64,000 bases of DNA. It comes from Streptomyces diastaticus subsp. diastaticus. Its GTDB lineage: Bacteria; Actinomycetota; Actinomycetes; Streptomycetales; Streptomycetaceae. The stretch spans positions 372,001 to 436,000 of the forward strand of contig NZ_BLLN01000005.1 in NCBI RefSeq assembly GCF_011170125.1. Direction: 5' to 3'. Below, in pieces: positions 1 to 64,000 of this stretch (position 1 is the stretch's first letter; each line of letters opens with the position of its first letter). Position numbers and translations under genes: made by a program. The notes below the pieces were generated by a model that saw only the letters and a program-made list of their open reading frames with translations, was not told the origin of the DNA and did not search any database.

Positions 1-2
1 CC

Positions 3-1349
3 GGGTTCGCCGCCACTCTGCGGGCCGCGGGCGGCTACTTCGCCGAACGTGTCGCCGACCTCGACGACCTGCGCGACCGGGCGGTGGCCCACGCGCTGGG
101 CCTGCCGATGCCGGGGCTGCCGGACCCCGGGCACCCGTACGTGCTCGTCGCCGCCGACCTCTCCCCGGCCGACACGGCGCTGCTCGACCCGGCCCGGGTG
201 CGCGCGCTCGTCACCGAGGAGGGCGGACCCACCAGCCACACGGCGATCCTCGCCAAGATCCTCGGCCTGCCGGCCGTCGTCGCCTGCGAGGGCGCCGCCC
301 TCCTGACGGACGGCTCACCCGTCCTGGTGGACGGCGGCGCCGGGACCGTGCTCACCGACCCCTCCCCTGAGCAGGTGGCGGGCGCCGCCGCCGAGGAGGA
401 GCGGCGCAGGCGGACGGCGGCCGCCTCCAGCGGCCCCGGGCGCACGGCCGACGGCCATCCGGTCCGGCTGATGGTCAACCTGGGGGCGCCGCACGAACTG
501 GCGGCGGCGGCCGAGGCCGACAGTGAGGGCGTGGGGCTGTTCCGCACCGAGTTCCTGTACCTCGACCGCGCCACCGCGCCGGGCGCCGAGGAACAGCGCG
601 AGACGTACCGGAGGGTCTTCGACGCCTTCGCGGGGCGCCGGGTGGTCGTCCGCACCCTGGACGCCGGTGCGGACAAGCCCCTGCCGTTCGCGACCGCCGC
701 CGACGAGCCCAACCCGGCACTGGGCGTGCGGGGTCTGCGGACCGCCGTCCGCCATCCGGAGCTCCTCGACACCCAGCTCGCCGCGGTGGCCCACGCGGCC
801 CGCACGACCGGGGCAGAGGTCTGGGTGATGGCCCCCATGGTGTCGGTACCGGCCGAGGCGCGGGCCTTCGCCGAACAGGCCCGGTCCCACGGGCTGCGTA
901 CGGCCGGCGCGATGGTCGAGGTACCCGCGGCGGCGCTGCGTGCCGGGCAGTTGGCCGAGGGGTGCGACTTCCTGAGCATCGGGACCAACGACCTCGCCCA
1001 GTACGCGTTCGCCGCCGACCGGATGCTCGGGTCGCTGGCGGCCCTGCTCGACCCGTGGCAGCCGGCCCTGCTGGAACTGGTCCGGCAGAGCGCCGAGGCG
1101 GGGACGGCGCACGGGCGGCCCGTCGGGGTGTGCGGCGAGGCTGCCTCCGACCCGCTGCTCGCCCTGGTCCTGGTCGGCCTCGGGGTGACCAGCCTGTCGG
1201 CGGCCCCCGGCTGCCTGGCCGGCGTCCGGGGCTCGCTCGCCTCCCGCACGCTCGCGGAGTGCCGCGAGCTGGCCGGCCTCGCCCTGGCGGCGCCGGACGC
1301 GGCCGGGGCCCGTAGGGCGGTCACGGCGGCCGCCCGCCCAGCGGCGTAG
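3..1349 (+). CDS. ptsI: Phosphoenolpyruvate-protein phosphotransferase (PTS enzyme I), C-terminal part
   Basis: Last 448 residues of enzyme I, the cytoplasmic protein that takes phosphate from PEP and passes it to HPr at the head of the sugar phosphotransferase system. The gene starts before the window. Seen in sequence: the phosphohistidine loop GGPTSHTAI (His codon 237-239), the PEP-binding barrel strand FRTEFLYLDR and the second family signature DFLSIGTNDLAQYAFAADR. The end matches full-length family members, so the 3' end looks intact. A strong hairpin follows 18 bp after the stop. GTG at 84 is only an internal codon; the frame is open to the window edge. Confidence 0.95.
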   Translation, partial: GFAATLRAAGGYFAERVADLDDLRDRAVAHALGLPMPGLPDPGHPYVLVAADLSPADTALLDPARVRALVTEEGGPTSHTAILAKILGLPAVVACEGAALLTDGSPVLVDGGAGTVLTDPSPEQVAGAAAEEERRRRTAAASSGPGRTADGHPVRLMVNLGAPHELAAAAEADSEGVGLFRTEFLYLDRATAPGAEEQRETYRRVFDAFAGRRVVVRTLDAGADKPLPFATAADEPNPALGVRGLRTAVRHPELLDTQLAAVAHAARTTGAEVWVMAPMVSVPAEARAFAEQARSHGLRTAGAMVEVPAAALRAGQLAEGCDFLSIGTNDLAQYAFAADRMLGSLAALLDPWQPALLELVRQSAEAGTAHGRPVGVCGEAASDPLLALVLVGLGVTSLSAAPGCLAGVRGSLASRTLAECRELAGLALAAPDAAGARRAVTAAARPAA

Positions 1350-1367
1350 CCGGACCGCGGACAGGGA

Positions 1368-1402
1368 CGGGCCCGTACGGCGACGACCGCCGGACGGGCC
1401 CG
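1368..1402 (+). terminator. Hairpin terminator after ptsI
   Basis: Two 15-nt arms (1368-1382 and 1388-1402) pair with a single mismatch around a 5-nt loop, directly downstream of the ptsI stop. There is no T-tract, which is usual for factor-independent terminators in high-GC actinomycetes. It is symmetrical and could act in either direction. Confidence 0.7.
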
Positions 1403-2284
1403 CGGCGGTGTGCCTTCCGGCCCGCACTCGTGCGCGCGGCCCGGCCCGGAAGGCGGCGGGAACGCTCGGAGCGGGCACCCGGCGTGGGCTCCGGGGCCGA
1501 GGCGCCGCCCGGGGCACCCGCGCACGTCGGCCTCTCGTCGGCGCTCGCGCGCACGAGCGGCCGCTGCCACGCCCGCGTTCGTTCCTGAGAGTGCCGGTCC
1601 CACGCGCGCGGCGTACCGCCCGTGGGGTGAACCCTGCCTCGGATCAGGACGCTCGTGCTCGTTCTTGGCCTCCCCGCCTCCGGCCGCGCGGTCTCTGCGG
1701 CCTCATCCGTGGCGTGCGGTCCCTGCTCCCGTCCTCGGCCTCCGCCCCCGGCACGGGGGCGCGCAGTCGTCCTCCGCAGCTCCCGAGCGGCATCACCCCT
1801 TCTGAGGAGACACGGTGCCCGGTACTCGGTACTCGGTACTCGGCTTGAGGGCCGGCATGTGCTGCCGACCGGCGGTCCCGGCGATGTCGGCGGGACGTCC
1901 GCCGTACGCCACCGACCCGCCCGGCGGACGGAGGCGCACGTACCGCCGGGCGGGGGGCCCAGCCGGCTTCCTCAAGCCCTTCCCGCGCCGTGTGCGTGCG
2001 CTGCTCGGCGTGGGCGGCTACCTCACCGTCGGGGCCCGCGACCTCACCCGCCGGAGGGTCACCCGCAGCCCGCAGATGAGCGGGCCGGGCCCGCCGGGGC
2101 CTGTGACCTGGCCCTGCCGTCCTTCCCGTGCGTATCCCACCGGAACGGCGCACGATGGAAGGAGCCACACGCCGGCCGGACGCACGGGAGGACACGGCCC
2201 GGCCGGGAGTCACCGGTCGAGGCGACCCGGCGCAGGCGCTCACGGGCAGCGCGGAGTTGTCGGCGCGCACCTCAGGGAGGACGC
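1403..2284. other. Long gap with no convincing gene
   Basis: About 880 bp between ptsI and the next small gene. Open frames here have the Arg/Pro/Ala-rich composition of random GC-rich DNA and no recognisable motif. It contains the small heptamer repeat at 1821-1841 and, near its 3' end, the ribosome binding site of the gene at 2285. Confidence 0.5.
1821..1841. repeat. Three perfect tandem copies of a 7-bp unit
   Basis: GGTACTC is repeated three times head to tail, followed by a further GG. A possible Shine-Dalgarno (gaggaga) and GTG lie just before it at 1815, but the frame that follows does not look like protein. Confidence 0.8.
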
Positions 2285-2566
2285 ATGGCACACCACCACA
2301 AGACCAACCAGGAAGTCGAGGGCGCCTCGGACCGCGACCGCGGCAGGGGAATGCCCCGCCGCCCGGACGAGGACAGGCTGGAGCGGCGGACGGTCAGCGA
2401 ACGGGAGGCCGCGGGCCTGCCCGGGGACGCACCCGAGAGCGCCGACGCCGCCTACCGCGCGAGCCACGACGAGGTGGCCCGCGAGGCGGACGCGGGCGAG
2501 ATCCCCACGGGCGACCGGACCCGTAAGTCCCGCGACGCCTTCCCGCCGACCCGCTACGAGGACTGA
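2285..2566 (+). CDS. Small hydrophilic protein of unknown function
   Basis: 93 residues, highly charged, no hydrophobic core and no membrane segment; probably disordered. The N-terminus MAHHHKTN carries a His run. The start is supported by a good Shine-Dalgarno (gggagg, 4 nt before the ATG). I do not recognise a characterised family; similar short charged proteins are common in Streptomyces. It converges with the greA-like gene, with a 31-bp gap. Confidence 0.6.
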   Translation: MAHHHKTNQEVEGASDRDRGRGMPRRPDEDRLERRTVSEREAAGLPGDAPESADAAYRASHDEVAREADAGEIPTGDRTRKSRDAFPPTRYED

Positions 2567-2597
2567 CCCTGGACGGGCCGCCGCTCCGTGTCCCGCC

Positions 2598-3071
2598 CTA
2601 TGCTGGGGGTGCCTCTCCGAGGGAGACCACGGTGGCGGCGGCCTCGCCGTCGGGTGTCCGGTATCGCACCGCGTCGCCGGGCCGGCGGCCCCTGAGCGCC
2701 CGGCCCAGCGGGCTCTCGGCCGTGACGAGCGAGGTGTCCGGCCCTTCCGTCACCTCGCCGAGCGTCACCGTCTGTTCCGTGCCGTCGTCGAACCGCACGG
2801 TGACCGTGCTGCCCACGCCGACCACCCCGACGGGCGGCGGCCCCGCGTCGTCCGCCTGACGCAGCCGCGTGGTGATCTCCGTGATCCGTGCGTCCAGCCG
2901 GGCGAGGTCCGCGCTGCGCCGCAACTCGTCGGCGTCGTCGGCACGGTCGCCGACGACATCGGTGTCCCCCAGGGTGGCGGCCACCGTCTCGCGCTCGGTA
3001 CGGACACCGGCCAGCTCCCGCTCAAGGGCATGGCGGGCGGCGGCGCTGATGGGCAGGGGATCGCTGGTCAT
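2598..3071 (-). CDS. GreA/GreB-family transcription elongation factor
   Basis: 157 residues, the usual GreA length. The N-terminal half (about 1-80) is the charged coiled-coil finger that enters the RNA polymerase secondary channel, with an Asp/Glu-rich tip (DRADDADELRRS). The C-terminal half has the FKBP-like fold seen in the run VGVGSTVTVRFDDGTEQTVT and the conserved SPLGRALRGRRPGD. Known role of the family: stimulating transcript cleavage by backtracked polymerase. ATG at 3071 is chosen over the longer frame because GAGGAG lies 5 nt upstream. It is probably a paralogue and not the main greA, because it stands alone. Confidence 0.85.
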   Translation of the reverse strand: MTSDPLPISAAARHALERELAGVRTERETVAATLGDTDVVGDRADDADELRRSADLARLDARITEITTRLRQADDAGPPPVGVVGVGSTVTVRFDDGTEQTVTLGEVTEGPDTSLVTAESPLGRALRGRRPGDAVRYRTPDGEAAATVVSLGEAPPA

Positions 3072-3257
3072 GCCTGCTCCTCGCAGAGAGGGACGACGGT
3101 GGGGCGGCAAAGGCGTGTACATGAGGGAACGCCGCATACGTCACCGCATGTGACACACCTGCACCGACATCATGACTCGCTCCTCACGGGCACGCTGGTC
3201 GAGGGGGCGGCGCGAGGCGGCGGGCGCGGGCACAGGGGGTGACGGCGGCCGGGCGCC

Positions 3258-4541
3258 TCACTCCGGCCGGGGCACCATGCGATGGAAGCCCTTGCGGTCG
3301 TAGTAGCGGGCCATGGCGAAGCCGAAGGCGAGCGCGGCGGTGAAGCCGACGGCGATCATCACCCAGGCACGGCCGAGCCCGGCGTCGGCACGGGCGTCGA
3401 AGTAGAGGATCGCCCGGACGCCGGAGGCCAGTTGCCGCATCGGCTCGAAGACGCCGAGGACCCGGTAGAACTCCGGCACCGCCTCCAGGGGCACGGTGGC
3501 GCCGGAGGAGGGCAGCGCCAGGGCGATGAAGACGAACATGGCCACGAGCTGGCCGATGCCGCCGAAGGCCGCGTTGATCGCCTGGACGCCGAGGCCGACG
3601 GCGAGGCTCGCGCAGTAGGAGAACAGGGCGAGCAGCGGCAGGTGGGGCGCGTCCATGCCGAGGATGCCGATGGTCGCCACCATGATGAGGGCGGTGGTCA
3701 GCACCGTGAGCCCCGCGGTCATCCCCATCTTCACCAGCAGGGTCGAGGTCCGGCTGACCGGGACGGTGGGCCTGCGGCTGTGCCACGGGCCGATCTCGCT
3801 GTCCGCGTACCCGAGTCCGGTGTCGACACCGTTGTGGATGATGTTGCCCGCCAGGAAGCCTGCGAGCACCAGCAGCAACGTGTAGTAGAAGGCGCTGAGC
3901 CCCAGGCCGCTGCGCGGGCCGATCGGGTGTCCGACCTCGGTGCTGACGGCGATCGGGTCGCGCAGGAGCAGGCGGTCGGCGGCGTCGGCACCGCCGCCGG
4001 CCGCCGCCACGAGCCGCTCACCGAGCGAGCGTGACGCCTCGCCGGCCGCCCGCTCGGCCACCTGGTCGGCCAGCGCCGAGCCGAGGCTGCCCATGCCCGG
4101 ATTGGTCAGCACGGTGAGGGTCGGCCGCTCCTCGGCACTCCCTCCGGCCAGCGCACGGACCGAGTCGGTGAAGTCGGAGGGGATGACCAGCGCGCCGTAC
4201 ACCTGCCCGGAGGCCAGTTGTTCCTGGGCCTGCGCCCGGGTCAGGCGCCGCCACTGGACCTTCTCGCCAGGGGAGGAGGAGACGACGGCGGAGCTCAACC
4301 GCGCACCCAGGTTCTGCCGCTCGCCGGACGGCGGCCGGCCGGTGTCCGCGTCGACCAGGGCGACCGGCAGGCGGTGCAGGCTGCTGTCCGGCGTGAGGAT
4401 GCCGCCCATGTACAGCAGGGAGAGCAGCAGGGCGACCAGTCCGCTCAGCACGGCGGGGAAGACCCACAGCTTCCGGCGGCGCAGCAGGGACCCCGCGCTC
4501 GCGCCGGCGGCGCGAGGCGGCGGAGGTGACGCGGAAGCCAT
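3258..4541 (-). CDS. YhgE/Pip-type ABC-2 membrane protein
   Basis: 427 residues. One transmembrane segment near the N-terminus (LWVFPAVLSGLVALLLSLLY), then a soluble extracytoplasmic domain of about 200 residues, then about five closely spaced transmembrane helices in the C-terminal third. This is the topology of the YhgE/Pip and ABC-2 permease families. Conserved features include VALVDADTG after the first helix and ALVIPSDFTDSV. The ATG at 4541 has GGGGAG 5 nt upstream. No ATPase gene is adjacent. It is divergent from the padR gene, so the shared 318-bp region may hold promoters for both, and PadR could regulate it. Confidence 0.75.
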   Translation of the reverse strand: MASASPPPPRAAGASAGSLLRRRKLWVFPAVLSGLVALLLSLLYMGGILTPDSSLHRLPVALVDADTGRPPSGERQNLGARLSSAVVSSSPGEKVQWRRLTRAQAQEQLASGQVYGALVIPSDFTDSVRALAGGSAEERPTLTVLTNPGMGSLGSALADQVAERAAGEASRSLGERLVAAAGGGADAADRLLLRDPIAVSTEVGHPIGPRSGLGLSAFYYTLLLVLAGFLAGNIIHNGVDTGLGYADSEIGPWHSRRPTVPVSRTSTLLVKMGMTAGLTVLTTALIMVATIGILGMDAPHLPLLALFSYCASLAVGLGVQAINAAFGGIGQLVAMFVFIALALPSSGATVPLEAVPEFYRVLGVFEPMRQLASGVRAILYFDARADAGLGRAWVMIAVGFTAALAFGFAMARYYDRKGFHRMVPRPE

Positions 4542-4833
4542 ACAACTCCCCAGTTCTCGAGGCGCCGGCACCGGCTCGGCCCGGCGGGGGCGTCCGGAGG
4601 CGGTCACCGCTTCGGCGCACCGCCGGGGGCGGCCGGTGCGGCACGACCGTAGACCCGTCGCAGGGTGCCCCGGCGCTCCGACACTCCCTCACCGGGGCGC
4701 TCACCCCGCTCGGCGGACGACCGCCGCGGGTTGCGGCCCGCGCCCGGCGCCGGATCCCTGGCCGTCGAGCGGGCTTGACGGTACAGGCGCCGAGCCCGGG
4801 AGCCGTGCGGCCAGGGGGGCGAGCGACGATACT

Positions 4834-4844
4834 TCGAGGCTCGA
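4834..4844. promoter_or_regulatory. Palindrome upstream of padR, possible autoregulatory operator
   Basis: TCGAGGCTCGA is a perfect 5-bp inverted repeat around one base, followed at once by an AT-rich stretch (tatatg) and the PadR start at 4859. PadR-family proteins usually bind short palindromes next to their own gene. Position and symmetry are seen; the binding is inferred. Confidence 0.4.
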
Positions 4845-4858
4845 TATATGATCTCCTC

Positions 4859-5200
4859 ATGACCCGACAGAAACCATCCCTGACGGAACCGCAGTACTTC
4901 ATCCTCGCCGCCCTCATGGACGGGCCGTTGCACGGCTACGGCATCATCAAGGCCGCCGGGCAGGCCACCGAGGGGCGGCTGCGGATCGCCGTGGGCACGC
5001 TCTACGGCGCGCTGGAGCGGATGGAACGAGCGGGGCTGGTGGCCACCGACCGCGAGGAGATCGTGGACGGGCGGGCCCGTCGCTACTACCGGCTCACCGA
5101 GGACGGGGCCGTGATGCTCCGGCGGGAGGCGCTGCGGATGCGGCAGGCGGCGGCCGTCGTCATGGGACGCACCGGTCACGAGGGGACGGCACCGGCGTGA
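4859..5200 (+). CDS. PadR-family transcriptional regulator
   Basis: 113 residues, one PadR winged-helix domain filling most of the protein: LTEPQYFILAALMDGPLHGY and GTLYGALERMERAGLV (the recognition helix region and wing) are diagnostic. It lacks the C-terminal Vir helix extension of PadR subfamily 1, so it is the short PadR-s2 type. The ATG at 4859 has no clear Shine-Dalgarno, and the transcript may be nearly leaderless. Its TGA overlaps the GTG of the following membrane protein gene, which argues that the two are translated together. Confidence 0.85.
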   Translation: MTRQKPSLTEPQYFILAALMDGPLHGYGIIKAAGQATEGRLRIAVGTLYGALERMERAGLVATDREEIVDGRARRYYRLTEDGAVMLRREALRMRQAAAVVMGRTGHEGTAPA

Positions 5201-6159
5201 ACCGTCTGCTGCTCGCGACCTACCCCGCGTCCCACCGGTCCCGCCACGGGGACGAGTTGCTGAACTGCCTCGCCGAGACCTACCCCGGCCGCTCCTGGCC
5301 GCCGCCCCGGGAGACGGCCGCCCTGCTGCGCGGTGGGCTGGAGGTCCGTGCCCGCACGGTCGCCGACGACCCGGCCCGGCCGTGGTGGCTGGACGGCATC
5401 CACCTGGCCGCTCTCGTGCTCGCCGCGCTGGCGCTGATCCCGTACCTCCAGGACGTGTGGCACTGGGCGCTGCGGATCGACCCCGGTGACCAGGCCATCT
5501 CGTTCCACTTCTCCGGCTGGTACCCGTGGGCGGACGGTCCCGGGCGGCCCCGGCTCCTGCCCTACGGGCTGCTGCCGCTGGTCTGCCTGGTCGCGCTGTT
5601 GCGCGGCAGGGCCTGGCTCGCGCTGCCGGCCTCGGCGGCGATGGTCTGGGCCGGTGCCACCTTCGGCGGCAACACGCTCTTCGGCACCGAGGGCATGGCG
5701 GGGCTCGGCTACTACGGGCTGGGCGCGCCGCTGACCGTCCACGACCTGGTGCTGTCCGGGACACTGGCCGCCGCCTGCGCCGTACTGGCGTTCCGCCGGC
5801 CGGGCCGGCTGCGACGGCACACGTTCGGCTGGCTGGTCCCCGTCGTGCTCGCCATGTTCGTGGCGGGCGGACTGCACCTCGTCGCGATCAGTCCGGCCTT
5901 CCAGCGCGGCCTGTTCGTCGTCGAGGTCGCCGGGCTGCTCGCCGCCTGGGTGGCGACCGCGGCCACCGGCGATCACCGGTGGCTGATCCCCGTGGCGGCG
6001 TTCGCCTTCGTCCGTGGCCAGGCGATCGTCGTCCGGCCCAGCGGTTTCATGGGGTCCCTGCCGGACCTGGTCGTCCTCCTGCTCCTCGTCGCACCGCTCC
6101 CGGCTCTGGCGATCGCCGCCCAGCGCCGGCAGCGGCGGACAGTGCTGGAACTGCCGTAG
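5197..6159 (+). CDS. Membrane protein coupled to PadR regulator
   Basis: 320 residues with about eight hydrophobic helices from residue 70 onward. The N-terminal cytoplasmic segment (LLATYPASHRSRHGDELL) is typical of actinobacterial membrane proteins encoded directly behind PadR-s2 genes. The GTG start overlaps the padR stop by 4 bp. Function is unknown; the usual guess for these pairs is that the regulator controls the membrane protein or a nearby transporter. Confidence 0.7.
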   Translation: MNRLLLATYPASHRSRHGDELLNCLAETYPGRSWPPPRETAALLRGGLEVRARTVADDPARPWWLDGIHLAALVLAALALIPYLQDVWHWALRIDPGDQAISFHFSGWYPWADGPGRPRLLPYGLLPLVCLVALLRGRAWLALPASAAMVWAGATFGGNTLFGTEGMAGLGYYGLGAPLTVHDLVLSGTLAAACAVLAFRRPGRLRRHTFGWLVPVVLAMFVAGGLHLVAISPAFQRGLFVVEVAGLLAAWVATAATGDHRWLIPVAAFAFVRGQAIVVRPSGFMGSLPDLVVLLLLVAPLPALAIAAQRRQRRTVLELP

Positions 6160-6202
6160 CCCCCGCGCGGTGACGCGGGACAGCCAAGAGAGGGAAATGA
6201 AG

Positions 6203-7138
6203 ATGACTCAGCAGGACGCGTCACCGGAGCTCGCGCGCCCGGCTCCTGGCCCCGGCTCGGAGGCGGCGGCCGGGACCGGATCGGTGCGGGCCGGCCGCCC
6301 GCGGCTCCCGGCGCCGCTGTGCCTCCTGGCGTTCGCGGCGGTCTACCTGCTCGCCGTCTGGACCCCGTTCGGGCAGCGGGCGGAGAACGCCCTGATCGGC
6401 GGGAACGGCGCCCGGCCGGCGTGGATGTACGACTGGTCGGGCGCGGCCTACGGGTCCTCGGCGCTGCCGCCCATGGAGAACACCGCCCTGCCCACCCTGA
6501 TCGTCGGCACGGTGCTCGTCACCGCGGTCGCCCTGGCCCGCCGGCGCTGGTGGCAGGGGTGCGCGGCGGTCGGCGTCGTCATCGCCACCGTCGGCGCCAA
6601 GGAGTTGGCCAGGGCCGTGCTGCCCCGCCCGGATCTGGTGGACGCGCGTGTCTCACTGGTCGAGGCGAGCTTCCCCAGCGGCCACGTGGCCGTCCCCGCC
6701 GGGCTGGTCCTGGCCGCGGTACTCGTGGCGTCCCCGCGCCTGCGCCCGTACGTCGCGGGTGCCGGCATGTTGTGGCTGGCCGTGACCGCCGGCACCGTCC
6801 TGGCCACCTACCACCACCGGCCCAGCGACGTGCTCGGCTCGACGCTGCTGGCCTGCGCCGGCTACGGCCTCGCGGTGCGCCTGCTGCCGTCGGCCCACGC
6901 ACCCGCCGCCGCACACCGGCCGCGTGCGCTGCCCGCCGTGGCGCTGAGCCTCTCGGCGGTCGGCGCCCTCGCCGCGGGCGCGCGGGACGACTCGCTCACC
7001 GAGTCGCTGGTCTTCGCGGCGACGGCCTTCCTGTGCGCGGCCCTGTTCTGGTTCACCACGACGCTCCCGCTTCACCCCCGCACACCGCGCCCGAACCGCG
7101 CGTCACCGCAGAGCGGACGGCGCCCGGAGCACCCCTGA
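6203..7138 (+). CDS. PAP2-type phosphatase, membrane-bound
   Basis: 311 residues, about six transmembrane helices. The three parts of the PAP2 phosphatase signature are visible in order: KELARAVLPRP, FPSGH and TYHHRPSDVLGS. The first residues (about 1-35) are a Pro/Ala-rich cytoplasmic tail. Family members dephosphorylate lipid phosphates such as undecaprenyl pyrophosphate or phosphatidic acid at the outer membrane face. ATG at 6203 is preferred to the ATG at 6197, which is only 2 nt from the Shine-Dalgarno (agaggg). Confidence 0.85.
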   Translation: MTQQDASPELARPAPGPGSEAAAGTGSVRAGRPRLPAPLCLLAFAAVYLLAVWTPFGQRAENALIGGNGARPAWMYDWSGAAYGSSALPPMENTALPTLIVGTVLVTAVALARRRWWQGCAAVGVVIATVGAKELARAVLPRPDLVDARVSLVEASFPSGHVAVPAGLVLAAVLVASPRLRPYVAGAGMLWLAVTAGTVLATYHHRPSDVLGSTLLACAGYGLAVRLLPSAHAPAAAHRPRALPAVALSLSAVGALAAGARDDSLTESLVFAATAFLCAALFWFTTTLPLHPRTPRPNRASPQSGRRPEHP

Positions 7139-7842
7139 GCCGCCCCGTCCCTCGCCCGGCGGCCGGGCCCGTGCCCAAACGGAGCGGGGCGTCGGCTCAA
7201 CCCGCCCGGCGCGGCACCGCGGTGGGCCGCCGTCGCCGGACTCCGGGCCGACTCCGCGCCCGCCGCGGCGGCGCTCACCGCCCGGCGCGGCACCCCCACC
7301 GCGGTCCTGGACGCCCCTCGCCGACGGCACCACTCCCCCCGGCGGCCGCGTGGGCCGGCCCCGCGCGGCCGCCGCTTCGCGCGAGGACGAACGAGGCGGG
7401 CGGGTACTCGGCACGCGAGCCGGCCGGCCCGCCCCGCGCTGTCCGGAACCTTTGGCCCAGGCCGGCGTCGCCGACGCCAGCGAGACCGCCCTTCGGGTCC
7501 GCGGGAACTGCTCGGCCCCACGCCGGTCCTGCCGAGGTGTCCGCCGGAGCGCTGCACCCGGCTTCGGCTGCTCCCGCCCGGGCCGCGCCCACGACGGCCC
7601 GCGCCCCCGGGCGGCCCGCAGGGCTGCGGACACCGCAATCGCGCCCGGCGCCGTAACGCGCGTTCCCGACGCCCGGACGGCAGGCGCCGGCTTCCGCGGC
7701 GTCCCACGACGGACCCGGGTGGCGCCCGCGCGCACTCCCGCGTCCCGAACTGTGGTGCCCCACCACATACGCCCGTGACCAGCCCCTTCCTACGGTGTGG
7801 CGACACGGAAACGTCCCCGCCAACTGTCCGGAAGTGGTGCTC
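7139..7842. other. Gap without a supportable gene
   Basis: About 700 bp of GC-rich sequence before the broken MFS gene. No frame shows domain motifs. A 17-bp direct repeat (CCGCCCGGCGCGGCACC) occurs at 7202-7218 and 7278-7294. It may be decayed coding DNA. Confidence 0.5.
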
Positions 7843-7956
7843 ATGTCCGCCCCCGCCGCCTCACCCCCGACCCCGTCCAACCTCAAGCGCATCGTCGGCG
7901 CGAGCCTGGTCGGGACCACCATCGAGTGGTACGACAACTCATCCGATCGGGTCTAG
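7843..7956 (+). pseudogene. MFS transporter of the metabolite:H+ symporter type, truncated after about 31 codons
   Basis: The frame reads MSAPAASPPTPSNLKRIVGA and then SLVGTTIEWYD, the hallmark entry into the first transmembrane helix of MHS-family (proline/betaine, shikimate-like) symporters. After WYD the expected FFLYG is replaced by NSSDRV and a stop at 7954. The upstream Shine-Dalgarno-like GGAAG and ATG are intact, so the break lies at about 7,934-7,937. The missing C-terminal 400 residues are nowhere in the window. Confidence 0.75.
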
Positions 7957-8314
7957 GACCTGCGGTTTTCCATAATTCCAGCCTTCGAAGCCAGCACGGA
8001 ACCAGCACGGGGTTCGTGGCGTGCCGACTTGGTGCCGGCCGACCTGCGTCGCAGCGTGCTCCACAGCCCCCAACGGCCTCCGAACACGGTTGCTCAGTGT
8101 CACCAACAGCCCGAGCCGACAGGGATAAGCCAACCGCCCGATGAGGGACAACGCCGTGCGAATCGCCGAAGCAGGCGAGGTGCACCTCACGGCCCGGTGC
8201 CTTCGCCCCCTGGTCTGCCAGACGGACTGGTGATCGCGCCTGCCTTGCCGAGACAGCGTGAGCGCTCATGCGCACTTGCGTGCGCCCGTACCTGCGCCCG
8301 TACGGTGCCGAGCC
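7957..8314. other. Junction region with no gene
   Basis: About 360 bp just inside the MFS break. Base composition falls compared with the region to the left (for example ttttccataattcc near 7970). I see no tRNA, transposase or clear inverted terminal repeat that would identify the element ending here. Confidence 0.45.
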
Positions 8315-9712
8315 ATGTCAGCATCTGCGGAAGAGGTACTCGACCGGCTCAGCACAAAGGCCCCCGTCCGTATCAACTCGACCGCCGCTCTGGTCACGGA
8401 CACGAACAAGGCTGCCGCGGCCATCGATCGACAGCGCGCACGGAAGCAGGACGATAAAGAACCGAGTCCCCGTAAACCCGAACTCGGACCGTTACGAGAC
8501 ACCGACCGACAGGATCTCGTCTCCACCCCCTGGAACCTGCTGGGCATCTTCGCGCGAGCCACCACCCTCGCCCGCCAGGGACGCGGCAGAGGACTGGCCG
8601 AACACTGGCAAGGACTGAAGTACTGCCAGGCCCTGGCCACCGGTCCCAGCGGCCACATGGCCCTCACCGACGAGGGCCAGAGCCCGGAACTCTCCTACAG
8701 GGCCATGCAGGCACGGGAACTGGGCCGAGCCTTCGGACTCGCCGTCGCCGAACGCACCGTCCGGAACCGCTTCCCGGACCACATGGTCTCCACGCTGGAC
8801 GCGGAAGCCGTACTCCTGGCGGGCTTCGCGCGCTCCGGCCCGCGACCGTCCCTGGGCGCCCGGCCACGACCCGACTTCTTCATCGAAGCCTGGCGCCCGG
8901 GCGAGCCGTCACGCGTCTTCGTAGTGACGGTCAACGGCAACCACCAGAAGGCAACCAGGCGCACCGCCAAGGCCGACCGCTCAGCATTCAAGCAACTGGT
9001 CAGGGGCAGCGAGCGCGCCGAGCACTTCCACCTCGCCGAGTGGAACACCACCCCGTGCCTCTTGATGTCCACCGAACTACTCGCGCCGGACGGCACCACC
9101 GTCAACGCTCTGCAGGCACCGGGCGAAGGACTGCTGCCCGCAAGGCCAACCACAGGGCGAGGGAGTGCGGACGCAGTGCTGTCGGAACGGAACCTCGCGT
9201 ACGCCGGCGCGGTGAAGGTACCTGCCGACGGCCACAGAGAACGGATCCAGGACGGGTTCCTCATCCCCCGCAAGGAGCTCGGCTGGTACGGCCAACTGCT
9301 CGCGCGCACCGAAGCCGCAGGCCAGCTGGCCTTCGCCGGAGCCGGCACCGACATCGCCCAGTACCTGACCGACAAACAGGGCCACAAACACTACAAGCAG
9401 CAGACCTTCGCCGGTTCGTCCAGCGTCCGGGACGCGCGGCACAAGATAGGCCCGACGGTCTATGTCGGAACCAATCAAGTGTTCCGACTCAACCGGATCC
9501 GCGTCGAGGCGTTCTCAGGGATAGCCGAGGAACTGTACGACCTGCTGGTCAAGGGACAGGTGGAGGCATACCGGGACCGGACGTACGAGCTACGCGACAC
9601 CTACCCGACCAGCACCACGGCCCCACTGTGGGGTCCCGTCTCCTTCGGCGACGACGGCACCGTGATGGCTCTGCGGGTGCTGCCGACGCAGGACACTGAA
9701 GAGAGCTCTTGA
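8315..9712 (+). CDS. Orphan soluble protein, 465 residues
   Basis: Not recognised. Hydrophilic, no membrane segment or signal peptide. A central region (about 185-260) alternates a short acidic strand (RPDFFIEAW), a hydrophobic strand (RVFVVTVNGNHQK) and basic helices. This is loosely reminiscent of a restriction-type nuclease fold, but a clean D-(D/E)XK triad is not visible and I do not claim it. ATG at 8315 is chosen; GTG at 8258 in the same frame is the alternative, and neither has a strong Shine-Dalgarno. It is the first gene inside the MFS break and stands alone. Confidence 0.6.
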   Translation: MSASAEEVLDRLSTKAPVRINSTAALVTDTNKAAAAIDRQRARKQDDKEPSPRKPELGPLRDTDRQDLVSTPWNLLGIFARATTLARQGRGRGLAEHWQGLKYCQALATGPSGHMALTDEGQSPELSYRAMQARELGRAFGLAVAERTVRNRFPDHMVSTLDAEAVLLAGFARSGPRPSLGARPRPDFFIEAWRPGEPSRVFVVTVNGNHQKATRRTAKADRSAFKQLVRGSERAEHFHLAEWNTTPCLLMSTELLAPDGTTVNALQAPGEGLLPARPTTGRGSADAVLSERNLAYAGAVKVPADGHRERIQDGFLIPRKELGWYGQLLARTEAAGQLAFAGAGTDIAQYLTDKQGHKHYKQQTFAGSSSVRDARHKIGPTVYVGTNQVFRLNRIRVEAFSGIAEELYDLLVKGQVEAYRDRTYELRDTYPTSTTAPLWGPVSFGDDGTVMALRVLPTQDTEESS

Positions 9713-9752
9713 GGGAGGGAAGGGCTTCCACCTTGATCGTGAACATCGGTTG

Positions 9753-9839
9753 TCATGCAGCGATGGCCAGCGTAGTTGATCTCTGTTCGAAGGCGACCGG
9801 CGCGAGGTAGCCGATTGTGGAGTGCCTGCGCTGGTGGTT
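9753..9839 (-). pseudogene. IS3-family transposase, C-terminal relic
   Basis: The last 28 codons read NHQRRHSTIGYLAPVAFEQ and a short tail. This is the conserved end of the IS3/IS150 OrfB integrase domain, where the catalytic Glu region is normally followed by H-S-x-(I/L)-G-Y-x-(S/T)-P. The frame upstream (towards 10025) no longer resembles a transposase, so only the end of the insertion sequence survives. Confidence 0.65.
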
Positions 9840-10049
9840 ACCGAGCCCAGTGGCACCAACTCGGAGCAGACGGCCAAGCCTACTGGCATCGTCAAACCAG
9901 TGAAGTCCGGCATCGTACACGCCTCGCGCCAGGCGTCGCTTGGTGTCTGACTCGGCAACACCCGAACGAGACAAGCTCCTTCGACTGCTCATGCAGGGGC
10001 GACTACACCGAAAAGGAAAGCTCACTCGACTCTGTGAAGGTGCTGCCTC

Positions 10050-10322
10050 ATGAACATCCTGGACATGGATTCCTCAGCCGGTGAACAGCTCCTCCCTCTC
10101 GCCCCGCGCCCCGTCAACGGCGCTGCCAAGGAGCCGGTCCCCAGCGATCGGTCGGAGAATGATGCCGCCCGAATCATTCTCCAACTGAAGCAGAAGCACG
10201 CTGAGGCCAACGCCGCCGGCCTCGGCAGCCCTGAACTGGACGCCTTTCATAATTTGATCGTCAGCCTCGTCGCAGAGGCCGACGACCCGAAGGCCGTCAT
10301 CGCATACGTGGCGGAACTCTTA
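10050..10322 (+). pseudogene. Small hypothetical ORF interrupted by the IS (5' part)
   Basis: ATG at 10050 with GAAGGTG 8 nt upstream starts a plausible protein: a charged N-terminus, then amphipathic helices (RIILQLKQKHAEANAAG, HNLIVSLVAEADDP). The frame runs into the left inverted repeat of the insertion sequence at 10323 and would end with IS-encoded residues at 10421. If 3 bp at the junction are treated as a duplicated target, the same frame continues on the other side at 11743 to a stop at 11961. Function unknown. Confidence 0.5.
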
Positions 10323-10339
10323 GAGGGCGGTTCGAGAGT
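10323..10339 (+). repeat. Left terminal inverted repeat of the IS
   Basis: 17 bp starting GAGGGCGGTTCGAGAGT; its partner at 11726-11742 differs only at the thirteenth base. Confidence 0.85.
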
Positions 10340-10425
10340 CTTTGAGTGGTTCTGCTGTCGCCTGATGGTGTGGTGGCAGGGCGGAATCTGCCGGTCCACG
10401 GGTGCTGATCTGGTGATGTGACCGG

Positions 10426-11274
10426 GTGAGCGAACGCAAGCTGTACCCGAGTGACTTGTCGGACGAGCAATGGTCGTTGATCGAGCCGGTGATCACCGCG
10501 TGGAAGGACCGGCACCGCTCGGTCAGCGGCCACCAGGGCGCCTACGAGATGCGGGAGATCGTGAACGCGATCCTCTACCAGGGGCGGACCGGCTGCCAGT
10601 GGGCTTATCTCCCGCACGACCTGCCGCCCAAGAGCGCGACCTACTACTACTTCGCCGCCTGGCGAGACGACGGCACTGATCAGGTCATCCATGAACTCCT
10701 GCGCTGCCAGGTCCGTGAACGCGCCCGCCGATTAGAGGACCCGACCCTGGTGGTCCTGGACACCCAAAGTGTCCACGTGGCCGCCGGGGTCCCTGCCGCC
10801 ACGACCGGTCATGATCCGGCCAAGCGGGTGCCCGGCCGCAAACGCGGACTGGCCGTGGACGCCCTCGGCCTGGTCATCGCGGTCATCGTCGTCGCCGCGA
10901 ACACTCACGACAACGCCGCGGGCGTCGTCCTGCTGGACCAGGTCGCCCAGCACGCAGGAGGAAGCGTCCGCAAGGCCTTGGTCGACCAGGGCTTCAAGAA
11001 CCAGGTCGTCGCGCACGGCGCCGGCCTGGGCATCGATGTCGAGATCGTCGCACGCAACCCACAGGTCAAGGGGTTCGTGCCGCAGCCGAAGCGGTGGAGG
11101 GTCGAGCAGACCTACGGAGTCCTGATACTGCACCGGCGCCTGGTCCGCGACTACGAGTACCACCCCTCCTCCTCCGCCTCCCGCGTCTACTGGGCGATGA
11201 CCCACGTCATGACCCGGCGCCTCACCGGCGCGAACACCCCCACCTGGCGCGAGGCGTCGGCGGCGGCAGCGTGA
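10426..11274 (+). CDS. IS5-family transposase
   Basis: 282 residues, GTG start. The N-terminal DUF4096-type segment (YPSDLSDEQWSLIEPV, RTGCQWAYLPHDLPP) is diagnostic for IS5-family transposases. Catalytic DDE residues are placed at VVLDTQSVH, VDQGF and RVEQTYGVL, followed by the conserved RRLVRDYE. The gene is full length, so the element may be active. Its stop overlaps the GTG of the next ORF. Confidence 0.9.
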   Translation: MSERKLYPSDLSDEQWSLIEPVITAWKDRHRSVSGHQGAYEMREIVNAILYQGRTGCQWAYLPHDLPPKSATYYYFAAWRDDGTDQVIHELLRCQVRERARRLEDPTLVVLDTQSVHVAAGVPAATTGHDPAKRVPGRKRGLAVDALGLVIAVIVVAANTHDNAAGVVLLDQVAQHAGGSVRKALVDQGFKNQVVAHGAGLGIDVEIVARNPQVKGFVPQPKRWRVEQTYGVLILHRRLVRDYEYHPSSSASRVYWAMTHVMTRRLTGANTPTWREASAAAA

Positions 11275-11669
11275 ACATCCGTCCCCTGCTCGACGCCCTG
11301 GAACTTCAGGAAGACGCCGCCCGGGCCCTGGCCGACGACCTCCGCGCACAGATCGACGACCTGCAGACCCGGCTGCGGGAGGCCGAGACCCACCTCGAAC
11401 ACCTCGCGATCACTCGCACGACTGTCACCGGCCTCGCCGACCGGCTCCCGAACATCGCACCGGAGCTGCCCGAGCACCCGGACTACCCCCGCATCCTCGA
11501 CGCCTTCAACCAGACGACCGGACCGCTACGGGCCAAGGACGTCTGCGAAGCCCTCGGCCACGAACTGCTGCCGAAGAACGTCGAAGGCACCCGCGCCAAG
11601 CTGAAACGCCTGGTCAGACTCGGGATCCTCACCGAGGCCGAAACCGGCAACTTCGCCAGGAAGCAATAG
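11271..11669 (+). CDS. IS accessory protein, coiled-coil plus small C-terminal domain
   Basis: 132 residues. The first 50 residues form a coiled coil rich in Leu/Glu/Asp. The C-terminal part (about 65-132: YPRILDAFNQTTGPLRAKDV and onward) looks like a winged-helix-sized domain. It starts at a GTG that overlaps the transposase TGA by 4 bp and ends 57 bp before the right inverted repeat, so it belongs to the IS. Proteins of this kind often accompany actinobacterial IS5 transposases; their role is unknown. Confidence 0.7.
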   Translation: MNIRPLLDALELQEDAARALADDLRAQIDDLQTRLREAETHLEHLAITRTTVTGLADRLPNIAPELPEHPDYPRILDAFNQTTGPLRAKDVCEALGHELLPKNVEGTRAKLKRLVRLGILTEAETGNFARKQ

Positions 11670-11725
11670 CCGAGGGAACTCCCTACCAGCGACCCCGCTG
11701 CAACCTCAACCGGAAACGGACATCA

Positions 11726-11742
11726 ACTCACGAACCGCCCTC
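11726..11742 (-). repeat. Right terminal inverted repeat of the IS
   Basis: Reverse complement reads GAGGGCGGTTCGTGAGT, matching the left end except for one base. Confidence 0.85.
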
Positions 11743-11961
11743 TCAGGTGCCTCAGCCAAGGGTACGAAGCGGGTCCGACAACCGGTCGCCGTTTCCCCGG
11801 CCGCCAAGGGGGCGCCTGCCGGGCTGGGCGGGCACACCCTGTCAGCAGGCCGGGGTCAGGGCTCGCTGCCGAGTGCGCGCAGCACCGGGGTTGGCAACCA
11901 TCGTGCTTCGGCTCACGACGACGGGCGGCCGCTGTGCCCTGGCCCGTCAGCCCGTCAGTAG
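11743..11961 (+). pseudogene. Possible 3' part of the ORF interrupted by the IS
   Basis: Directly after the right inverted repeat a frame stays open for 72 codons and ends with TAG at 11959-11961, overlapping the 3' end of tpg on the other strand. It is in register with the 5' part at 10050-10322 if one 3-bp target copy is removed. The composition (Gly/Ser/Arg) is weak evidence, and an open frame of this size in GC-rich DNA can arise by chance. Confidence 0.3.
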
Positions 11962-12509
11962 GAGACGTCGAAGTAGTCGATGTCGGTGAGGGCGACTTCG
12001 AGGCCTGTGGCGCGGCGTCCGCCGTCCTTGAAGTACACCTCCTGCAGTCCTTCGGCGACGATGTCACGCATCTGCTGGTCGGTAGCGCCCTGTTGCTGGG
12101 CGTCGAACAGGCGGCGGGCGTAGGCCGGCGGAAGGTGGACGGTCAGGCGGCGCATCCTGCCGTCGTCGGTGGTACCGACGGGCGCGGTGTAGCCGAACCG
12201 GGCCCGGGTCTCCACGGTGATGCCGGTGCTGGTGGCGGCCTGCTTGCGGCGGCGCCCTCGGACCTTCGGCTGCCAGCGGGCGCGTACGGCCGTCTCAATG
12301 CGGTCGGCGATGGGCTTGGGCGGGTGCTTGCGCTCGCCGGTGCGGTAGCGCTCCACCGACCGCCGACTGACACCAAGCTCCGCCGCGACGGCCTTGGTGG
12401 TCTTCAGCTGGCCAATCAGGAAGTTGATGCGGGCCTTGAGGCCCTTGGGGGGCTCACGGGTGAATGCTTCCTGGTCGGCCCGCTCGATAGCGTCCTCGAT
12501 CTCCCCCAC
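11955..12509 (-). CDS. tpg: Telomere terminal protein Tpg
   Basis: 184 residues, the standard Tpg length. Tpg is covalently bound to the 5' ends of linear Streptomyces replicons and primes end patching. Visible: the N-terminal EDAIERADQEAFTREPPKG, a helix-turn-helix (about 37-57: KAVAAELGVSRRSVERYRTG), the basic KVRGRRRKQAATSTGI and the well conserved C-terminal block REIVAEGLQEVYFKDGGRR-like sequence (here RDIVAEGLQEVYFKDGGRR) with TDIDYFDVSY at the end. GTG start with GGGAG 8 nt upstream. Only 3 bp separate it from the gene before it. Its usual partner tap is about 10 kb upstream on the same strand. Confidence 0.88.
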   Translation of the reverse strand: MGEIEDAIERADQEAFTREPPKGLKARINFLIGQLKTTKAVAAELGVSRRSVERYRTGERKHPPKPIADRIETAVRARWQPKVRGRRRKQAATSTGITVETRARFGYTAPVGTTDDGRMRRLTVHLPPAYARRLFDAQQQGATDQQMRDIVAEGLQEVYFKDGGRRATGLEVALTDIDYFDVSY

Positions 12510-12512
12510 CGG

Positions 12513-12905
12513 TCAGCTCCCGTCCGTGAGCGGGCTGTGGCCGTAACGCTGGGGGATCAGACGGGCGGCTGCAGCGGGGGCGAGGTCCACGACCAGGCGC
12601 TCGCCCACAGCGGAGGCCGTGGTGGCGTCGGGCGTGAGGTAGCCGAGGGCGCGCAGCCCGCCAACCGCTTTACGGAAGGCGTCGCGGCCCTCGGCCGCCA
12701 GACGCTCGTCGCGGGTGAGGGAGACCAGTTCACTGACCGTGGGCTCCTGGCCGGGGGTGTAGCCGGTGGCGAGTTCGGCCAGGACGCCGCGGGCGCGCCA
12801 GGTCAGACGCATGTCCCGCATCGCCCGCGCGAACAGCGCCGGGTCGTGGGCGGGCGGGGCAGTGGGAACGGGCCACTGCGGGGGCAGGGCGTCGGGGGTG
12901 TTCAT
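12513..12905 (-). CDS. Small protein in front of tpg
   Basis: 130 residues, ATG with AAGGAG 10 nt upstream. The middle (about 30-95: RDMRLTWRARGVLAELATGY, then a helix pair ending AVGGLRALGYLT) resembles a winged-helix domain of the kind found in plasmid replication-accessory proteins; this is by eye only. It ends 3 bp before tpg and is almost certainly co-transcribed with it. In the usual arrangement this position is held by tap. Confidence 0.6.
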   Translation of the reverse strand: MNTPDALPPQWPVPTAPPAHDPALFARAMRDMRLTWRARGVLAELATGYTPGQEPTVSELVSLTRDERLAAEGRDAFRKAVGGLRALGYLTPDATTASAVGERLVVDLAPAAAARLIPQRYGHSPLTDGS

Positions 12906-12987
12906 CGGTGACGGCTCCTTCGGTGCGGTTCGGTATCCGCGCCGGCCTGGGGCTCGGACGGTCCTGCCGGTGTCGGTGGCCACGGTT

Positions 12988-13080
12988 CTACTCGCCTTCG
13001 TCGAAGACGGCGTCGTGTAGGTTCGCGCCGCCGCTGTCATTCCGGACCGCGGTGACCTGCTGCTTGTGCTGCTGTCTCAT
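12988..13080 (-). CDS. Possible 30-residue peptide upstream of the tpg operon
   Basis: ATG at 13080 opens a frame reading MRQQHKQQVTAVRNDSGG followed by an acidic tail and a stop at 12988. Weak Shine-Dalgarno GGGA 7 nt upstream. The sequence is not Arg/Pro-rich, unlike random frames here, but its size makes this a tentative call. Confidence 0.3.
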   Translation of the reverse strand: MRQQHKQQVTAVRNDSGGANLHDAVFDEGE

Positions 13081-13121
13081 TGAATGTCCCGCGGTTCCCG
13101 TCTCAGTACGGTGGCATTTCC

Positions 13122-13658
13122 TCATGCGGCATCGCCCTGCTGGTCCTCGCCGGGGTTCCAGGTCTGGTCGAACCAGGTGATGAAGTCCATCACGGTGCCG
13201 ACGCGGGCGATGCGCTCGTGGATGGCTCGCTGGTCGTGTCCGGGAAGGAAGTCGCCGCGTTCGATCGGTTTGTCGCAGCCGCAGTTGCACTTCCGGTTGT
13301 CCAGTGGGGACTTGAAGTAGGTGATGGGGTTCTGCTGAGCTCCGTTCGGCGCGGGTTTGCCGATGTAGTGGTCGTACACCGGATGCCCGGGGCTGAGGAT
13401 GCGTCCTTCGAAGGCCCGCCGGCCGTCGGGGGTGTCGACGACCCGGTCGATCTCCATGGCCTGCCTGATGATGACGTCTCCACTGACGACGGCGAACCGC
13501 TCTCGCTCGACACGTTCGCCGGGGATCGCCCAGGTTCCCCGGGCGATGTCATGGAGCTGCTGGTCGGAGAGCCCTTCGGTCCATCCGATCTGTGACCGCG
13601 CGAAGGCGTCCTTGCGCGGGTCGATCAGCCTGTGTCTGCCCAGCGTGATCTGGATCAA
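13122..13658 (-). CDS. Hypothetical protein with a Cys cluster
   Basis: 178 residues, TTG start backed by a near-perfect Shine-Dalgarno (AAGGAGG, 4 nt before). The C-terminal part has CNCGCDKPIERGDFLPGHDQ, a compact Cys/His group that could bind zinc, and then a helix RAIHERIARVG. The N-terminal 110 residues are a mixed alpha/beta region without known motifs. I do not know its function. Transcribed in the same direction as the tpg operon but separated from it by about 200 bp. Confidence 0.6.
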   Translation of the reverse strand: MIQITLGRHRLIDPRKDAFARSQIGWTEGLSDQQLHDIARGTWAIPGERVERERFAVVSGDVIIRQAMEIDRVVDTPDGRRAFEGRILSPGHPVYDHYIGKPAPNGAQQNPITYFKSPLDNRKCNCGCDKPIERGDFLPGHDQRAIHERIARVGTVMDFITWFDQTWNPGEDQQGDAA

Positions 13659-13868
13659 CGCACCTCCTTGAGACCATCTCTTAACGGAGTCGATGCGTCT
13701 AAGGTAGCGGAGATGCGCCAGACCATCAATCTTCCTTGAAACGGGGTCTCATGGCCTTGCGGCTGTCCGCGTCCGCAGCCAGCGGCCGAGACATAGAAAC
13801 GGCCCGCTTCCTGACGAGTTGACGGGATGCAGCCCCCAGGTGAGGATCACCCCGGAAAGGGGGCGGCA

Positions 13869-14393
13869 ATGGGGGAACTGCCCGGAGGATTCGGCCCCGG
13901 GGACCGGCGCGCTGCATACGTGCGTGCCCTGTACGGGGATCTACCGACCGCGTTCACGATCCGCTGCTCCGCACAGAACCAGGGCTGCGGACGGAGCCGG
14001 GGAGTCGCCCTGGCTCTACCCCCTGGCGCGGAACATGCGCTGGTACTGCTGCCCACCATGGCGGCGCAACTGCCGATCCTGATCGAGCGCAACTTCACCG
14101 GAGTGGTGACCGGACCGTTGTGCCCACGGAAAGGGCACAACGAGTTCAAGGACAAGGGCATCGCGCACGTAGCGCCCGGCGCGCCCAAGGCGAAGGAGAT
14201 CGCCGAGAAGTTCGAGTCTTCAGGCTCGACCCGGACCGTCATCGTGTGCGTGGACCTTGGAGCGCTGCGCCCCGGATTCGAGGAGTTTCACCGCACCGGC
14301 AAGCCGGGCATCGTATGGTGGTCGCCCGGAGAATCGGACACGCTGCTGAAACCCGAGTGGCAGCGCACCGCTATCCGCATCCAACCTGCATAA
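13869..14393 (+). CDS. Hypothetical soluble protein
   Basis: 174 residues. ATG at 13869 is chosen because GGAAAGGGGG lies just upstream; an in-frame ATG at 13827 has no such signal. It contains three Cys (RCSAQNQGCGRSRG and GPLCPRKGHN) and a C-terminal strand-rich part (TRTVIVCVDLGALRPGFEEF, GIVWWSPGES). No family recognised. It is followed 64 bp later by a small membrane protein gene on the same strand. Confidence 0.55.
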   Translation: MGELPGGFGPGDRRAAYVRALYGDLPTAFTIRCSAQNQGCGRSRGVALALPPGAEHALVLLPTMAAQLPILIERNFTGVVTGPLCPRKGHNEFKDKGIAHVAPGAPKAKEIAEKFESSGSTRTVIVCVDLGALRPGFEEFHRTGKPGIVWWSPGESDTLLKPEWQRTAIRIQPA

Positions 14394-14457
14394 GTCAGCC
14401 ACTGACGGTAGTCGGAAGTGCGGCCGTGGCACGCCGGAACCCTTGGAGGGTTTCGTC

Positions 14458-14679
14458 GTGCTGTTCAAGTACATGCTTGCGCTGGCTGGCTCGTTCCTGT
14501 TCTTCGTTGATCCTCTGCTGGCCTCCGGCATGATCCTGTTCTTCGCGCTCGCCATGCTCGCTCTCGTCGCTGCGGCGACGGCAGCGGCTCTGTGGTCCAA
14601 GCAGGCCCGCCGCCGTGAGGACGCCCGCCAGGTTCTCCTGATCCTGTGCGAGTTCTTCTTCGCCCCGAAGAAGAGGTAA
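14458..14679 (+). CDS. Small two-helix membrane protein
   Basis: 73 residues with two hydrophobic helices (about 5-20 and 27-48) and a basic cytoplasmic tail ending FAPKKR. The GTG at 14458 has GGAGG 8 nt upstream; a TTG 15 nt earlier would place the Shine-Dalgarno inside the gene. Function unknown. Confidence 0.5.
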   Translation: MLFKYMLALAGSFLFFVDPLLASGMILFFALAMLALVAAATAAALWSKQARRREDARQVLLILCEFFFAPKKR

Positions 14680-15053
14680 CCCCCGCACCGTCGAGAGGGC
14701 GAGGCTGACGGCGGAGGGGCTGCTGCGGCTCCCAGGTCGAGGCCGGTGCGGCACAGGCGCCCGGGGCAGGGGTCGTCACTCTCCCCGCCCGGGGCGCCTG
14801 GAGCGTACGGGCCCAGTCAGGGTCTGGGCAGCGGCAGGCCGGGCATCTGCGGGTGGCGCAGGTGCTGCCCGCCGTCGTACACGTGCAGCGTGAAGGACTC
14901 CGGGCCCGGGGCGCCAGCCGCGTCGCTCCCGGCTCAACACGCTGCTCGAGGCGGCCCGCCCGTACGAGACCGCCGCCGTCGATGAGGTACGCACGAGGGC
15001 GGAGGAAGTCGCCGCCCGCCCGACGGCGATCGCGGCCTGAGAGCATCGAGCGC
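14680..15053. other. Gap without a supportable gene
   Basis: About 370 bp. The short frames present lack Shine-Dalgarno sequences and coding-like composition. I see no repeat or RNA feature. Confidence 0.45.
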
Positions 15054-15335
15054 ATGGGCAAGCACCGCCGACCCGAACCAGCCGTCCCGCGCCGTGCCGC
15101 ACGTGAACGCCGACGACCCGCTCGCCGCGTACAACAAGCGACGCCGACCGCCGATGGACATCTACCGCCGTCACCGACCGATGCACGGCGGCGCAGCCAC
15201 CTCCGGCCCGACGAGCCACGGATCCTGGAGGAGTGGGACGACTTCACCTACCAGGTGGCCGGCACCGCACCAAACCTCGCCGAGGCCCAGAACTGGGTTG
15301 CGGAACTGGCGCTCGACGACGACCCCGCCGCGTGA
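15054..15335 (+). CDS. Small hypothetical protein
   Basis: 93 residues. The N-terminal half is basic (MGKHRRPEPAVPRRAARERR); the last 37 residues form a well-behaved acidic segment (ILEEWDDFTYQVAGTAPNLA and a helix ending DDDPAA). Only the C-terminal half looks clearly like protein, so the start is uncertain. Confidence 0.4.
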   Translation: MGKHRRPEPAVPRRAARERRRPARRVQQATPTADGHLPPSPTDARRRSHLRPDEPRILEEWDDFTYQVAGTAPNLAEAQNWVAELALDDDPAA

Positions 15336-15537
15336 GGGAGGGAACTGGCGATACGCGTAAAACCCGCCACTAGGTGACCCAGTGTGATGTATCAGTGCGC
15401 TGAGTTGAGTTCGCATACGCTCCGTGATCTTGAGCCGGGTCCTCTTGGGGGCCAACCGGAATACTCGGCCCCTCTGACGCCCCAGCCTTCTTGAGGATGC
15501 CCGCAGGTGCGGTTCGTGCACCACCCTGGAACGCAGC

Positions 15538-15572
15538 GGCGCCCGCCCCGAGGTCGGATCGGGACGGGCGCC
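15538..15572 (-). terminator. Hairpin terminator between convergent genes
   Basis: Arms 15538-15551 and 15559-15572 pair over 14 bp with one mismatch and a 7-nt loop. It lies 17 bp after the stop of the minus-strand gene at 15590. Confidence 0.65.
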
Positions 15573-15589
15573 GACATCGGTCGGGGCCG

Positions 15590-15925
15590 CTACTGGCCGC
15601 CGGTCGCGTTGAAGCGGGCTACCTCCTCCTCGTGCCGCTTCGCTGCCTCTGCGGACGCCGCCGCGAAGGTCTTGACGGCCGCCTGTACCGGGGTGGGGGT
15701 CTCGGGGTACGTCTCGTCGAGGTCCCGGATGCGCAGGGCGCGTACGTCGTCGGGCAGGTCGTCGAGACCGCGGAGTGCTTCGACCTCGGCGAGCTGGTAC
15801 GCGGCGGTCGCCTCGGGGCGGGATGTCGAGTGGTGGTTGAGGTAGATGCCCATCTCAAGGATGCGTCCGAGGGCACGCTTCGTGATCTGTTCTTCCTGCG
15901 CCTTGGTGTAGGTCGGCCACGACAC
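15590..15925 (-). CDS. Small helical protein of unknown function
   Basis: 111 residues, GTG start with AGGAGG 8 nt upstream. Mostly alpha-helical by composition, with a Glu/Lys/Ala-rich C-terminal helix (AAASAEAAKRHEEEVARF). No motif recognised. It is the first gene to the left of the tniQ end of the Tn7-like operon and may lie inside or outside that element. Confidence 0.6.
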   Translation of the reverse strand: MSWPTYTKAQEEQITKRALGRILEMGIYLNHHSTSRPEATAAYQLAEVEALRGLDDLPDDVRALRIRDLDETYPETPTPVQAAVKTFAAASAEAAKRHEEEVARFNATGGQ

Positions 15926-16068
15926 TTATGGGTCCTCCTGGGTGGTGAGTTGCCTTGATCGATTGTGTGCCCAACTGCAGGCCGCGTGGGAGCGTAGGCA
16001 GGATTTGGGCACGAGGTGAGGCGCGCGGCTGTCACGGGCCCCAGGGTGGTTGGAGGAGATACGGCAGG

Positions 16069-18378
16069 TCAGCCCTTCCGGGCGGGCCGTCGACCGGGAA
16101 GGTCGTGCTGCCGGCCCAGGTAGCTGATCATTCCGAGCGAGAAGCCGGTCTCCTCGGCGAGCTCGCGGCAGGTGCGTCCGGCGGCCCGTTCCTCGCGGAG
16201 CCAGTCGAGATCGATCTGGCGCCAGCGGGTCGCTTTGCCCTCGCGGGTCATGCCGTACTCGCGGACCAGGACCTTGATGGCGTCCTCGTTCACGCCGGCG
16301 CGCTTCGCGATCCACTTCAGCGGTCGGTATTCCTCGAGGTAGAGGCGGGCGAACGTGTCCTTGGGGAGCGCGGCGCGGGCCCGGCGGATGGTCGCTCCTC
16401 TCTCCCACATCGCGGATCTTCTGGGGGGTGCCGGCTGCTCCTGCAGGACGAAGCGGACCGCGTCATGGCTCACCCCCAGGCGGCGGGCCGCTCCAGCTGT
16501 CGTCAGGGATCCGTCCCGGATGAGGCGATGCAGGAGGCCCAGGTCGATGTCCCCGAGGTCGCACCCGGGCAGGTCGAGACCGTCGATGATGTCCGTCGGC
16601 GGCTGCCAGGTGAGAGGCTCGTCGTGGATGCCCTGCCGGGCGAGGAACTCGCGTGCGTGCTCTTCGAGTTGGCTCACCAGCCCGGGGGTGAGATCCGTTT
16701 CGAAGGTCCGCAGCATGGTCCGCAACTCCGGGGTGGCGGGCGCGTAGGCGGCCGGGGCGACGGTGGCCGGGAGGCCGCTGATCCGCTCGAACAGCAGCGC
16801 CCGGGCAAATAGGTGCCGCCGCACGCCGCCGGCGTCGAATTCGATGTCCCGGCAGAGCTGTGTCCAGGTGTCCAGAGGAAGCAGATCGCGGTAGTCGACC
16901 GCGCGGCGGCGGTCGTAGTCGATCGGTGACCCCTCCTGGTCGAGGTAGTCCGCCAGCGCGTACAGGCCGAGGCTGATCGCCGTGAAGTGTCCCCGCTTCG
17001 TGAGCCGTTGCGCCATGTGGGGACCGAGCCTGTCCTCCGCCGGGGACCGGAGAATCCGGGTCGCTGTAGTGAAATCCCCTCTCGCGCCGCCGACGAGCAG
17101 GAGGTAGCACGACAGGGCCAGACGGATGGTGCGCGACAGAGACCCGCTCACAGGGCTCAGCCGCGCGGACCACGTCGGCCAGAGCTGCGTCGGGATCCAG
17201 CGGGCCCGCTGAGCGGTCCGGGGGGCCGCCGCAGAGACAGGCCTGCGAGGCAGCCGGTCCGCGGTGCGGTACCGCAGCTGGTCGCTGTGTTTGAGGCGGG
17301 GGGCCAGCGTCGCGAGGTGGATCGCGTCGAAGACCTCGCTGGTGTGGTTCCACCGGTGTGCGACCTTGAGGGGCATGGTGCCGTCGGCGTCGCTGATCAG
17401 GTGGCGAAGGGCGTCTCCAGCCACATGGGCGTTGTCGTGCCCGAGGATGTGCAGGGCCGCGCTGACCGCGAGGGCGGCGGTCGCGGCCCGCCGTGGGGCC
17501 AGACGGCCCGGCAGGGTCTCCTCGGCGGGGTCGAAGGCACGCACCGCTTCGGGCTCGGGATGCTGATGCGCTGACAGGATCTCGGGCGGGACAAAGTCCA
17601 CCAGGCGCTCAGGGACGCGGCGAAGGAGGATGCAGGCCAGGGCCCGAAGGTCACCGAACAGCGCAAGACTGGACTGGGGCTCATCCTGGTAGACGCCGAA
17701 GTCGGCCTGCCCCATGGAGATCGCGTTCTCGATGAGTCTCTGGGCCGCGATCACCGGCCCCTGCCTGGTGAGCTCGATGGCGTCGGCCTCCTCGAGCGGC
17801 TGACCGCAACGTACGGCCCGCGAGGAGTCGTCCTTGGCCGGGCTGTGGCACTGCCCCGGAACAAGCGGGTGCCGTGTGGTCGTGGGGAAGTGCCGTGGCG
17901 TACGGCTGCAGCGCGGGCAGGCGTCGACCAGCAGCAGACGGTGATCCAGGCAAGCGAAGGACCAGCCGAGTCTCCATGTCAGCAGCCATCTGCCGCCGTT
18001 CTCGGCCAGGCAGGCCGGGCAGTAGCGGGACCCGCGGGCCCGTCCCCAGACATGCCGCGCTGCGACCCGACGCCGCTGGGGGGCGATCACGTGGACCCGC
18101 TGGTCGTAGCGGGCCAGGGTCATCGCGTGCATCTGCGCCGGGGGCACGCCGGCCGACCATGCGGCCCTCGCCGCCTGGTCCTCATCAAGGAGCGTGACGA
18201 GGTGCCCCAGGATGCCCGAGCTCACCGGCCTGGACGGGCTGCGCGGCAGCAGGCCCATGGCGGAGAGAACGTCGCCGGTGTTGGTGCCCAGCCGGTGGGC
18301 GATCGCCTCCCACCAGGAGTCGAGTGCCTCGCCTGGGTGGGGGGCGAGACGGATCGGCAGGGTCCGCGCGTGCGTCAC
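16069..18378 (-). CDS. tniQ: TniQ/TnsD-type transposition target-selection protein
   Basis: 769 residues, GTG start overlapping the tnsC stop by 4 bp. The N-terminal TniQ domain contains the zinc-binding pattern: Cys120, Cys123 (SRYCPACLAENGG), Cys143/His146 (FACLDHRLLL) and Cys154/Cys157 (ACPRC). The C-terminal third has at least three helix-turn-helix units (AARRLGVSHDAVRFVL, IAKRAGVNEDAIKVLV, ELAEETGFSLGMISYL), as expected for a TnsD that reads a specific attachment site. The length is well above the short TniQ of CRISPR-associated transposons, and no cas genes are present, so DNA-sequence targeting is the likely mode. Confidence 0.85.
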   Translation of the reverse strand: MTHARTLPIRLAPHPGEALDSWWEAIAHRLGTNTGDVLSAMGLLPRSPSRPVSSGILGHLVTLLDEDQAARAAWSAGVPPAQMHAMTLARYDQRVHVIAPQRRRVAARHVWGRARGSRYCPACLAENGGRWLLTWRLGWSFACLDHRLLLVDACPRCSRTPRHFPTTTRHPLVPGQCHSPAKDDSSRAVRCGQPLEEADAIELTRQGPVIAAQRLIENAISMGQADFGVYQDEPQSSLALFGDLRALACILLRRVPERLVDFVPPEILSAHQHPEPEAVRAFDPAEETLPGRLAPRRAATAALAVSAALHILGHDNAHVAGDALRHLISDADGTMPLKVAHRWNHTSEVFDAIHLATLAPRLKHSDQLRYRTADRLPRRPVSAAAPRTAQRARWIPTQLWPTWSARLSPVSGSLSRTIRLALSCYLLLVGGARGDFTTATRILRSPAEDRLGPHMAQRLTKRGHFTAISLGLYALADYLDQEGSPIDYDRRRAVDYRDLLPLDTWTQLCRDIEFDAGGVRRHLFARALLFERISGLPATVAPAAYAPATPELRTMLRTFETDLTPGLVSQLEEHAREFLARQGIHDEPLTWQPPTDIIDGLDLPGCDLGDIDLGLLHRLIRDGSLTTAGAARRLGVSHDAVRFVLQEQPAPPRRSAMWERGATIRRARAALPKDTFARLYLEEYRPLKWIAKRAGVNEDAIKVLVREYGMTREGKATRWRQIDLDWLREERAAGRTCRELAEETGFSLGMISYLGRQHDLPGRRPARKG

Positions 18379-19502
18379 CGGCGAACCACCTGACGGGACC
18401 GGCGGGAGCGCTGGCCCTTCAGGAGATTGCGTACGTCGTCCTGGGCCAGGTGGGCCGCCTGGTCGATCTTGACGCGGCTGAGCAGTTCCTCATCGAGACG
18501 CTCGGCGCCGGTGCGCGCGGCTCGCTGGCAGCCGCGGTTGATGAGGGTCATCAGCGACCCGATGTGGCCGCTGGAGCGGATGAAGAGGTAGTCGAACAGG
18601 TCGTCGGCGAGCATTCCCCGGTACTTCTCCCTGAGCACCAGGCGCTTCTCCAGGGCCAGCAGCAGCTGCCGCCACTCGGCGCGGCCCTGATCACTCTTGA
18701 GCTCGAAGGACCGCATGTCCAGGCGGGTCGTGCGCCGGCCCGTCTGGGCCAGGACCGCGTTGTCGTAGGTCTCGCCCTCGGAGAACAGGCCACGCGCGGC
18801 CAGGCCGACGCCGACGAACAGCAAGGTGACCGGGAACTCGTTCGCGATGTACTTGAAGTGGTTGCTCACCTCGACACCGCCGGTCGCCCTCCATCGGAGG
18901 AAGTGCAGATCGTCGACGATCAAGAGCTTCACATCACACGAGAGCACACAGTCCAGAGCGCGCTGGGCGAACTCGGCCGTGGTGCCGGTGACGCGTCCGG
19001 GGTGGCCGAAGAACTCCAGCATCGCCCGGTTGAAGTCCTTCATCCCGGTGTTGCCGGTCAGGCCTACCCGGCAGACGGGGAGCCGTTCGTGCCCGCCGTC
19101 CGTGAACGCGCCGCCCTCGGCGATCTCCCGGCGGTGGAAGTCCCGGGCGAAGGCCAGCACGGCAGTGGTCTTGCCCAGCCCGGGAAAGGCGTCCACCGCG
19201 ACGGCGCCCTTGGCCTTGTCGCCGTCCTGCTGGTTGCTGTCGACGATGTCCCACAAGTCCTCGTGCACCTCGGCCAGCTGCGGGGTGCGCAACGGGCCGA
19301 GGTTCGCGTGCCACACTCGCCGGGCCCGGTCGTACTCGGCCCGCGCCCGCTCATTCAACGCCACATACGCACTGCGCGGCAGCAGTTCGGGCTGGACACG
19401 CGGCGCCGCGTCCGCGAACGCCGCCCAGCCCTCCTTGCGGGACAGGGTCAGCGCGTCCAGGCGGTGGACGTCTCCCGGCGTCCAGGTGTTCTCGCTGTTC
19501 AC
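18375..19502 (-). CDS. tnsC: TnsC/TniB-type AAA+ transposition regulator
   Basis: 375 residues, GTG start. Walker A at about 105-113 (FPGLGKTT), Walker B at 193-198 (LLIVDD) followed by the LHFLR typical of TniB/TnsC, and a C-terminal helical lid with SSGHIGSLMTLINRGC. This ATPase forms the filament that links the target selector to the transposase. It overlaps tnsB upstream and tniQ downstream by 4 bp each. Confidence 0.9.
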   Translation of the reverse strand: MNSENTWTPGDVHRLDALTLSRKEGWAAFADAAPRVQPELLPRSAYVALNERARAEYDRARRVWHANLGPLRTPQLAEVHEDLWDIVDSNQQDGDKAKGAVAVDAFPGLGKTTAVLAFARDFHRREIAEGGAFTDGGHERLPVCRVGLTGNTGMKDFNRAMLEFFGHPGRVTGTTAEFAQRALDCVLSCDVKLLIVDDLHFLRWRATGGVEVSNHFKYIANEFPVTLLFVGVGLAARGLFSEGETYDNAVLAQTGRRTTRLDMRSFELKSDQGRAEWRQLLLALEKRLVLREKYRGMLADDLFDYLFIRSSGHIGSLMTLINRGCQRAARTGAERLDEELLSRVKIDQAAHLAQDDVRNLLKGQRSRRSRQVVRR

Positions 19503-21616
19503 GCGTCCTCCAGGGCGTCGGTGTAGAAGTCGCTGTCGTCTTCCAGCTCCACCAGCTCGGCATCATCAGCCACGTCGTCGTCGCCCGCCTCGGCCGCGAG
19601 CTGCGGACCAGCCGCGTCCGGCAGGTCCATCAGGCGCCGCACGCTCGGCAGCGTGGCGACGCTCTCCTCGGGCTCGGGCAGGTCCAGGGCCGCCTGTTCC
19701 CGGGCGAGCCGCAGCGCCATCCGGCGCTCGACCAGCGTGGTGCCCAGGCCGAGGTTCCACCGCTCGAACAGGTCCCGGACCGCGGCCTTATCGTCCGGGA
19801 ACCGGTCCCGGGCCGCGGCCAGACGGCGGGCGTACTGAAGTGCCTCCTCGCTCACCGGCATGTCCCGCCCCGGCGCGTGCTCCCAGGCCAGCGCGTGCCA
19901 CCGGCGGCTCGCGGGATCGCGGAAGTAGACCGCGTTGATGTCGTCCGGGTTCACCGCGATCGGCCACTTGCCGTCCCGCTCATCGCTGAGCAGCCCGCGG
20001 TAGGGGTCCAGGGCGGCGCCGTTGTAGCGGCGCGCGTCCAGGTCGATGCCGTAGTGCTGGATCTTGCGGCGTTCCACCCGCAGGAACTCGAACGCCAGGT
20101 CCGGATCGCGCGGCACCTCGATGTAGCCGGCCCGGTGCAGGCCGTGCTCGAACATCGCCGCCGGCGACATCCGCAGCCCCGGAACGCCCGGATCGACCAG
20201 ACTGGTGTGTGGCCTCACGTGATACACGCAGGCCACCCACTCGCGGATGATCGCCTCAAGTTCGTGGAGGAAGAAGAACGCCTCCCCCTCGGACCTCTCT
20301 CCCCTCGAGTGCAGATCGGGCCCCTTGTAACCGGGCAGGCCCTGCAGCAGGTCCTCGCGTAGGGTCAGAAAAAATCTCTCCAGCGGGCCCTTGTCCCGGC
20401 CCGTCCGGAGCCTTGCTGGCTGCACCGATATCCCCAACCGGCGACAGACGCTGGTCAGATGCTCCGAGACGAACACCTTGCCGTGGTCGACCAGCACCGT
20501 CTCCGGCACCAGCGCCGGTGACGCCGCCGAGCGCATCGGCCCTTCCAGCGCCGTGGCGTCGATCAGGACCGACCTCGGGATGCCGTGCTCGGGCCAGAGG
20601 GCGTGCGCCGGCCAGTCCGCTCCCGCGGGCCGGGGCCTGAACGCCTGGTAGAGGGCGTCGCTGGCGTCCACCGCTTTCGTCGACACCGGGGTGATCCTGA
20701 TTCCGCAGATGCAGCGGGTGTACCAGTCCATCGCGACCGTGAGCTCCGCCTGCAGCCACTGCAGCGTGACCGGGTCCAGGGCGAACACGTCCAGACGGTT
20801 GGTGTCCATCAGCAGGTACTCGCCCGGCCGGGTCGGCCGCAGCTTCCCGTAGACCCCGCCGGGCCGGGCGGCAATGTCCCGGTTCCGCTTCGTACTCAGC
20901 CGGAACGTCGGATGCCGCCGCTCAAGGCCCTCCAGCAGGCGGTAGGCAGTCGCCCGGCTGGGCAGGTCCTCCTCCTCGAACCCCCTGGCCAGCAGCCGGG
21001 CACGGGTCCGCTCAATGACCATCTTGCGCGACGGCTTGGACTGGCCCGTGTGCTCGACCATCACCTCCAGTGCCGCCTCCGACCACACCTCCGCGTTCCG
21101 GTGCCCGGACCGCGGACCGCTGCGAGCCGGCACCAGTCCCGCCTCACCGTCCCGGCGAAACGCCGACACCCACCGCGCGACCGTGCGCGCGGCCACCTCG
21201 AGCTCGGCCGCCTTCGCCGCGTACCGGCTCTCCATCGGCTCAACCGGCGCGTAGTCGGCGCGGGGCTCCCCCGCGGCCGCCAACTCCTCGCTGCCGCTGC
21301 GGAACCCGGTGAGCACCTCCCGCACGTGCGCGGCCCTCTCCAGCACGCGCTCGCGCTCCGCGGTATCCAGCTGGTCCAGCACCACCGCGGCCACGTCCTG
21401 CGGGTCGTCGGAGGCCGGTCCGGGCCCGTCCGGGATGACGCGGGCGCGGTCCGAGAGCAGCAGTTCCTTGACGGCCAGCCGCAGCAGCCGTCCCCGCCCG
21501 TCCTTGAGGACCACCCCGCCGCCGGCCTGCGTGCTGGCGAGCTCCACCACCTCGACGACCTCGCCGTCGTAGGAGAAGCGGGTCCCCACTCCCACGCGCA
21601 CCGCGGCCCAGTTCAC
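19499..21616 (-). CDS. tnsB: TnsB/TniA-type DDE transposase
   Basis: 705 residues, GTG start overlapping the tnsA stop (GTGA). An N-terminal helix-turn-helix region (EVAARTVARWVSAFRRDGEA) precedes an rve integrase core with catalytic Asp271 (LLMDTNRLDVF), Asp377 (VLVDHGKVF) and Glu413 (DKGPLERFF), 35 residues apart as in this superfamily. A Mu-type C-terminal domain follows, ending in an acidic tail likely to contact TnsC. It performs 3' end cutting and strand transfer. All catalytic residues are present, so the enzyme looks functional. Confidence 0.92.
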   Translation of the reverse strand: MNWAAVRVGVGTRFSYDGEVVEVVELASTQAGGGVVLKDGRGRLLRLAVKELLLSDRARVIPDGPGPASDDPQDVAAVVLDQLDTAERERVLERAAHVREVLTGFRSGSEELAAAGEPRADYAPVEPMESRYAAKAAELEVAARTVARWVSAFRRDGEAGLVPARSGPRSGHRNAEVWSEAALEVMVEHTGQSKPSRKMVIERTRARLLARGFEEEDLPSRATAYRLLEGLERRHPTFRLSTKRNRDIAARPGGVYGKLRPTRPGEYLLMDTNRLDVFALDPVTLQWLQAELTVAMDWYTRCICGIRITPVSTKAVDASDALYQAFRPRPAGADWPAHALWPEHGIPRSVLIDATALEGPMRSAASPALVPETVLVDHGKVFVSEHLTSVCRRLGISVQPARLRTGRDKGPLERFFLTLREDLLQGLPGYKGPDLHSRGERSEGEAFFFLHELEAIIREWVACVYHVRPHTSLVDPGVPGLRMSPAAMFEHGLHRAGYIEVPRDPDLAFEFLRVERRKIQHYGIDLDARRYNGAALDPYRGLLSDERDGKWPIAVNPDDINAVYFRDPASRRWHALAWEHAPGRDMPVSEEALQYARRLAAARDRFPDDKAAVRDLFERWNLGLGTTLVERRMALRLAREQAALDLPEPEESVATLPSVRRLMDLPDAAGPQLAAEAGDDDVADDAELVELEDDSDFYTDALEDA

Positions 21617-22404
21617 GACGCGCTCCTGAGCACGCTGCGGGCACTGAGCGGAACGCTCAGGTCGGTCAGCCACTGCTGTTTCCACAGCAGATGCAACACC
21701 GCGGCGCGTACCAGCGGCGCCGGACGGCCCGGCAGGCAGGCGAACGCCTCCCCCAGCGTCTCCCCGTCCACCACCCGGTCGCGTACGTCGTCGAGGATCG
21801 CCGGGTCGAAGAGCCAATCCGGACGATCCGGCGGTGGCTCCTCGTCCACCGCCTCGTCGCCTTCCTCCTCGAGCAGGTCCGGCTCGAACAGCCAGTCGCG
21901 GCGGTAGCCCGCGAGGAAGCGGACGTTGGCCAGCTCGGCGTCCGGCGGCTCGCTCCACACCTCGTAGCACCAGCCGCGGGCCTCGACCGCCTCACGAGTC
22001 CAGGAGAAGGTGAACGCGTGCTCCGGCCGGGCCACCCAGTGCCGCGGCTTGACGTCCACTACCAGCGGGCCCGCCGTGGTGGCCATCAGGTAGTCCGGGA
22101 TGTGCCGGCGCAGCGCACCGTCCACCTCGGCCCGCAGCAAGAAGGGCTGGGCCACGATCCCGGTCACGCCCCGGTCGAAGTCGGCGTAGAGCAGCCGTGC
22201 CAGCTCCAGCCGCGACTCGTAGATCACGTGATCCGACTGCGTACTTGACCAGTACGAACCCGAGTAGTGCTTCTGCCCCATGTACCAACGGAACGTCCGC
22301 CACGGCTCGGCCGCGTAAAGCATCTCAAGCGGCACCGACTCCCAGGCGAGGTCCTCGCGCACCTCGTCCTCGGCAAGCCGGACACACACCTCTACATCCA
22401 CCAT
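21613..22404 (-). CDS. tnsA: TnsA-type endonuclease
   Basis: 263 residues. PD-(D/E)XK fold with Glu63 (YESRLELARLL), Asp104 (HIPDYLMAT) and Asp117-x-Lys119 (VVDVKPRHW), the exact TnsA arrangement. TnsA cuts the 5' strands of the transposon ends so that transposition is cut-and-paste rather than replicative. The ATG at 22404 is preceded by GGGGGCGG and lies 7 bp from the long inverted repeat. It is the first gene of the four-gene operon. Confidence 0.88.
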   Translation of the reverse strand: MVDVEVCVRLAEDEVREDLAWESVPLEMLYAAEPWRTFRWYMGQKHYSGSYWSSTQSDHVIYESRLELARLLYADFDRGVTGIVAQPFLLRAEVDGALRRHIPDYLMATTAGPLVVDVKPRHWVARPEHAFTFSWTREAVEARGWCYEVWSEPPDAELANVRFLAGYRRDWLFEPDLLEEEGDEAVDEEPPPDRPDWLFDPAILDDVRDRVVDGETLGEAFACLPGRPAPLVRAAVLHLLWKQQWLTDLSVPLSARSVLRSAS

Positions 22405-22410
22405 CCGCCC

Positions 22411-22462
22411 CCAGTGCCCGTGTAACTGACCTTGATCCGCAGGACAGTTACACGGGCACTGG
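22411..22462. repeat. Perfect 18-bp inverted repeat upstream of tnsA
   Basis: Arms 22411-22428 and 22445-22462 (CCAGTGCCCGTGTAACTG and its reverse complement) are separated by 16 bp. Its position directly outside tnsA suggests a pair of TnsB binding sites at the transposon end, or an operator for autoregulation of the tns operon. Confidence 0.7.
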
Positions 22463-22523
22463 AGTACGAACGGCCACACGCGCCTTCGATCACTCGAAAG
22501 GGTGATCATTCCAAGCCAGGGAT

Positions 22524-22589
22524 CTCAGAACCGCGTCATAATTGCTACTCAAAGGTCATCGCTCGCGAGAACATGACGCGGATTCTGAG
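22524..22589 (-). terminator. Imperfect inverted repeat just after the tap stop
   Basis: Arms 22524-22539 (CTCAGAACCGCGTCAT) and 22573-22589 match over 16 bp with one extra base, around a 33-nt spacer. It begins 4 bp downstream of the tap stop codon, so a terminator is the simplest reading; the long loop makes a protein-binding site or transposon-end repeat possible. Confidence 0.45.
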
Positions 22590-22592
22590 TAC

Positions 22593-24680
22593 CTACACGT
22601 CGCCGCCCTTGATGTGCCGGGCGGGGTTGAGGCCCTGCTCCATCAGGTCGACCGCCCACAACATCGACTGGACACCCTCAAGCTTCGCCAGGCCCGGTGT
22701 GGGCCCGAGGCGGAAGCCGCCGGGCTGCGGCTTGCCGGAGGCCGCGTACGGGAGGAAGGCGAGCGGGCTGTCGCCGGGGCTCGGGTAGACGACGCAGTCG
22801 GACAGCACGGCGAGCGGGAACAACCCGGTCATCTTCGCCATATTGGTGAGCTTGCGGTGCATGTTGACCCGGGCCTTGGAGATGACGGCGGCGCGGATGT
22901 CGGGGCGCCAGGTCGGGCGTTCCAGGGCCGGCCATCGGTCCCCGTCCTTGTAGTTCTTGCCCTGCGGGCGCTCGCGGAGCTTGCCGACGCCGCCCTTGAC
23001 CGTGGCCTTGATGGCCGCGAGGACGGCGGCCAGGGCCGGGTCGGTCTGCTTGTACCGCTCCATCGCCGCGAGGAACTCCGTGTCGGTGAGGTCCTTGGTG
23101 ACGCCGAGGTCGGCGAGTGTGTCGACGTACGCATTCTTGAGCCGGTCGTGCCACGGGTCGAGGTACGCGCCGGTCTCGCGGCGCAGGTACGCCTCGATCG
23201 GCGCCACGTTGTAGCCGAGCTCCTGGGCGTAGGCGACGGTGTGCGTCTGGTACCAGGCCGGGCCGGTCGGCCGGGTGCCGTCGGGCGTGAACGGGCTGGG
23301 CAGGCGCGGGTCCAGCTCCACGTGGGAGAGGTCGACCAGCCAGGAGCCGGGGATCTTCGGGTTGAACTTCGGGCCGACGAAGTGGTCCGGGGCGGACAGG
23401 CCGACGACCAGCCGGGCTGCGGCCGCGAGGAACGCGGTGTTCAGGTCAAGGCCGACCGCGTACGGCAGCGTGCACTCCTCGTCGGTGAGCAGGTTCACCG
23501 GCCGCACCCACTGGTAGGCCTCTTCGTTGAGGAAGCCGCCCTTCCAGCCGGAGTTCACGACGACGGGGTGCTCCGGAGTGGCCTCCGGCGGCGCCGGGTT
23601 CATCGGCTCCGTTCCCAGCGAGCCGGGGTTGTGGCCGCTGACCCAGTTCCCGGTCGCTTCCTCCCGCACAGCGCGCGTGGGCGGGCGCAGCGCCGTCATC
23701 AGCTCCAGCCCGGAGACAGCCGTGGAGCCGCGCGGGGTGATGACCCGCTGGGCGTAGACGCCGAGGACGCGTGCGATGTCGGCCGGCTCCATGTCCGCGA
23801 CGCCGGGCCAGGAACGGGCGTCGAGGGCGTCCCAGGACAGGATCGCCAGTTGCACGCACTGGCGCTCACGCCCCTGGGCCTTGCGGTAGATCCGCGCCCA
23901 CGGCCCGAAACCGCGCTGCGTGAGCTGCCACTTCGCCTTCGCGACTTGCTTGACGACCGGGTGGTCCGCCGGCAGGCGCAGGGAGCGGCGCTGCTCGTGA
24001 CCCTCCAGGCGCTCCGGCAGTCCGAGCTTCACGGCGGCTGCGGCGGTCAGAACGACCAGCGGGTCGGAATCCTTGCCGTACCGGTTGAGCTTCGGTGCAC
24101 CGAGCCCGGACTCCTTGAGCGTCCACTCCACCAGCTCCGGGATCGTGGTGGCCGGGCAGTCGAGCACGATGCCGCCCGTGCCGTACGCGCAGCCGTCACC
24201 GTCCAGCACGGCGAGCGGGCCGTGCGGGAAGCGCGGGTCGACGGGGGGCTTCGTGGCCTTCTGCGACGCCGGACGCCGCGACGTCGCCGGGCCCGCGGAA
24301 CGCTCCGGGGCGGCGGGAGCCTCCACCACTGCGGACGTCTCGGGCGCGGCCGGGCCGGTGAACGTCTGCGGAACCGGCTCGGGCTGGGCTGCGGGCGCCG
24401 GGGCGGGCGCGGCGGCGGAAGCTGCGTGGGCTGGATACTTCGCCGCCCAGCCGTTCAGCAGCCGCTGGTACGCCTCCAGGCGTGGCGACTTCGGCTCAGA
24501 GCGCCCGTTTTCGTAGTTCTTCACCGTCTGCGTTGACGTCTTCAGCGCGACCGCGAGACGGGCCTGGGTGATGCCGGCGGCTTCCCGCAGCCGGGCACGC
24601 TCCGCCGGGGGCGGGAGCTGCGGCTCCTCCTCCAGCAACGCGTCGACCGACGCGAACAGCTCTTCCTCGGTAGTTGCCAT
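22593..24680 (-). CDS. tap: Telomere-associated protein Tap
   Basis: 695 residues, near the roughly 740 of known Tap. Tap binds the 3' single-stranded telomere overhang and recruits Tpg. Visible: an N-terminal helix-turn-helix (about 27-60: REAAGITQARLAVALKTSTQ, then TVKNYENGR), a Pro/Ala linker (about 85-140), and the large conserved C-terminal region with FGPWARIYRK, LPYAVGLDLNTAFLAAA, GGVGKLRERPQG and LSDCVVYPSPGDSPLAFLPY near the end. No strong Shine-Dalgarno. Normally tpg follows immediately; here the Tn7-like operon begins instead. Confidence 0.85.
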   Translation of the reverse strand: MATTEEELFASVDALLEEEPQLPPPAERARLREAAGITQARLAVALKTSTQTVKNYENGRSEPKSPRLEAYQRLLNGWAAKYPAHAASAAAPAPAPAAQPEPVPQTFTGPAAPETSAVVEAPAAPERSAGPATSRRPASQKATKPPVDPRFPHGPLAVLDGDGCAYGTGGIVLDCPATTIPELVEWTLKESGLGAPKLNRYGKDSDPLVVLTAAAAVKLGLPERLEGHEQRRSLRLPADHPVVKQVAKAKWQLTQRGFGPWARIYRKAQGRERQCVQLAILSWDALDARSWPGVADMEPADIARVLGVYAQRVITPRGSTAVSGLELMTALRPPTRAVREEATGNWVSGHNPGSLGTEPMNPAPPEATPEHPVVVNSGWKGGFLNEEAYQWVRPVNLLTDEECTLPYAVGLDLNTAFLAAAARLVVGLSAPDHFVGPKFNPKIPGSWLVDLSHVELDPRLPSPFTPDGTRPTGPAWYQTHTVAYAQELGYNVAPIEAYLRRETGAYLDPWHDRLKNAYVDTLADLGVTKDLTDTEFLAAMERYKQTDPALAAVLAAIKATVKGGVGKLRERPQGKNYKDGDRWPALERPTWRPDIRAAVISKARVNMHRKLTNMAKMTGLFPLAVLSDCVVYPSPGDSPLAFLPYAASGKPQPGGFRLGPTPGLAKLEGVQSMLWAVDLMEQGLNPARHIKGGDV

Positions 24681-24699
24681 GCCTGAACACTAGCAAAAC

Positions 24700-24730
24700 T
24701 TACCCCACTATTTAACCCATTTATTAACCC
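24700..24730 (-). promoter_or_regulatory. Three 12-bp-phased direct repeats upstream of tap
   Basis: TTACCCC (24700), TTAACCC (24712) and TTAACCC (24724) are spaced exactly 12 bp apart in a local AT-rich stretch 20-50 bp upstream of the tap ATG. Regular phasing suggests binding of a repeating protein, perhaps Tap's own helix-turn-helix, or an iteron-like element. Confidence 0.45.
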
Positions 24731-24760
24731 GATCGAATGCAGTGGAGGTGAAGCACGCGA

Positions 24761-24790
24761 AAGGCCGCCCGGCAGATGCCGGACGGCCTT
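24761..24790. terminator. Strong hairpin, 13-bp stem and 4-nt loop
   Basis: Arms 24761-24773 and 24778-24790 pair with one mismatch, loop AGAT. It has the shape of a Streptomyces intrinsic terminator, but no intact gene ends here on either strand. It may be left from a displaced gene. Confidence 0.5.
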
Positions 24791-25411
24791 CGCAAAGTCT
24801 GAACCCTGGGCGTACGGCCCACCCCATGCCAGGGCTGCCAGGGACGAGTCCAAGGTCTTCCCGGTCAGCGTACCCAAGCGCAGGGCGATGCCGGGGCATG
24901 GGCGCCACGCCGGGCCGGTTCCGTGAGGTGACGCCCATGGTTGGTGGAGACCGACGCCCTGACCGCGCCCGTACATGCGCCAGGCCAGGTTCCCGGTAGT
25001 GCCCCGGGCCACCTGGCCTCACGTCTTCCAGGAGCCCACGGCTCCCGACGTCTCCAACAGGCTACTGCGCCCAGCGCGCGGACATGAAGCTCGTCAGGCG
25101 CAGTTGAAAGAAGCAGCCGGTCTTCTTGGCGTCGGCGGCCGGGCTGGCGGTGTCGACCGGGACGCGCGGGTGGACGCAGTCGAGGTCGTACGCCTGCGCG
25201 TCCTCGCGCGCGCTCCCTCGCGGGCGGCCAGGCCGTGCGCCCGGAACAGGGCGAAGGTCTCATGCGGCGGGGGCTCGCACGAGCCGCTGGGACGGTCGGC
25301 GAGCGGCGCGAGGTCGACTGGGCCAGGTGAAACGCCCGCTCCTCTCGGGCTGATCGGCCGGCGTCCCCGATGATGGAGACCGCCCCCGGACAACGGATCA
25401 AGGGAGTACGC
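24791..25411. other. Gap with a possible decayed coding remnant
   Basis: About 620 bp. On the minus strand a frame ending at a TAG at 25062-25064 reads EDAQAYDLDCVHPRVPVDTA and then SPAADAKKTGCFFQLR. This looks like protein for about 50 codons, and an adjacent frame upstream reads ETFALFRAHGLAAREGAR. Together they suggest a frameshifted gene relic of unknown family. Nothing else is seen. Confidence 0.3.
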
Positions 25412-27055
25412 ATGGCGGTGGAGGCCGGCACACGGCAGGAGGAGCGCGTCGCGGGACGGGTGTGGACGGTACGCCTGGACCCTCACGGCCGCCCGTCCGC
25501 CGGCGCGGTGAAACTCTCCTGCTCCCGCCCGGCCTGCGCCGAGCAGCGCGTCCCCGGCGGCGCCGCTGCGGGACGCAAGGCCGCGATCGGCCACGTCAAC
25601 ACACACCTGGCCCGCATCCGCGAGGGCGGCGGGCCGCGCGGCGCGGCGTGGTGCGCCTGCCGCGCTGCCGACTGCGCGTGGCACACCCCCGACCTCACTG
25701 TCGGACGGCGGGGCGGGGCGAACCCGGCGGCGGAGGCGGTGCGGTGCGGCGGCCCGGTGGTCCTGACGGTGTACGCGGACCGCGCCGGAAGGCTGTGGCG
25801 GATCGCGGAGATGTGCGCGCGGTGCGCGGCCGCCACCCCCGACTGCCGGGTCCTGGACACCGCCCCGCCCGTGTCCCGCACCGCCCCGGCCGGGGCAGGT
25901 CAGGCATTGGGCGAGCCGGACATGCAGCCGGGGCCCGCAGTCGGCACGGTGGGCGAGGGCGCGGCGACGGTGTTCTCCGACCGCGCCTCCTCCCTCGCCG
26001 CCGACGCGACTTCGGCTGCCGTGCCGACTGTGCTCCCCCGCGCCCGCACCGGCTCACCGGCTCAAGCGTCCCGGCGGGCGAAGCGGTGGGGGAAGATCGC
26101 GCAGCGGACCGTGCCGCACGACCTCGAGCCCGATGTCCTGCGCCTGGAACTGGTCGAACTCGGGGATGCGTTCCGGGCCTACCAGCAGCGCCCCGAACCC
26201 GACCTCGTCCTGCTGGCCCATCTCCACGAGCGCAAGGCCCGCGCGTTCGCCCTGTGGGCCGACGTGAGCGGTGACGGCTCCCTGCGCCACGAGGCCAAGC
26301 GCGCCGAGAAGGCCGCGCAGACCACCCGCGAGATGCACGCCAACCGTGGCGGCCAGGTGGCCGGCGACACGGTCAGTGGGGACGGGCCGGTGGTGGAGCG
26401 GCTGCTGACCCGGCAGCAGGCCGTGCACGCACGCACCGTGCTGGACTACGTCGCCGCCCACGCCCGGCGCCCGGAGGCCGAGGTGCGCCTGGCGATGCTC
26501 ATGCTCACCCTGCGGGCCGCGCGCGCCGGCACCGGGAACATCACCGGCCAGGACCTCACCGGCTGGCTCCAGGCCGATGCCGAGCGGGTACTTCAGCATC
26601 TGGTCGCGGACGGGTGGCTGCGTCTGCCCGGCACCGTCGCCGAGGTGATGGCCTCCCGGTCCGAGGACCCCACCGCCATCACCGTCCCCACCCTCCTGCC
26701 GGAGCGGCCCCGCCCGTTCGGCTTCGGCAAGACCACCCGCGCGAGGATCTCCGGCTGGGCCCAGAAAGTCGTGGGCGACCGGAAGCTCCGCAAGAAGAAG
26801 CTGGGTGCCACCGCCCGGCTCCTGGCCCTGTACACCGCCGCCCACACCCGCCCCGACGGACGCCTCGGACGCCCCGAGGACGGCGGGCTGCTCCTGGACC
26901 AGGTCGCCACGTTCGCCGCCCTGGCCCCCGGCCAAGTCGCCGAGCACGCCGAGCTGCTGGTCGCCGCCGACTGGCTCACCGAAGCCGACACCGCTGGGGG
27001 ACGGCTGCGCGGACAGCTCACCGAGCGCGTCCTGCCGCTGTCAGGGCTGCTGTGA
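25412..27055 (+). CDS. Large Cys-rich accessory protein of unknown function
   Basis: 547 residues. ATG at 25412 chosen because AGGGAG lies 6 nt upstream. The N-terminal 140 residues contain many paired Cys/His (CSRPACAEQ, WCACRAADCAWHTPD, MCARCAAATPDC), likely zinc-binding. A helical middle part (about 220-330) and a C-terminal winged-helix-like region follow (RLLALYTAAHTRPDGRLGRP, LLVAADWLTEAD). I associate this architecture with actinomycete plasmid genes but cannot name a function. It stands alone between tap and the small Uma2-like gene. Confidence 0.55.
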   Translation: MAVEAGTRQEERVAGRVWTVRLDPHGRPSAGAVKLSCSRPACAEQRVPGGAAAGRKAAIGHVNTHLARIREGGGPRGAAWCACRAADCAWHTPDLTVGRRGGANPAAEAVRCGGPVVLTVYADRAGRLWRIAEMCARCAAATPDCRVLDTAPPVSRTAPAGAGQALGEPDMQPGPAVGTVGEGAATVFSDRASSLAADATSAAVPTVLPRARTGSPAQASRRAKRWGKIAQRTVPHDLEPDVLRLELVELGDAFRAYQQRPEPDLVLLAHLHERKARAFALWADVSGDGSLRHEAKRAEKAAQTTREMHANRGGQVAGDTVSGDGPVVERLLTRQQAVHARTVLDYVAAHARRPEAEVRLAMLMLTLRAARAGTGNITGQDLTGWLQADAERVLQHLVADGWLRLPGTVAEVMASRSEDPTAITVPTLLPERPRPFGFGKTTRARISGWAQKVVGDRKLRKKKLGATARLLALYTAAHTRPDGRLGRPEDGGLLLDQVATFAALAPGQVAEHAELLVAADWLTEADTAGGRLRGQLTERVLPLSGLL

Positions 27056-27195
27056 CACGCCCCGCCCACCGTGCCGGCGGCCTCGCGTACCGCCACCCCC
27101 GGGTGCGCGCACGCAGCAGCGGCATCGGGACCGTCCGGCGCACAGGATCGGCTCAGGCCGGTGACCACCAAACGCCCGCATCGGAGGTATGACCT

Positions 27196-27459
27196 GTGTC
27201 AGGACCGGATCTACCGCCGGCGACCGCGCCGATGACCGTCGAGGCGCTGATAGGGCGGTGGCCGACGGGGGCCGAGAAGGTGGAACTCGTCCACGGAGTG
27301 ATGGTCTTCGCCAGCCATTTCGACGAACGGGACCTCGATACGGCCCGGCGCGCCTATCCAGGCCGTCGCCCCGTCATCAACGCCGACGGCGGCCTGGAGA
27401 TCCATCCAGCCGGCCCCGGCCGGCCCGTCCCGCTCCTGGGCGATCCGCACCACCTCTGA
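27196..27459 (+). CDS. Small Uma2-like (DUF820) protein, short form
   Basis: 87 residues, GTG start with GGAGG 8 nt upstream. PMTVEALIGRW and EKVELVHGVMV match the start of Uma2-family restriction-endonuclease-like proteins, but the catalytic C-terminal half is absent. It is either a truncated Uma2 or one of the short stand-alone versions seen in Streptomyces. Role unknown. Confidence 0.45.
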   Translation: MSGPDLPPATAPMTVEALIGRWPTGAEKVELVHGVMVFASHFDERDLDTARRAYPGRRPVINADGGLEIHPAGPGRPVPLLGDPHHL

Positions 27460-27589
27460 GTCGCCTCATCGTCCCGGCGGCCGATCGCACCATGGCAGGG
27501 AACCGGCCAGGTGCTCTCCGGGGCCGTCACCCATACGGCTGAGGGTCGTTTCCGGTGTGGACCAACACATCGGATGCTAAGGAGGCCCA

Positions 27590-29437
27590 GTGGGCCCGTC
27601 GTTTGTAATCGAGCGGCTCGAATTCCAGCGGGGCGACGTCTGGTACGCCCGCTACTTCAGGGGCCTGGTGACCTTCCTCGTGGGCCACTCCAAGGCCGGA
27701 AAGTCCACCGCGCTGGAAGCGCTGCTCTACCCATTGGGCCTTCTCACGGCAACCGTCATGCCGGAGGTCCGCGGCTGCCGGCAGGTCCGGCTTGTCTTCC
27801 GGGTTGCCGGAACCCGCTGGCAGGCCACCCGCAGCGGATCGAACCCGCGGGCACGGGTGTCCTTGAAGAACCTCGACGACACCGGCGAGATCGAGCACCT
27901 GCTGCCGGTCACGAGCGCGAAGGCCGGGGAGATGACGGCCGGCGCCTTCGTCCAGGACCTGCTCGGCCTGCCGCAAGCGGCCCGGGGAGCCACGCGTGTC
28001 GGGCTGGACGACTTCTACAGCACCGTCATGGCGCTGCGGCAGAACACAATCGCCTCCGAGTTCCTCGGCGGAGGAAAGGACGAGGCGAGGGTCCTTGCCC
28101 TGGAAGTGCTCCTTGGCCTGTGGAACGAGGACCTTGCCGGACTGGAGAAGAACGCTTCAGAAGCCGCGTCCCGGTACCGGGCGGCACGGTCCGCTCTGGC
28201 GGCGTTCAAGAAGCTACGGGACAGCGGCGCTCTGGCCGACCCGGCCAGCGTCCGCGCCGCGTACGAGCAGAAGCAGCGCGAGCACCGCGCAGCGGCGCAG
28301 CGGTGGCAGGAGGCCGATGCGGCGCTCAAGGTCGCCGTCGGGGAGCGCGGGCGGCTCGTCGCCCTGCACCAGGCGGCCGAGACCCAGCGCAGGAAGAGTG
28401 CGAAGCAGGCTGTCGCCGCCCACGCCAAGGTGAACGGCGCCACCGCCGAGCACGCACGCGCCGAGGGCGAACTCGCCACCCTGCTGGCACCCATGCCGCA
28501 GGACTGCACCTGCTGCGGACAGCCCCTCCCCGACCGGGAGCCGGGCCTGTGCCTCCAATGCGGTCAGTTGCACGACGGCTTGGAAGACCGGCGCGAGCAG
28601 CAGATCGCCGCGGCCCGTGCGAAGGTGGACCGGCTCCTGCTCAGGCTGCGGAGCCTTCAGGAGGCGTCGGCTGCCGCCGGCGACCAGGCCGCCGAGGCAG
28701 ATACGGCAGCCGCGGCCGCGCTCACCGCCCGCGACGCCTACGACGAAGGCCATCTCCAGCCTGCCCGCAAGGCCGCGCAACAGGCCGAGAAGGAGGCACA
28801 CGGCCTGAGCCGCGACGTCGCCCAGCTCAAGGAGCGCCTGGAGTCGGCCGACTACATCAGCGCCCAGGAACAGGTCATCCGGGCGGCCAAGGAACAGATG
28901 GACGCGGCGCAGGCCGCCCGGGACGCCGCGGTCACCGCCCACGACGTGCGCCGCAAGGAAGTCACCGGCCGCTGGTCGGAGTTCTTCCTTGCCCGGCTGA
29001 AGCAGATCAACCCCGACGTCGAGACCGCCCACATCGACCCCGCCGACTTCACCACCCGCGTCAAGGAACGGCACACAGCCGACAAGACCTTCGCCGAGAG
29101 CTCGGTCGCCGGAAGCCCCAAGGTGGCCACCAACGTCGCGCTGCTGCTGGCCCTGCGCGATCTCGGCCGGGTCGACCGCGGCGTCCGAGTGCCGCCGCTG
29201 ATGGTCATCGACTCGCCGCTGGCCGGCCTCGGAGCACAGGGCCTGGACCACGACACCGGCCTGCGCCTGATCGACACCCTCATCGACATCGCCGACGACC
29301 CCTCCCCCGACGGCTACGCCTGCCAGGTCATCGCCGCCACCAACGACCCCCTCCCCCGCCCCTATCCCGGCGTGCGCGAAATCCGCATCGACACCGACAA
29401 CCGCTTCTTCGACCACGCCCCACGCCGCGACAACTGA
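27590..29437 (+). CDS. Rad50/SMC-like ATPase with zinc hook
   Basis: 615 residues, GTG with AAGGAGG 6 nt upstream. Walker A near the N-terminus (LVGHSKAGKSTALEAL), two coiled-coil arms (about 185-300 and 330-460), a Cys hook at about 306-326 (CTCCGQPLP then CLQCGQ), and a C-terminal ATPase lobe with NVALLLALRDLGR and Walker B/D-loop VIDSPLAGLG. The architecture is that of Rad50 in miniature (bacterial SbcC and Rad50 are much longer). No SbcD/Mre11 nuclease is adjacent; the convergent neighbour is a helicase-nuclease. The role may be DNA end processing or phage defence; neither is proven. Confidence 0.75.
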   Translation: MGPSFVIERLEFQRGDVWYARYFRGLVTFLVGHSKAGKSTALEALLYPLGLLTATVMPEVRGCRQVRLVFRVAGTRWQATRSGSNPRARVSLKNLDDTGEIEHLLPVTSAKAGEMTAGAFVQDLLGLPQAARGATRVGLDDFYSTVMALRQNTIASEFLGGGKDEARVLALEVLLGLWNEDLAGLEKNASEAASRYRAARSALAAFKKLRDSGALADPASVRAAYEQKQREHRAAAQRWQEADAALKVAVGERGRLVALHQAAETQRRKSAKQAVAAHAKVNGATAEHARAEGELATLLAPMPQDCTCCGQPLPDREPGLCLQCGQLHDGLEDRREQQIAAARAKVDRLLLRLRSLQEASAAAGDQAAEADTAAAAALTARDAYDEGHLQPARKAAQQAEKEAHGLSRDVAQLKERLESADYISAQEQVIRAAKEQMDAAQAARDAAVTAHDVRRKEVTGRWSEFFLARLKQINPDVETAHIDPADFTTRVKERHTADKTFAESSVAGSPKVATNVALLLALRDLGRVDRGVRVPPLMVIDSPLAGLGAQGLDHDTGLRLIDTLIDIADDPSPDGYACQVIAATNDPLPRPYPGVREIRIDTDNRFFDHAPRRDN

Positions 29438-29644
29438 CCCTCTGTGCCTGCACTTTCATAGAAGAGCCCAGGACGGCCGCCAGCCGTCGCCACGCCCGGA
29501 TGGCCGACGCCCACAGCTGCGCCACCGCCTGGAAAGGTGCAGCCGCGGGCCCGCCACGGGGCCCTCACCCGCCTCGCGGACGTACAACGAGGTCGGCACC
29601 CTTCCCGCCCCGCTCGGCTGAAAGACGGTTGACGGAACTTAAGC

Positions 29645-29672
29645 AGCCCGCCGTGGCTTTCAGCGGCGGGCT
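29645..29672. terminator. Hairpin between convergent ATPase and helicase genes
   Basis: AGCCCGCCG (29645-29653) and CGGCGGGCT (29664-29672) form a perfect 9-bp stem with a 10-nt loop. It overlaps the stop codon of the helicase gene and can serve both strands. Confidence 0.6.
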
Positions 29673-32050
29673 CCCTCGTGCAGGTGCCGGCGCAGCTGTG
29701 CGCGCAGCTGCGCCAAAGGGGCGCTCGCGCCGAGCCTCCGCAGGAAGTCGGCGGCTTCCCAGGTGATCAGGCCCCCCTGGCGGGAGAGGTACAGGCCGAC
29801 CTGGTCGATACCGAACTCGTCGTCGTAGTCCAGCAGGAGGTATCCGGCGAGCTGGTAGATCTCCTCGCGGCCCAGGCGGCGGGGGTCCTTGGTGGCTTTG
29901 CAGTCCAGCAGCAGGCCGCCGAGGATGTAGTCGGCGTCGGCACCGCCGATGTCACCACTGCCCGCGAAGACCGGACCACACACGCGGGCCCGTTGCGGTA
30001 GAGCCCGGAAGGCGGCGAACGGTCCCTCGGCGAGCCGCATCTGCTGGTCGATGTCGGTCACGACGTACTCGGGGACCGCCGCGGTGAGGTCGTCCAGGGT
30101 CGTGGCGGGGGTGGCAGAGCTGAGCATGCTGAAGCGGCGGATCTCACCGGTGCGGGCGATGTCCTCGAAGAAGCCGGCCACGAAGCACAGCCGGATGAGC
30201 GCGTTCTCTTCCAGGCTGCCGGGGTCGGCGAGGTAGGCATCGACGGTGACCAGCAGCTCCCTGCCCGCCGCGTGCAGGGCCTTGCGGGCCCCACGCGCCG
30301 GTGCGCCGCGCAGCGGTCCGGTCTCGTCAAGGAACATGACGCCGGCGACAACGGCCAGTCCGAGCCGCCCACCGAGGCTGAGACGGAGGCGGTAGTCGAC
30401 GGCGTGCCCGAGGGCCGACCCGTTCGGGTACTGCACGTCAATCGGCTGCACCGGGTGAGGGAGGCCGGCGATACGCGCCTGGTAGTCGCCCACCAGGTTC
30501 TGGCTATTCGGGAGGTGTGCGGCCATGAACTGCGAGATCGGTGAGGAGTCGTACTTCAGCTGCCCAGTCAAGGACAGCTCGATCATGGGCCGCCCGGCCA
30601 CCGTGCCGTCCCGGCCGGCGTCGGCCATGGTCTTTTCGTACTCGTCGATCCAGGCGATGCCCTCGGTGTCCAGCAGATGGCGGGCACGGGTGACCGCGAC
30701 GTAGATCAGGCGGGCCTCGCTCGCATTCAGCGCGCGCTGCAGGCCCAGGTCGTCCACCGACGGGGCCATGAAGCCCTTGCCGATGCGTACCGACGGCCAC
30801 TCCCGTCCCTTGGCCTTGTGCGCGGTGGAGACGGTGACTTGCGCCTTCTCCACCGGAGAGAGGCGGTCCACCGCGGCGATGATCTGGTCAGGGCCGTAGG
30901 TGTCGACCAGTTGCACGATCGCTTTGAGATCCTGGCCGGCCTTGTCCTGGTCGGCGTACTCCTGCACCTCGCCCCAGGAGGAGAACAAGAACAGCTCCGG
31001 GTGGCTGGTGCGCTGCCCGGCCTTGAGCTCGATCGCGGCCTTGGCGATGCGCTGCAGCGCGCTGCCCCCGCCGGTCAGCGCCACCGGGACGCCGAGCTCC
31101 AGGTAGGACAGGACCTCGCTCATCGCGTCCACGTTGCCCCGGCACAGCACCGCCTCGGGCTGGGCCACCTCGCCGACGCGGGAGCCGGGGCCGTGGCCGG
31201 TCAGCTGCATCTCCGACTCGGCGTGCCCCAGCCACCGGTTGGCCACCTCGGCGATGGCCGGGCCGAAGCGGAAGGACTGGGTCAGGCGCAGTTGCTCGGC
31301 CGGGAAGCCGGTCATCACATCGCGCGCGTTGCGCCAGCCGTAGATCTGCTGGGCCGGGTCCCCGACACACACCCGCTGTGCGTCCTGGGCGAGGAAGACC
31401 TCCTCCAGGACAGGGTTGGTGTCCTGGGCCTCGTCCAGCAGGACGAAATCCGCCCCGAGCTGCGGGGAGGTCATCGCCCACAGCTTCATGTAGTGGTCGT
31501 GCTCGAACCGCAGCCGGCCCGCGGGCGAGCAGATGTCCTCCCACGCACGATGCGCGTAGGGCAGCAGAGTGCGGGCGAGATAGTCCTGGCCAAGGCCGTC
31601 GAGGCCGTTGACCGGCTCCATGTGGCGGGCCATGACCTGCCGGTCGGTGGTGTAGCAGAACTTGCGGACCATGCCCATCACCAGACGCGCGGCGTGAGTG
31701 ACCTTGATCCGGGGGGAGCCCACGTCAAGGTCGCGGGTGATGCCGAGCAGGCGGGCGGTGTGCTTGGCGGGGATCCTCGCCGAGGCGTCCAGACGCTCAC
31801 GGTAGTGGTGGCCGACAGCACGGAAGGCCAGGGAGTGCGCGGTACGGCACTCCACGTTCGGCCCGAAGCGTGCGCGGGCGTCATCGGCGATCGCCCGGTT
31901 GAACGCCACGTACAGCCCGCGTCTGCGGGTCGCGGCGCCCATCAGGATGAGTGTCGAGGTCTTGCCGGTTCCCGCTCCGGCGACCAGGGCCAGGTCCCGG
32001 CCGGAAGCGAACACCTCACGGGCAGCCTGCTGCTCCTTCGTCGGCTCCAT
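29660..32050 (-). CDS. UvrD/Rep-type helicase fused to a C-terminal PD-(D/E)XK nuclease
   Basis: 796 residues. Superfamily 1 helicase motifs in order: I VAGAGTGKTSTL, II LLDEAQDTNPV, III GDPAQQIYGWR, IV region LTQSFRFGPAIA, V VSTAHKAKGREW, VI YVAVTRARHLL. From about residue 640 a second domain ends in a Cas4/RecB-like nuclease signature: ADYILGGLLLDCKAT, then EEIYQLAGYLLLDY (D-x-K and QxxxY). It thus combines DNA unwinding and cutting in one chain. ATG at 32050 is chosen with AGAGGAA 10 nt upstream; the frame is open further. It is convergent with the zinc-hook ATPase. Confidence 0.82.
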   Translation of the reverse strand: MEPTKEQQAAREVFASGRDLALVAGAGTGKTSTLILMGAATRRRGLYVAFNRAIADDARARFGPNVECRTAHSLAFRAVGHHYRERLDASARIPAKHTARLLGITRDLDVGSPRIKVTHAARLVMGMVRKFCYTTDRQVMARHMEPVNGLDGLGQDYLARTLLPYAHRAWEDICSPAGRLRFEHDHYMKLWAMTSPQLGADFVLLDEAQDTNPVLEEVFLAQDAQRVCVGDPAQQIYGWRNARDVMTGFPAEQLRLTQSFRFGPAIAEVANRWLGHAESEMQLTGHGPGSRVGEVAQPEAVLCRGNVDAMSEVLSYLELGVPVALTGGGSALQRIAKAAIELKAGQRTSHPELFLFSSWGEVQEYADQDKAGQDLKAIVQLVDTYGPDQIIAAVDRLSPVEKAQVTVSTAHKAKGREWPSVRIGKGFMAPSVDDLGLQRALNASEARLIYVAVTRARHLLDTEGIAWIDEYEKTMADAGRDGTVAGRPMIELSLTGQLKYDSSPISQFMAAHLPNSQNLVGDYQARIAGLPHPVQPIDVQYPNGSALGHAVDYRLRLSLGGRLGLAVVAGVMFLDETGPLRGAPARGARKALHAAGRELLVTVDAYLADPGSLEENALIRLCFVAGFFEDIARTGEIRRFSMLSSATPATTLDDLTAAVPEYVVTDIDQQMRLAEGPFAAFRALPQRARVCGPVFAGSGDIGGADADYILGGLLLDCKATKDPRRLGREEIYQLAGYLLLDYDDEFGIDQVGLYLSRQGGLITWEAADFLRRLGASAPLAQLRAQLRRHLHEGARR

Positions 32051-32510
32051 GGCCAAGGGGTTCCTCTCTGGGAAGCGCGGCTTCATATACCGCAACCCCA
32101 GAGGCTGAAGCAGCCGATGACCAACCGTCAATACAGTCATACGTTCGGTAGCCAGTTCCAGCCGAACCTGGGCGGGCCTGCAACGCGGCACCGAGAGCCT
32201 GTGTGCTGCCGGTTTCCCCCTCCCCCGCCCCTCGGCGATCCACCCCGTCGACGCAATCAGGCCAACGAACTTCCTTGATTTCGAGAGGAGTTGTCGGTCC
32301 TGGTTTCTATGCTGCCGCAGGTTGGGGAACCGGTCGGCACCGCGCTGGTGCCCGGCCGCGTGACCAGATGGGAGGTGCGGGATGCCGACGTGTACCCGCC
32401 GGGCCAAGTCGACCCGGCGCTTATGCCGCCGCGAGGCCCCCGAGTGGCCCCGCTACGACGATCTTCCCAGGGGTACCAACGGAACTCGCTGGTCAGGGGC
32501 TGTCGGGTGC
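32051..32510. other. Gap upstream of the helicase and after the PPTase
   Basis: About 460 bp holding the promoter side of the helicase gene and the 3' end of the PPTase transcript. No gene, RNA or repeat is apparent. It is a candidate border between the accessory island and the biosynthetic cluster. Confidence 0.4.
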
Positions 32511-33341
32511 TTACGTAGATCGTTTCCCACGCTGGCGGTGCGATTTTCCCGCAGCCCTGACCAGTGGCGGATCAGGGTCGCGGCCAGCCCGAGACGGGTC
32601 GACGATGCCCACCAGTACCGCCGTGGCCACATGCCCCTGCTCTATCCCGCCTCGGGTTCGCCAGCGCCCCGTGAAGTGTTGGATCCGCTCTCCGGCCACG
32701 ACCGGGCCAGGGACGAGGAGAGTCGCCGTAAAGGTCCCTCGGTCGGGATCGGGGGCGACGACGCACTCACTGAAGTCCAGCCATTGAGCTGTCATCGGAA
32801 ACCACGCCTTGAAGACGCTCTCCTTGGCGCTGAAGATCAGCCGGTCCCAGGCGGTGTCCGGGCGTCGCTCCGAGAGCCTCAGGGCGGCGTCACGCTCCTC
32901 GGAAAGCAGTACGGCTTCTTCGACTCCGTCAGGGAGCGGATCATGCGGCTCGGCGTCCACGCCGATCGAGATGACCACCGAGCGGCGCGCCACAGCTGCG
33001 GCGCGGTAACCGTCGCAGTGTGTCATGCTCCCGACGATCCCGTCGGGCCACACCGGGGACCGGTGCTCTCCAGGCAGACTCGGCGCCGAAGGCACGCCGA
33101 GTCGCGCCATTGCCGTGCGTGCGCACATTCGCACTGCGGCGAACTCACGCCGACGCTTCTCCACAGCCCTGGCAACCAGATCAACCTCTTCCGGGTACAG
33201 GGACGAGGTGACGTCAGGGGGATCGGCGAACAGCTCAGAGACCTCTATGCCACGGGGCAGCAGCCCTGCCAGAAGTGCTGATGTGCCCATGCAGCCGCAT
33301 GCAGTCGCCGAAGGCATGTCGTTCAGGCTGGTCCCCGCCAT
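32511..33341 (-). CDS. 4'-Phosphopantetheinyl transferase, Sfp/EntD type
   Basis: 276 residues. Motifs: PVWPDGIVGSMTHCDGY (P1/P1a), ISIGVDAEPHDPL (Mg-binding Asp/Glu) and FSAKESVFKAWFP (P3). The enzyme moves phosphopantetheine from CoA to the serine of carrier domains, so it activates the ACP/PCP domains of the NRPS cluster. ATG at 33341 with AAGGA about 10 nt upstream. Placed at the cluster edge on the same strand as the NRPS genes but separated from them by the ABC-F and thioesterase genes. Confidence 0.88.
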   Translation of the reverse strand: MAGTSLNDMPSATACGCMGTSALLAGLLPRGIEVSELFADPPDVTSSLYPEEVDLVARAVEKRRREFAAVRMCARTAMARLGVPSAPSLPGEHRSPVWPDGIVGSMTHCDGYRAAAVARRSVVISIGVDAEPHDPLPDGVEEAVLLSEERDAALRLSERRPDTAWDRLIFSAKESVFKAWFPMTAQWLDFSECVVAPDPDRGTFTATLLVPGPVVAGERIQHFTGRWRTRGGIEQGHVATAVLVGIVDPSRAGRDPDPPLVRAAGKSHRQRGKRST

Positions 33342-33360
33342 GTCTCGAAGTCCTTCATCT

Positions 33361-33546
33361 GTAAACGCCGAGCACCGCAGAGTCCGTGCCCGCGTCGACC
33401 ACGCCTTCGCCCGCATGAATATCTACACGATCCTCCGCGACTTCCGGCAACGCGGCGATGACCTCCATCACGCCGTCCAGGCCTTCGCCCACAGGCACAA
33501 CCTCGCCCTCACCGCATGGCTAGAAGGCCGCGATCACAGGTCCTGA
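33361..33546 (+). pseudogene. IS5-family transposase, C-terminal relic
   Basis: The frame reads EHRRVRARVDHAFARM, then ILRDFRQRGDDLHHAV and HRHNLALTAW, which is the conserved end of an IS5/IS4-group transposase (compare H-R-R-x-R-x-x-V-E-H-x-F-x-R-M). The catalytic part is gone. Together with the IS3 relic at 9753 it shows past insertion activity at both sides of the island. Confidence 0.65.
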
Positions 33547-33577
33547 CCTGCCCGAACACAACCTTCTGCAACACCCT

Positions 33578-35260
33578 TCAGCGCGAACGACGTACGCGAC
33601 CCTCGTCCCACACCGGTTCTGGCGACTCACGGACCCGGCCGTCCTCGCCGAAGACGAGGAAGCGGTCGAAGCTCTTGGCGAACCAGCGGTCGTGGGTGAC
33701 GGAGACGACCGTTCCCTCGAAGGTGGAGAGGGCCTGTTCGAGTGCCTCGACCGAGTGGAGGTCGAGGTTGTCGGTCGGCTCGTCGAGTAGGAGCAGGGTG
33801 GCGCCGCTCAGCTCCAGCAGCAGAACCTGAAAGCGGGCCTGCTGTCCACCCGAGAGGGATTCGAAGGTCTGCTCCGCGGAGCGGGCGAGACCGTACCGGT
33901 CCAGGGCGCGACCGGCCGTCTCCCGGTCCAGTCCTCCGCGGCGCTCGTCGCCGCGGTGGAGGATGTCGAGCAGTGTGCGGCTCTTGAGGTTCGCGTGCTG
34001 GTAGGTCTGGGCGAACCAGCCGGGTCGTACGCGCGAGCCGAGCTGGACGCGGCCTTCGTGCTCCACCGATTCGGGCTTGATGGTGCTCACGGGCTGCTGC
34101 TCGACATCGGGGTCGGTGCCGCCGCACGCCATCAGCCGCAGAAAGTGGGACTTGCCCGACCCGTTGCTGCCGAGGACCGCGACGCGTTCACCGAACCAGA
34201 TCTCCGTGCTGAACGGTTTCATCAGCCCGGTGAGTTCCAGGTCCTTGGCGATGACGGCGCGCTTGGCGGTCCGTCCGCCCTCCAGCCGCAGGCGCATCTT
34301 CTGCGGGATGGGGATTGCCTCGGGCGGGCCCGCGGCCTGGAACCGCTGAAGGCGTGATTCGGCGGCGCGCAGCCGCGAGGCCATGTCCGAGTTGTACTTC
34401 GCCTTCTCCCGGTACATGAGGATCAGGTCCTTGATCTTCTGGTGCTCCTCGTCCCAGCGGCGGCGCAGTTCGTCGAGCCGTTCGTTGCGCTGTTCGCGCG
34501 CCTCGTCGTAGGTGGTGTACGTCCCGGTGTACGTCCAGGCTCTGGCCCCGGCGCCGCCGGGCTCCAGGGTGACCATCTTCGTGGGCACCCGGCTCAGCAG
34601 TTCGCGGTCGTGGCTGATGAGGAGGACCGCCTTGTCCGTCTTCAGCAGCTGCTCCTCCAGCCACTCCTTGCCGGGCACGTCGAGGTAGTTGTCGGGTTCG
34701 TCCAGGACGAGGACGTCGTCCTGCCCGCGTAGCAGCGTCTCCAGCACCAGCCGCTTCTGCTCGCCCCCCGAGAGGGTGTCGACGGCCCGGAACCGCGCCC
34801 GTTCCCAGGGGACGCCGAGGGCGGCGGTCGTGACGACGTCCCAGTGCGTCTCCTGCTCGTAGCCGCCGGCCTCGGCCCAGTCGGCGAGCGCCTGGGCGTA
34901 GGCCATCTGCTCGTCGTAGGAGTCCCGCTCGATCAACGCCAGTTCGCTCGCCGCGATCTTCCCGGCGGCCTCGCGGATGACGGGCGGGGCCACGGACACC
35001 AGCAGGTCCTCCACGGTGCGGCCGTCCCGGTAGCCGCCGACGAACTGGCTCATCACCCCGACGCGTCCGCCGTGGGTGACCGCTCCTGCGTGCGCGGCGA
35101 TCTCGCCCGTGATGATCCGGGTCAGGGTGGTCTTGCCGGTGCCGTTGGGCCCGATCAACGCCACCCGGTCGCTCTCGCCGGCCCGGAAGGTAACATCGGC
35201 CAACAGCGGTCGCCCGTCGGGGAGAAGGAACGAAACCCGATTGACGTCGATGTGCCCCAT
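33578..35260 (-). CDS. ABC-F family ATPase
   Basis: 560 residues, two ABC cassettes and no transmembrane segments. First cassette: LIGPNGTGKTTL, LSGGEQKRL, LVLDEPDNYLD. Second: VLGSNGSGKSHF, LSGGQQARF, LLLDEPTDNLD. Between them is the charged helical linker (DELRRRWDEEHQKIKDLI) that reaches into the ribosomal E/P site in ABC-F proteins. ATG with GGGGAAGAG upstream. ABC-F proteins either tune translation or protect ribosomes from antibiotics; next to an NRPS cluster, self-protection is possible but not shown. NRPS products often do not target ribosomes, so this may be chance. Confidence 0.85.
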   Translation of the reverse strand: MGHIDVNRVSFLLPDGRPLLADVTFRAGESDRVALIGPNGTGKTTLTRIITGEIAAHAGAVTHGGRVGVMSQFVGGYRDGRTVEDLLVSVAPPVIREAAGKIAASELALIERDSYDEQMAYAQALADWAEAGGYEQETHWDVVTTAALGVPWERARFRAVDTLSGGEQKRLVLETLLRGQDDVLVLDEPDNYLDVPGKEWLEEQLLKTDKAVLLISHDRELLSRVPTKMVTLEPGGAGARAWTYTGTYTTYDEAREQRNERLDELRRRWDEEHQKIKDLILMYREKAKYNSDMASRLRAAESRLQRFQAAGPPEAIPIPQKMRLRLEGGRTAKRAVIAKDLELTGLMKPFSTEIWFGERVAVLGSNGSGKSHFLRLMACGGTDPDVEQQPVSTIKPESVEHEGRVQLGSRVRPGWFAQTYQHANLKSRTLLDILHRGDERRGGLDRETAGRALDRYGLARSAEQTFESLSGGQQARFQVLLLELSGATLLLLDEPTDNLDLHSVEALEQALSTFEGTVVSVTHDRWFAKSFDRFLVFGEDGRVRESPEPVWDEGRVRRSR

Positions 35261-35447
35261 GTCTCTTCCCCACCTCGTTCGGGTCGCCGCACCGCACGAT
35301 AACAAGAGATCTCCTGGGGTCCTCAAGTCATTTCGGGGCGCGGGAGGGGCACCGGGCCGCATGGCGCGGTTGGGGCTCGCGCACTATCGGCCAACCGTGG
35401 TCAACTTCCCTTCCTCCGCGCCGAAACAGGGGGGTATTTTCGGCCTC

Positions 35448-36224
35448 ATGACTGAGCCTCGACGTTCCACTGAGCCACGCCGCGCCAAGGAACCCAAGTG
35501 GCTGCTGCGCAAGCCCGACCCCGAAGCCGCCGCGAGGCTCTTCTGCTTCCCCTACTCGGGGTGTGGCGCCTCCATGTACCATCGCTGGCCACGCCGCATC
35601 GGTGAGGTGGAGGTGTGCCTGGTCCAGCTGCCGCACCGGGAGAGCCGGGTGAGGGAGCCGCACTACGGCACGTACGAGCAGCTGGCCAGGCCGCTGATGG
35701 ACTATCTGCTGCCCTTCCTGGACCGGCCGTTCGGCTTCTTCGGGCACTGCGGGGGTGCGCTTCCCGGGACGGAGCTCGCGATTCAGCTGCACGAGGCGGG
35801 GCTGCCCGTGCCCCAGCAGTTGTTCCTCTCGTCACAGGTCGCACCCCAGGACGGGCCCTACGGGCGGTTCTTGAACATGACGGACCACGAACTAGCCGTA
35901 CGGCTTAGCGAGTTGATCACAAGTCTCGGCGGCAACCCGGACCCGCGGCTGGTGCAGCTGGGACTCGGGTTGCTCGGGCAGGATCTGGAGGCCAATCGGC
36001 AGTACCACCGGGCGGAGCCGGTGGTACTGCCGTCCGGGATCACGGTCATCGGTTGGACGGAGGATCGGGAGATTCCGATGGATCTGATGGGCGGCTGGAA
36101 GGCGTGGTCCCGGGACTGCCGTCATGTGCTGTTGGAAGGCGAGCACTACGACTTCCTGCACGCCCCCCAGGCGTTGCTCGACGTGCTCAGCGCCGGGCTG
36201 TCACCTTCAGCGGGAAGTGCTTGA
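35448..36224 (+). CDS. Stand-alone (type II-like) thioesterase with a Cys nucleophile
   Basis: 258 residues, alpha/beta-hydrolase of the type II TE family: RLFCFPYSGCGASMYHRW near the N-terminus is diagnostic. The nucleophile elbow reads FGHCGGA (Cys101) where the family has GHSMGA with Ser. His233 in EGEHYDFL completes the triad. It is the only thioesterase in the window and is transcribed against the NRPS operon; its last 38 bp overlap the end of the P450 gene. Type II TEs remove wrong acyl groups from carriers; Cys-based TEs are known as cyclising release domains in some NRPSs. No clear Shine-Dalgarno before ATG 35448. Confidence 0.85.
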   Translation: MTEPRRSTEPRRAKEPKWLLRKPDPEAAARLFCFPYSGCGASMYHRWPRRIGEVEVCLVQLPHRESRVREPHYGTYEQLARPLMDYLLPFLDRPFGFFGHCGGALPGTELAIQLHEAGLPVPQQLFLSSQVAPQDGPYGRFLNMTDHELAVRLSELITSLGGNPDPRLVQLGLGLLGQDLEANRQYHRAEPVVLPSGITVIGWTEDREIPMDLMGGWKAWSRDCRHVLLEGEHYDFLHAPQALLDVLSAGLSPSAGSA

Positions 36225-37433
36225 TCCCCGCGGTGAAGTTCGAGACCAGGTGGGCGATCTCGCCCGCCTGGTCGAAACGCTCGACCCTGGCGAAGATCTC
36301 CCGGAGCGTCAGCTCGAGGGTGATCTGCGCGGCCACGGCCCCGATGCAGCGGTGTGGGCCGTGGCCGAACGCGATCTCCCGGTTCGGTCTGCGGCCGACG
36401 TCGAAGCGGAACGGGTCGGTGAACACGTCCTCGTCTCGGTTGGCCGAGGGGATCCACGCGACGACGCCGTCGTCCTTGCGGATCTTCCGGCCCCGGATCT
36501 CCACGTCCTCGACGGCGTACCGCAGGAAGTGGATGACGGGGGACGACCAGCGCAGGGCTTCGCGAATGCCCGGCTTGAGCAGCGACTCGTCGCTTGCCCA
36601 CTTCTCGTACTGCGCGGGGTCGTCCAGGAGATGCAGGATCGCGGCGGATACGGCGTGCCCGGTGTTCACGTTCGCGCCGAGGAGCAGGCTGTAGCAGTTC
36701 GAGACGATCTCGCCCTCGCTGAGCTTGCTCCCGTCCACGCGCAGTGTCATCAGCCTGCCGATCAGGTCGCTGTCGGCGAGGTTGGGCGGCGGCTTGCGGC
36801 GGCGTCTGCGCACCTGGTCCGCGAAGTAGGCGAACAGGTCGTGGTGCGCCTGGTGCAGGGTCGCCTCGACGCCGCCCTCGACCTGGTATTCCGGGTCGTC
36901 GGGGGCCACCGTCATCAGTCCGCTGCGTACCAGGTCCGGGTAGTCCTCTTCGGGCAGTCCCATCAGGATTCCCGAAACGATCATGGGCAGGGCCGTCATC
37001 GCGGCGCCCATGTCCCAGGTGTCGCCGGATGCCATGGGCGCGAGGAGCTTGCGTACCGCCTCGTGGATTCTCGGTATCTGCGGGCGCAGTGCGGAGGGTG
37101 TCATCAGTTGGTAGAGCGGGCGGCGGACGTGGGTGTGCCGCGGCGGGTCGCTGACCGCCATCTGCCGGCCGCCCGCGGGGTCGGGGGTGCCGAGCATTTT
37201 GAGGATGGCGCCGCGTGACGAGGTGAACGACTCGTGTTCGCCGAGTACTCGGCACACGTCGTCGTATTTGGTCACCGACCAGAATCCGCGGCCGTCCGGG
37301 AGCTGTTGCCAGAAGACGGGTTCCTCGTGCCGCAGGGTGCACCAGTTGGCGTGGGGGTCGCCGTGGCTGAAGGTGAGTGGGTCGTACAGGTCGACGTCCT
37401 GGAGCGGTACGTTCGCCCGGGGGACGGTGATCC

Positions 37434-37437
<4 letters not shown>
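36187..37437 (-). CDS. Cytochrome P450, probable carrier-bound amino acid hydroxylase
   Basis: 416 residues, typical actinobacterial CYP length. Heme-binding loop AFGHGPHRCIGA, ExxR motif EALR, and an I-helix LLLGANVNTGHAVSAA in which the usual acid before Thr is Asn. The ATG overlaps the stop of the A-T didomain gene by 4 bp, so the two are translated together. Known precedent: P450s that hydroxylate the beta carbon of amino acids held on stand-alone A-T didomains. I infer beta-hydroxylation of carrier-bound Val, with no direct proof. Confidence 0.85.
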
Positions 37438-39188
<1,751 letters not shown>

Positions 39189-39189
39189 G

Positions 39190-41490
39190 TCAGTTCCTTT
39201 CTCCAAGCTCTTGGGGCACAGCGGGTATCTCGGTCGCTTCAGGGACTGCGGGCCGAAGCACGAACGTGCAGACCGCGTCTGGCGGGCGCACGGCCGTGCC
39301 GGGGTTCGACCACCGTGCGTGGCGGTCGTCGAAGTGGACACTCAGAGGGTGACCGGACTGGCCGGCGGGCAAGTCGAAGCAGGCGTCGCCGTGCGGCGAC
39401 AGCACGGCTCGTCCGGCGGCGGCAAAGCCCGGTACGCAGGTGCGTACGGTGTGCAGCGCGCCGGGCTGGGGGGTTGCGGGGACGCTCAGCAGTGGGGCGG
39501 CCCACGGCACCAGTGCGACGAGTGGGTGGTCGAGTCCGACCTGGTTGGTCTCGCCCCAGGTGCGCCGTCCGTCCCGCGCGGTGGCCTCGACGGCCTCGGT
39601 GACGCATTCCTCGACGAGGCCGGGGGGCAGCAGGGAGGCGTCGTTCGATCGCAGGACGGCGAGCAGCGGTCGGTCCACGCAGCGGAAGGCGTAGCGGAAG
39701 TCCGGTTCGAGTTCGCGGCACGCGGCGAGGAAGGGGGACAGCACGCGTCGGGCGAGCACGGCCCGCAGCCGCACCAGGACGGGGAACGCGCGGGAGTCCG
39801 CTCCGGCAGTGCCGTCCCACGCCGCCAGCAGGGCGGCGGTACGGTCGTCGCGCCCGGTCAGGACGCGCACCGCGATGTCGCGGTAGGGCTCGTACAGTTC
39901 GGCCGCGGTGTCGTGCTGGAGCGCCCGCATGGCCTCGGCACTGTCCGCGCCCGCGGTCAAAAGGTGCCGGATCCGGCGGGCGCGGACGCCGGGGTCGCTG
40001 TCGTATCCGATCCGGTACGGCTTCTCGGGGAACGCGCTGTCGTTGGCCGACACCAGGATGTTGTCGGTCGGGTCGACCGATCGGGGGCGCTGCGCCCCGG
40101 TGAGATGGCCTTCTCCCGGCCGTTTGGGGAGCAGTCCGGTCGCCAGGTGCGCCAGGTGTCCGTCCGTGTCGGTCAGGAGCACGTTGAGCGCGATGCCCTC
40201 GGCCTCCTCCAGCACCTTGATGCCCTCTTCGACGCTCCTGGCGTGGGCCAGGCGCTGGAGTTTCAGGTCGCAGGCGCGCGGGTCGTATCCGGTCCAGCGC
40301 ATGGCGACCCGTTGTCCCAGCAGCGGCCGCGGCGACACGGGCAGGGAGTCGGACCAGGTGGTGCGGGTCTCGACGGGGGAGCCGCCGCGCACCCGGATGC
40401 GTCCCACGCGTTCTTCGGTCCGCTCCGCGGGGACGAGGTCGAGAACGTCGGCGGTGAGGTTGGTGATGCCCCAGGCGAGGTGTCCGTTGGTGCCGGTGAG
40501 CACGGCGGGCAGGCCGGGCACGGCGAGCCCGCGCACGGTCCCTCCCGGCCACGCCAGATCCACCTCGTACAGGAGGTTCGGCAGTGTCAGCGGCAGGTGG
40601 GGGTCGCAGGCGAGCAGGCCGGCTGCGGCCCAGCAGTTGGACCCGGCGACGGCTTTGTCCACGGTGACGAGGTCCTCTGCCGCGCCGCGGTACCGGGCCA
40701 GTCCTTCGGGGAGGTCGCCGCCGCCCGGCAGGAAGAACGCGGCGACGTCCGCGGGCAGGGCCGCTCGCATCACGGCCTCGGCCCGTTTGTCCTCCTCGTT
40801 CCAGGACAGGCCGTGGAACGTGGACAGCGCGATCAGCACGCTGTCCTCGACGGTCCAGGGGCGGGGGCCGTAGGACAGGAAGCGGCTTTCGAACGGGTGG
40901 TGTGCCAGTGCCGCGTTCACGCCATCCGCGAAGGCCTCGAGCAGGTCGCGTTCCGGCGCCTGGAGGTGCCGGGCCGCCGTCTTCGCGGCCTTGCCGAACC
41001 CGAGCCGCCGGTAGTGCTCGTCGACGGGCACCGCGGTCCTGCCCCACACTTCGGCGAGCCGTCCGGCGGCGGTACGGCGCATCAGGTCCAGGTGGAAGCC
41101 CCGGTCGCGGCCCATGACGAACCCGAGCGCGCGCACGGCATCCCGCCACGACGCGGCCTCGATCCGGGTCACTCCGTCCTTTCGCACACCGGCCCGCACT
41201 TCCGCGTCGAGTCCGGGCACCTGTATGTCACCGCACGTCGGCCGGGAGGCGACCAGGGTGCGCGCCATGCGTATTTCGATGGCCAGGCGGGGCCGGTGAC
41301 GTCTCAGGAGGCCCGCCAGGGCGCCCGCCGCGAGGGCCACCACCAGGAGGGGGGCCCAGGGCGGAGCGAGCAGACCGGCGAGCACGGCGACGACCGTCGC
41401 GGCGAGCGTCACCGTGCCCGTCGACCGCGCGGTGGGCAGCCGCCACAGCCGCCGATACCGCGGGCGGTGGGCGGAACACGACGTCGCCAC
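39190..41490 (-). CDS. Membrane-anchored penicillin acylase-family hydrolase
   Basis: 766 residues, GTG start 4 bp after the carrier gene. Two hydrophobic helices at about 27-65 anchor the protein, with the hydrolase outside. The Ntn-hydrolase family is shown by WRDAVRALGFVMGRDRGFHL near the start of the alpha chain and by AGSNCWAAAG at the autocleavage site, where Ser284 becomes the N-terminal nucleophile of the beta chain. Further family motifs are NGHLAWGITN and LGQRVAMRWTGYD. Homologues such as PvdQ remove a fatty acyl group from peptide precursors. With the FAAL in NRPS1, removal of the lipid cap is the likely role. Confidence 0.85.
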   Translation of the reverse strand: MATSCSAHRPRYRRLWRLPTARSTGTVTLAATVVAVLAGLLAPPWAPLLVVALAAGALAGLLRRHRPRLAIEIRMARTLVASRPTCGDIQVPGLDAEVRAGVRKDGVTRIEAASWRDAVRALGFVMGRDRGFHLDLMRRTAAGRLAEVWGRTAVPVDEHYRRLGFGKAAKTAARHLQAPERDLLEAFADGVNAALAHHPFESRFLSYGPRPWTVEDSVLIALSTFHGLSWNEEDKRAEAVMRAALPADVAAFFLPGGGDLPEGLARYRGAAEDLVTVDKAVAGSNCWAAAGLLACDPHLPLTLPNLLYEVDLAWPGGTVRGLAVPGLPAVLTGTNGHLAWGITNLTADVLDLVPAERTEERVGRIRVRGGSPVETRTTWSDSLPVSPRPLLGQRVAMRWTGYDPRACDLKLQRLAHARSVEEGIKVLEEAEGIALNVLLTDTDGHLAHLATGLLPKRPGEGHLTGAQRPRSVDPTDNILVSANDSAFPEKPYRIGYDSDPGVRARRIRHLLTAGADSAEAMRALQHDTAAELYEPYRDIAVRVLTGRDDRTAALLAAWDGTAGADSRAFPVLVRLRAVLARRVLSPFLAACRELEPDFRYAFRCVDRPLLAVLRSNDASLLPPGLVEECVTEAVEATARDGRRTWGETNQVGLDHPLVALVPWAAPLLSVPATPQPGALHTVRTCVPGFAAAGRAVLSPHGDACFDLPAGQSGHPLSVHFDDRHARWSNPGTAVRPPDAVCTFVLRPAVPEATEIPAVPQELGERN

Positions 41491-41494
41491 CGGC

Positions 41495-41830
41495 TCAGAT
41501 CTCCCCTTCGTGCGTGGTGTGCGCGCCGGCTGCCCGCAGACGGTCCAGTTCGGCTGCGATGTCGGTGACCGTCTCCAGGTCGAAGAACGTCTCCAGGTCC
41601 AGCTCGATCCCCGTCCTCTCGGCGATTTCGTGTACGGCGCGCACGGCGAGCATCGAGTGCCCGCCGAGTTCGAAGAAGTCGGTGTCCAGCGGGGCGGGCG
41701 GGGTGTCGAGGAGTTCACCGAAGATGCCCGCGACCAGGGCTTCCGTCGGGGTGGGGGGACGCTTTCGCGCCGTGTCTTCGAGGTGGTCGTTCAGGGGCAC
41801 TTGGGGTCCTTCCGTGTGGGGTGGGTTCAT
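41495..41830 (-). CDS. Free-standing peptidyl carrier protein
   Basis: 111 residues, a single T domain with FFELGGHSMLAVRAVHEIA (pantetheine Ser about 59) and a flexible N-terminal tail. ATG overlaps the stop of NRPS3 by 4 bp. No A domain precedes it, so it must be loaded in trans. It could be the acceptor carrier for the C domain that ends NRPS3, or a place where an amino acid is modified before use. Confidence 0.9.
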   Translation of the reverse strand: MNPPHTEGPQVPLNDHLEDTARKRPPTPTEALVAGIFGELLDTPPAPLDTDFFELGGHSMLAVRAVHEIAERTGIELDLETFFDLETVTDIAAELDRLRAAGAHTTHEGEI

Positions 41831-44800
41831 GGCCGGTCGATCGCGCCGTGCAGGACGTCGCCGATGGAGGTCAGCCACCGGTGTGCGGTCTGCGCGTCGG
41901 TCACCTGGGGCCGGTAGACCAATTCCAGCCGCAGTCGGCTCGACTCTCCCGACACGTCGAGCAGCAGGTCGAGATCGGTTTCGGGTTCCGCGAGCTCCGT
42001 CGGGGTCACCTCGATGTCGGGCAGCGACACTCCGGTGCGCCAGGCGCTCTGCTGGGTGACCTTGACTTGGAAGAGCGGGAAGCGCCCCGCCTGCCGCGGC
42101 GGGTTCACCGCGGCGACGATCCGGTGGAACGGCAGCCGGTCGTGCTCGTAGGCGCCGAGGCACTGGCGGCGCGCGAGCTCCACCAGGTCGCGGAATGTGG
42201 GCGTGGGCGCGGCGAACCGCACCGGCAGCTGGTTCACGAAGGTGCCGATCAGGTGCTCGCTGTCCGGCCACGACCGGTTCACCGAGTCCATGCCGATCAC
42301 GATGTCGTCCGTGCCGCTCGCCTCGCGCAGCACCTGGCAGAAGGCGGCCATCACGGCCATGAAGGGCGTCGCGCGCAAGTCTCGCGCCAGTTCCACGACC
42401 GCACGGGTCTCGGCCTCGGTCAGCTCGTGCACGACGTGGCGGGCGGTGAAGTCGGTGGACCGGGGCCGTTCCCGGTCCAGCGGGAGGTCGAGCACGGGCC
42501 TGGCCCCGGCCAGCTGTCCGGTCCAATAGCGTTCGAACTCGGCGGCCTCCGGGCTGTCCAGCCACTGTTTCTCCTGGCTGACGCAGTGACCGAACGTCGT
42601 TGCTGGGAGCGGCACTTCGGTGTCGCCGTCGACCCACCGCTGGTAGTACTCGGCGATCTCCCGGCCCAGTACGACCAGTGACCAGCCGTCGGCGACGAGG
42701 TGGTGCAGTGTCAGGGTCAGAACGTGCAGATCGGGGCCTGTGCGCCGGAGGGTCGCCGTCATCAGGGGTGGGCGGGCGGTGTGTGAGGACAACCCTTGGC
42801 CTGCGGCCGGTCCGCCGCTGTCGGCGGGGTCGTTGCCGGCTTCGAGGTGTTCCAGTGTCACCGCCGCCTTGTCCCACACGGTGCCCACCGGGATGGCGCG
42901 CTGCTGGGAGAAGACGGTGCGCAGCGGTTCGTGCCGGAGCACGACGGCATCCAGGGCGTGCTGGAGCGCGCGCGGGTTCAGGTCGCCGCGGAGGGTGAGT
43001 TCGAGCCGGAGGAGCTGTGGGGCCTTGCGCTTGTGCAACTGCTCCAGGAACCAGAGCCGTTCCTGGCCCGAGGACAGGGCGCCGGGCGGCACGTCGGCCC
43101 GGTGCGGTGCGGTCGTCTCCAGGGCGGCATGCAGTCCGCGTGGGGTCGGGTTGACAAGAAACGCCCGCAGTTGTGTGCCGGGGGCGTCGAACCGTTTGCG
43201 TACGCGTGACACCAGTGTCATGGCGCACAGCGAGTCGCCACCGGCCCGGAAGAAGTCGTCGTCCGGGCCCACCGACGGCACGCCGAGTGCCTCGGCGACC
43301 ACCGCCCGCACGTCGTCCAGGCGCACGTCGGCGACCACCGCCCGCGCGCCGTCCGGGGCGGGGCCGGTCTGCTCGGCGGGCGCGGGCGCGGTCAGTTCTT
43401 TCAGGGCCCGGTGGTCCACCTTGCCGGAGGTATTGGTGGGCATCCGCTCCAGCACGGTCACCTGATGTGGCACCAGATAGCCGGGCGCGTGGGCGCGTAC
43501 CTCCTTGTATACGCGGGTGCCCTGTGACGTGTCGGGGCCCGTGACGAACGCGTGGAGCCGGTCGCCGACGAGCACGCAGGCCGCCGCGACCACGCCGGGC
43601 ACCCGCAGCAACTGCGCTTCCACGTCGCCCAGTTCGACGCGGTGTCCGCGGATCTTCACCTGGCGGTCGCGTCTGCCGAAGAAGTCGATCGCCCCGTCGG
43701 GCCGGCGGGCGCCGCGGTCCCCGGTGCGGTAGAGCCGCTTGCCCGGTGTGTCGCCGAGGTGGTCCGGCACGAACGCGAGCGCGGTCTTCACCGGATCGGC
43801 GATGTAGCCGCGGCCGACGCCGATCCCGCCGACCAGCAGCTCTCCCTCCTCCCCGGGCCGGACCGCCCGGCCTTCGGCGTCCATCAGGTGGATGCGGGTG
43901 CGCAGGTTTTCCCGGCCAATGGGGGGAAAGGCCGCCTGCGCGCATTCCTCGTCGGTGACGAAGTGGTGGGTGACGTCGTCCGAACACTCCGTCGGGCCGT
44001 ACGCGTTGACGATCGGGATGTCAGGGCAGTACGCGTACCAGCTTCGGGCGACTCGGGAGGGGAGCGCCTCTCCGGTGGCGATCAGGAAACGCAACGAGCC
44101 GAGGGCGGCTCGCAGTTCGGTGTCCTCGCGCAGTTCGTCGACCAGTACGGACAGGAACGAGGGCACGATCTCCAGCACTGTGACCCGGTGTCGCCGCACC
44201 CAGGCGGCCAGCTCGGCGGGTTCGGAGATGTTGTGCGGCGAGGCGACCGCGGCGGCCGCGCCGATCGTCAGTCCGGTCAGGCATTGCCACACCGAGATGT
44301 CGAAGGACAACGGCGCGGTGAACCCGATGACGTCCTCGGGCCCGAGGTCGAGGTCTTGGACCTTGGCCGCGATGTGATTGTCCATGCCCTCGTCCTCGAC
44401 CATGACGCCTTTGGGGGCGCCGGTGGAGCCGGACGTGAAGATGACGTACGCCAGATGGCGAGGGTGGCGGGCCGCGTGCTCGGCACCGGCGGACGCCGTG
44501 GCCGCGACCGGCGTGCCCGCGAGCTCCTGGCCCGTGGGCGTCGTTTCCGGGTCCGCGGTGAGCACCGCGGGGCCCAGGCCGGCCGCGTACTCCTCGTGGC
44601 CGGGCCGTGCGAACAGCAGGTGCGCGCCCGCCGTCCCGCACACTTGGCGGGCGCGGTGAGCGGGCGTGTGCGGCTCGATCGGGACGAAGGCCGCGCCCGT
44701 CCGCAGCACGCCGAGCACCATGGCGACGTACTGCGCGCAGCGGTCGGAGACGAGCGCCACGATCTTCTCGGGACCGGCGCCTCGCGCGCTCAACTCCCGT

Positions 44801-44946
44801 GCGTACGCGGCCGATTCACGACCGAGGTCCGCGTAGGTGCGTATTGTTCCGTCCTCGGTGACGGCCATCGCGTCGGGTGCTTGGGCGAGTCGGCGCTGGA
44901 ACGCCGTCAGCAGGTCCGTGCGGGCGGTGAGCAGGTCCGTGTTCAT
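41827..44946 (-). CDS. NRPS module A-T-C, 2,4-diaminobutyrate-like code (NRPS3)
   Basis: 1,039 residues. A domain about 1-520 (VIFTSGSTGAPKGVMVED, NAYGPTECSDDV, YRTGDRGARR), T domain about 540-600 (FFRAGGDSLCAM), C domain about 620-1039 with intact HHLVADG. The specificity residues read by eye are D I W E I T A D D; the code I recall for diaminobutyrate in pyoverdine synthetases is D I W E L T A D D. It starts with an A domain, which fits the C domain at the end of NRPS2, and it ends with C. ATG overlaps the NRPS2 stop. Confidence 0.9.
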   Translation of the reverse strand: MNTDLLTARTDLLTAFQRRLAQAPDAMAVTEDGTIRTYADLGRESAAYARELSARGAGPEKIVALVSDRCAQYVAMVLGVLRTGAAFVPIEPHTPAHRARQVCGTAGAHLLFARPGHEEYAAGLGPAVLTADPETTPTGQELAGTPVAATASAGAEHAARHPRHLAYVIFTSGSTGAPKGVMVEDEGMDNHIAAKVQDLDLGPEDVIGFTAPLSFDISVWQCLTGLTIGAAAAVASPHNISEPAELAAWVRRHRVTVLEIVPSFLSVLVDELREDTELRAALGSLRFLIATGEALPSRVARSWYAYCPDIPIVNAYGPTECSDDVTHHFVTDEECAQAAFPPIGRENLRTRIHLMDAEGRAVRPGEEGELLVGGIGVGRGYIADPVKTALAFVPDHLGDTPGKRLYRTGDRGARRPDGAIDFFGRRDRQVKIRGHRVELGDVEAQLLRVPGVVAAACVLVGDRLHAFVTGPDTSQGTRVYKEVRAHAPGYLVPHQVTVLERMPTNTSGKVDHRALKELTAPAPAEQTGPAPDGARAVVADVRLDDVRAVVAEALGVPSVGPDDDFFRAGGDSLCAMTLVSRVRKRFDAPGTQLRAFLVNPTPRGLHAALETTAPHRADVPPGALSSGQERLWFLEQLHKRKAPQLLRLELTLRGDLNPRALQHALDAVVLRHEPLRTVFSQQRAIPVGTVWDKAAVTLEHLEAGNDPADSGGPAAGQGLSSHTARPPLMTATLRRTGPDLHVLTLTLHHLVADGWSLVVLGREIAEYYQRWVDGDTEVPLPATTFGHCVSQEKQWLDSPEAAEFERYWTGQLAGARPVLDLPLDRERPRSTDFTARHVVHELTEAETRAVVELARDLRATPFMAVMAAFCQVLREASGTDDIVIGMDSVNRSWPDSEHLIGTFVNQLPVRFAAPTPTFRDLVELARRQCLGAYEHDRLPFHRIVAAVNPPRQAGRFPLFQVKVTQQSAWRTGVSLPDIEVTPTELAEPETDLDLLLDVSGESSRLRLELVYRPQVTDAQTAHRWLTSIGDVLHGAIDRP

Positions 44947-47900
44947 CGTGCCTCCTGGAGGAGAGACTCCGCGGTCGCCGACAGCGCGGCGCCGATGTCG
45001 TCCAGCAGCCCCCGTGCCCTTACACGGTCGAGCGTCGCCGGTTTGTACCGCAGTTCCAGCACCAGTTCCCCGTCCTCCGGTACGGCGTTGAGCACCAGGT
45101 CGCAGGTCGTGGCGCTGATCGAGCCGGAGAACAGATCACCGTCGGGCCGGTAGGGCGTCATGCGGACGCCTCCGATCCCGTCGGCCTCGCGGTACTCCTC
45201 CTGCATCACGAACATGGCCTCGAACAACGGGTCGACGCGCATGCGGTCCGGGTAGGCGGCGTTCAGCGCGTCGAACACGTCCTCGAAGGGCAACTCCTGG
45301 TGCTGCTGCGCCTCCACGCACACGCGCCGGCTCTGCGCGACCAGCTCCGCCAGGGGCGCGTTCTCCTCGACGTGCAGCCGCAGCACCGCCGTGTTCACGA
45401 ACAGGCCGACGGCGTCCTCCGCCGCGCGGCCCATGCGGTTGGCGAGCATCGTGGCGATACGGATGTCGTCCTGGTCGCTCCATGCGCGCAGGGTCGCGGC
45501 GTACGCGCTCAGCGCGAGCATGAACTCCGTCATGCCGTGTCGCTGGGCGGCCTGCGTCACGCGTGCGGTGTCGGCGCGTGGGACGCGCAGCCGGCAGCTC
45601 GCCGAACGCAGGCGTTCCGTGACGCCGCCCTCGCCGAACCGCGGGAACCTGGTCGTTTCCTTGCCGCCCAGCCGGGCCCATGGTGCGGCCAGGGTGTCGA
45701 GCCAGTAGGCGCGTTGGCTTGCGGCGTCGTCGCCGAGCAGCCAGTTCTGCCGCTCCAGGGCCAGCTGCCCGCTGCCCGGCGCAGGCGGCAGTTCGGGCAG
45801 GCCTTGTCCGGCCGCGAGGTTCGGGTAGATCCGGGCCGCCTCGTCGAACAGCACCGCGAGCGACCAGCCGTCGCAGACGAGGTGGTGGACGTTGAGGAAC
45901 AGCACGTGCCGGTCGTCGGCCACGCGGTAGATCGTCGCCCGCAGCAGCGGCGCGGTGCCGAGGTCGAAGGGTTCACGGATCGCCTTGGCGATCAGCCTGT
46001 CGCACCGGGCGGTCGGGGCGGGGCGGCCTCGCAGGTCCTCGTACGCGATCGCGAACGGCACCTGGGGTTCGACGATCTGCGCGGCCCTGCCGTCGTCGTC
46101 GACGGCGACGCGGGTGCGCAACGCCTCGTGCCTGCGGACCAGTTCCGCGAAGGTCTCTTCGAGGGCGGGCACGTCGAGCGGCCCGTGCACCTCCACGGCG
46201 CCCGGCATGCCGAACAGCGCCAGCCCGGGCAGCTTGCTCTCCAGCAGCCACATCTGGTGCTGGGCCTTGGACAGCGGGTACGCGCGCACCTCGCCGCTCG
46301 CATCCGCCTGCGCCTGGTTCGGTGCGGGTGCCGTCCCGGGCCCCTGGGCCAAAGCCCGTGCCGTGGCCGCGATGGTGGGGGCGTCCATGAACGTGCCCAG
46401 CGGCAGCGTGCCGCCGTCCTGGGTGCGCAGTCGGTTCACCACCCGTACGGCGGTCAGCGACGAGCCGCCGACCTCGAAGAAGTCGTCGTCCACACCGAAC
46501 GCTCCCGGTCCGAGCACCTGGGTCCACACGTCCGCGACCTCCCGTTCCAGCGGGGTGCGCGGGGCGATCGCGGCGGATTGCGGGCCGGTGGACTTCAGCC
46601 GTGCCAGCGCGCGCCGGTCGATCTTGCCGTCGGCGGTCACCGGGAACGCGTCCAGGACGACGTAGCGGTGCGGCACCGCCGTGCGCGGCAGCCTGGGCCT
46701 GAGGTGGTCTCGGATCTCCTGCCCGGTCACCTCGGCCCCCTCGACGGGGCGCACGAACAAGGTGAGGGTCGCCGTCCCGTCCGGGTGCCGGCGGTCCACG
46801 GCGGCCGCTTCGGCCACCTTGGCGTGCAGTCGGGCGTGGCTTTCGATCTCGCTCGGGTCGACGCGTACGCCGCCGATGGACAGCTGCCCGTCGAGCCTGC
46901 CGAGGAACTCGATGTTCCCGTCCGCGTCCCAGCGGGCCCGGTCGCCCGTCCTGTGCAGTCGGCCGCCGGGGGTGTCGCTCCACGGGTCGGGTACGAACTT
47001 GAGGGCCGTCAGGGCCGGTTCGCCGCCGTAGCCGTGGGCGACGCACGCGCCGCCGATGTAGAGGTCGCCGGCCACGCCGTCGGGCACCGGGTTGAGGTCG
47101 GCGTCGAGGACGAACAGGTCGACGTTGCCGATGGGCCTGCCGATCGGCACGTCGCCTCGGCCGCCCGCGGCCACGTCGCAGGCGGTGGCGTCGATGGCGG
47201 TCTCGGTGAGGCCGTAGACGTTCACCAGCCGTACCGGGCAGGTTTCCAGAAATCTGTTCGCCAGGGCCCGCGGCAGTACGTCGCCCGCGCACTGGATCAG
47301 ACGGAGCGTCGCCAGGTCCTCGGCGCAGGTCGGTGAGTCGAGCAGCGCGTGCAGCAGGCTCGGGGCCACGTGCAGACAGGTGATCCGGTGGTCGCGCACC
47401 GCGGCTGCGACCAGGTCGGCGTCGCGGCCTCCGTTGTCAGGGAGGGCGACGAGGGTGCCGCCCGCGGCGAGCGCCTCCAGCATCTCGATGATCGCCGCGT
47501 CGAATCCGGTGCTGCGGGTCATCAGAGTCCAGTCGACCTCGGTCGGATCGAAGTGATCGCGGCCCCACTGCAGCCGGTTGACGATCGCGGCCTGGCCGAC
47601 GACGACGCCCTTGCGGTTTCCGGTCGAGCCGGAGGTGTAGACGATGTACGAGGGGGCCTGGGCGGGCAGGGACGCCACCGGAACGGCCGCTGTCGGTGCG
47701 TGCGGGATGTCCTCCGTGAGCAGCAGCGGTGTGCCGTGGTCGGTGAGCCACGCCAGACCGTCGCGGAACCGGTCCGCCGACACGACCGCGCGGACCGACG
47801 CGCCGTCGAGGACGTGGGCGTGGTGCAGCCTGCCGTCGTCGGGGTTGAGCGGCACGTACACGGCGCCGATGTGCTGGGTGGCCAGGAACGCGGCGACCTG

Positions 47901-50900
47901 GTCCTCGTTGGCGTGCAGGAGTACGGCGACGGCGTCGCCCGTGCCCACACCGTGGGCGACGAGTCGTTCGGCGACGGCCTCGGCGCGCAGTGCCAGTTCA
48001 CGGTACGTCCACGCCCGGTCGGCCGTTTCGACGGCGTGCCTGGCCGGGTTTCGCCGTACTTGGTCCGCGAACAGCGTGTGCACGGTGTGGCCGGTGGCCG
48101 GCCTGCGCGTGCCCCGGCCGCGTGCGACAAGTCTCGTCTCGGCGTCGGCGCCGAGCAGGCTCGCGGCGCGGCAGGAGGCGTCCGGCCGGGCCACCAGGGC
48201 GAGCAGGGCGGCGCGGTACGCCCGGATCGCGAGGTCCATCGTGGCGGTCGGCACCAGCGAGGCGTCGTGTTCCAGCGACAGCCTGAGATGGCCGGTGCGC
48301 ATGTCGACGGTGAAGTCGGCGCCGAACGCGTAGTGCGTCGACTCCTGTTCGGTGATGCCGGTGATCTCCAACCGGCCGGAGCGCACGAGGTCGTGTGTGA
48401 CGTGGAAGTCGGTGAAGTTGAAGCCGGTGTCCACGATCGGACGGCTGCCGTAGCTCTGTTGGATGGCCGCGTGCGGGTACCAGCGGTAGCGCATCAGTTC
48501 CAGCTCGGCCGCGTGCACGTCGCGGGCGAGTTCGGCCCAGGTCTGTCCGCGCACGGCGGTGCGCAGCGGCAGATTGTTCAGGAACAGCCCCAACACCCGG
48601 TCCGCATCGGGTTGTTCAGGGCGGCATGCCACGGTGAGGCCGGTGACCACGGTCCGGTTGCCGGACAGCCACGCCAGCACCCGCATGTGCACGGCCAGCA
48701 ACAGCGACTTCAGCGGCACGCCGACCTCGGCCGCGACGGTGTGCAGATCGTCGACGACGCCGTGCGGCAGCGGTACCGGGTGGTGGCGCATGTCCGGCGG
48801 TCCGGTGCGTTCCGTGGCGAGGTAGGTGGGGTGGGGTGTGGTCCGCTCGCGCCAGTACTCCTGGTTGCCCGGGTCGTCCAGGGCCCGTCGTTCGAGCGCC
48901 ACGTAGTCGGCGAATCCGCTGCGCAGCGCGGGGATCGGCCGGGCCGTTTCGCCCTCCAGGAGGTCGAGGTAGCGGGAGGCCAGTTCCTCGAAGAACAGGT
49001 TGACCGACCACCCGTCGAGGATCGCGTGGTGGTGGGTGAAGACCAGTTGGAAGCTGTCCGGTGACAACACCACGACGACGAACTGGTACAGCGGGGCCGC
49101 CGACAGGTCGATCGGTCTGCTGCTCTCGTCCCGCAGCAGTTCCTCCAGGTATGCGGCCTGTTCGGCGGCGTCGAGGTGCTCGATGTTCTCGTATCGCAGG
49201 GGGAGTTCGATGGTGCGGTGCACGACCTGCATCGGTGCGAGGCGGTGGCCGAGGTCGAAGCCGGTGCGCAGGACGGCGTGCACGCCGACGACGGTTTCGG
49301 TGACCTCCCGGAACAGGGCGGGGTCCATCGGCGCGCGCAGGGTGTAGCTCAGCATGATGTGGTATTGGGCCGCCGCGGGCGCCAGTTCGCTGTGGTAGAC
49401 CATGCCGGTCTGGAGGGCGGTCATGGGGTAGGCGTCCTCGACGGAGTCCGGGAACGACGTCGCCTCCCGCTCGGGCAGCAGACCGAACGGCCGGACCCGT
49501 GCCGGGGTGTGGTCCTGGGAGGCGCCGGCGGTCGCGGCGAGTTCCGCGAGCATCGGCTTGTCGTAGACGTCCCGCACGGTCAGGTGAACGCCTTGTTCGT
49601 GGGCCAGTGTCACCAGCCGGATCGCGCGCATGGAGTCGCCGCCGCGCTCGAAGAAGTCGTCCGTTGTCGAGATCGTGTCGACGTCCAGCGCTTCCCGGTA
49701 CGCCTCGACCAGCACCTCCTCGACCGGGTTGGCGGGCGCGACCGTGTCCCTGTCCGACGGTGCGGGCCGCAGGGCCGCGACGGCGGCGCGGTCCAGTTTC
49801 CCGTTGACCGTCAGGGGAAGGGCGTCGACGACCGTCACCGTGGCGGGCACCATGTGGCGTGGCAGTGCCAGTCGGGCCTCGCGGAGCACGTCGGCGGCCT
49901 GCGGGCGCTGCCCGTCGACGGCGGTGACGGCGGCCACGAGCCGCTCGTCGGCCACGGCGGCCGCCGCCGCGGCGATGCCGGGTTGTGCCGCGAGGGCCTT
50001 CTCGACCTCGGCCAGTTCGATGCGGAATCCGTGCAGTTGCACCTGTCCGTCGCGGCGGCCGAGGTAGTGCAGGCTGGTGCCGCGCCGCCGTCCGAGATCG
50101 CCCGAGCGGTACATGCGGGCGCCGGGGACCGGGCTGAAGGGGTCGGGCACGAATCGTTCGGCGGTGAGCCGCGGCAGTCCCGGGTAGCCGTTGCTGACGC
50201 CGGGTCCGCCGACGTGGATCTCCCCGGCGCAGCGGTCCGCGCAGGGGCGGCCGTCGCGGTCGAGGAGGTACAGGGCGCCGCCGGGCAGCGGCCCGCCGAT
50301 GTCGCCGGCCTGCCAGGGTGCGGTGTATTCGGGTTCGATCCGCTGCCAGGATGCGTGCACCGTGGTCTCGGTGATGCCGTACATGTTGACCAGTCGGCCG
50401 TCCGCGATCTCGTACCAGCGTGCGGCGAGCCCGTGGTCGAAGGCTTCGCCGCCGAAGATCACGCATCGGATGTCGCGCACCCGCTCGGGCCGCTCGGCGG
50501 CCACCGGCAGGAGGACGGAGAACGCCGACGGGGTCAGGTTCAGTACGGTGACCCGCTCGCGTTCCAGCAGCCGTGCGAACGCCTCCGGTTCACGCGTGAC
50601 CCACGACGGCACCACGACGAGGGTGCCGCCCGTGGTGAGGCTGCCGAACACCTCCCACACCGAGAAGTCGAACGCGCAGGAGTGGAACAGCGTCCAGGTG
50701 TCGTGCGCGCCGAACCCGAACTCCGCGGCCGTGCCGTCCAGCAGGCTCAGCACGTTGCGGTGGGTGACGTGCACGCCCTTGGGGCTGCCCGTCGAACCGG
50801 ACGTGTAGATGACGTAGGCGACGGCGTCGAGCGGCACGGGCGGGCACTTTGGTGCGTCGGCGCCCTCGTCGGCCAGGGCCGTCAGGGTGTCCGCGTCGAT

Positions 50901-52736
50901 CAGAAGGCGGGCACCGGCGTCCGCGGCGACGGCCTCGACGCGGGCCTGCGGCCATGCCTCGTCCAGCACCAGGTACGCGGCCCCGGCGCGCACCACGCCG
51001 AGCATCGCCACGACCAGGTCGATGCCGCGCGGCAGCAGCACCGCGACGACATCGCCGCCGCGCACGCCTCGCGCGCGCAGCCCTCGGGCGACGGCATCGG
51101 TGCGTGTGTCCAGGTCGCGGTACGACAGTGTGTCGCCCATGTGCCGCAGCGCGTCGGCTTCGCCGCGCTGCGCGGCGGCCTGGGCCAGGCGGGCGGCGAG
51201 CGAGTCGGGCGCGGCGGGCGCCTTGCGCGGTGTGGCGCCGACGCTCCAGGCATGGCCGTCGCCGACGGGCAGCTCGGCGAGCGGCCGGTCCGGGTCCGTG
51301 ACGGCGAGGCGGACGATGCGCTCCAGCAGGTCGGCGAGTACCGCGGCGTCGTCGTCCGCGACGGCCCGCCGGTCGAACTCGACGCCGACCGACAGGGTGT
51401 CGCCGTCGTCCTGAACGAGGAAGTTCAAGTCGTATTTGGCGCTGTTGTGTTCGATGTCGAGCAACGACGTCCGCAGGCTGTCGAAGTGCGGTGCGGAGAC
51501 GGCCGGGCCCACGTCGGTGACGACGACGTTGAACAGGCCGCCGTCCCGGGTCACGGGCCGGACGCCCAGTTCGTCGCGCACCACCTCGACGGGCAGCCGG
51601 GCATGGTCGACGGCGGCCAGCACCGCCGACCTGACGCGTGCGACGAGGTCGCGGAACGCGGGGCGCCCGGTGAGGTCGACCCGGACCGGGACCATGGCGA
51701 CGAGGTGCCCGATCAGGCGGTCGAGGCCCGCCCGGTCGCGCTGGGCGACGGGGGTGCCGACGACGATTCGGCGGCGGTCGCTCACGTGCGCCAGCAGCAC
51801 CGAGACCGCGGCCGACAGGACGGCGAAGGGGCTCGCACGGCACTCGTGGGCGAGTACGCGAAGCGTCGCCGTGGTCTCAGCGTCGATCCGCACCGTGTGC
51901 ACGCCGCCGCCCTGCCCGGTCGCGGGTCGCGGCAGCGGCAGCAGGCCCGCTTCCGGGTCGCTGAGCCGGTCCCGCCAAAAACGCCGGGCCGCGCTGTGGT
52001 CGGCGTCGCGAACCTGGGCGTGCTGCCAGGCGGCGTAGTCCACCATGTCGAAGCCGCCGGAGGCAGGTGTCTGCCCGTTGTAGCGGCGCGCCAGGTCGTC
52101 GACGAGTATCCGGACGGACTCGCCGTCGGCGATCAGGTGGTGTAGGGCGACGAAGAGCAAGTGGTCGTCGGGAGCCGACCTCAACAGCCTTACCCGCAGA
52201 GGTGGTTCGGCGTCGAGCGCGAAGGGGACGGCGGCGAGTTCCGCGCACCGGCGCCGCCGGTGTTCGACGGAGACGTCCTCCACGGCCAGGGGGACCGTCG
52301 TGTGGGGCAACACCACCTGCCGGGGTGTGCCGCGTTCGGCTGGGAAGACCGTCCGCAGCGACGGGTGCGCCGCGCGAACCCCGTCGAGGGCCGCGTCCAG
52401 CGCGGCGACGTCGAGCGGGCCGCGCATCCGGACGGCGCCGCAGATGTGGTGGACGCCGGCTTCGTCCGCCAACTGGGCGGACGTCCACAGGCCGCGCTGG
52501 CCCCAGGTCAGTTCGCCGCTGTCGCCGCTCGCGGCGGGCGGCCACGAGGGCGCGGTCCGCGCCGCCAGCAGGCTCTTCAGGTCGTCGCGGTGCACCTTCA
52601 TCTGCGCCAGCAGCTCGGGCGGGATGTCGCCGCCCGTCGACCGGAACTTGATCCTGCCGTCCTCCAGGCGCAGGCTCACGCCCAGGTAGTCCAAGCGTCG
52701 GATCACGTCGTGTGCGGTCGTCTCGTGTGCGGTCAT
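44943..52736 (-). CDS. NRPS docking-C-A-T-C-A-T-C, Thr then unassigned (NRPS2)
   Basis: 2,597 residues. TubC-type docking domain (1-60: DYLGVSLRLEDGRIKF), C1 (about 75-480, HHLIADG), A1 (about 505-980), T1 (FFERGGDSMRAI, about 1035), C2 (about 1098-1530, HHAILDG), A2 (about 1550-2050), T2 (FFEVGGSSLTAV, about 2092), C3 (about 2150-2597, HHLVCDG). A1 code D F W N I G M V H is the textbook Thr code. A2 code read by eye is D A I H Q A V I D; I cannot assign it. No epimerase or thioesterase domain. Real start is ATG 52736, overlapping the NRPS1 stop; the longer open frame upstream is a shadow. Confidence 0.92.
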   Translation of the reverse strand: MTAHETTAHDVIRRLDYLGVSLRLEDGRIKFRSTGGDIPPELLAQMKVHRDDLKSLLAARTAPSWPPAASGDSGELTWGQRGLWTSAQLADEAGVHHICGAVRMRGPLDVAALDAALDGVRAAHPSLRTVFPAERGTPRQVVLPHTTVPLAVEDVSVEHRRRRCAELAAVPFALDAEPPLRVRLLRSAPDDHLLFVALHHLIADGESVRILVDDLARRYNGQTPASGGFDMVDYAAWQHAQVRDADHSAARRFWRDRLSDPEAGLLPLPRPATGQGGGVHTVRIDAETTATLRVLAHECRASPFAVLSAAVSVLLAHVSDRRRIVVGTPVAQRDRAGLDRLIGHLVAMVPVRVDLTGRPAFRDLVARVRSAVLAAVDHARLPVEVVRDELGVRPVTRDGGLFNVVVTDVGPAVSAPHFDSLRTSLLDIEHNSAKYDLNFLVQDDGDTLSVGVEFDRRAVADDDAAVLADLLERIVRLAVTDPDRPLAELPVGDGHAWSVGATPRKAPAAPDSLAARLAQAAAQRGEADALRHMGDTLSYRDLDTRTDAVARGLRARGVRGGDVVAVLLPRGIDLVVAMLGVVRAGAAYLVLDEAWPQARVEAVAADAGARLLIDADTLTALADEGADAPKCPPVPLDAVAYVIYTSGSTGSPKGVHVTHRNVLSLLDGTAAEFGFGAHDTWTLFHSCAFDFSVWEVFGSLTTGGTLVVVPSWVTREPEAFARLLERERVTVLNLTPSAFSVLLPVAAERPERVRDIRCVIFGGEAFDHGLAARWYEIADGRLVNMYGITETTVHASWQRIEPEYTAPWQAGDIGGPLPGGALYLLDRDGRPCADRCAGEIHVGGPGVSNGYPGLPRLTAERFVPDPFSPVPGARMYRSGDLGRRRGTSLHYLGRRDGQVQLHGFRIELAEVEKALAAQPGIAAAAAAVADERLVAAVTAVDGQRPQAADVLREARLALPRHMVPATVTVVDALPLTVNGKLDRAAVAALRPAPSDRDTVAPANPVEEVLVEAYREALDVDTISTTDDFFERGGDSMRAIRLVTLAHEQGVHLTVRDVYDKPMLAELAATAGASQDHTPARVRPFGLLPEREATSFPDSVEDAYPMTALQTGMVYHSELAPAAAQYHIMLSYTLRAPMDPALFREVTETVVGVHAVLRTGFDLGHRLAPMQVVHRTIELPLRYENIEHLDAAEQAAYLEELLRDESSRPIDLSAAPLYQFVVVVLSPDSFQLVFTHHHAILDGWSVNLFFEELASRYLDLLEGETARPIPALRSGFADYVALERRALDDPGNQEYWRERTTPHPTYLATERTGPPDMRHHPVPLPHGVVDDLHTVAAEVGVPLKSLLLAVHMRVLAWLSGNRTVVTGLTVACRPEQPDADRVLGLFLNNLPLRTAVRGQTWAELARDVHAAELELMRYRWYPHAAIQQSYGSRPIVDTGFNFTDFHVTHDLVRSGRLEITGITEQESTHYAFGADFTVDMRTGHLRLSLEHDASLVPTATMDLAIRAYRAALLALVARPDASCRAASLLGADAETRLVARGRGTRRPATGHTVHTLFADQVRRNPARHAVETADRAWTYRELALRAEAVAERLVAHGVGTGDAVAVLLHANEDQVAAFLATQHIGAVYVPLNPDDGRLHHAHVLDGASVRAVVSADRFRDGLAWLTDHGTPLLLTEDIPHAPTAAVPVASLPAQAPSYIVYTSGSTGNRKGVVVGQAAIVNRLQWGRDHFDPTEVDWTLMTRSTGFDAAIIEMLEALAAGGTLVALPDNGGRDADLVAAAVRDHRITCLHVAPSLLHALLDSPTCAEDLATLRLIQCAGDVLPRALANRFLETCPVRLVNVYGLTETAIDATACDVAAGGRGDVPIGRPIGNVDLFVLDADLNPVPDGVAGDLYIGGACVAHGYGGEPALTALKFVPDPWSDTPGGRLHRTGDRARWDADGNIEFLGRLDGQLSIGGVRVDPSEIESHARLHAKVAEAAAVDRRHPDGTATLTLFVRPVEGAEVTGQEIRDHLRPRLPRTAVPHRYVVLDAFPVTADGKIDRRALARLKSTGPQSAAIAPRTPLEREVADVWTQVLGPGAFGVDDDFFEVGGSSLTAVRVVNRLRTQDGGTLPLGTFMDAPTIAATARALAQGPGTAPAPNQAQADASGEVRAYPLSKAQHQMWLLESKLPGLALFGMPGAVEVHGPLDVPALEETFAELVRRHEALRTRVAVDDDGRAAQIVEPQVPFAIAYEDLRGRPAPTARCDRLIAKAIREPFDLGTAPLLRATIYRVADDRHVLFLNVHHLVCDGWSLAVLFDEAARIYPNLAAGQGLPELPPAPGSGQLALERQNWLLGDDAASQRAYWLDTLAAPWARLGGKETTRFPRFGEGGVTERLRSASCRLRVPRADTARVTQAAQRHGMTEFMLALSAYAATLRAWSDQDDIRIATMLANRMGRAAEDAVGLFVNTAVLRLHVEENAPLAELVAQSRRVCVEAQQHQELPFEDVFDALNAAYPDRMRVDPLFEAMFVMQEEYREADGIGGVRMTPYRPDGDLFSGSISATTCDLVLNAVPEDGELVLELRYKPATLDRVRARGLLDDIGAALSATAESLLQEAR

Positions 52737-55700
52737 CGCTCCCCCTCCATGGCTTCTTCCGGGCTCGCCGCGCACGCGGCCAGCACCTTCAGGTAGCGCT
52801 CGGCCAGCCGCGCGATCCCCGTGCCGCCGTACCGGTCCGCCGCGTACCGCAGCGAGCAGCGGTAGCCGCCCGCGCGGGGTTCGATGTCGAGCGTGAGCGG
52901 GTACGGCGAGGTGCCGTTGTCGATCTCGGTCAGTTCGGTGGTGACGCCGTCGAAGTCGGGTGTCGGGTCGGCCGGCGGCTGCATCACGACCATGACGTCG
53001 AACGGTGTGTGCGTCGGGTCCGCCTCGTGCGTGACCGCCCGTACCACCTGCTGGAACGGCGTGTAGCGCGACCGGTAGGCGCGCAGCGAGCTGTCCCGTA
53101 CGTGCTTGAGCGCGTCGTGGAAGGAGTCCGTCGGGCCGAGCGGGACAGGCAGCAGCGACACGTTGAGCAGCGGCCCCACGACGTCCTGGAGCGCGGGGTG
53201 GTCCCGGTTCGCGATCAGGGTTCCCAGGACGATGGTCTGCGGTGTGTCGCCGCCGCGCAGCAGGGCGGCGAGCGCGGTCGCGAAGACCATGAAGGGGGTG
53301 GTCCCGGTCCTGCCCGCGCACTCCCGGACGGCTTCGGCCGTCCGCTCGTCGACGTCGAACCAGTGCCGGGGCGCGCCCTGGGCACCGTCCGGTCCTTCGA
53401 CGAGTGGGGTGGTGGGGGCCGCCACGTCGGGCGCGGTGACGGGGCGCGCGGGGAGCGCCCCGTGCCACTCGTCCGCGAGGCCGGTCGCGTCGGCCAGCCA
53501 GGTGTGCTCGTCCACGCAGTACTGCGCGTACGTGTAGGGGTTGGCGGCCGGTGGCCGTCCGTTGTAGTGGTCGGCCAACTGGCGCAGGAAGACGGGCAGG
53601 GAGCCGCCGTCGCACACCAGGTGGTCGATGGTGACGGCCAGATGCCATTCCTCGGGTCCGCCCCGGACGAGCAACGCCCTGAAGGGGAGTTCCGCGGGCA
53701 GGGCGAACCCGGTGCCCGCCTCCTGTGCGATCACTTGCTCCACGGCCTCGGGCCCGAACTCCGCGACCGCGCCGCGCAGATCGGCGTGGGCCAACTCGAA
53801 CTCCTCGACGGGCGCGGGTTCCCAGTGCGGTACGCCGTCCACCTCGGTGAACCGAGCCAGCAGTACAGGGTGCGCGGCGAGCACCGCGCGCAGGCTCCGC
53901 TCCAGCCGCGCGGGGTCGAGTGGCCCGGTGAAGCGCAGCACGCCCGGCATGTTGTAGACGGGGCTGCGGGCGTCGAGTTCGCGCAGGAACCAAAAGCGCT
54001 GCTGCGCGGCGCTCGCCGGCACCGGGTAGGTCACGAAGGTCGCCGCCGGGGCGAACGAGGTCCCGGCGCGTGGGCTCGCGTGCCGTACCGCTTCCACGAA
54101 CTCGTCCAGGCACGGGTGCGCGAAGACCGACTCGACGTCGAATTCTATCGCGAGGGTGCGGGAGACCCGGTCGAGCATCCGCAGCGCGAGCAGCGAATGG
54201 CCGCCCAGCAGGAAGAAGTTGTCGCGCCAGCCGATGTCCGGGCGTTCGAGGACCGCGCACCAGGCAGCCCGTACGGCGGCGGCGACCTGGTCGTCGCGGA
54301 TCTCCGCGGCCTCGTGCGGCGCGGCGGGCACGTAGGTGAGTGCCGCGTGATCGACCTTGCCGTTGGCACTTCGGGGCAGGCTCGGCCACCGTACGCACAC
54401 CGAGGGGATCATGTGGCGGGGCAGCCGGTCGCGCAGCGCGTGGCGAATGCGGGCGTATGCGTCGGCGGCCACTTCCCGTGCCGGGCCGTCGGCCGCGGGC
54501 TCCTCGTCTCCACGGGCTTGTCCGGTCGTCGGCGAGGCGTCGGGCGCGGTGCGGTCGTCGTCGCCGTACGCCAGGTGGGCCACCAGGGAGACTCCGTGTG
54601 GGGTCTCGTGGGTCTTCACCGCCGCGTCCGCCACGCCGGGCAGTTCGCGCAGCGCCGCCTCGACCTCGCCCGGTTCGATGCGCAGTCCGCGCACGGAGAC
54701 CTGGCGGTCCGCCCGGCCGAGGTATTCCAGCACGCCGTCTCCGGTGCGCCTGCCCACATCGCCGGTTCGATACAGTCGGGCGCCCGGTGGCCCGAAGGGG
54801 TCAGGCACGAACGCGATCGCGGTCCGGCGCGGGTCTCCCAGATAGCCGCGTCCGACCCCGTCGCCGCCCACGCACAGCTCTCCGACGACGCCGAACGGCA
54901 CGGCGGCCAAGGTGTCGTCCAGCACGTGGATCGAGGTGTTCGCCAACGGCGCCCCGATCGGCACCGGCCGGGTTTGGTCGTCCTGCGGTGTGACCTTGCC
55001 GATCGTCACGTCGTCCGCGCACTCGGCGGGACCATAGGCGTTGTATAGCGCGACGGACGGGCACGCGACGTGCCACCGGCGCGCGATGTCCCAGGTCAGC
55101 TCCTCTCCCGTGGAGATGACCGCGCGCAGACGGTGGAGCCCGCGGTGCACGCCCTCTTCCAGGATGGCCGCGATCATCATGGGCACGATCTGGAGGACGG
55201 TGATGCCGTCGTCGATCGCCGCCGCGAGCCGGGCCGGGGACGCGCCGTCGGCGATCCTGGTCCGCGCCCCCGCCGCCAGTCCGGTGAGGAGCTGCCACAC
55301 GGAGATGTCGAAGGACGTCGGGGCCGTCTGGCCAACGCAGTCCTCCGGGCCCAGGCCGAAGTGCTCGACCATCTGCCACACATGGTTGGTCAGGCCCCGG
55401 ACCGTGACGACAGCGGGCTTCGGCACACCCGTGGAGCCCGAGGTGTGGATGACGTACGCGCCGTCCGCCGCTCTCGCCCGAAGCGCCGGCCCGTGCGCGG
55501 CCTCGCCGCGCAGCAGTTCGGCGATGTCGAGCATCGGCGCCGCACCGCGGTCGACCAGCGGGCGGCCGCGGCCGTCGGTGACCACGACGCCGGCGTCGAG
55601 CGCCGCGACCATGCGGGCCGCGCGCACGGGTGCCTCGGACGGCGAGATCGGCACGTAGCAGCCCGAGGCCTTGTGGATGCCGACCACGACGGCGACGTAG

Positions 55701-58700
55701 CCGGCGGTGCGCTCGGCGCACACCACCACGTTGGCGTTCGGGCCCACGCCGGCGTCGACCAGCACGGCCGCCACATGGTTGGCGCGGCGGTCTAGTTCGG
55801 CGTAGGTCAGTGTCGTGGTGCCGTCGTCGACGGCCACGGCGTCGGGTGTGGCTCGGACGTGCCGGTCGAAGGCCCGCAGGTAGTGGTCCTCGCGCGGCAC
55901 CGTGCGGCCCGTGCCGCTCGCGAGGACCTCGCGCAGGCCGTCGTCGTCCAGCAGCGGAAGCCGTGTCACGTCGGCGCCGGGGTCGTCCGCCAGGGCCGTC
56001 AGCATAGCCAGGTACGAGGCGACGAACTGCCGGGCCTGCGCCCGGGGCAGCAGTGCGCTGTCGTACTGGAGCCCGCACTCCAGCCCGTCCGCGAGTTCCG
56101 CGACGTTCAGTGCAATGTCGGTCTGGGCAGTCGGGTCAGGCACGGGATGGGCGCGGAGCTGTCCGTCACCGAGGGGCAGCGCGGCCGACGGGTCGCCGAG
56201 CACGAGCCCGGCGGCGTCCGGTCCGCCCGGCAGGGCCCGGGTGTAGTGGCTGAACATCGCCTGGAACACCAGTGGCGCACCGGATTCGCGGTCCGCGTCG
56301 AGCCGTCCCGCCAACAGCGGGAACGGCAGCTCCTGGTGGTCCAGTGCGTCCAGTACGCGTCGCTGGGTGGCCCGGGCGAACGCGTCGAAGCCCTCGCGCC
56401 GCCACACGGAACGGATGGGCAGGGTGTTCACCAAGTAGCCGACGTGCTCGACGAGTTGCCGATCGGTGCGGCCCGCCACCGGCACCCCGACCACCAGGTC
56501 CGCCTGGCCCGATACCCGGTGCAGCAGTGCCTGGAACGTCGCCAGCAGCACGTTGTGCGAGGTCAGGCCCTCCCGACGGGCGAAGGCGGCGAGTCGCGAC
56601 CCCACGTCGGCGGGCACCCGGAACGACAGGGTCGTTCCCGCCCAGCCTCGTCGGTGGGTCGCCGAGGGAGGTGCCAGGACGGGCAGTTCACCGACCAACT
56701 CCGCACCCCAGAAAGCGTGCAGGGCGTCGGCGCGGGTGAGTGCGGCGGCCTCCAGCTCGACCGGCAGCGCACTGTGGGGAGCGGCCGGTACGGGGGTGTC
56801 CCGCGGGTTCGCGTCGCGTGCGTACTCCTCGGTGAGCCCGGCCAGCAGCACCGACAGTGACGAGACGTCGCAGACGAGGTGATGCAGGGTGAGGACGAGG
56901 ATGTGAGTGTCGCCGCGCAGCAGGATCCCGGCCCGTATCAGCCAGTCGTGTTCGAGGTCGAACGGTGTGGTTGCCTGCCTGCGGATCCACCTCTCGACCT
57001 CGGCCTCGGTCCAGCTCGCCGCGTTCACGACGTCCGGGACGACCGCCGCATCGGGCCGTACTTCGGCGATCGGTTCGCCCTCGACCTCTCGGACCTTCAG
57101 CCGCAGGGAGGCGTGCCGGGCGACGACCGCGTTGAGCGCGCGCGTCAGCCGGTCGATGTCCGCGGTGAGGGTGAAGGCACGGGTGATGTTGTAGGCGTAG
57201 CTGCGCGGGGCGGTGCGCTGAATGAACCACAGGGCCCGCTGGGTCTGCGTGAGTCGTGGGCCCCCCGCCGCGGTGGCCACGGCGGTGTGGGCGGGGGCGT
57301 CCAGCGCCGTGCGGGCGAGCGCGTCGAGTGACGGCGCGCGCAGGACGGCGCTGGGCGGCAGCCGCACCCCGAGCAGGTCCTCGAGCTCGTGCTGGAGGCG
57401 CACGGCGACCAGCGATTCGACGCCGAGTGAGGCCGGCGCGTCCCGAACGTCGATGTCGTCGGTGCCCAGCAGATCGCCCAGGTGCGCCGCGAGCCCCTCG
57501 GCCAGCCAGTCGGCTCGCGCCCGGTCGTGTGCGGCGCCGAATCCGCCCGCGCTCGCCTCGGCTGTCTTCGCGGCCAGGGTCGAGTCGGTCTCGGCGTCCG
57601 CCGTCGACCGTGCCAGGTACGGCAGTTCGTCGAGGAGGAACCGTCGTTTCGCGGCGAATCGCTGGATCTTGCCGCTGGAGGTCTTGGGGATCGCGCCGGG
57701 CGGCAGGAGGCCGACCGTGTGCGCGCGGACGCCGTAGGTGCGCGCCAGTGCGCCGCGGATCCGCCGGGTCAGGTGCGGGTACTGCTCCTCGGGCGTGCCC
57801 GCCCGCACCTCCTGGAGGACGACGAGCACATCGTCGTCGTCCGCTCCGAAAACGGCGCCGCAGCCCGGTCGAAGCGCCGGATGCGCGGCGGCGACGTCGG
57901 TCTCCATGTCCTCCGGGTGCAGATTCCGGCCGCGGGAGATCACCAGGTCCTTGAGCCGTCCGGAGACGTACAGCCGTCCGTCGAGGACGAATCCGAGGTC
58001 GCCGGTGCACAGGAACGGCTTTCCGGCCACGGGCAGGCCGAAGGTGCGACGGCTCGCTTCCGGATCCGCCCAGTAGCCCGCGCCGTTGCTCTTCCCGGCC
58101 ACACAGATCTCTCCGACGCGGCCGTCGGACACCGGCTCGCCGGTGTCGCGGTCGACGACGCGCAGGGCCGTGTGGTCGGACAGCCGGTAGGAGACCAGTT
58201 CCCTGACCGCGCGATCCGTGCCCGGCGCGGCGGTGCCCGCTTCCAGTGACGCCACGTCGAAGGACCGGCTCCGGCTCGGTTCCTCGGCTTCGGCGCTCGC
58301 CACCAGCAGGGTCGCTTCCGCGAGCCCGTAGCACGGCGTGTGCGCCTCGGCGCGGAAACCGCTGCTCGCGAAGGCCTCCGTGAACGCCCGAAGGGTCTGC
58401 GGCAGCACCGGCGCGGCACCGTTGAAGGCGACCCGCCACGTGCTCAGGTCCAGGCTCTCGCGTTCCTCCTGGAAGGACTTGCGGACGCAGAGGTCGTACG
58501 CGAAGTTCGGGCCGCCGCTGACGTCCGCCCGCTCCGCCGCGATCGTCTCCAGCCATGCCATCGGTCTGCGCAGGAAGGTCAGCGGGTCGAGGATCACCGC
58601 CCGCGCCCCGGCGTAGAGCGGCTGCAGGAGCCCGCCGATCAGACCCATGTCGTGGTGCAGCGGCAGCCAGCTCACCACCGTGGAGTCCGGGCGCACGCCG

Positions 58701-59269
58701 AACGCCCGGTTGATAGCGGCCTCGTTGTCCATGAGGTTGCCGTGTGTCACGACGACACCCCGGGGGGCCCGGGTCGATCCGGAGGTGTACTGCAGGAACG
58801 CCACGTCGTCGGAGCGGATGTCGGACACCGGGGCTTCGGCGTCCGACAGTGTCTCCGCGTCGATCCACGTGAGGTCCATCGACCCGACCGGGGTGGCGGC
58901 GAGCAGTTCCCGCAGCGGCGCGACGGACACGACCGCGCGGGCGTCGCAGTCCCGGGCCACGCCGACCACGCGCTCCAGCCCCGACTCGTTGGTGGGCAGC
59001 GACAACGGCACCGCGATCACGCCCGCCTGGAGGCACCCCAGGAACACGTACGCGAACTCGGCTGTGGGGGGCAGCAACAGCAGCACCCGGTCCCCCGGGT
59101 TCAGCCGGGCCCGCAGGGCACCGGCCGCCGCCGAGACGCCCGCGCTCAACTCCCCGTAGGTGAGCGAGCAGGGCCGTCCGAGCTCGGGTTCCGGCGCGAA
59201 CGAGAGCGCGCGCGCCGGGCCCTGCCGCTGAGCGTGCTCGTGCAGGGTGGTGATGAGATTGCCGTGCAT
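52733..59269 (-). CDS. Loading NRPS: FAAL-ACP-C-A-T-C (NRPS1)
   Basis: 2,178 residues. Fatty acyl-AMP ligase about 1-555 (LQYTSGSTRAPRGVVVTHGN, SWLPLHHDMGLIGG and GYGLAEATL-like CYGLAEATLL typical of FAALs), ACP about 590-665 (LGVESLVAVRL), C1 about 675-1120 (HHLVCDV, Gly replaced by Val), A about 1130-1640, T about 1660-1730 (FFLLGGHSLLALRM), C2 about 1746-2178 (DHLVCDG, first His replaced by Asp). A code by eye D I W Q I T A D D, close to diaminobutyrate but with Gln for Glu at the fourth position. It starts lipopeptide synthesis by activating a fatty acid. ATG at 59269; GAGGGG about 11 nt upstream. Confidence 0.92.
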   Translation of the reverse strand: MHGNLITTLHEHAQRQGPARALSFAPEPELGRPCSLTYGELSAGVSAAAGALRARLNPGDRVLLLLPPTAEFAYVFLGCLQAGVIAVPLSLPTNESGLERVVGVARDCDARAVVSVAPLRELLAATPVGSMDLTWIDAETLSDAEAPVSDIRSDDVAFLQYTSGSTRAPRGVVVTHGNLMDNEAAINRAFGVRPDSTVVSWLPLHHDMGLIGGLLQPLYAGARAVILDPLTFLRRPMAWLETIAAERADVSGGPNFAYDLCVRKSFQEERESLDLSTWRVAFNGAAPVLPQTLRAFTEAFASSGFRAEAHTPCYGLAEATLLVASAEAEEPSRSRSFDVASLEAGTAAPGTDRAVRELVSYRLSDHTALRVVDRDTGEPVSDGRVGEICVAGKSNGAGYWADPEASRRTFGLPVAGKPFLCTGDLGFVLDGRLYVSGRLKDLVISRGRNLHPEDMETDVAAAHPALRPGCGAVFGADDDDVLVVLQEVRAGTPEEQYPHLTRRIRGALARTYGVRAHTVGLLPPGAIPKTSSGKIQRFAAKRRFLLDELPYLARSTADAETDSTLAAKTAEASAGGFGAAHDRARADWLAEGLAAHLGDLLGTDDIDVRDAPASLGVESLVAVRLQHELEDLLGVRLPPSAVLRAPSLDALARTALDAPAHTAVATAAGGPRLTQTQRALWFIQRTAPRSYAYNITRAFTLTADIDRLTRALNAVVARHASLRLKVREVEGEPIAEVRPDAAVVPDVVNAASWTEAEVERWIRRQATTPFDLEHDWLIRAGILLRGDTHILVLTLHHLVCDVSSLSVLLAGLTEEYARDANPRDTPVPAAPHSALPVELEAAALTRADALHAFWGAELVGELPVLAPPSATHRRGWAGTTLSFRVPADVGSRLAAFARREGLTSHNVLLATFQALLHRVSGQADLVVGVPVAGRTDRQLVEHVGYLVNTLPIRSVWRREGFDAFARATQRRVLDALDHQELPFPLLAGRLDADRESGAPLVFQAMFSHYTRALPGGPDAAGLVLGDPSAALPLGDGQLRAHPVPDPTAQTDIALNVAELADGLECGLQYDSALLPRAQARQFVASYLAMLTALADDPGADVTRLPLLDDDGLREVLASGTGRTVPREDHYLRAFDRHVRATPDAVAVDDGTTTLTYAELDRRANHVAAVLVDAGVGPNANVVVCAERTAGYVAVVVGIHKASGCYVPISPSEAPVRAARMVAALDAGVVVTDGRGRPLVDRGAAPMLDIAELLRGEAAHGPALRARAADGAYVIHTSGSTGVPKPAVVTVRGLTNHVWQMVEHFGLGPEDCVGQTAPTSFDISVWQLLTGLAAGARTRIADGASPARLAAAIDDGITVLQIVPMMIAAILEEGVHRGLHRLRAVISTGEELTWDIARRWHVACPSVALYNAYGPAECADDVTIGKVTPQDDQTRPVPIGAPLANTSIHVLDDTLAAVPFGVVGELCVGGDGVGRGYLGDPRRTAIAFVPDPFGPPGARLYRTGDVGRRTGDGVLEYLGRADRQVSVRGLRIEPGEVEAALRELPGVADAAVKTHETPHGVSLVAHLAYGDDDRTAPDASPTTGQARGDEEPAADGPAREVAADAYARIRHALRDRLPRHMIPSVCVRWPSLPRSANGKVDHAALTYVPAAPHEAAEIRDDQVAAAVRAAWCAVLERPDIGWRDNFFLLGGHSLLALRMLDRVSRTLAIEFDVESVFAHPCLDEFVEAVRHASPRAGTSFAPAATFVTYPVPASAAQQRFWFLRELDARSPVYNMPGVLRFTGPLDPARLERSLRAVLAAHPVLLARFTEVDGVPHWEPAPVEEFELAHADLRGAVAEFGPEAVEQVIAQEAGTGFALPAELPFRALLVRGGPEEWHLAVTIDHLVCDGGSLPVFLRQLADHYNGRPPAANPYTYAQYCVDEHTWLADATGLADEWHGALPARPVTAPDVAAPTTPLVEGPDGAQGAPRHWFDVDERTAEAVRECAGRTGTTPFMVFATALAALLRGGDTPQTIVLGTLIANRDHPALQDVVGPLLNVSLLPVPLGPTDSFHDALKHVRDSSLRAYRSRYTPFQQVVRAVTHEADPTHTPFDVMVVMQPPADPTPDFDGVTTELTEIDNGTSPYPLTLDIEPRAGGYRCSLRYAADRYGGTGIARLAERYLKVLAACAASPEEAMEGER

Positions 59270-59322
59270 GGATACCCGGTCCCCTCGCATGTGCCGCCGG
59301 ATCGCTGCGTGTGGTCTGAGGT

Positions 59323-59461
59323 GCCGCAGGAGTTGCGTGATGTGCGCGTCACCGTGCGAGCCTCGTAATGTTCGAGTTGTCGCGGAAGCCACGTGCTGTT
59401 CGCGGTGCCGTGTCGCCCACGTCGCCGCGGGAGTTACGTGATGTTCGAGTTGCCGTGGGAG
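59323..59461. repeat. Three degenerate copies of the cupin gene's 3' end
   Basis: Copy C (59424-59461) includes the last nine codons and stop of the cupin gene. Copy A (59323-59360) matches it at 31 of 38 positions; copy B (59361-59388) matches its second part at 22 of 28. The pattern fills the 164-bp gap before NRPS1 and suggests repeated slippage, or the remains of a duplicated gene end. Confidence 0.6.
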
Positions 59462-60426
59462 AAGTCGCCGCGCCGCACCAGGTCGTACAGCCGCTTGCCC
59501 GTACTGGACGGGCTGAAGAAGAAATTCATCGGCTCCGGCCGGTCCAGCACGCCGTGCCTCACGAAGTCCCGCGCGGCGGCGGCCCAGTGCGTGGGGCCGA
59601 GCTTGAGCAGCACCTTCGCGTACTCCTGGAACGGCATCGGCGGTCCGAACCAGTGGTTCACCGAGACCGACGGCGACAGCGCCCGGAAGTCGTGCCAGCA
59701 GCCGCGCGGCACGAACAGGACGTCGCCGGGGCGCACGACCGCGCCGTACAGCGTCGCGTCCTTCAGCAGCGGGTTCTTGACGAGGTCCGCGTGGGCCAGG
59801 TCGAGGCTGCTGTTGACGAGGTTGTCCGGGAACGGATAGGCGGCGGGCGTCTGGTCCCACGGGATGAGCACGACTTCCTTCTCGCCCCAGATCTGCACGA
59901 AGAGGTTGTCGTTCAGGTCGGAGTGCAGCATCGACCGGGTGCCGGCCGAGCCGATCCAGGCGCGGGTGTCCACGGCTTCCTGCTCCGGGCTCAGCAGCGC
60001 CCGGAAGTCGTGGTCCTCGGGCGGCAGGATCTCCTCGATGCGCACGTGGGCGAGGTAGCAGGGCGGCCCGTCCCGGAGCATCTCCTCCAGGAACTCGCCG
60101 AACGTCAACTGCCGCTCGTAGTCGTGCTGGTCGCCGGGATAGAGCACACCGCTGGTCGGCAGCCCCATCAGCGCGGTGACCCGCTTGTCGCCATGGGACT
60201 TCGCGAGCCGGTCCGGCGTCCAGTTCTCTAGGGCCGGCCACGCGTCCGTCAGCCCGGCGAACAGCATCGGGCTGCGCGCCTCGCCGATCGCCCACTCCAG
60301 GTCGGCCGGGGTGGCATCGGTGAGCCTGGGCAGCGGGCGCATGTCCACGCCCTGGGAGCGGAGCCGGTCGCGCAGCAAGTTCTGGTGGGTCACCCGGTCC
60401 GGGTGACCCACGTCGGTGTCGCTCAT
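59434..60426 (-). CDS. Cupin/JmjC-type Fe(II)/2-oxoglutarate oxygenase
   Basis: 330 residues. Cupin_8 fold with facial triad His168-x-Asp170 (SMLHSDLNDN) and His245 (RGCWHDFRAL), plus the family signature GEKEVVLIPW and VRPGDVLFVPRG. Such enzymes hydroxylate amino acid side chains, free or carrier-bound. ATG overlaps the amidinotransferase stop by 4 bp, so it is in the same operon and may act on the same guanidino-bearing residue or on another building block. Confidence 0.85.
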   Translation of the reverse strand: MSDTDVGHPDRVTHQNLLRDRLRSQGVDMRPLPRLTDATPADLEWAIGEARSPMLFAGLTDAWPALENWTPDRLAKSHGDKRVTALMGLPTSGVLYPGDQHDYERQLTFGEFLEEMLRDGPPCYLAHVRIEEILPPEDHDFRALLSPEQEAVDTRAWIGSAGTRSMLHSDLNDNLFVQIWGEKEVVLIPWDQTPAAYPFPDNLVNSSLDLAHADLVKNPLLKDATLYGAVVRPGDVLFVPRGCWHDFRALSPSVSVNHWFGPPMPFQEYAKVLLKLGPTHWAAAARDFVRHGVLDRPEPMNFFFSPSSTGKRLYDLVRRGDFSHGNSNIT

Positions 60427-61505
60427 GCGGTTCCGTTCAGATAGGTACCGCCCCGGCCACGGCGTCGCACGTCCAGCGTGGCGCAGTGGAAGGAGCCGCC
60501 GAAACTGTAGACGTGCCGGAAGTCCACGGGCACGCAGGTGAAGCCCCAGTCGGTGAGCGCGTCCAGCAGCGGCTGCTCCTGACGCTCGACGACGATGGTC
60601 TTCTCGTCGAGGGACAGGACGTTCATGCTCAGCCAGGGGCTGCAGAAGTACATCGGCCAATCCGGGCCCAGCGCCGGCTTCGGCGCCTCCAGGATCTCCC
60701 AGTCCCGGAACAGCGGGTTCGGTATGTATCGGTCAGGGTTGACCAGGAGTTTGCCGGGGGCGAGCGGCACCATCGTGGCGTCGATGTGCATGGCGTGTGG
60801 GTCGTTGACCGGCACCTCGTGCACCCGGAATCGGGAGCCGAGCGCGCGGCGCATCCACTCGATGCCGAACTCGTTGGTCACGTGGCTGCGTTGGACTATC
60901 AGGTCGTCGCCGAACCGCATGAAGTCGGCGGCGTCGAAGACCGGCTCGAAGTCCGAGACCGCCCAGCCCGTCTCGGTCGCCGCGTCGAAGTCGCCGTCGA
61001 ACAACGTGTCCTTCAGCTCCGGTTGGGGGGCGGCGAGCCAGCCGCCGCCGCGCCGGAAGTACGACTTGATCAGGCCGCGGAAGGCGTCCACCTCGTGCTT
61101 GCGGCAGCGCCACGACATCGGCGTCTCGACGATGGTGTCCCCGACGACGATCAGCAGGTCGCGGGGCATGCCCGACGAGTTGCCCGCACTCTGCCACTGT
61201 GGCGTGCCGAACGTCCGTGCATGGTCGGCGGGTTCGGGCCGTACGACCGTGATGCCGCGCTCCCGGAGGACCGCCGCGAACCCGTCGAGTTCCTCCTCGG
61301 CTGCGGCGGCGTGCTCGGCGGGCAGGGGTGTGCCGCCCCGCTCCTTGAAGATGCGCACGGAGTCGTGCGGCAGGGTCGGTCCCATCGACTCCTGCCAGGT
61401 CGGGAACACGCCCCCGGCGAGGCTGCCGACGACGACCTCCTCCAGCGGATCCCATTCGGTGTAGGAGTTGACGACATAAAATTCTTCCTCGGAACGGCCG
61501 GACAA
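60423..61505 (-). CDS. Amidinotransferase (Arg-dependent guanidino transfer)
   Basis: 360 residues, TTG start with AAGAGGAAAG directly upstream; no ATG lies near the N-terminus. The family start VVNSYTEWDPLEEVVVGS is unmistakable for glycine/inosamine amidinotransferases. Probable catalytic residues: Cys341 (SFHCATLDVRR), His in NDPHAMHIDATMVPL and Asp in MRFGDDLIVQ. The enzyme moves the amidino group from arginine to an amine acceptor and forms a guanidine. In this cluster the acceptor may be a diamino acid or the peptide itself; the sequence does not tell which. Confidence 0.9.
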   Translation of the reverse strand: MSGRSEEEFYVVNSYTEWDPLEEVVVGSLAGGVFPTWQESMGPTLPHDSVRIFKERGGTPLPAEHAAAAEEELDGFAAVLRERGITVVRPEPADHARTFGTPQWQSAGNSSGMPRDLLIVVGDTIVETPMSWRCRKHEVDAFRGLIKSYFRRGGGWLAAPQPELKDTLFDGDFDAATETGWAVSDFEPVFDAADFMRFGDDLIVQRSHVTNEFGIEWMRRALGSRFRVHEVPVNDPHAMHIDATMVPLAPGKLLVNPDRYIPNPLFRDWEILEAPKPALGPDWPMYFCSPWLSMNVLSLDEKTIVVERQEQPLLDALTDWGFTCVPVDFRHVYSFGGSFHCATLDVRRRGRGGTYLNGTA

Positions 61506-61549
61506 TTACTTTCCTCTTCTCGTTGAAACGCTTGGAATGATCTGGTCAC

Positions 61550-62434
61550 TCAGACCGCGCACACCCGGAAACCCACGTCGTAGCAGGTGTAAAGGAGCAG
61601 CGAATAAAGCCTCAGGGTGACCCGCATGGTGGCGGGGTTGCAGTCGTTGAAGAAGGAATTGCCGCGTACGACACCGAGTTCCATGGCGCCCTGTTTGGTC
61701 CTCAGCGACTGTGTTCTGTCGGCGCGGAACGGGTACGGGTGCCATCCCGTCGACACCCATTCCCAGACGTTCCCGGCGATGTCGTTCAGGCCGAACGGGC
61801 CCGCGGCCGAGGGGTAGGCCCCGACCGGGGTCGTGTCGCCGACGAACATGCTGTGGTTGCAGACATCGGGCGTCGGCTCGTCGTCGCCCCACGCGTAGGT
61901 CCGGCGGTCCGTGCCGCGGGCCGCCTTCTCCCACTCCGCCTCGGTGGGCAGGCGCACGCCCGCCCACGCGCAGAAGGCGAGGCAGTCGGCCCGGCTCACG
62001 TGGGTGACCGGGTGGTCGTCCTTCTTCTCGACGTCGGAGCCGGGCCCGCGCGGCGTGTGCCACGCGGCACCCGCCACCTCCAGCCAAAGATCGTCCTGCC
62101 CCAGTGTGGTGGTGTCCGCTCCGCCGACCCACACCCAGCTGCGGCCCGTCTCCTCGGCGGTGGTCCGGTGGCCGGTCGCCTCGACGAACCGCCGGAAGTC
62201 CGCGACCGTCACGGGCGAGCGGGCGATCCGGAACTCCGGCACGTCGACCTCGTGGGCCGGCGCGGCCTGGTCGGGGGTGCCGTCCGGGCGCACCCGGTCG
62301 ACGCCCATGGTGAACGGGCCGCCCGGAATGGTGACCCAGTCGAATTCCGTACGCACGCCGATCGCCCCCGTCCTGCTCGTGCCGCTCGTGTCGGACGCTC
62401 CGACCGTCGCACCTGTGCCGACCGATTCGCTCAT
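61550..62434 (-). CDS. FGE/SUMF1-family oxidoreductase
   Basis: 294 residues. Family marks: WVTIPGGPFTMGVDRVRPDG, SPVTVADFRRFVEATGH, RLPTEAEWEKAARG, GNVWEWVSTGWHPY, GVVRGNSFFNDCNP and YDVGFRVC. These belong to formylglycine-generating-enzyme-like proteins, which also include EgtB-type and amino-acid-modifying enzymes. No sulfatase is present to be matured, so a role in tailoring the peptide or a precursor is more likely. Two Cys in the C-terminal third are candidates for the active site. It overlaps the MFS gene by 4 bp. Confidence 0.82.
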   Translation of the reverse strand: MSESVGTGATVGASDTSGTSRTGAIGVRTEFDWVTIPGGPFTMGVDRVRPDGTPDQAAPAHEVDVPEFRIARSPVTVADFRRFVEATGHRTTAEETGRSWVWVGGADTTTLGQDDLWLEVAGAAWHTPRGPGSDVEKKDDHPVTHVSRADCLAFCAWAGVRLPTEAEWEKAARGTDRRTYAWGDDEPTPDVCNHSMFVGDTTPVGAYPSAAGPFGLNDIAGNVWEWVSTGWHPYPFRADRTQSLRTKQGAMELGVVRGNSFFNDCNPATMRVTLRLYSLLLYTCYDVGFRVCAV

Positions 62435-63681
62435 GTCGTCACCGCTTCCTGCGTCTCGTCCTCGCCCGCCTCGCGCACGGCCCTGATGGGCCCGAAGAAG
62501 ACGAAGAGCGCGGACACGGTGGACACCAGCGCGCCGAGGAAGATCGTCGTGGGAACGCTCGTCCACACGGCCAGCCCGCCACCGAGGAGGAAGCCGAGCG
62601 GCCTGGGGCCGGAGAAGATCATGCGCATCGTCGCGTTGACCCGGCCCAGCAGGTGGTCCGGGGTGACCGTCTGACGCAGCGTGTACTGGTTGATGTCGTA
62701 CCAGGCGTTGGTGAATCCGGCGATCACGTTGACGACCACGATCACGGCGATCGCGGCACCCATCTGCGAGAGCGGGAGGAACAGGTACGCCACACCGCCC
62801 GCGAGGATCGAGTGGACCAGCGTCGGGCCGAGTCCGAACCGGCCGACCACGCGCGAGATCGTCATGGCGCCCAGGACGTTCGAGACGCCGGTAACCGCCG
62901 CCAGCAGACCCACCTGCCACGGCGAGAAGTGCAGTGTCTTGTACAGGAAGATCAGGTACACAGACTGGAAGATCGCGACGCCGAAGTCGAACGTCGAGTT
63001 GGCCACCGCGAGCCGCGCCAGCACCGGGTGCTTGACCACGAACCGCAGCCCCTCGCGGATCTCCGCCAGCATCGTGCGTGCGTCCAGCTTCGGCTTCTCC
63101 CGCGCCGTCTCCTCGGTCTTCATGAAGAGCAGCACCACCACGGAGATCAGGTAGGACACCGAGTCGACGAACACCGCCTTGGCCGGGCCGATCGCGGCGA
63201 CCAGCGCACCGCCGATCGCGGGGCCCGCCGTCTCCGCGACCGAGTCGGTGGCGCTGAGCCGCGCGTTGGCGCCGAGCAGCCCCTTGGCGCCGACCACCTG
63301 CGGCACCAGCGACAGATAGGCGATGTCGAACACCACAGTGAAGGTGCCCATCACGGCGGCCACCACGTAGATGACCCACAGCTCCCGGTAGCCGGCGAGG
63401 TACGCGAGCACCAGCGCGCCCGCGGCGAGCGCGCGGCCGGTGTCGCACACGATGAGCGTCAGGCGCCGGGGCCACCTGTCCACCAGCGTTCCCGCAGGCA
63501 GGGCGAACAGCGCGAAGGGCACGACCTGGGCCGCTCCGATCACGCTGACCTGGAACGGTGTCGCTTGGTAGACCAGGATGGCGAGTGTGGGGATCGCCAG
63601 CATGGAGACCTGGGTGCCGAACTGACTGACCCCCTGCCCCACCCACAGCTTGAGGAACTCCCCGCCCAACCTCGGCTTCAC
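62431..63681 (-). CDS. MFS exporter of the NRPS cluster
   Basis: 416 residues, 12 hydrophobic helices. GTG start with AGGAG 9 nt upstream, overlapping the stop of the preceding gene. The N-terminal FLKLWVGQGVSQFGTQVSML and PAGTLVDRWPRRLTLIVCD are typical of the MFS_3/enterobactin-exporter-like group. Encoded in the biosynthetic operon, so it probably exports the peptide or its acylated precursor to the outside, where the anchored acylase could act. Confidence 0.88.
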   Translation of the reverse strand: MKPRLGGEFLKLWVGQGVSQFGTQVSMLAIPTLAILVYQATPFQVSVIGAAQVVPFALFALPAGTLVDRWPRRLTLIVCDTGRALAAGALVLAYLAGYRELWVIYVVAAVMGTFTVVFDIAYLSLVPQVVGAKGLLGANARLSATDSVAETAGPAIGGALVAAIGPAKAVFVDSVSYLISVVVLLFMKTEETAREKPKLDARTMLAEIREGLRFVVKHPVLARLAVANSTFDFGVAIFQSVYLIFLYKTLHFSPWQVGLLAAVTGVSNVLGAMTISRVVGRFGLGPTLVHSILAGGVAYLFLPLSQMGAAIAVIVVVNVIAGFTNAWYDINQYTLRQTVTPDHLLGRVNATMRMIFSGPRPLGFLLGGGLAVWTSVPTTIFLGALVSTVSALFVFFGPIRAVREAGEDETQEAVTT

Positions 63682-64000
63682 TCGGCAACTCCTGTCGTGG
63701 CTTCGGCCGGACGTGCCGACCAGTACTCCGCGACAGTGGCCAGCGGGGCGAATCCCGCGCCCAGCACTCCGTCGTGGAAGGTCTTCAGTTCCGCTCCGCC
63801 CGCCTGTGCCCGCCAGCGCCGAATGACGAGCTTGCCGAGGCAGTACATGGCGGAGTCGAGGTCGGTGGGGATCGTCAGCGCCTCGCGGGCCGCCTCCTGC
63901 GGCGCCCACCCGCACACTCCCACCAGGTGCCGCGCCGCGTCCTGGAACTTCCAACGGCGCAGATGGACGGAGAGGAAGATCAGCAGACGGGACGCCGACA
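63678..64000 (-). CDS. DUF885-like protein, C-terminal part (cut by the window edge)
   Basis: The last 107 residues of a gene that starts beyond the right edge. The segment MYCLGKLVIRRWR followed by LKTFHDGVLGAGFAPLATV resembles the end of DUF885-family putative peptidases (Y-x-L-G-K-x-x-I-x-x-L-R ... F-H-D-x-L-L-x-x-G-x-x-P-L). Its TGA overlaps the GTG of the MFS gene, so it belongs to the operon. The family is assigned by eye from the C-terminus only. Confidence 0.5.
   Translation of the reverse strand, partial: SASRLLIFLSVHLRRWKFQDAARHLVGVCGWAPQEAAREALTIPTDLDSAMYCLGKLVIRRWRAQAGGAELKTFHDGVLGAGFAPLATVAEYWSARPAEATTGVAE

What the first reader, a model, noticed from the sequence alone, without database searches (positions are those of the whole stretch)
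15967..22462. Tn7-like tnsA-tnsB-tnsC-tniQ operon in an actinomycete, with no CRISPR genes
All four core proteins are present with intact active sites (TnsA E63/D104/D117-x-K119; TnsB D271/D377/E413; TnsC Walker A/B; TniQ zinc pattern). The long TniQ with several helix-turn-helix units points to a fixed attachment site. Tn7-like systems are best known from proteobacteria and cyanobacteria; this one may use a target on linear replicons.
Basis: partly seen in the sequence, partly recalled or inferred. Interest (0 to 1): 0.8.

Follow-up and report, generated by a model that had tools for sequence, protein, structure and literature searches.

The report
Tn7-like transposon homing to telomere gene
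A complete Tn7-like jumping element in a Streptomyces genome sits inside the last codons of tap, a gene that helps maintain the ends of linear DNA, and its close relatives sit at the same point in other tap genes, so tap appears to be its dedicated landing site on linear chromosomes and plasmids.

Summary
In detail: tnsA, tnsB, tnsC and tniQ are present with intact catalytic residues. The operon is part of a larger element, window 13016-22597 (9,582 bp), with TGTAGGT ends and a 5-bp duplication (CGTCG). The element lies inside the telomere gene tap, 23 bp before the end of its reading frame, and separates tap from tpg. Joined flanks align without a break to an empty tap-tpg region on a linear Streptomyces plasmid. 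Ten distinct elements (the window's included) share this arrangement: six with both ends and matching duplications, two with only the tap side, two with only the tpg side. In 8 of 8 right ends lying in tap, insertion is 61-63 bp past a conserved codon block. More distant relatives use another site: 32 of 36 scorable loci lie 5-13 bp after the dnaB stop. The tap-type is one clade in the TnsB tree. Best explanation: TniQ is a TnsD-like selector that reads the tap 3' coding region. Tn7-like elements in Actinobacteria were already known. My searches found no report of tap as an attachment site, but the key 2025 telomeric-transposon paper could not be read. A tap-clade protein with a predicted modified-base-reader (EVE-like) fold lies at the left end.

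The parts
13016..22597 (-). Whole transposon, 9,582 bp; left end at 13016, right end (tnsA side) at 22597
   Evidence: End motifs TGTAGGT... and CGTCG duplication; empty site
13011..13015 (.). Target-site duplication CGTCG, left copy
22598..22602 (.). Target-site duplication CGTCG, right copy
22522..22597 (-). Right end: terminal site (positions 7-25) and a TnsB-site-like repeat starting at position 27; an inverted copy of the CTCAGAA..CCGCGTCAT block about 59-74 bp in
13016..13130 (+). Left end, conserved blocks in the 7 left ends aligned
21613..22404 (-). tnsA (PD-(D/E)xK endonuclease; NF033179)
19499..21628 (-). tnsB (DDE transposase; ORF open to 21970)
18375..19502 (-). tnsC (AAA+ regulator)
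16069..18378 (-). tniQ, TnsD-like, 769 aa, three tandem helical HTH-like units at about residues 613-647, 673-707, 724-757 of the model
13122..13658 (-). g178: 178-aa tap-clade protein beside the left end, predicted EVE/PUA-like base-reader fold plus CxCxC motif
13827..14393 (+). Cargo ORF, 188 aa, no match in Pfam, NCBIfam, PHROGs or PADLOC
15590..15925 (-). Cargo ORF, 111 aa, shared with the element in NZ_CP108083 (97% over 109 aa)
22411..22462 (.). Near-perfect hairpin, 22-nt arms, in front of tnsA; also in relatives
22593..24680 (-). tap (NF047542, 1123.6 bits), now ended by a TAG that lies in the transposon's right end
12988..13010 (-). Native last 23 bp of tap, left beyond the element
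   Evidence: sequence
11955..12509 (-). tpg (terminal protein, NF047541, 300.7 bits)

Best explanation
The finding is a complete Tn7-like transposon whose attachment site is the 3' end of tap, the telomere-associated protein gene of Streptomyces linear replicons. Shown by sequence: two ends, a 5-bp duplication, fixed position and orientation in tap, empty sites, intact core genes, one clade. Inferred from Tn7: TniQ, acting like TnsD, binds the tap region coding for PGxxKxxGxxxxxW with its C-terminal helix-turn-helix units, loads TnsC, and TnsA+TnsB cut the element out and insert it about 63 bp downstream of the conserved Trp codon block with the tnsA end towards tap. Insertion replaces the last seven Tap residues by one and supplies a new stop codon, so Tap is probably spared; this is inferred. 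Because tap-tpg occurs on linear chromosomes and on linear plasmids, one selector could give the element both a chromosomal home and a vehicle (inference).
Against: I know of and ran no transposition, DNA-binding or Tap-function experiment on it. The left end shows no clear repeat of the terminal site, and only 10 of 34 ends pass the inner-site test on their own. Two degenerate right ends on NZ_CP108736 are not in tap but abut the left end of another copy, and no tap was found in the 35 kb fetched. Two R-only and two L-only elements are incomplete in the DNA held. The tap at L019 is only a remnant (57% over 56 residues), and at L024 only residues 437-692 matched. In L024 the right end gives Tap no stop at once. 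TniQ's tap contact is inferred: its C-terminal block 701-750 is type-specific (91% within, 33% between types), but blocks 51-100 (75/29) and 251-300 (79/26) differ as much.
Confidence: 0.9

Rival explanations
1. It is one of the 'telomeric transposons' of linear bacterial genomes, in which the telomere takes the place of one transposon end and tap/tpg are cargo.
For: It lies beside telomere genes on linear replicons. Such a class has been published (Hsieh et al. 2025, cited in PMC12669027, passages read).
Against: The element has two internal ends with a 5-bp duplication, and tap and tpg lie outside it. It has TniQ, whereas the I-E5 form tied to telomeric transposons is described as lacking TniQ-TnsD. 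A TnsABC set without TniQ sits about 5-9 kb from the end of NZ_CP108735, next to helicase genes, and its TnsB is only 32% identical.
Confidence: 0.04
2. A degenerate or immobile operon retained as part of the tap-tpg telomere module, serving telomere maintenance.
For: The intact members of this clade are found beside tap or tpg.
Against: 141 plasmid records have near matches to the window's tap, whereas the right end is found in 5 plasmid records in all. Four different duplications occur among six elements, cargo differs, and catalytic residues are kept.
Confidence: 0.03
3. The target is set by g178 or by a TniQ-g178 pair rather than by TniQ alone.
For: g178 is beside the left end in 8 of 8 tap-type elements with that end in hand (the window's, six, G019) and was found in 0 of 74 non-tap loci. 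Its predicted fold is that of a base-flipping reader domain.
Against: TniQ is long and has three HTH-like units, as in TnsD, where a single protein suffices (established for Tn7, recalled). g178 relatives occur in other genera, in sequences not tied here to tns genes. Many of the 74 loci stop before the left end, so the 0 of 74 is soft.
Confidence: 0.15

Closest known systems
Tn7 (TnsABC+TnsD, attTn7 at glmS)
   Same: tnsA-B-C-D order, TGT ends, 5-bp duplication, tnsA end towards the target gene, insertion at a fixed distance from a conserved 3' coding block (Tn7 details recalled)
   Different: Target is tap, not glmS; insertion is 23 bp before the end of the reading frame rather than downstream of the stop; no tnsE noticed (not searched for); TniQ C-terminus is a set of tandem HTH-like units
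Actinobacterial Tn7-like clade (Benler et al. 2021, PMC8649781; NCBIfam NF033179)
   Same: Same host phylum; TnsA family NF033179; the survey's clade is described as not characterised experimentally. Membership of that clade was not tested by a joint tree.
   Different: The survey's main text has no occurrence of dnaB, Streptomyces or telomer- (supplements not seen); here the tap-type is resolved with exact ends
dnaB-site relatives in Streptomyces, Mycolicibacterium, Tsukamurella and others (this work)
   Same: Same operon, ends mostly TGTAGGxTC..., TnsB 54-68% identical
   Different: Inserted 5-13 bp after the dnaB stop; TniQ 32-42% identical in the 23 non-tap rows aligned; no g178 found
Telomeric transposons (Hsieh et al. 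2025, not read)
   Same: Tns proteins on linear replicons
   Different: See rival explanation; two internal ends, TniQ present, tap/tpg outside the element

Membership tests
Tn7-like transposons | TnsA PD-(D/E)xK endonuclease | tested here: met
   NF033179 238.4 bits; catalytic residues; no PDB sequence match
Tn7-like transposons | TnsB DDE transposase | tested here: met
   D/D/E invariant in 10 of 10; V-K CAST TnsB match E 6.6e-21
Tn7-like transposons | TnsC AAA+ ATPase | tested here: met
   AAA_22, TniB; VchTnsC
Tn7-like transposons | TniQ/TnsD target selector | tested here: met
   PF06527; fold match to TnsD and TniQ
Tn7-like transposons | TGT/ACA ends with 5-bp target duplication | tested here: met
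   6 of 6 elements with both ends
Tn7-like transposons | Repeated TnsB sites in both ends | tested here: inconclusive
   Right end: best inner site at position 27 in 13 of 17; mean over all 34 ends 5.8 against 2.8 +/- 0.6 in 60 shuffles, but only 10 of 34 ends pass singly; left end unclear; single-end self-repeat test passed by 1 of 36
Tn7-like transposons | Fixed site and orientation beside a conserved gene | tested here: met
   8 right ends in tap at 61-63 bp spacing; 2 degenerate tandem right ends elsewhere
CRISPR-associated transposons | Cascade or Cas12k genes and array inside the element | tested here: not met
   No repeat array; no cas match among the ORFs scanned; only about 3 kb is free of tns genes
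Telomeric transposons (Hsieh 2025) | One transposon end replaced by the telomere (recalled, paper not read) | tested here: not met
   Two internal ends with duplication
Telomeric transposons (Hsieh 2025) | Absence of TniQ in at least the I-E5 form | tested here: not met
   tniQ present

The most novel reading that the evidence does not exclude
A Tn7-like lineage left a dnaB-type site and specialised on linear replicons by recognising tap. One protein-guided pathway then serves both as safe home (chromosome) and as transfer route (linear plasmids), the two jobs that Tn7 divides between TnsD and TnsE. A clade-specific EVE-like protein adds a check on DNA modification of the target or the element.
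Probability: 0.35. Interest if true: 0.75.

Novelty: new variant of a known kind. Interest (0 to 1): 0.62.

Why it matters
It appears to add an attachment site, with exact ends and spacing, to the Tn7 family, and ties that family to the genes that keep linear bacterial DNA linear. A selector with a defined coding-sequence target and a related group with a different target (dnaB) is a natural pair for learning how TniQ proteins read DNA. It could also give a site-specific insertion tool for Streptomyces linear plasmids and chromosomes.

Tried and rejected
The right-end motif with up to 5 mismatches did not find the left end, because only the first seven bases are shared; comparison of five elements found it. 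Self-repeat tests of single ends were significant in 1 of 36 ends; only the pooled test was clear, and it does not correct for relatedness of the elements. The left end of the NZ_CP108735 element was not found in positions 1-74,833 of the plasmid. The search with TnsA against the PDB gave nothing. A g178 profile search of the PDB gave only a chance-level match. The truncated MFS-like gene near window 7843-7938 was considered as the edge of a larger integrated replicon; its partner was not found in the stretches held, only a similar gene start at about C5:452 kb. G359 was dropped as an independent case because its contig has the same length (66,874) as that of L022 and the same right end. L086 (different ends) and L067 (identical to L066) were left out of the end statistics. 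Of 78 genome loci, 3 had no detectable tnsA and 4 are tap-type; of the 71 others only 36 had a long ORF ending at the right end and were scored for target; the other 35 are unresolved or lie at contig edges. Of the four scored loci that are not dnaB, L049 follows a trehalase-like and L029 an OmpA-like frame; L068 and L073 were not identified.

Literature: the listings of ten searches show no paper on a tap or dnaB attachment site; the library lacks most subscription journals and Hsieh et al. 2025.

Full report
What was checked. The window is G000:C5:372001-436000 of a 7.08 Mb genome in 9 contigs. The genus is taken as Streptomyces because a genome of the same genus code (G359) has a contig of the same length, 66,874 bases, and the same right end as the S. 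pacificus record that holds L022. The four genes are real and intact. TnsA is recognised by an existing NCBIfam model for Actinobacteria, so the operon type itself is not new.

Finding the ends. A megablast of the region against plasmids broke sharply at window 22597/22598: the listed tap-only matches began at or within a few bases of that point, and two tns-only matches stopped there. That base is inside the last codons of tap. Comparing five elements showed conserved ends starting TGTAGGT, at 22597 (right) and 13016 (left), with CGTCG on both outer sides. Motif searches then gave identical 5-bp flanks for window, L018 (NZ_CP108083), L020 (NZ_CP109405), L021 (NZ_CP134606) and L024, and for the 8.23 Mb contig of G019 (19.2 kb element about 145 kb from the contig end). 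L019 and L022 have only the right end, both in tap (L019 in a tap remnant); L023 and L025 only the left end, both followed by tpg. That makes ten distinct elements, besides the degenerate copies described below.

The empty site. In plasmids L100-L102 tap is followed after 3-4 bp by tpg; in L103 a small gene lies between. The window's flanks, joined with one copy of the duplication, align to L103 as one 850-bp stretch at 88%. The insertion point is 23 bp before the end of the tap reading frame. The element's own TGTAG supplies a TAG that ends tap at once in 7 of 8 right ends; L024 is the exception. In the window Tap loses AVFDEGE and gains V.

A ruler. In the eight right ends inside tap the Tap proteins differ a lot: the seven others are 85, 57 (56 residues only), 50, 51, 56, 60 (residues 437-692 only) and 86% identical to the window's. 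Yet the conserved GTGGG around the Trp codon lies 63 bp before the insertion in six, 62 in L021 and 61 in L024. This is what a selector bound to conserved coding DNA would give.

The wider family. Four are tap-type. Of 71 non-tap loci with tnsA, 36 had a long ORF ending at the right end, and in 32 of these 36 it is dnaB, the replicative helicase, with the right end 5-13 bp after its stop. All 32 ORFs align to one reference up to its C-terminus, and the 6 of these 32 that were scanned match TIGR00665 DnaB above its cut-off. The M. alvei plasmid element (L108) also follows an annotated dnaB. The other loci are unresolved or lie elsewhere. In a TnsB tree of 84 rows the nine tap-type rows are one clade with support 100, while dnaB and other sites are spread over the rest (quick tree, midpoint root, long branches flagged, so the direction of the switch is an inference). 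TnsA relatives occur in 213 of 392 genomes of the same genus, but tap-type ones (88-100% identity) in only 3 of 392, the window's included; the next best is 73%.

Stacking. NZ_CP108736 holds remnants in which a left end is followed after 6 bp and, in a second place, after 5 bp by a right end, with two g178 copies, one nearly whole tnsA, and pieces of tnsA and tniQ; no tap was found in the 35 kb held. A 5-bp spacer between copies is expected if new copies enter the same site beside older ones; this may also explain cargo lying between tnsA and the right end in L018 and L022. These two right ends count against strict tap-only location.

Not the telomeric transposons. NZ_CP108735 carries, besides its tap-type element at 54-61 kb, a TnsABC set 5-9 kb from its end, beside helicase genes and without an annotated or detected TniQ; its TnsB is 32% identical to ours. 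This fits the published telomeric class as far as I know it from citing text and recall, and shows that the two are different things.

Known and unknown. Benler et al. 2021 describe an Actinobacteria-dominated clade, none of it experimentally characterised; the main text holds no 'dnaB', 'Streptomyces' or 'telomer' (passages read). Faure et al. 2023 has no 'dnaB' or 'actino' in its main text (passages read). Hsieh et al. 2025 could not be read. I therefore call this a new variant of a known kind, with a real chance that the tap site has been noted elsewhere.

Noticed in passing
L026-L097 (32 loci), L108: A large group of actinobacterial Tn7-like elements sits 5-13 bp after the stop codon of dnaB; possibly an unreported attachment site in its own right.
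   Followed up: partly
NZ_CP108736.1 about 109-121 kb (L157): Tandem remnants of tap-type elements, left end and right end separated by 5 or 6 bp, with two g178 copies.
   Followed up: partly
NZ_CP108735.1 0.7-9 kb (L140): TnsABC without TniQ next to helicase genes at the very end of a linear plasmid, probably a telomeric transposon.
   Followed up: partly
window 13122-13658: Conserved 178-aa protein with predicted EVE/PUA-like reader fold and CxCxC motif; no match in Pfam, NCBIfam or PADLOC, a weak one to a PHROG of unknown function.
   Followed up: partly
window 22411-22462: Hairpin with 22-nt arms directly before tnsA, shared by relatives; perhaps an operator or attenuator.
   Followed up: no
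G019:C1, near the left end (20149-20517 in the joined reverse stretch): A second copy of the TniQ C-terminus (residues 648-768, 74%) lies beside the left end, a likely relic of stacking.
   Followed up: no
G000:C3:2058846-2063272: Three TniQ-type matches and a distant TnsA, 36%, on another contig of the same genome: perhaps a second Tn7-like locus.
   Followed up: no
window 7843-7938: What looks like an MFS transporter gene (recalled motif, no database match run) is cut off after about 32 codons, at the edge of the lower-GC region that holds tpg and the transposon.
   Followed up: partly
window 29660-32407: UvrD-like helicase of 915 aa near tap with a C-terminal stretch that weakly matches a DRT-associated PD-DExK model.
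   Followed up: no
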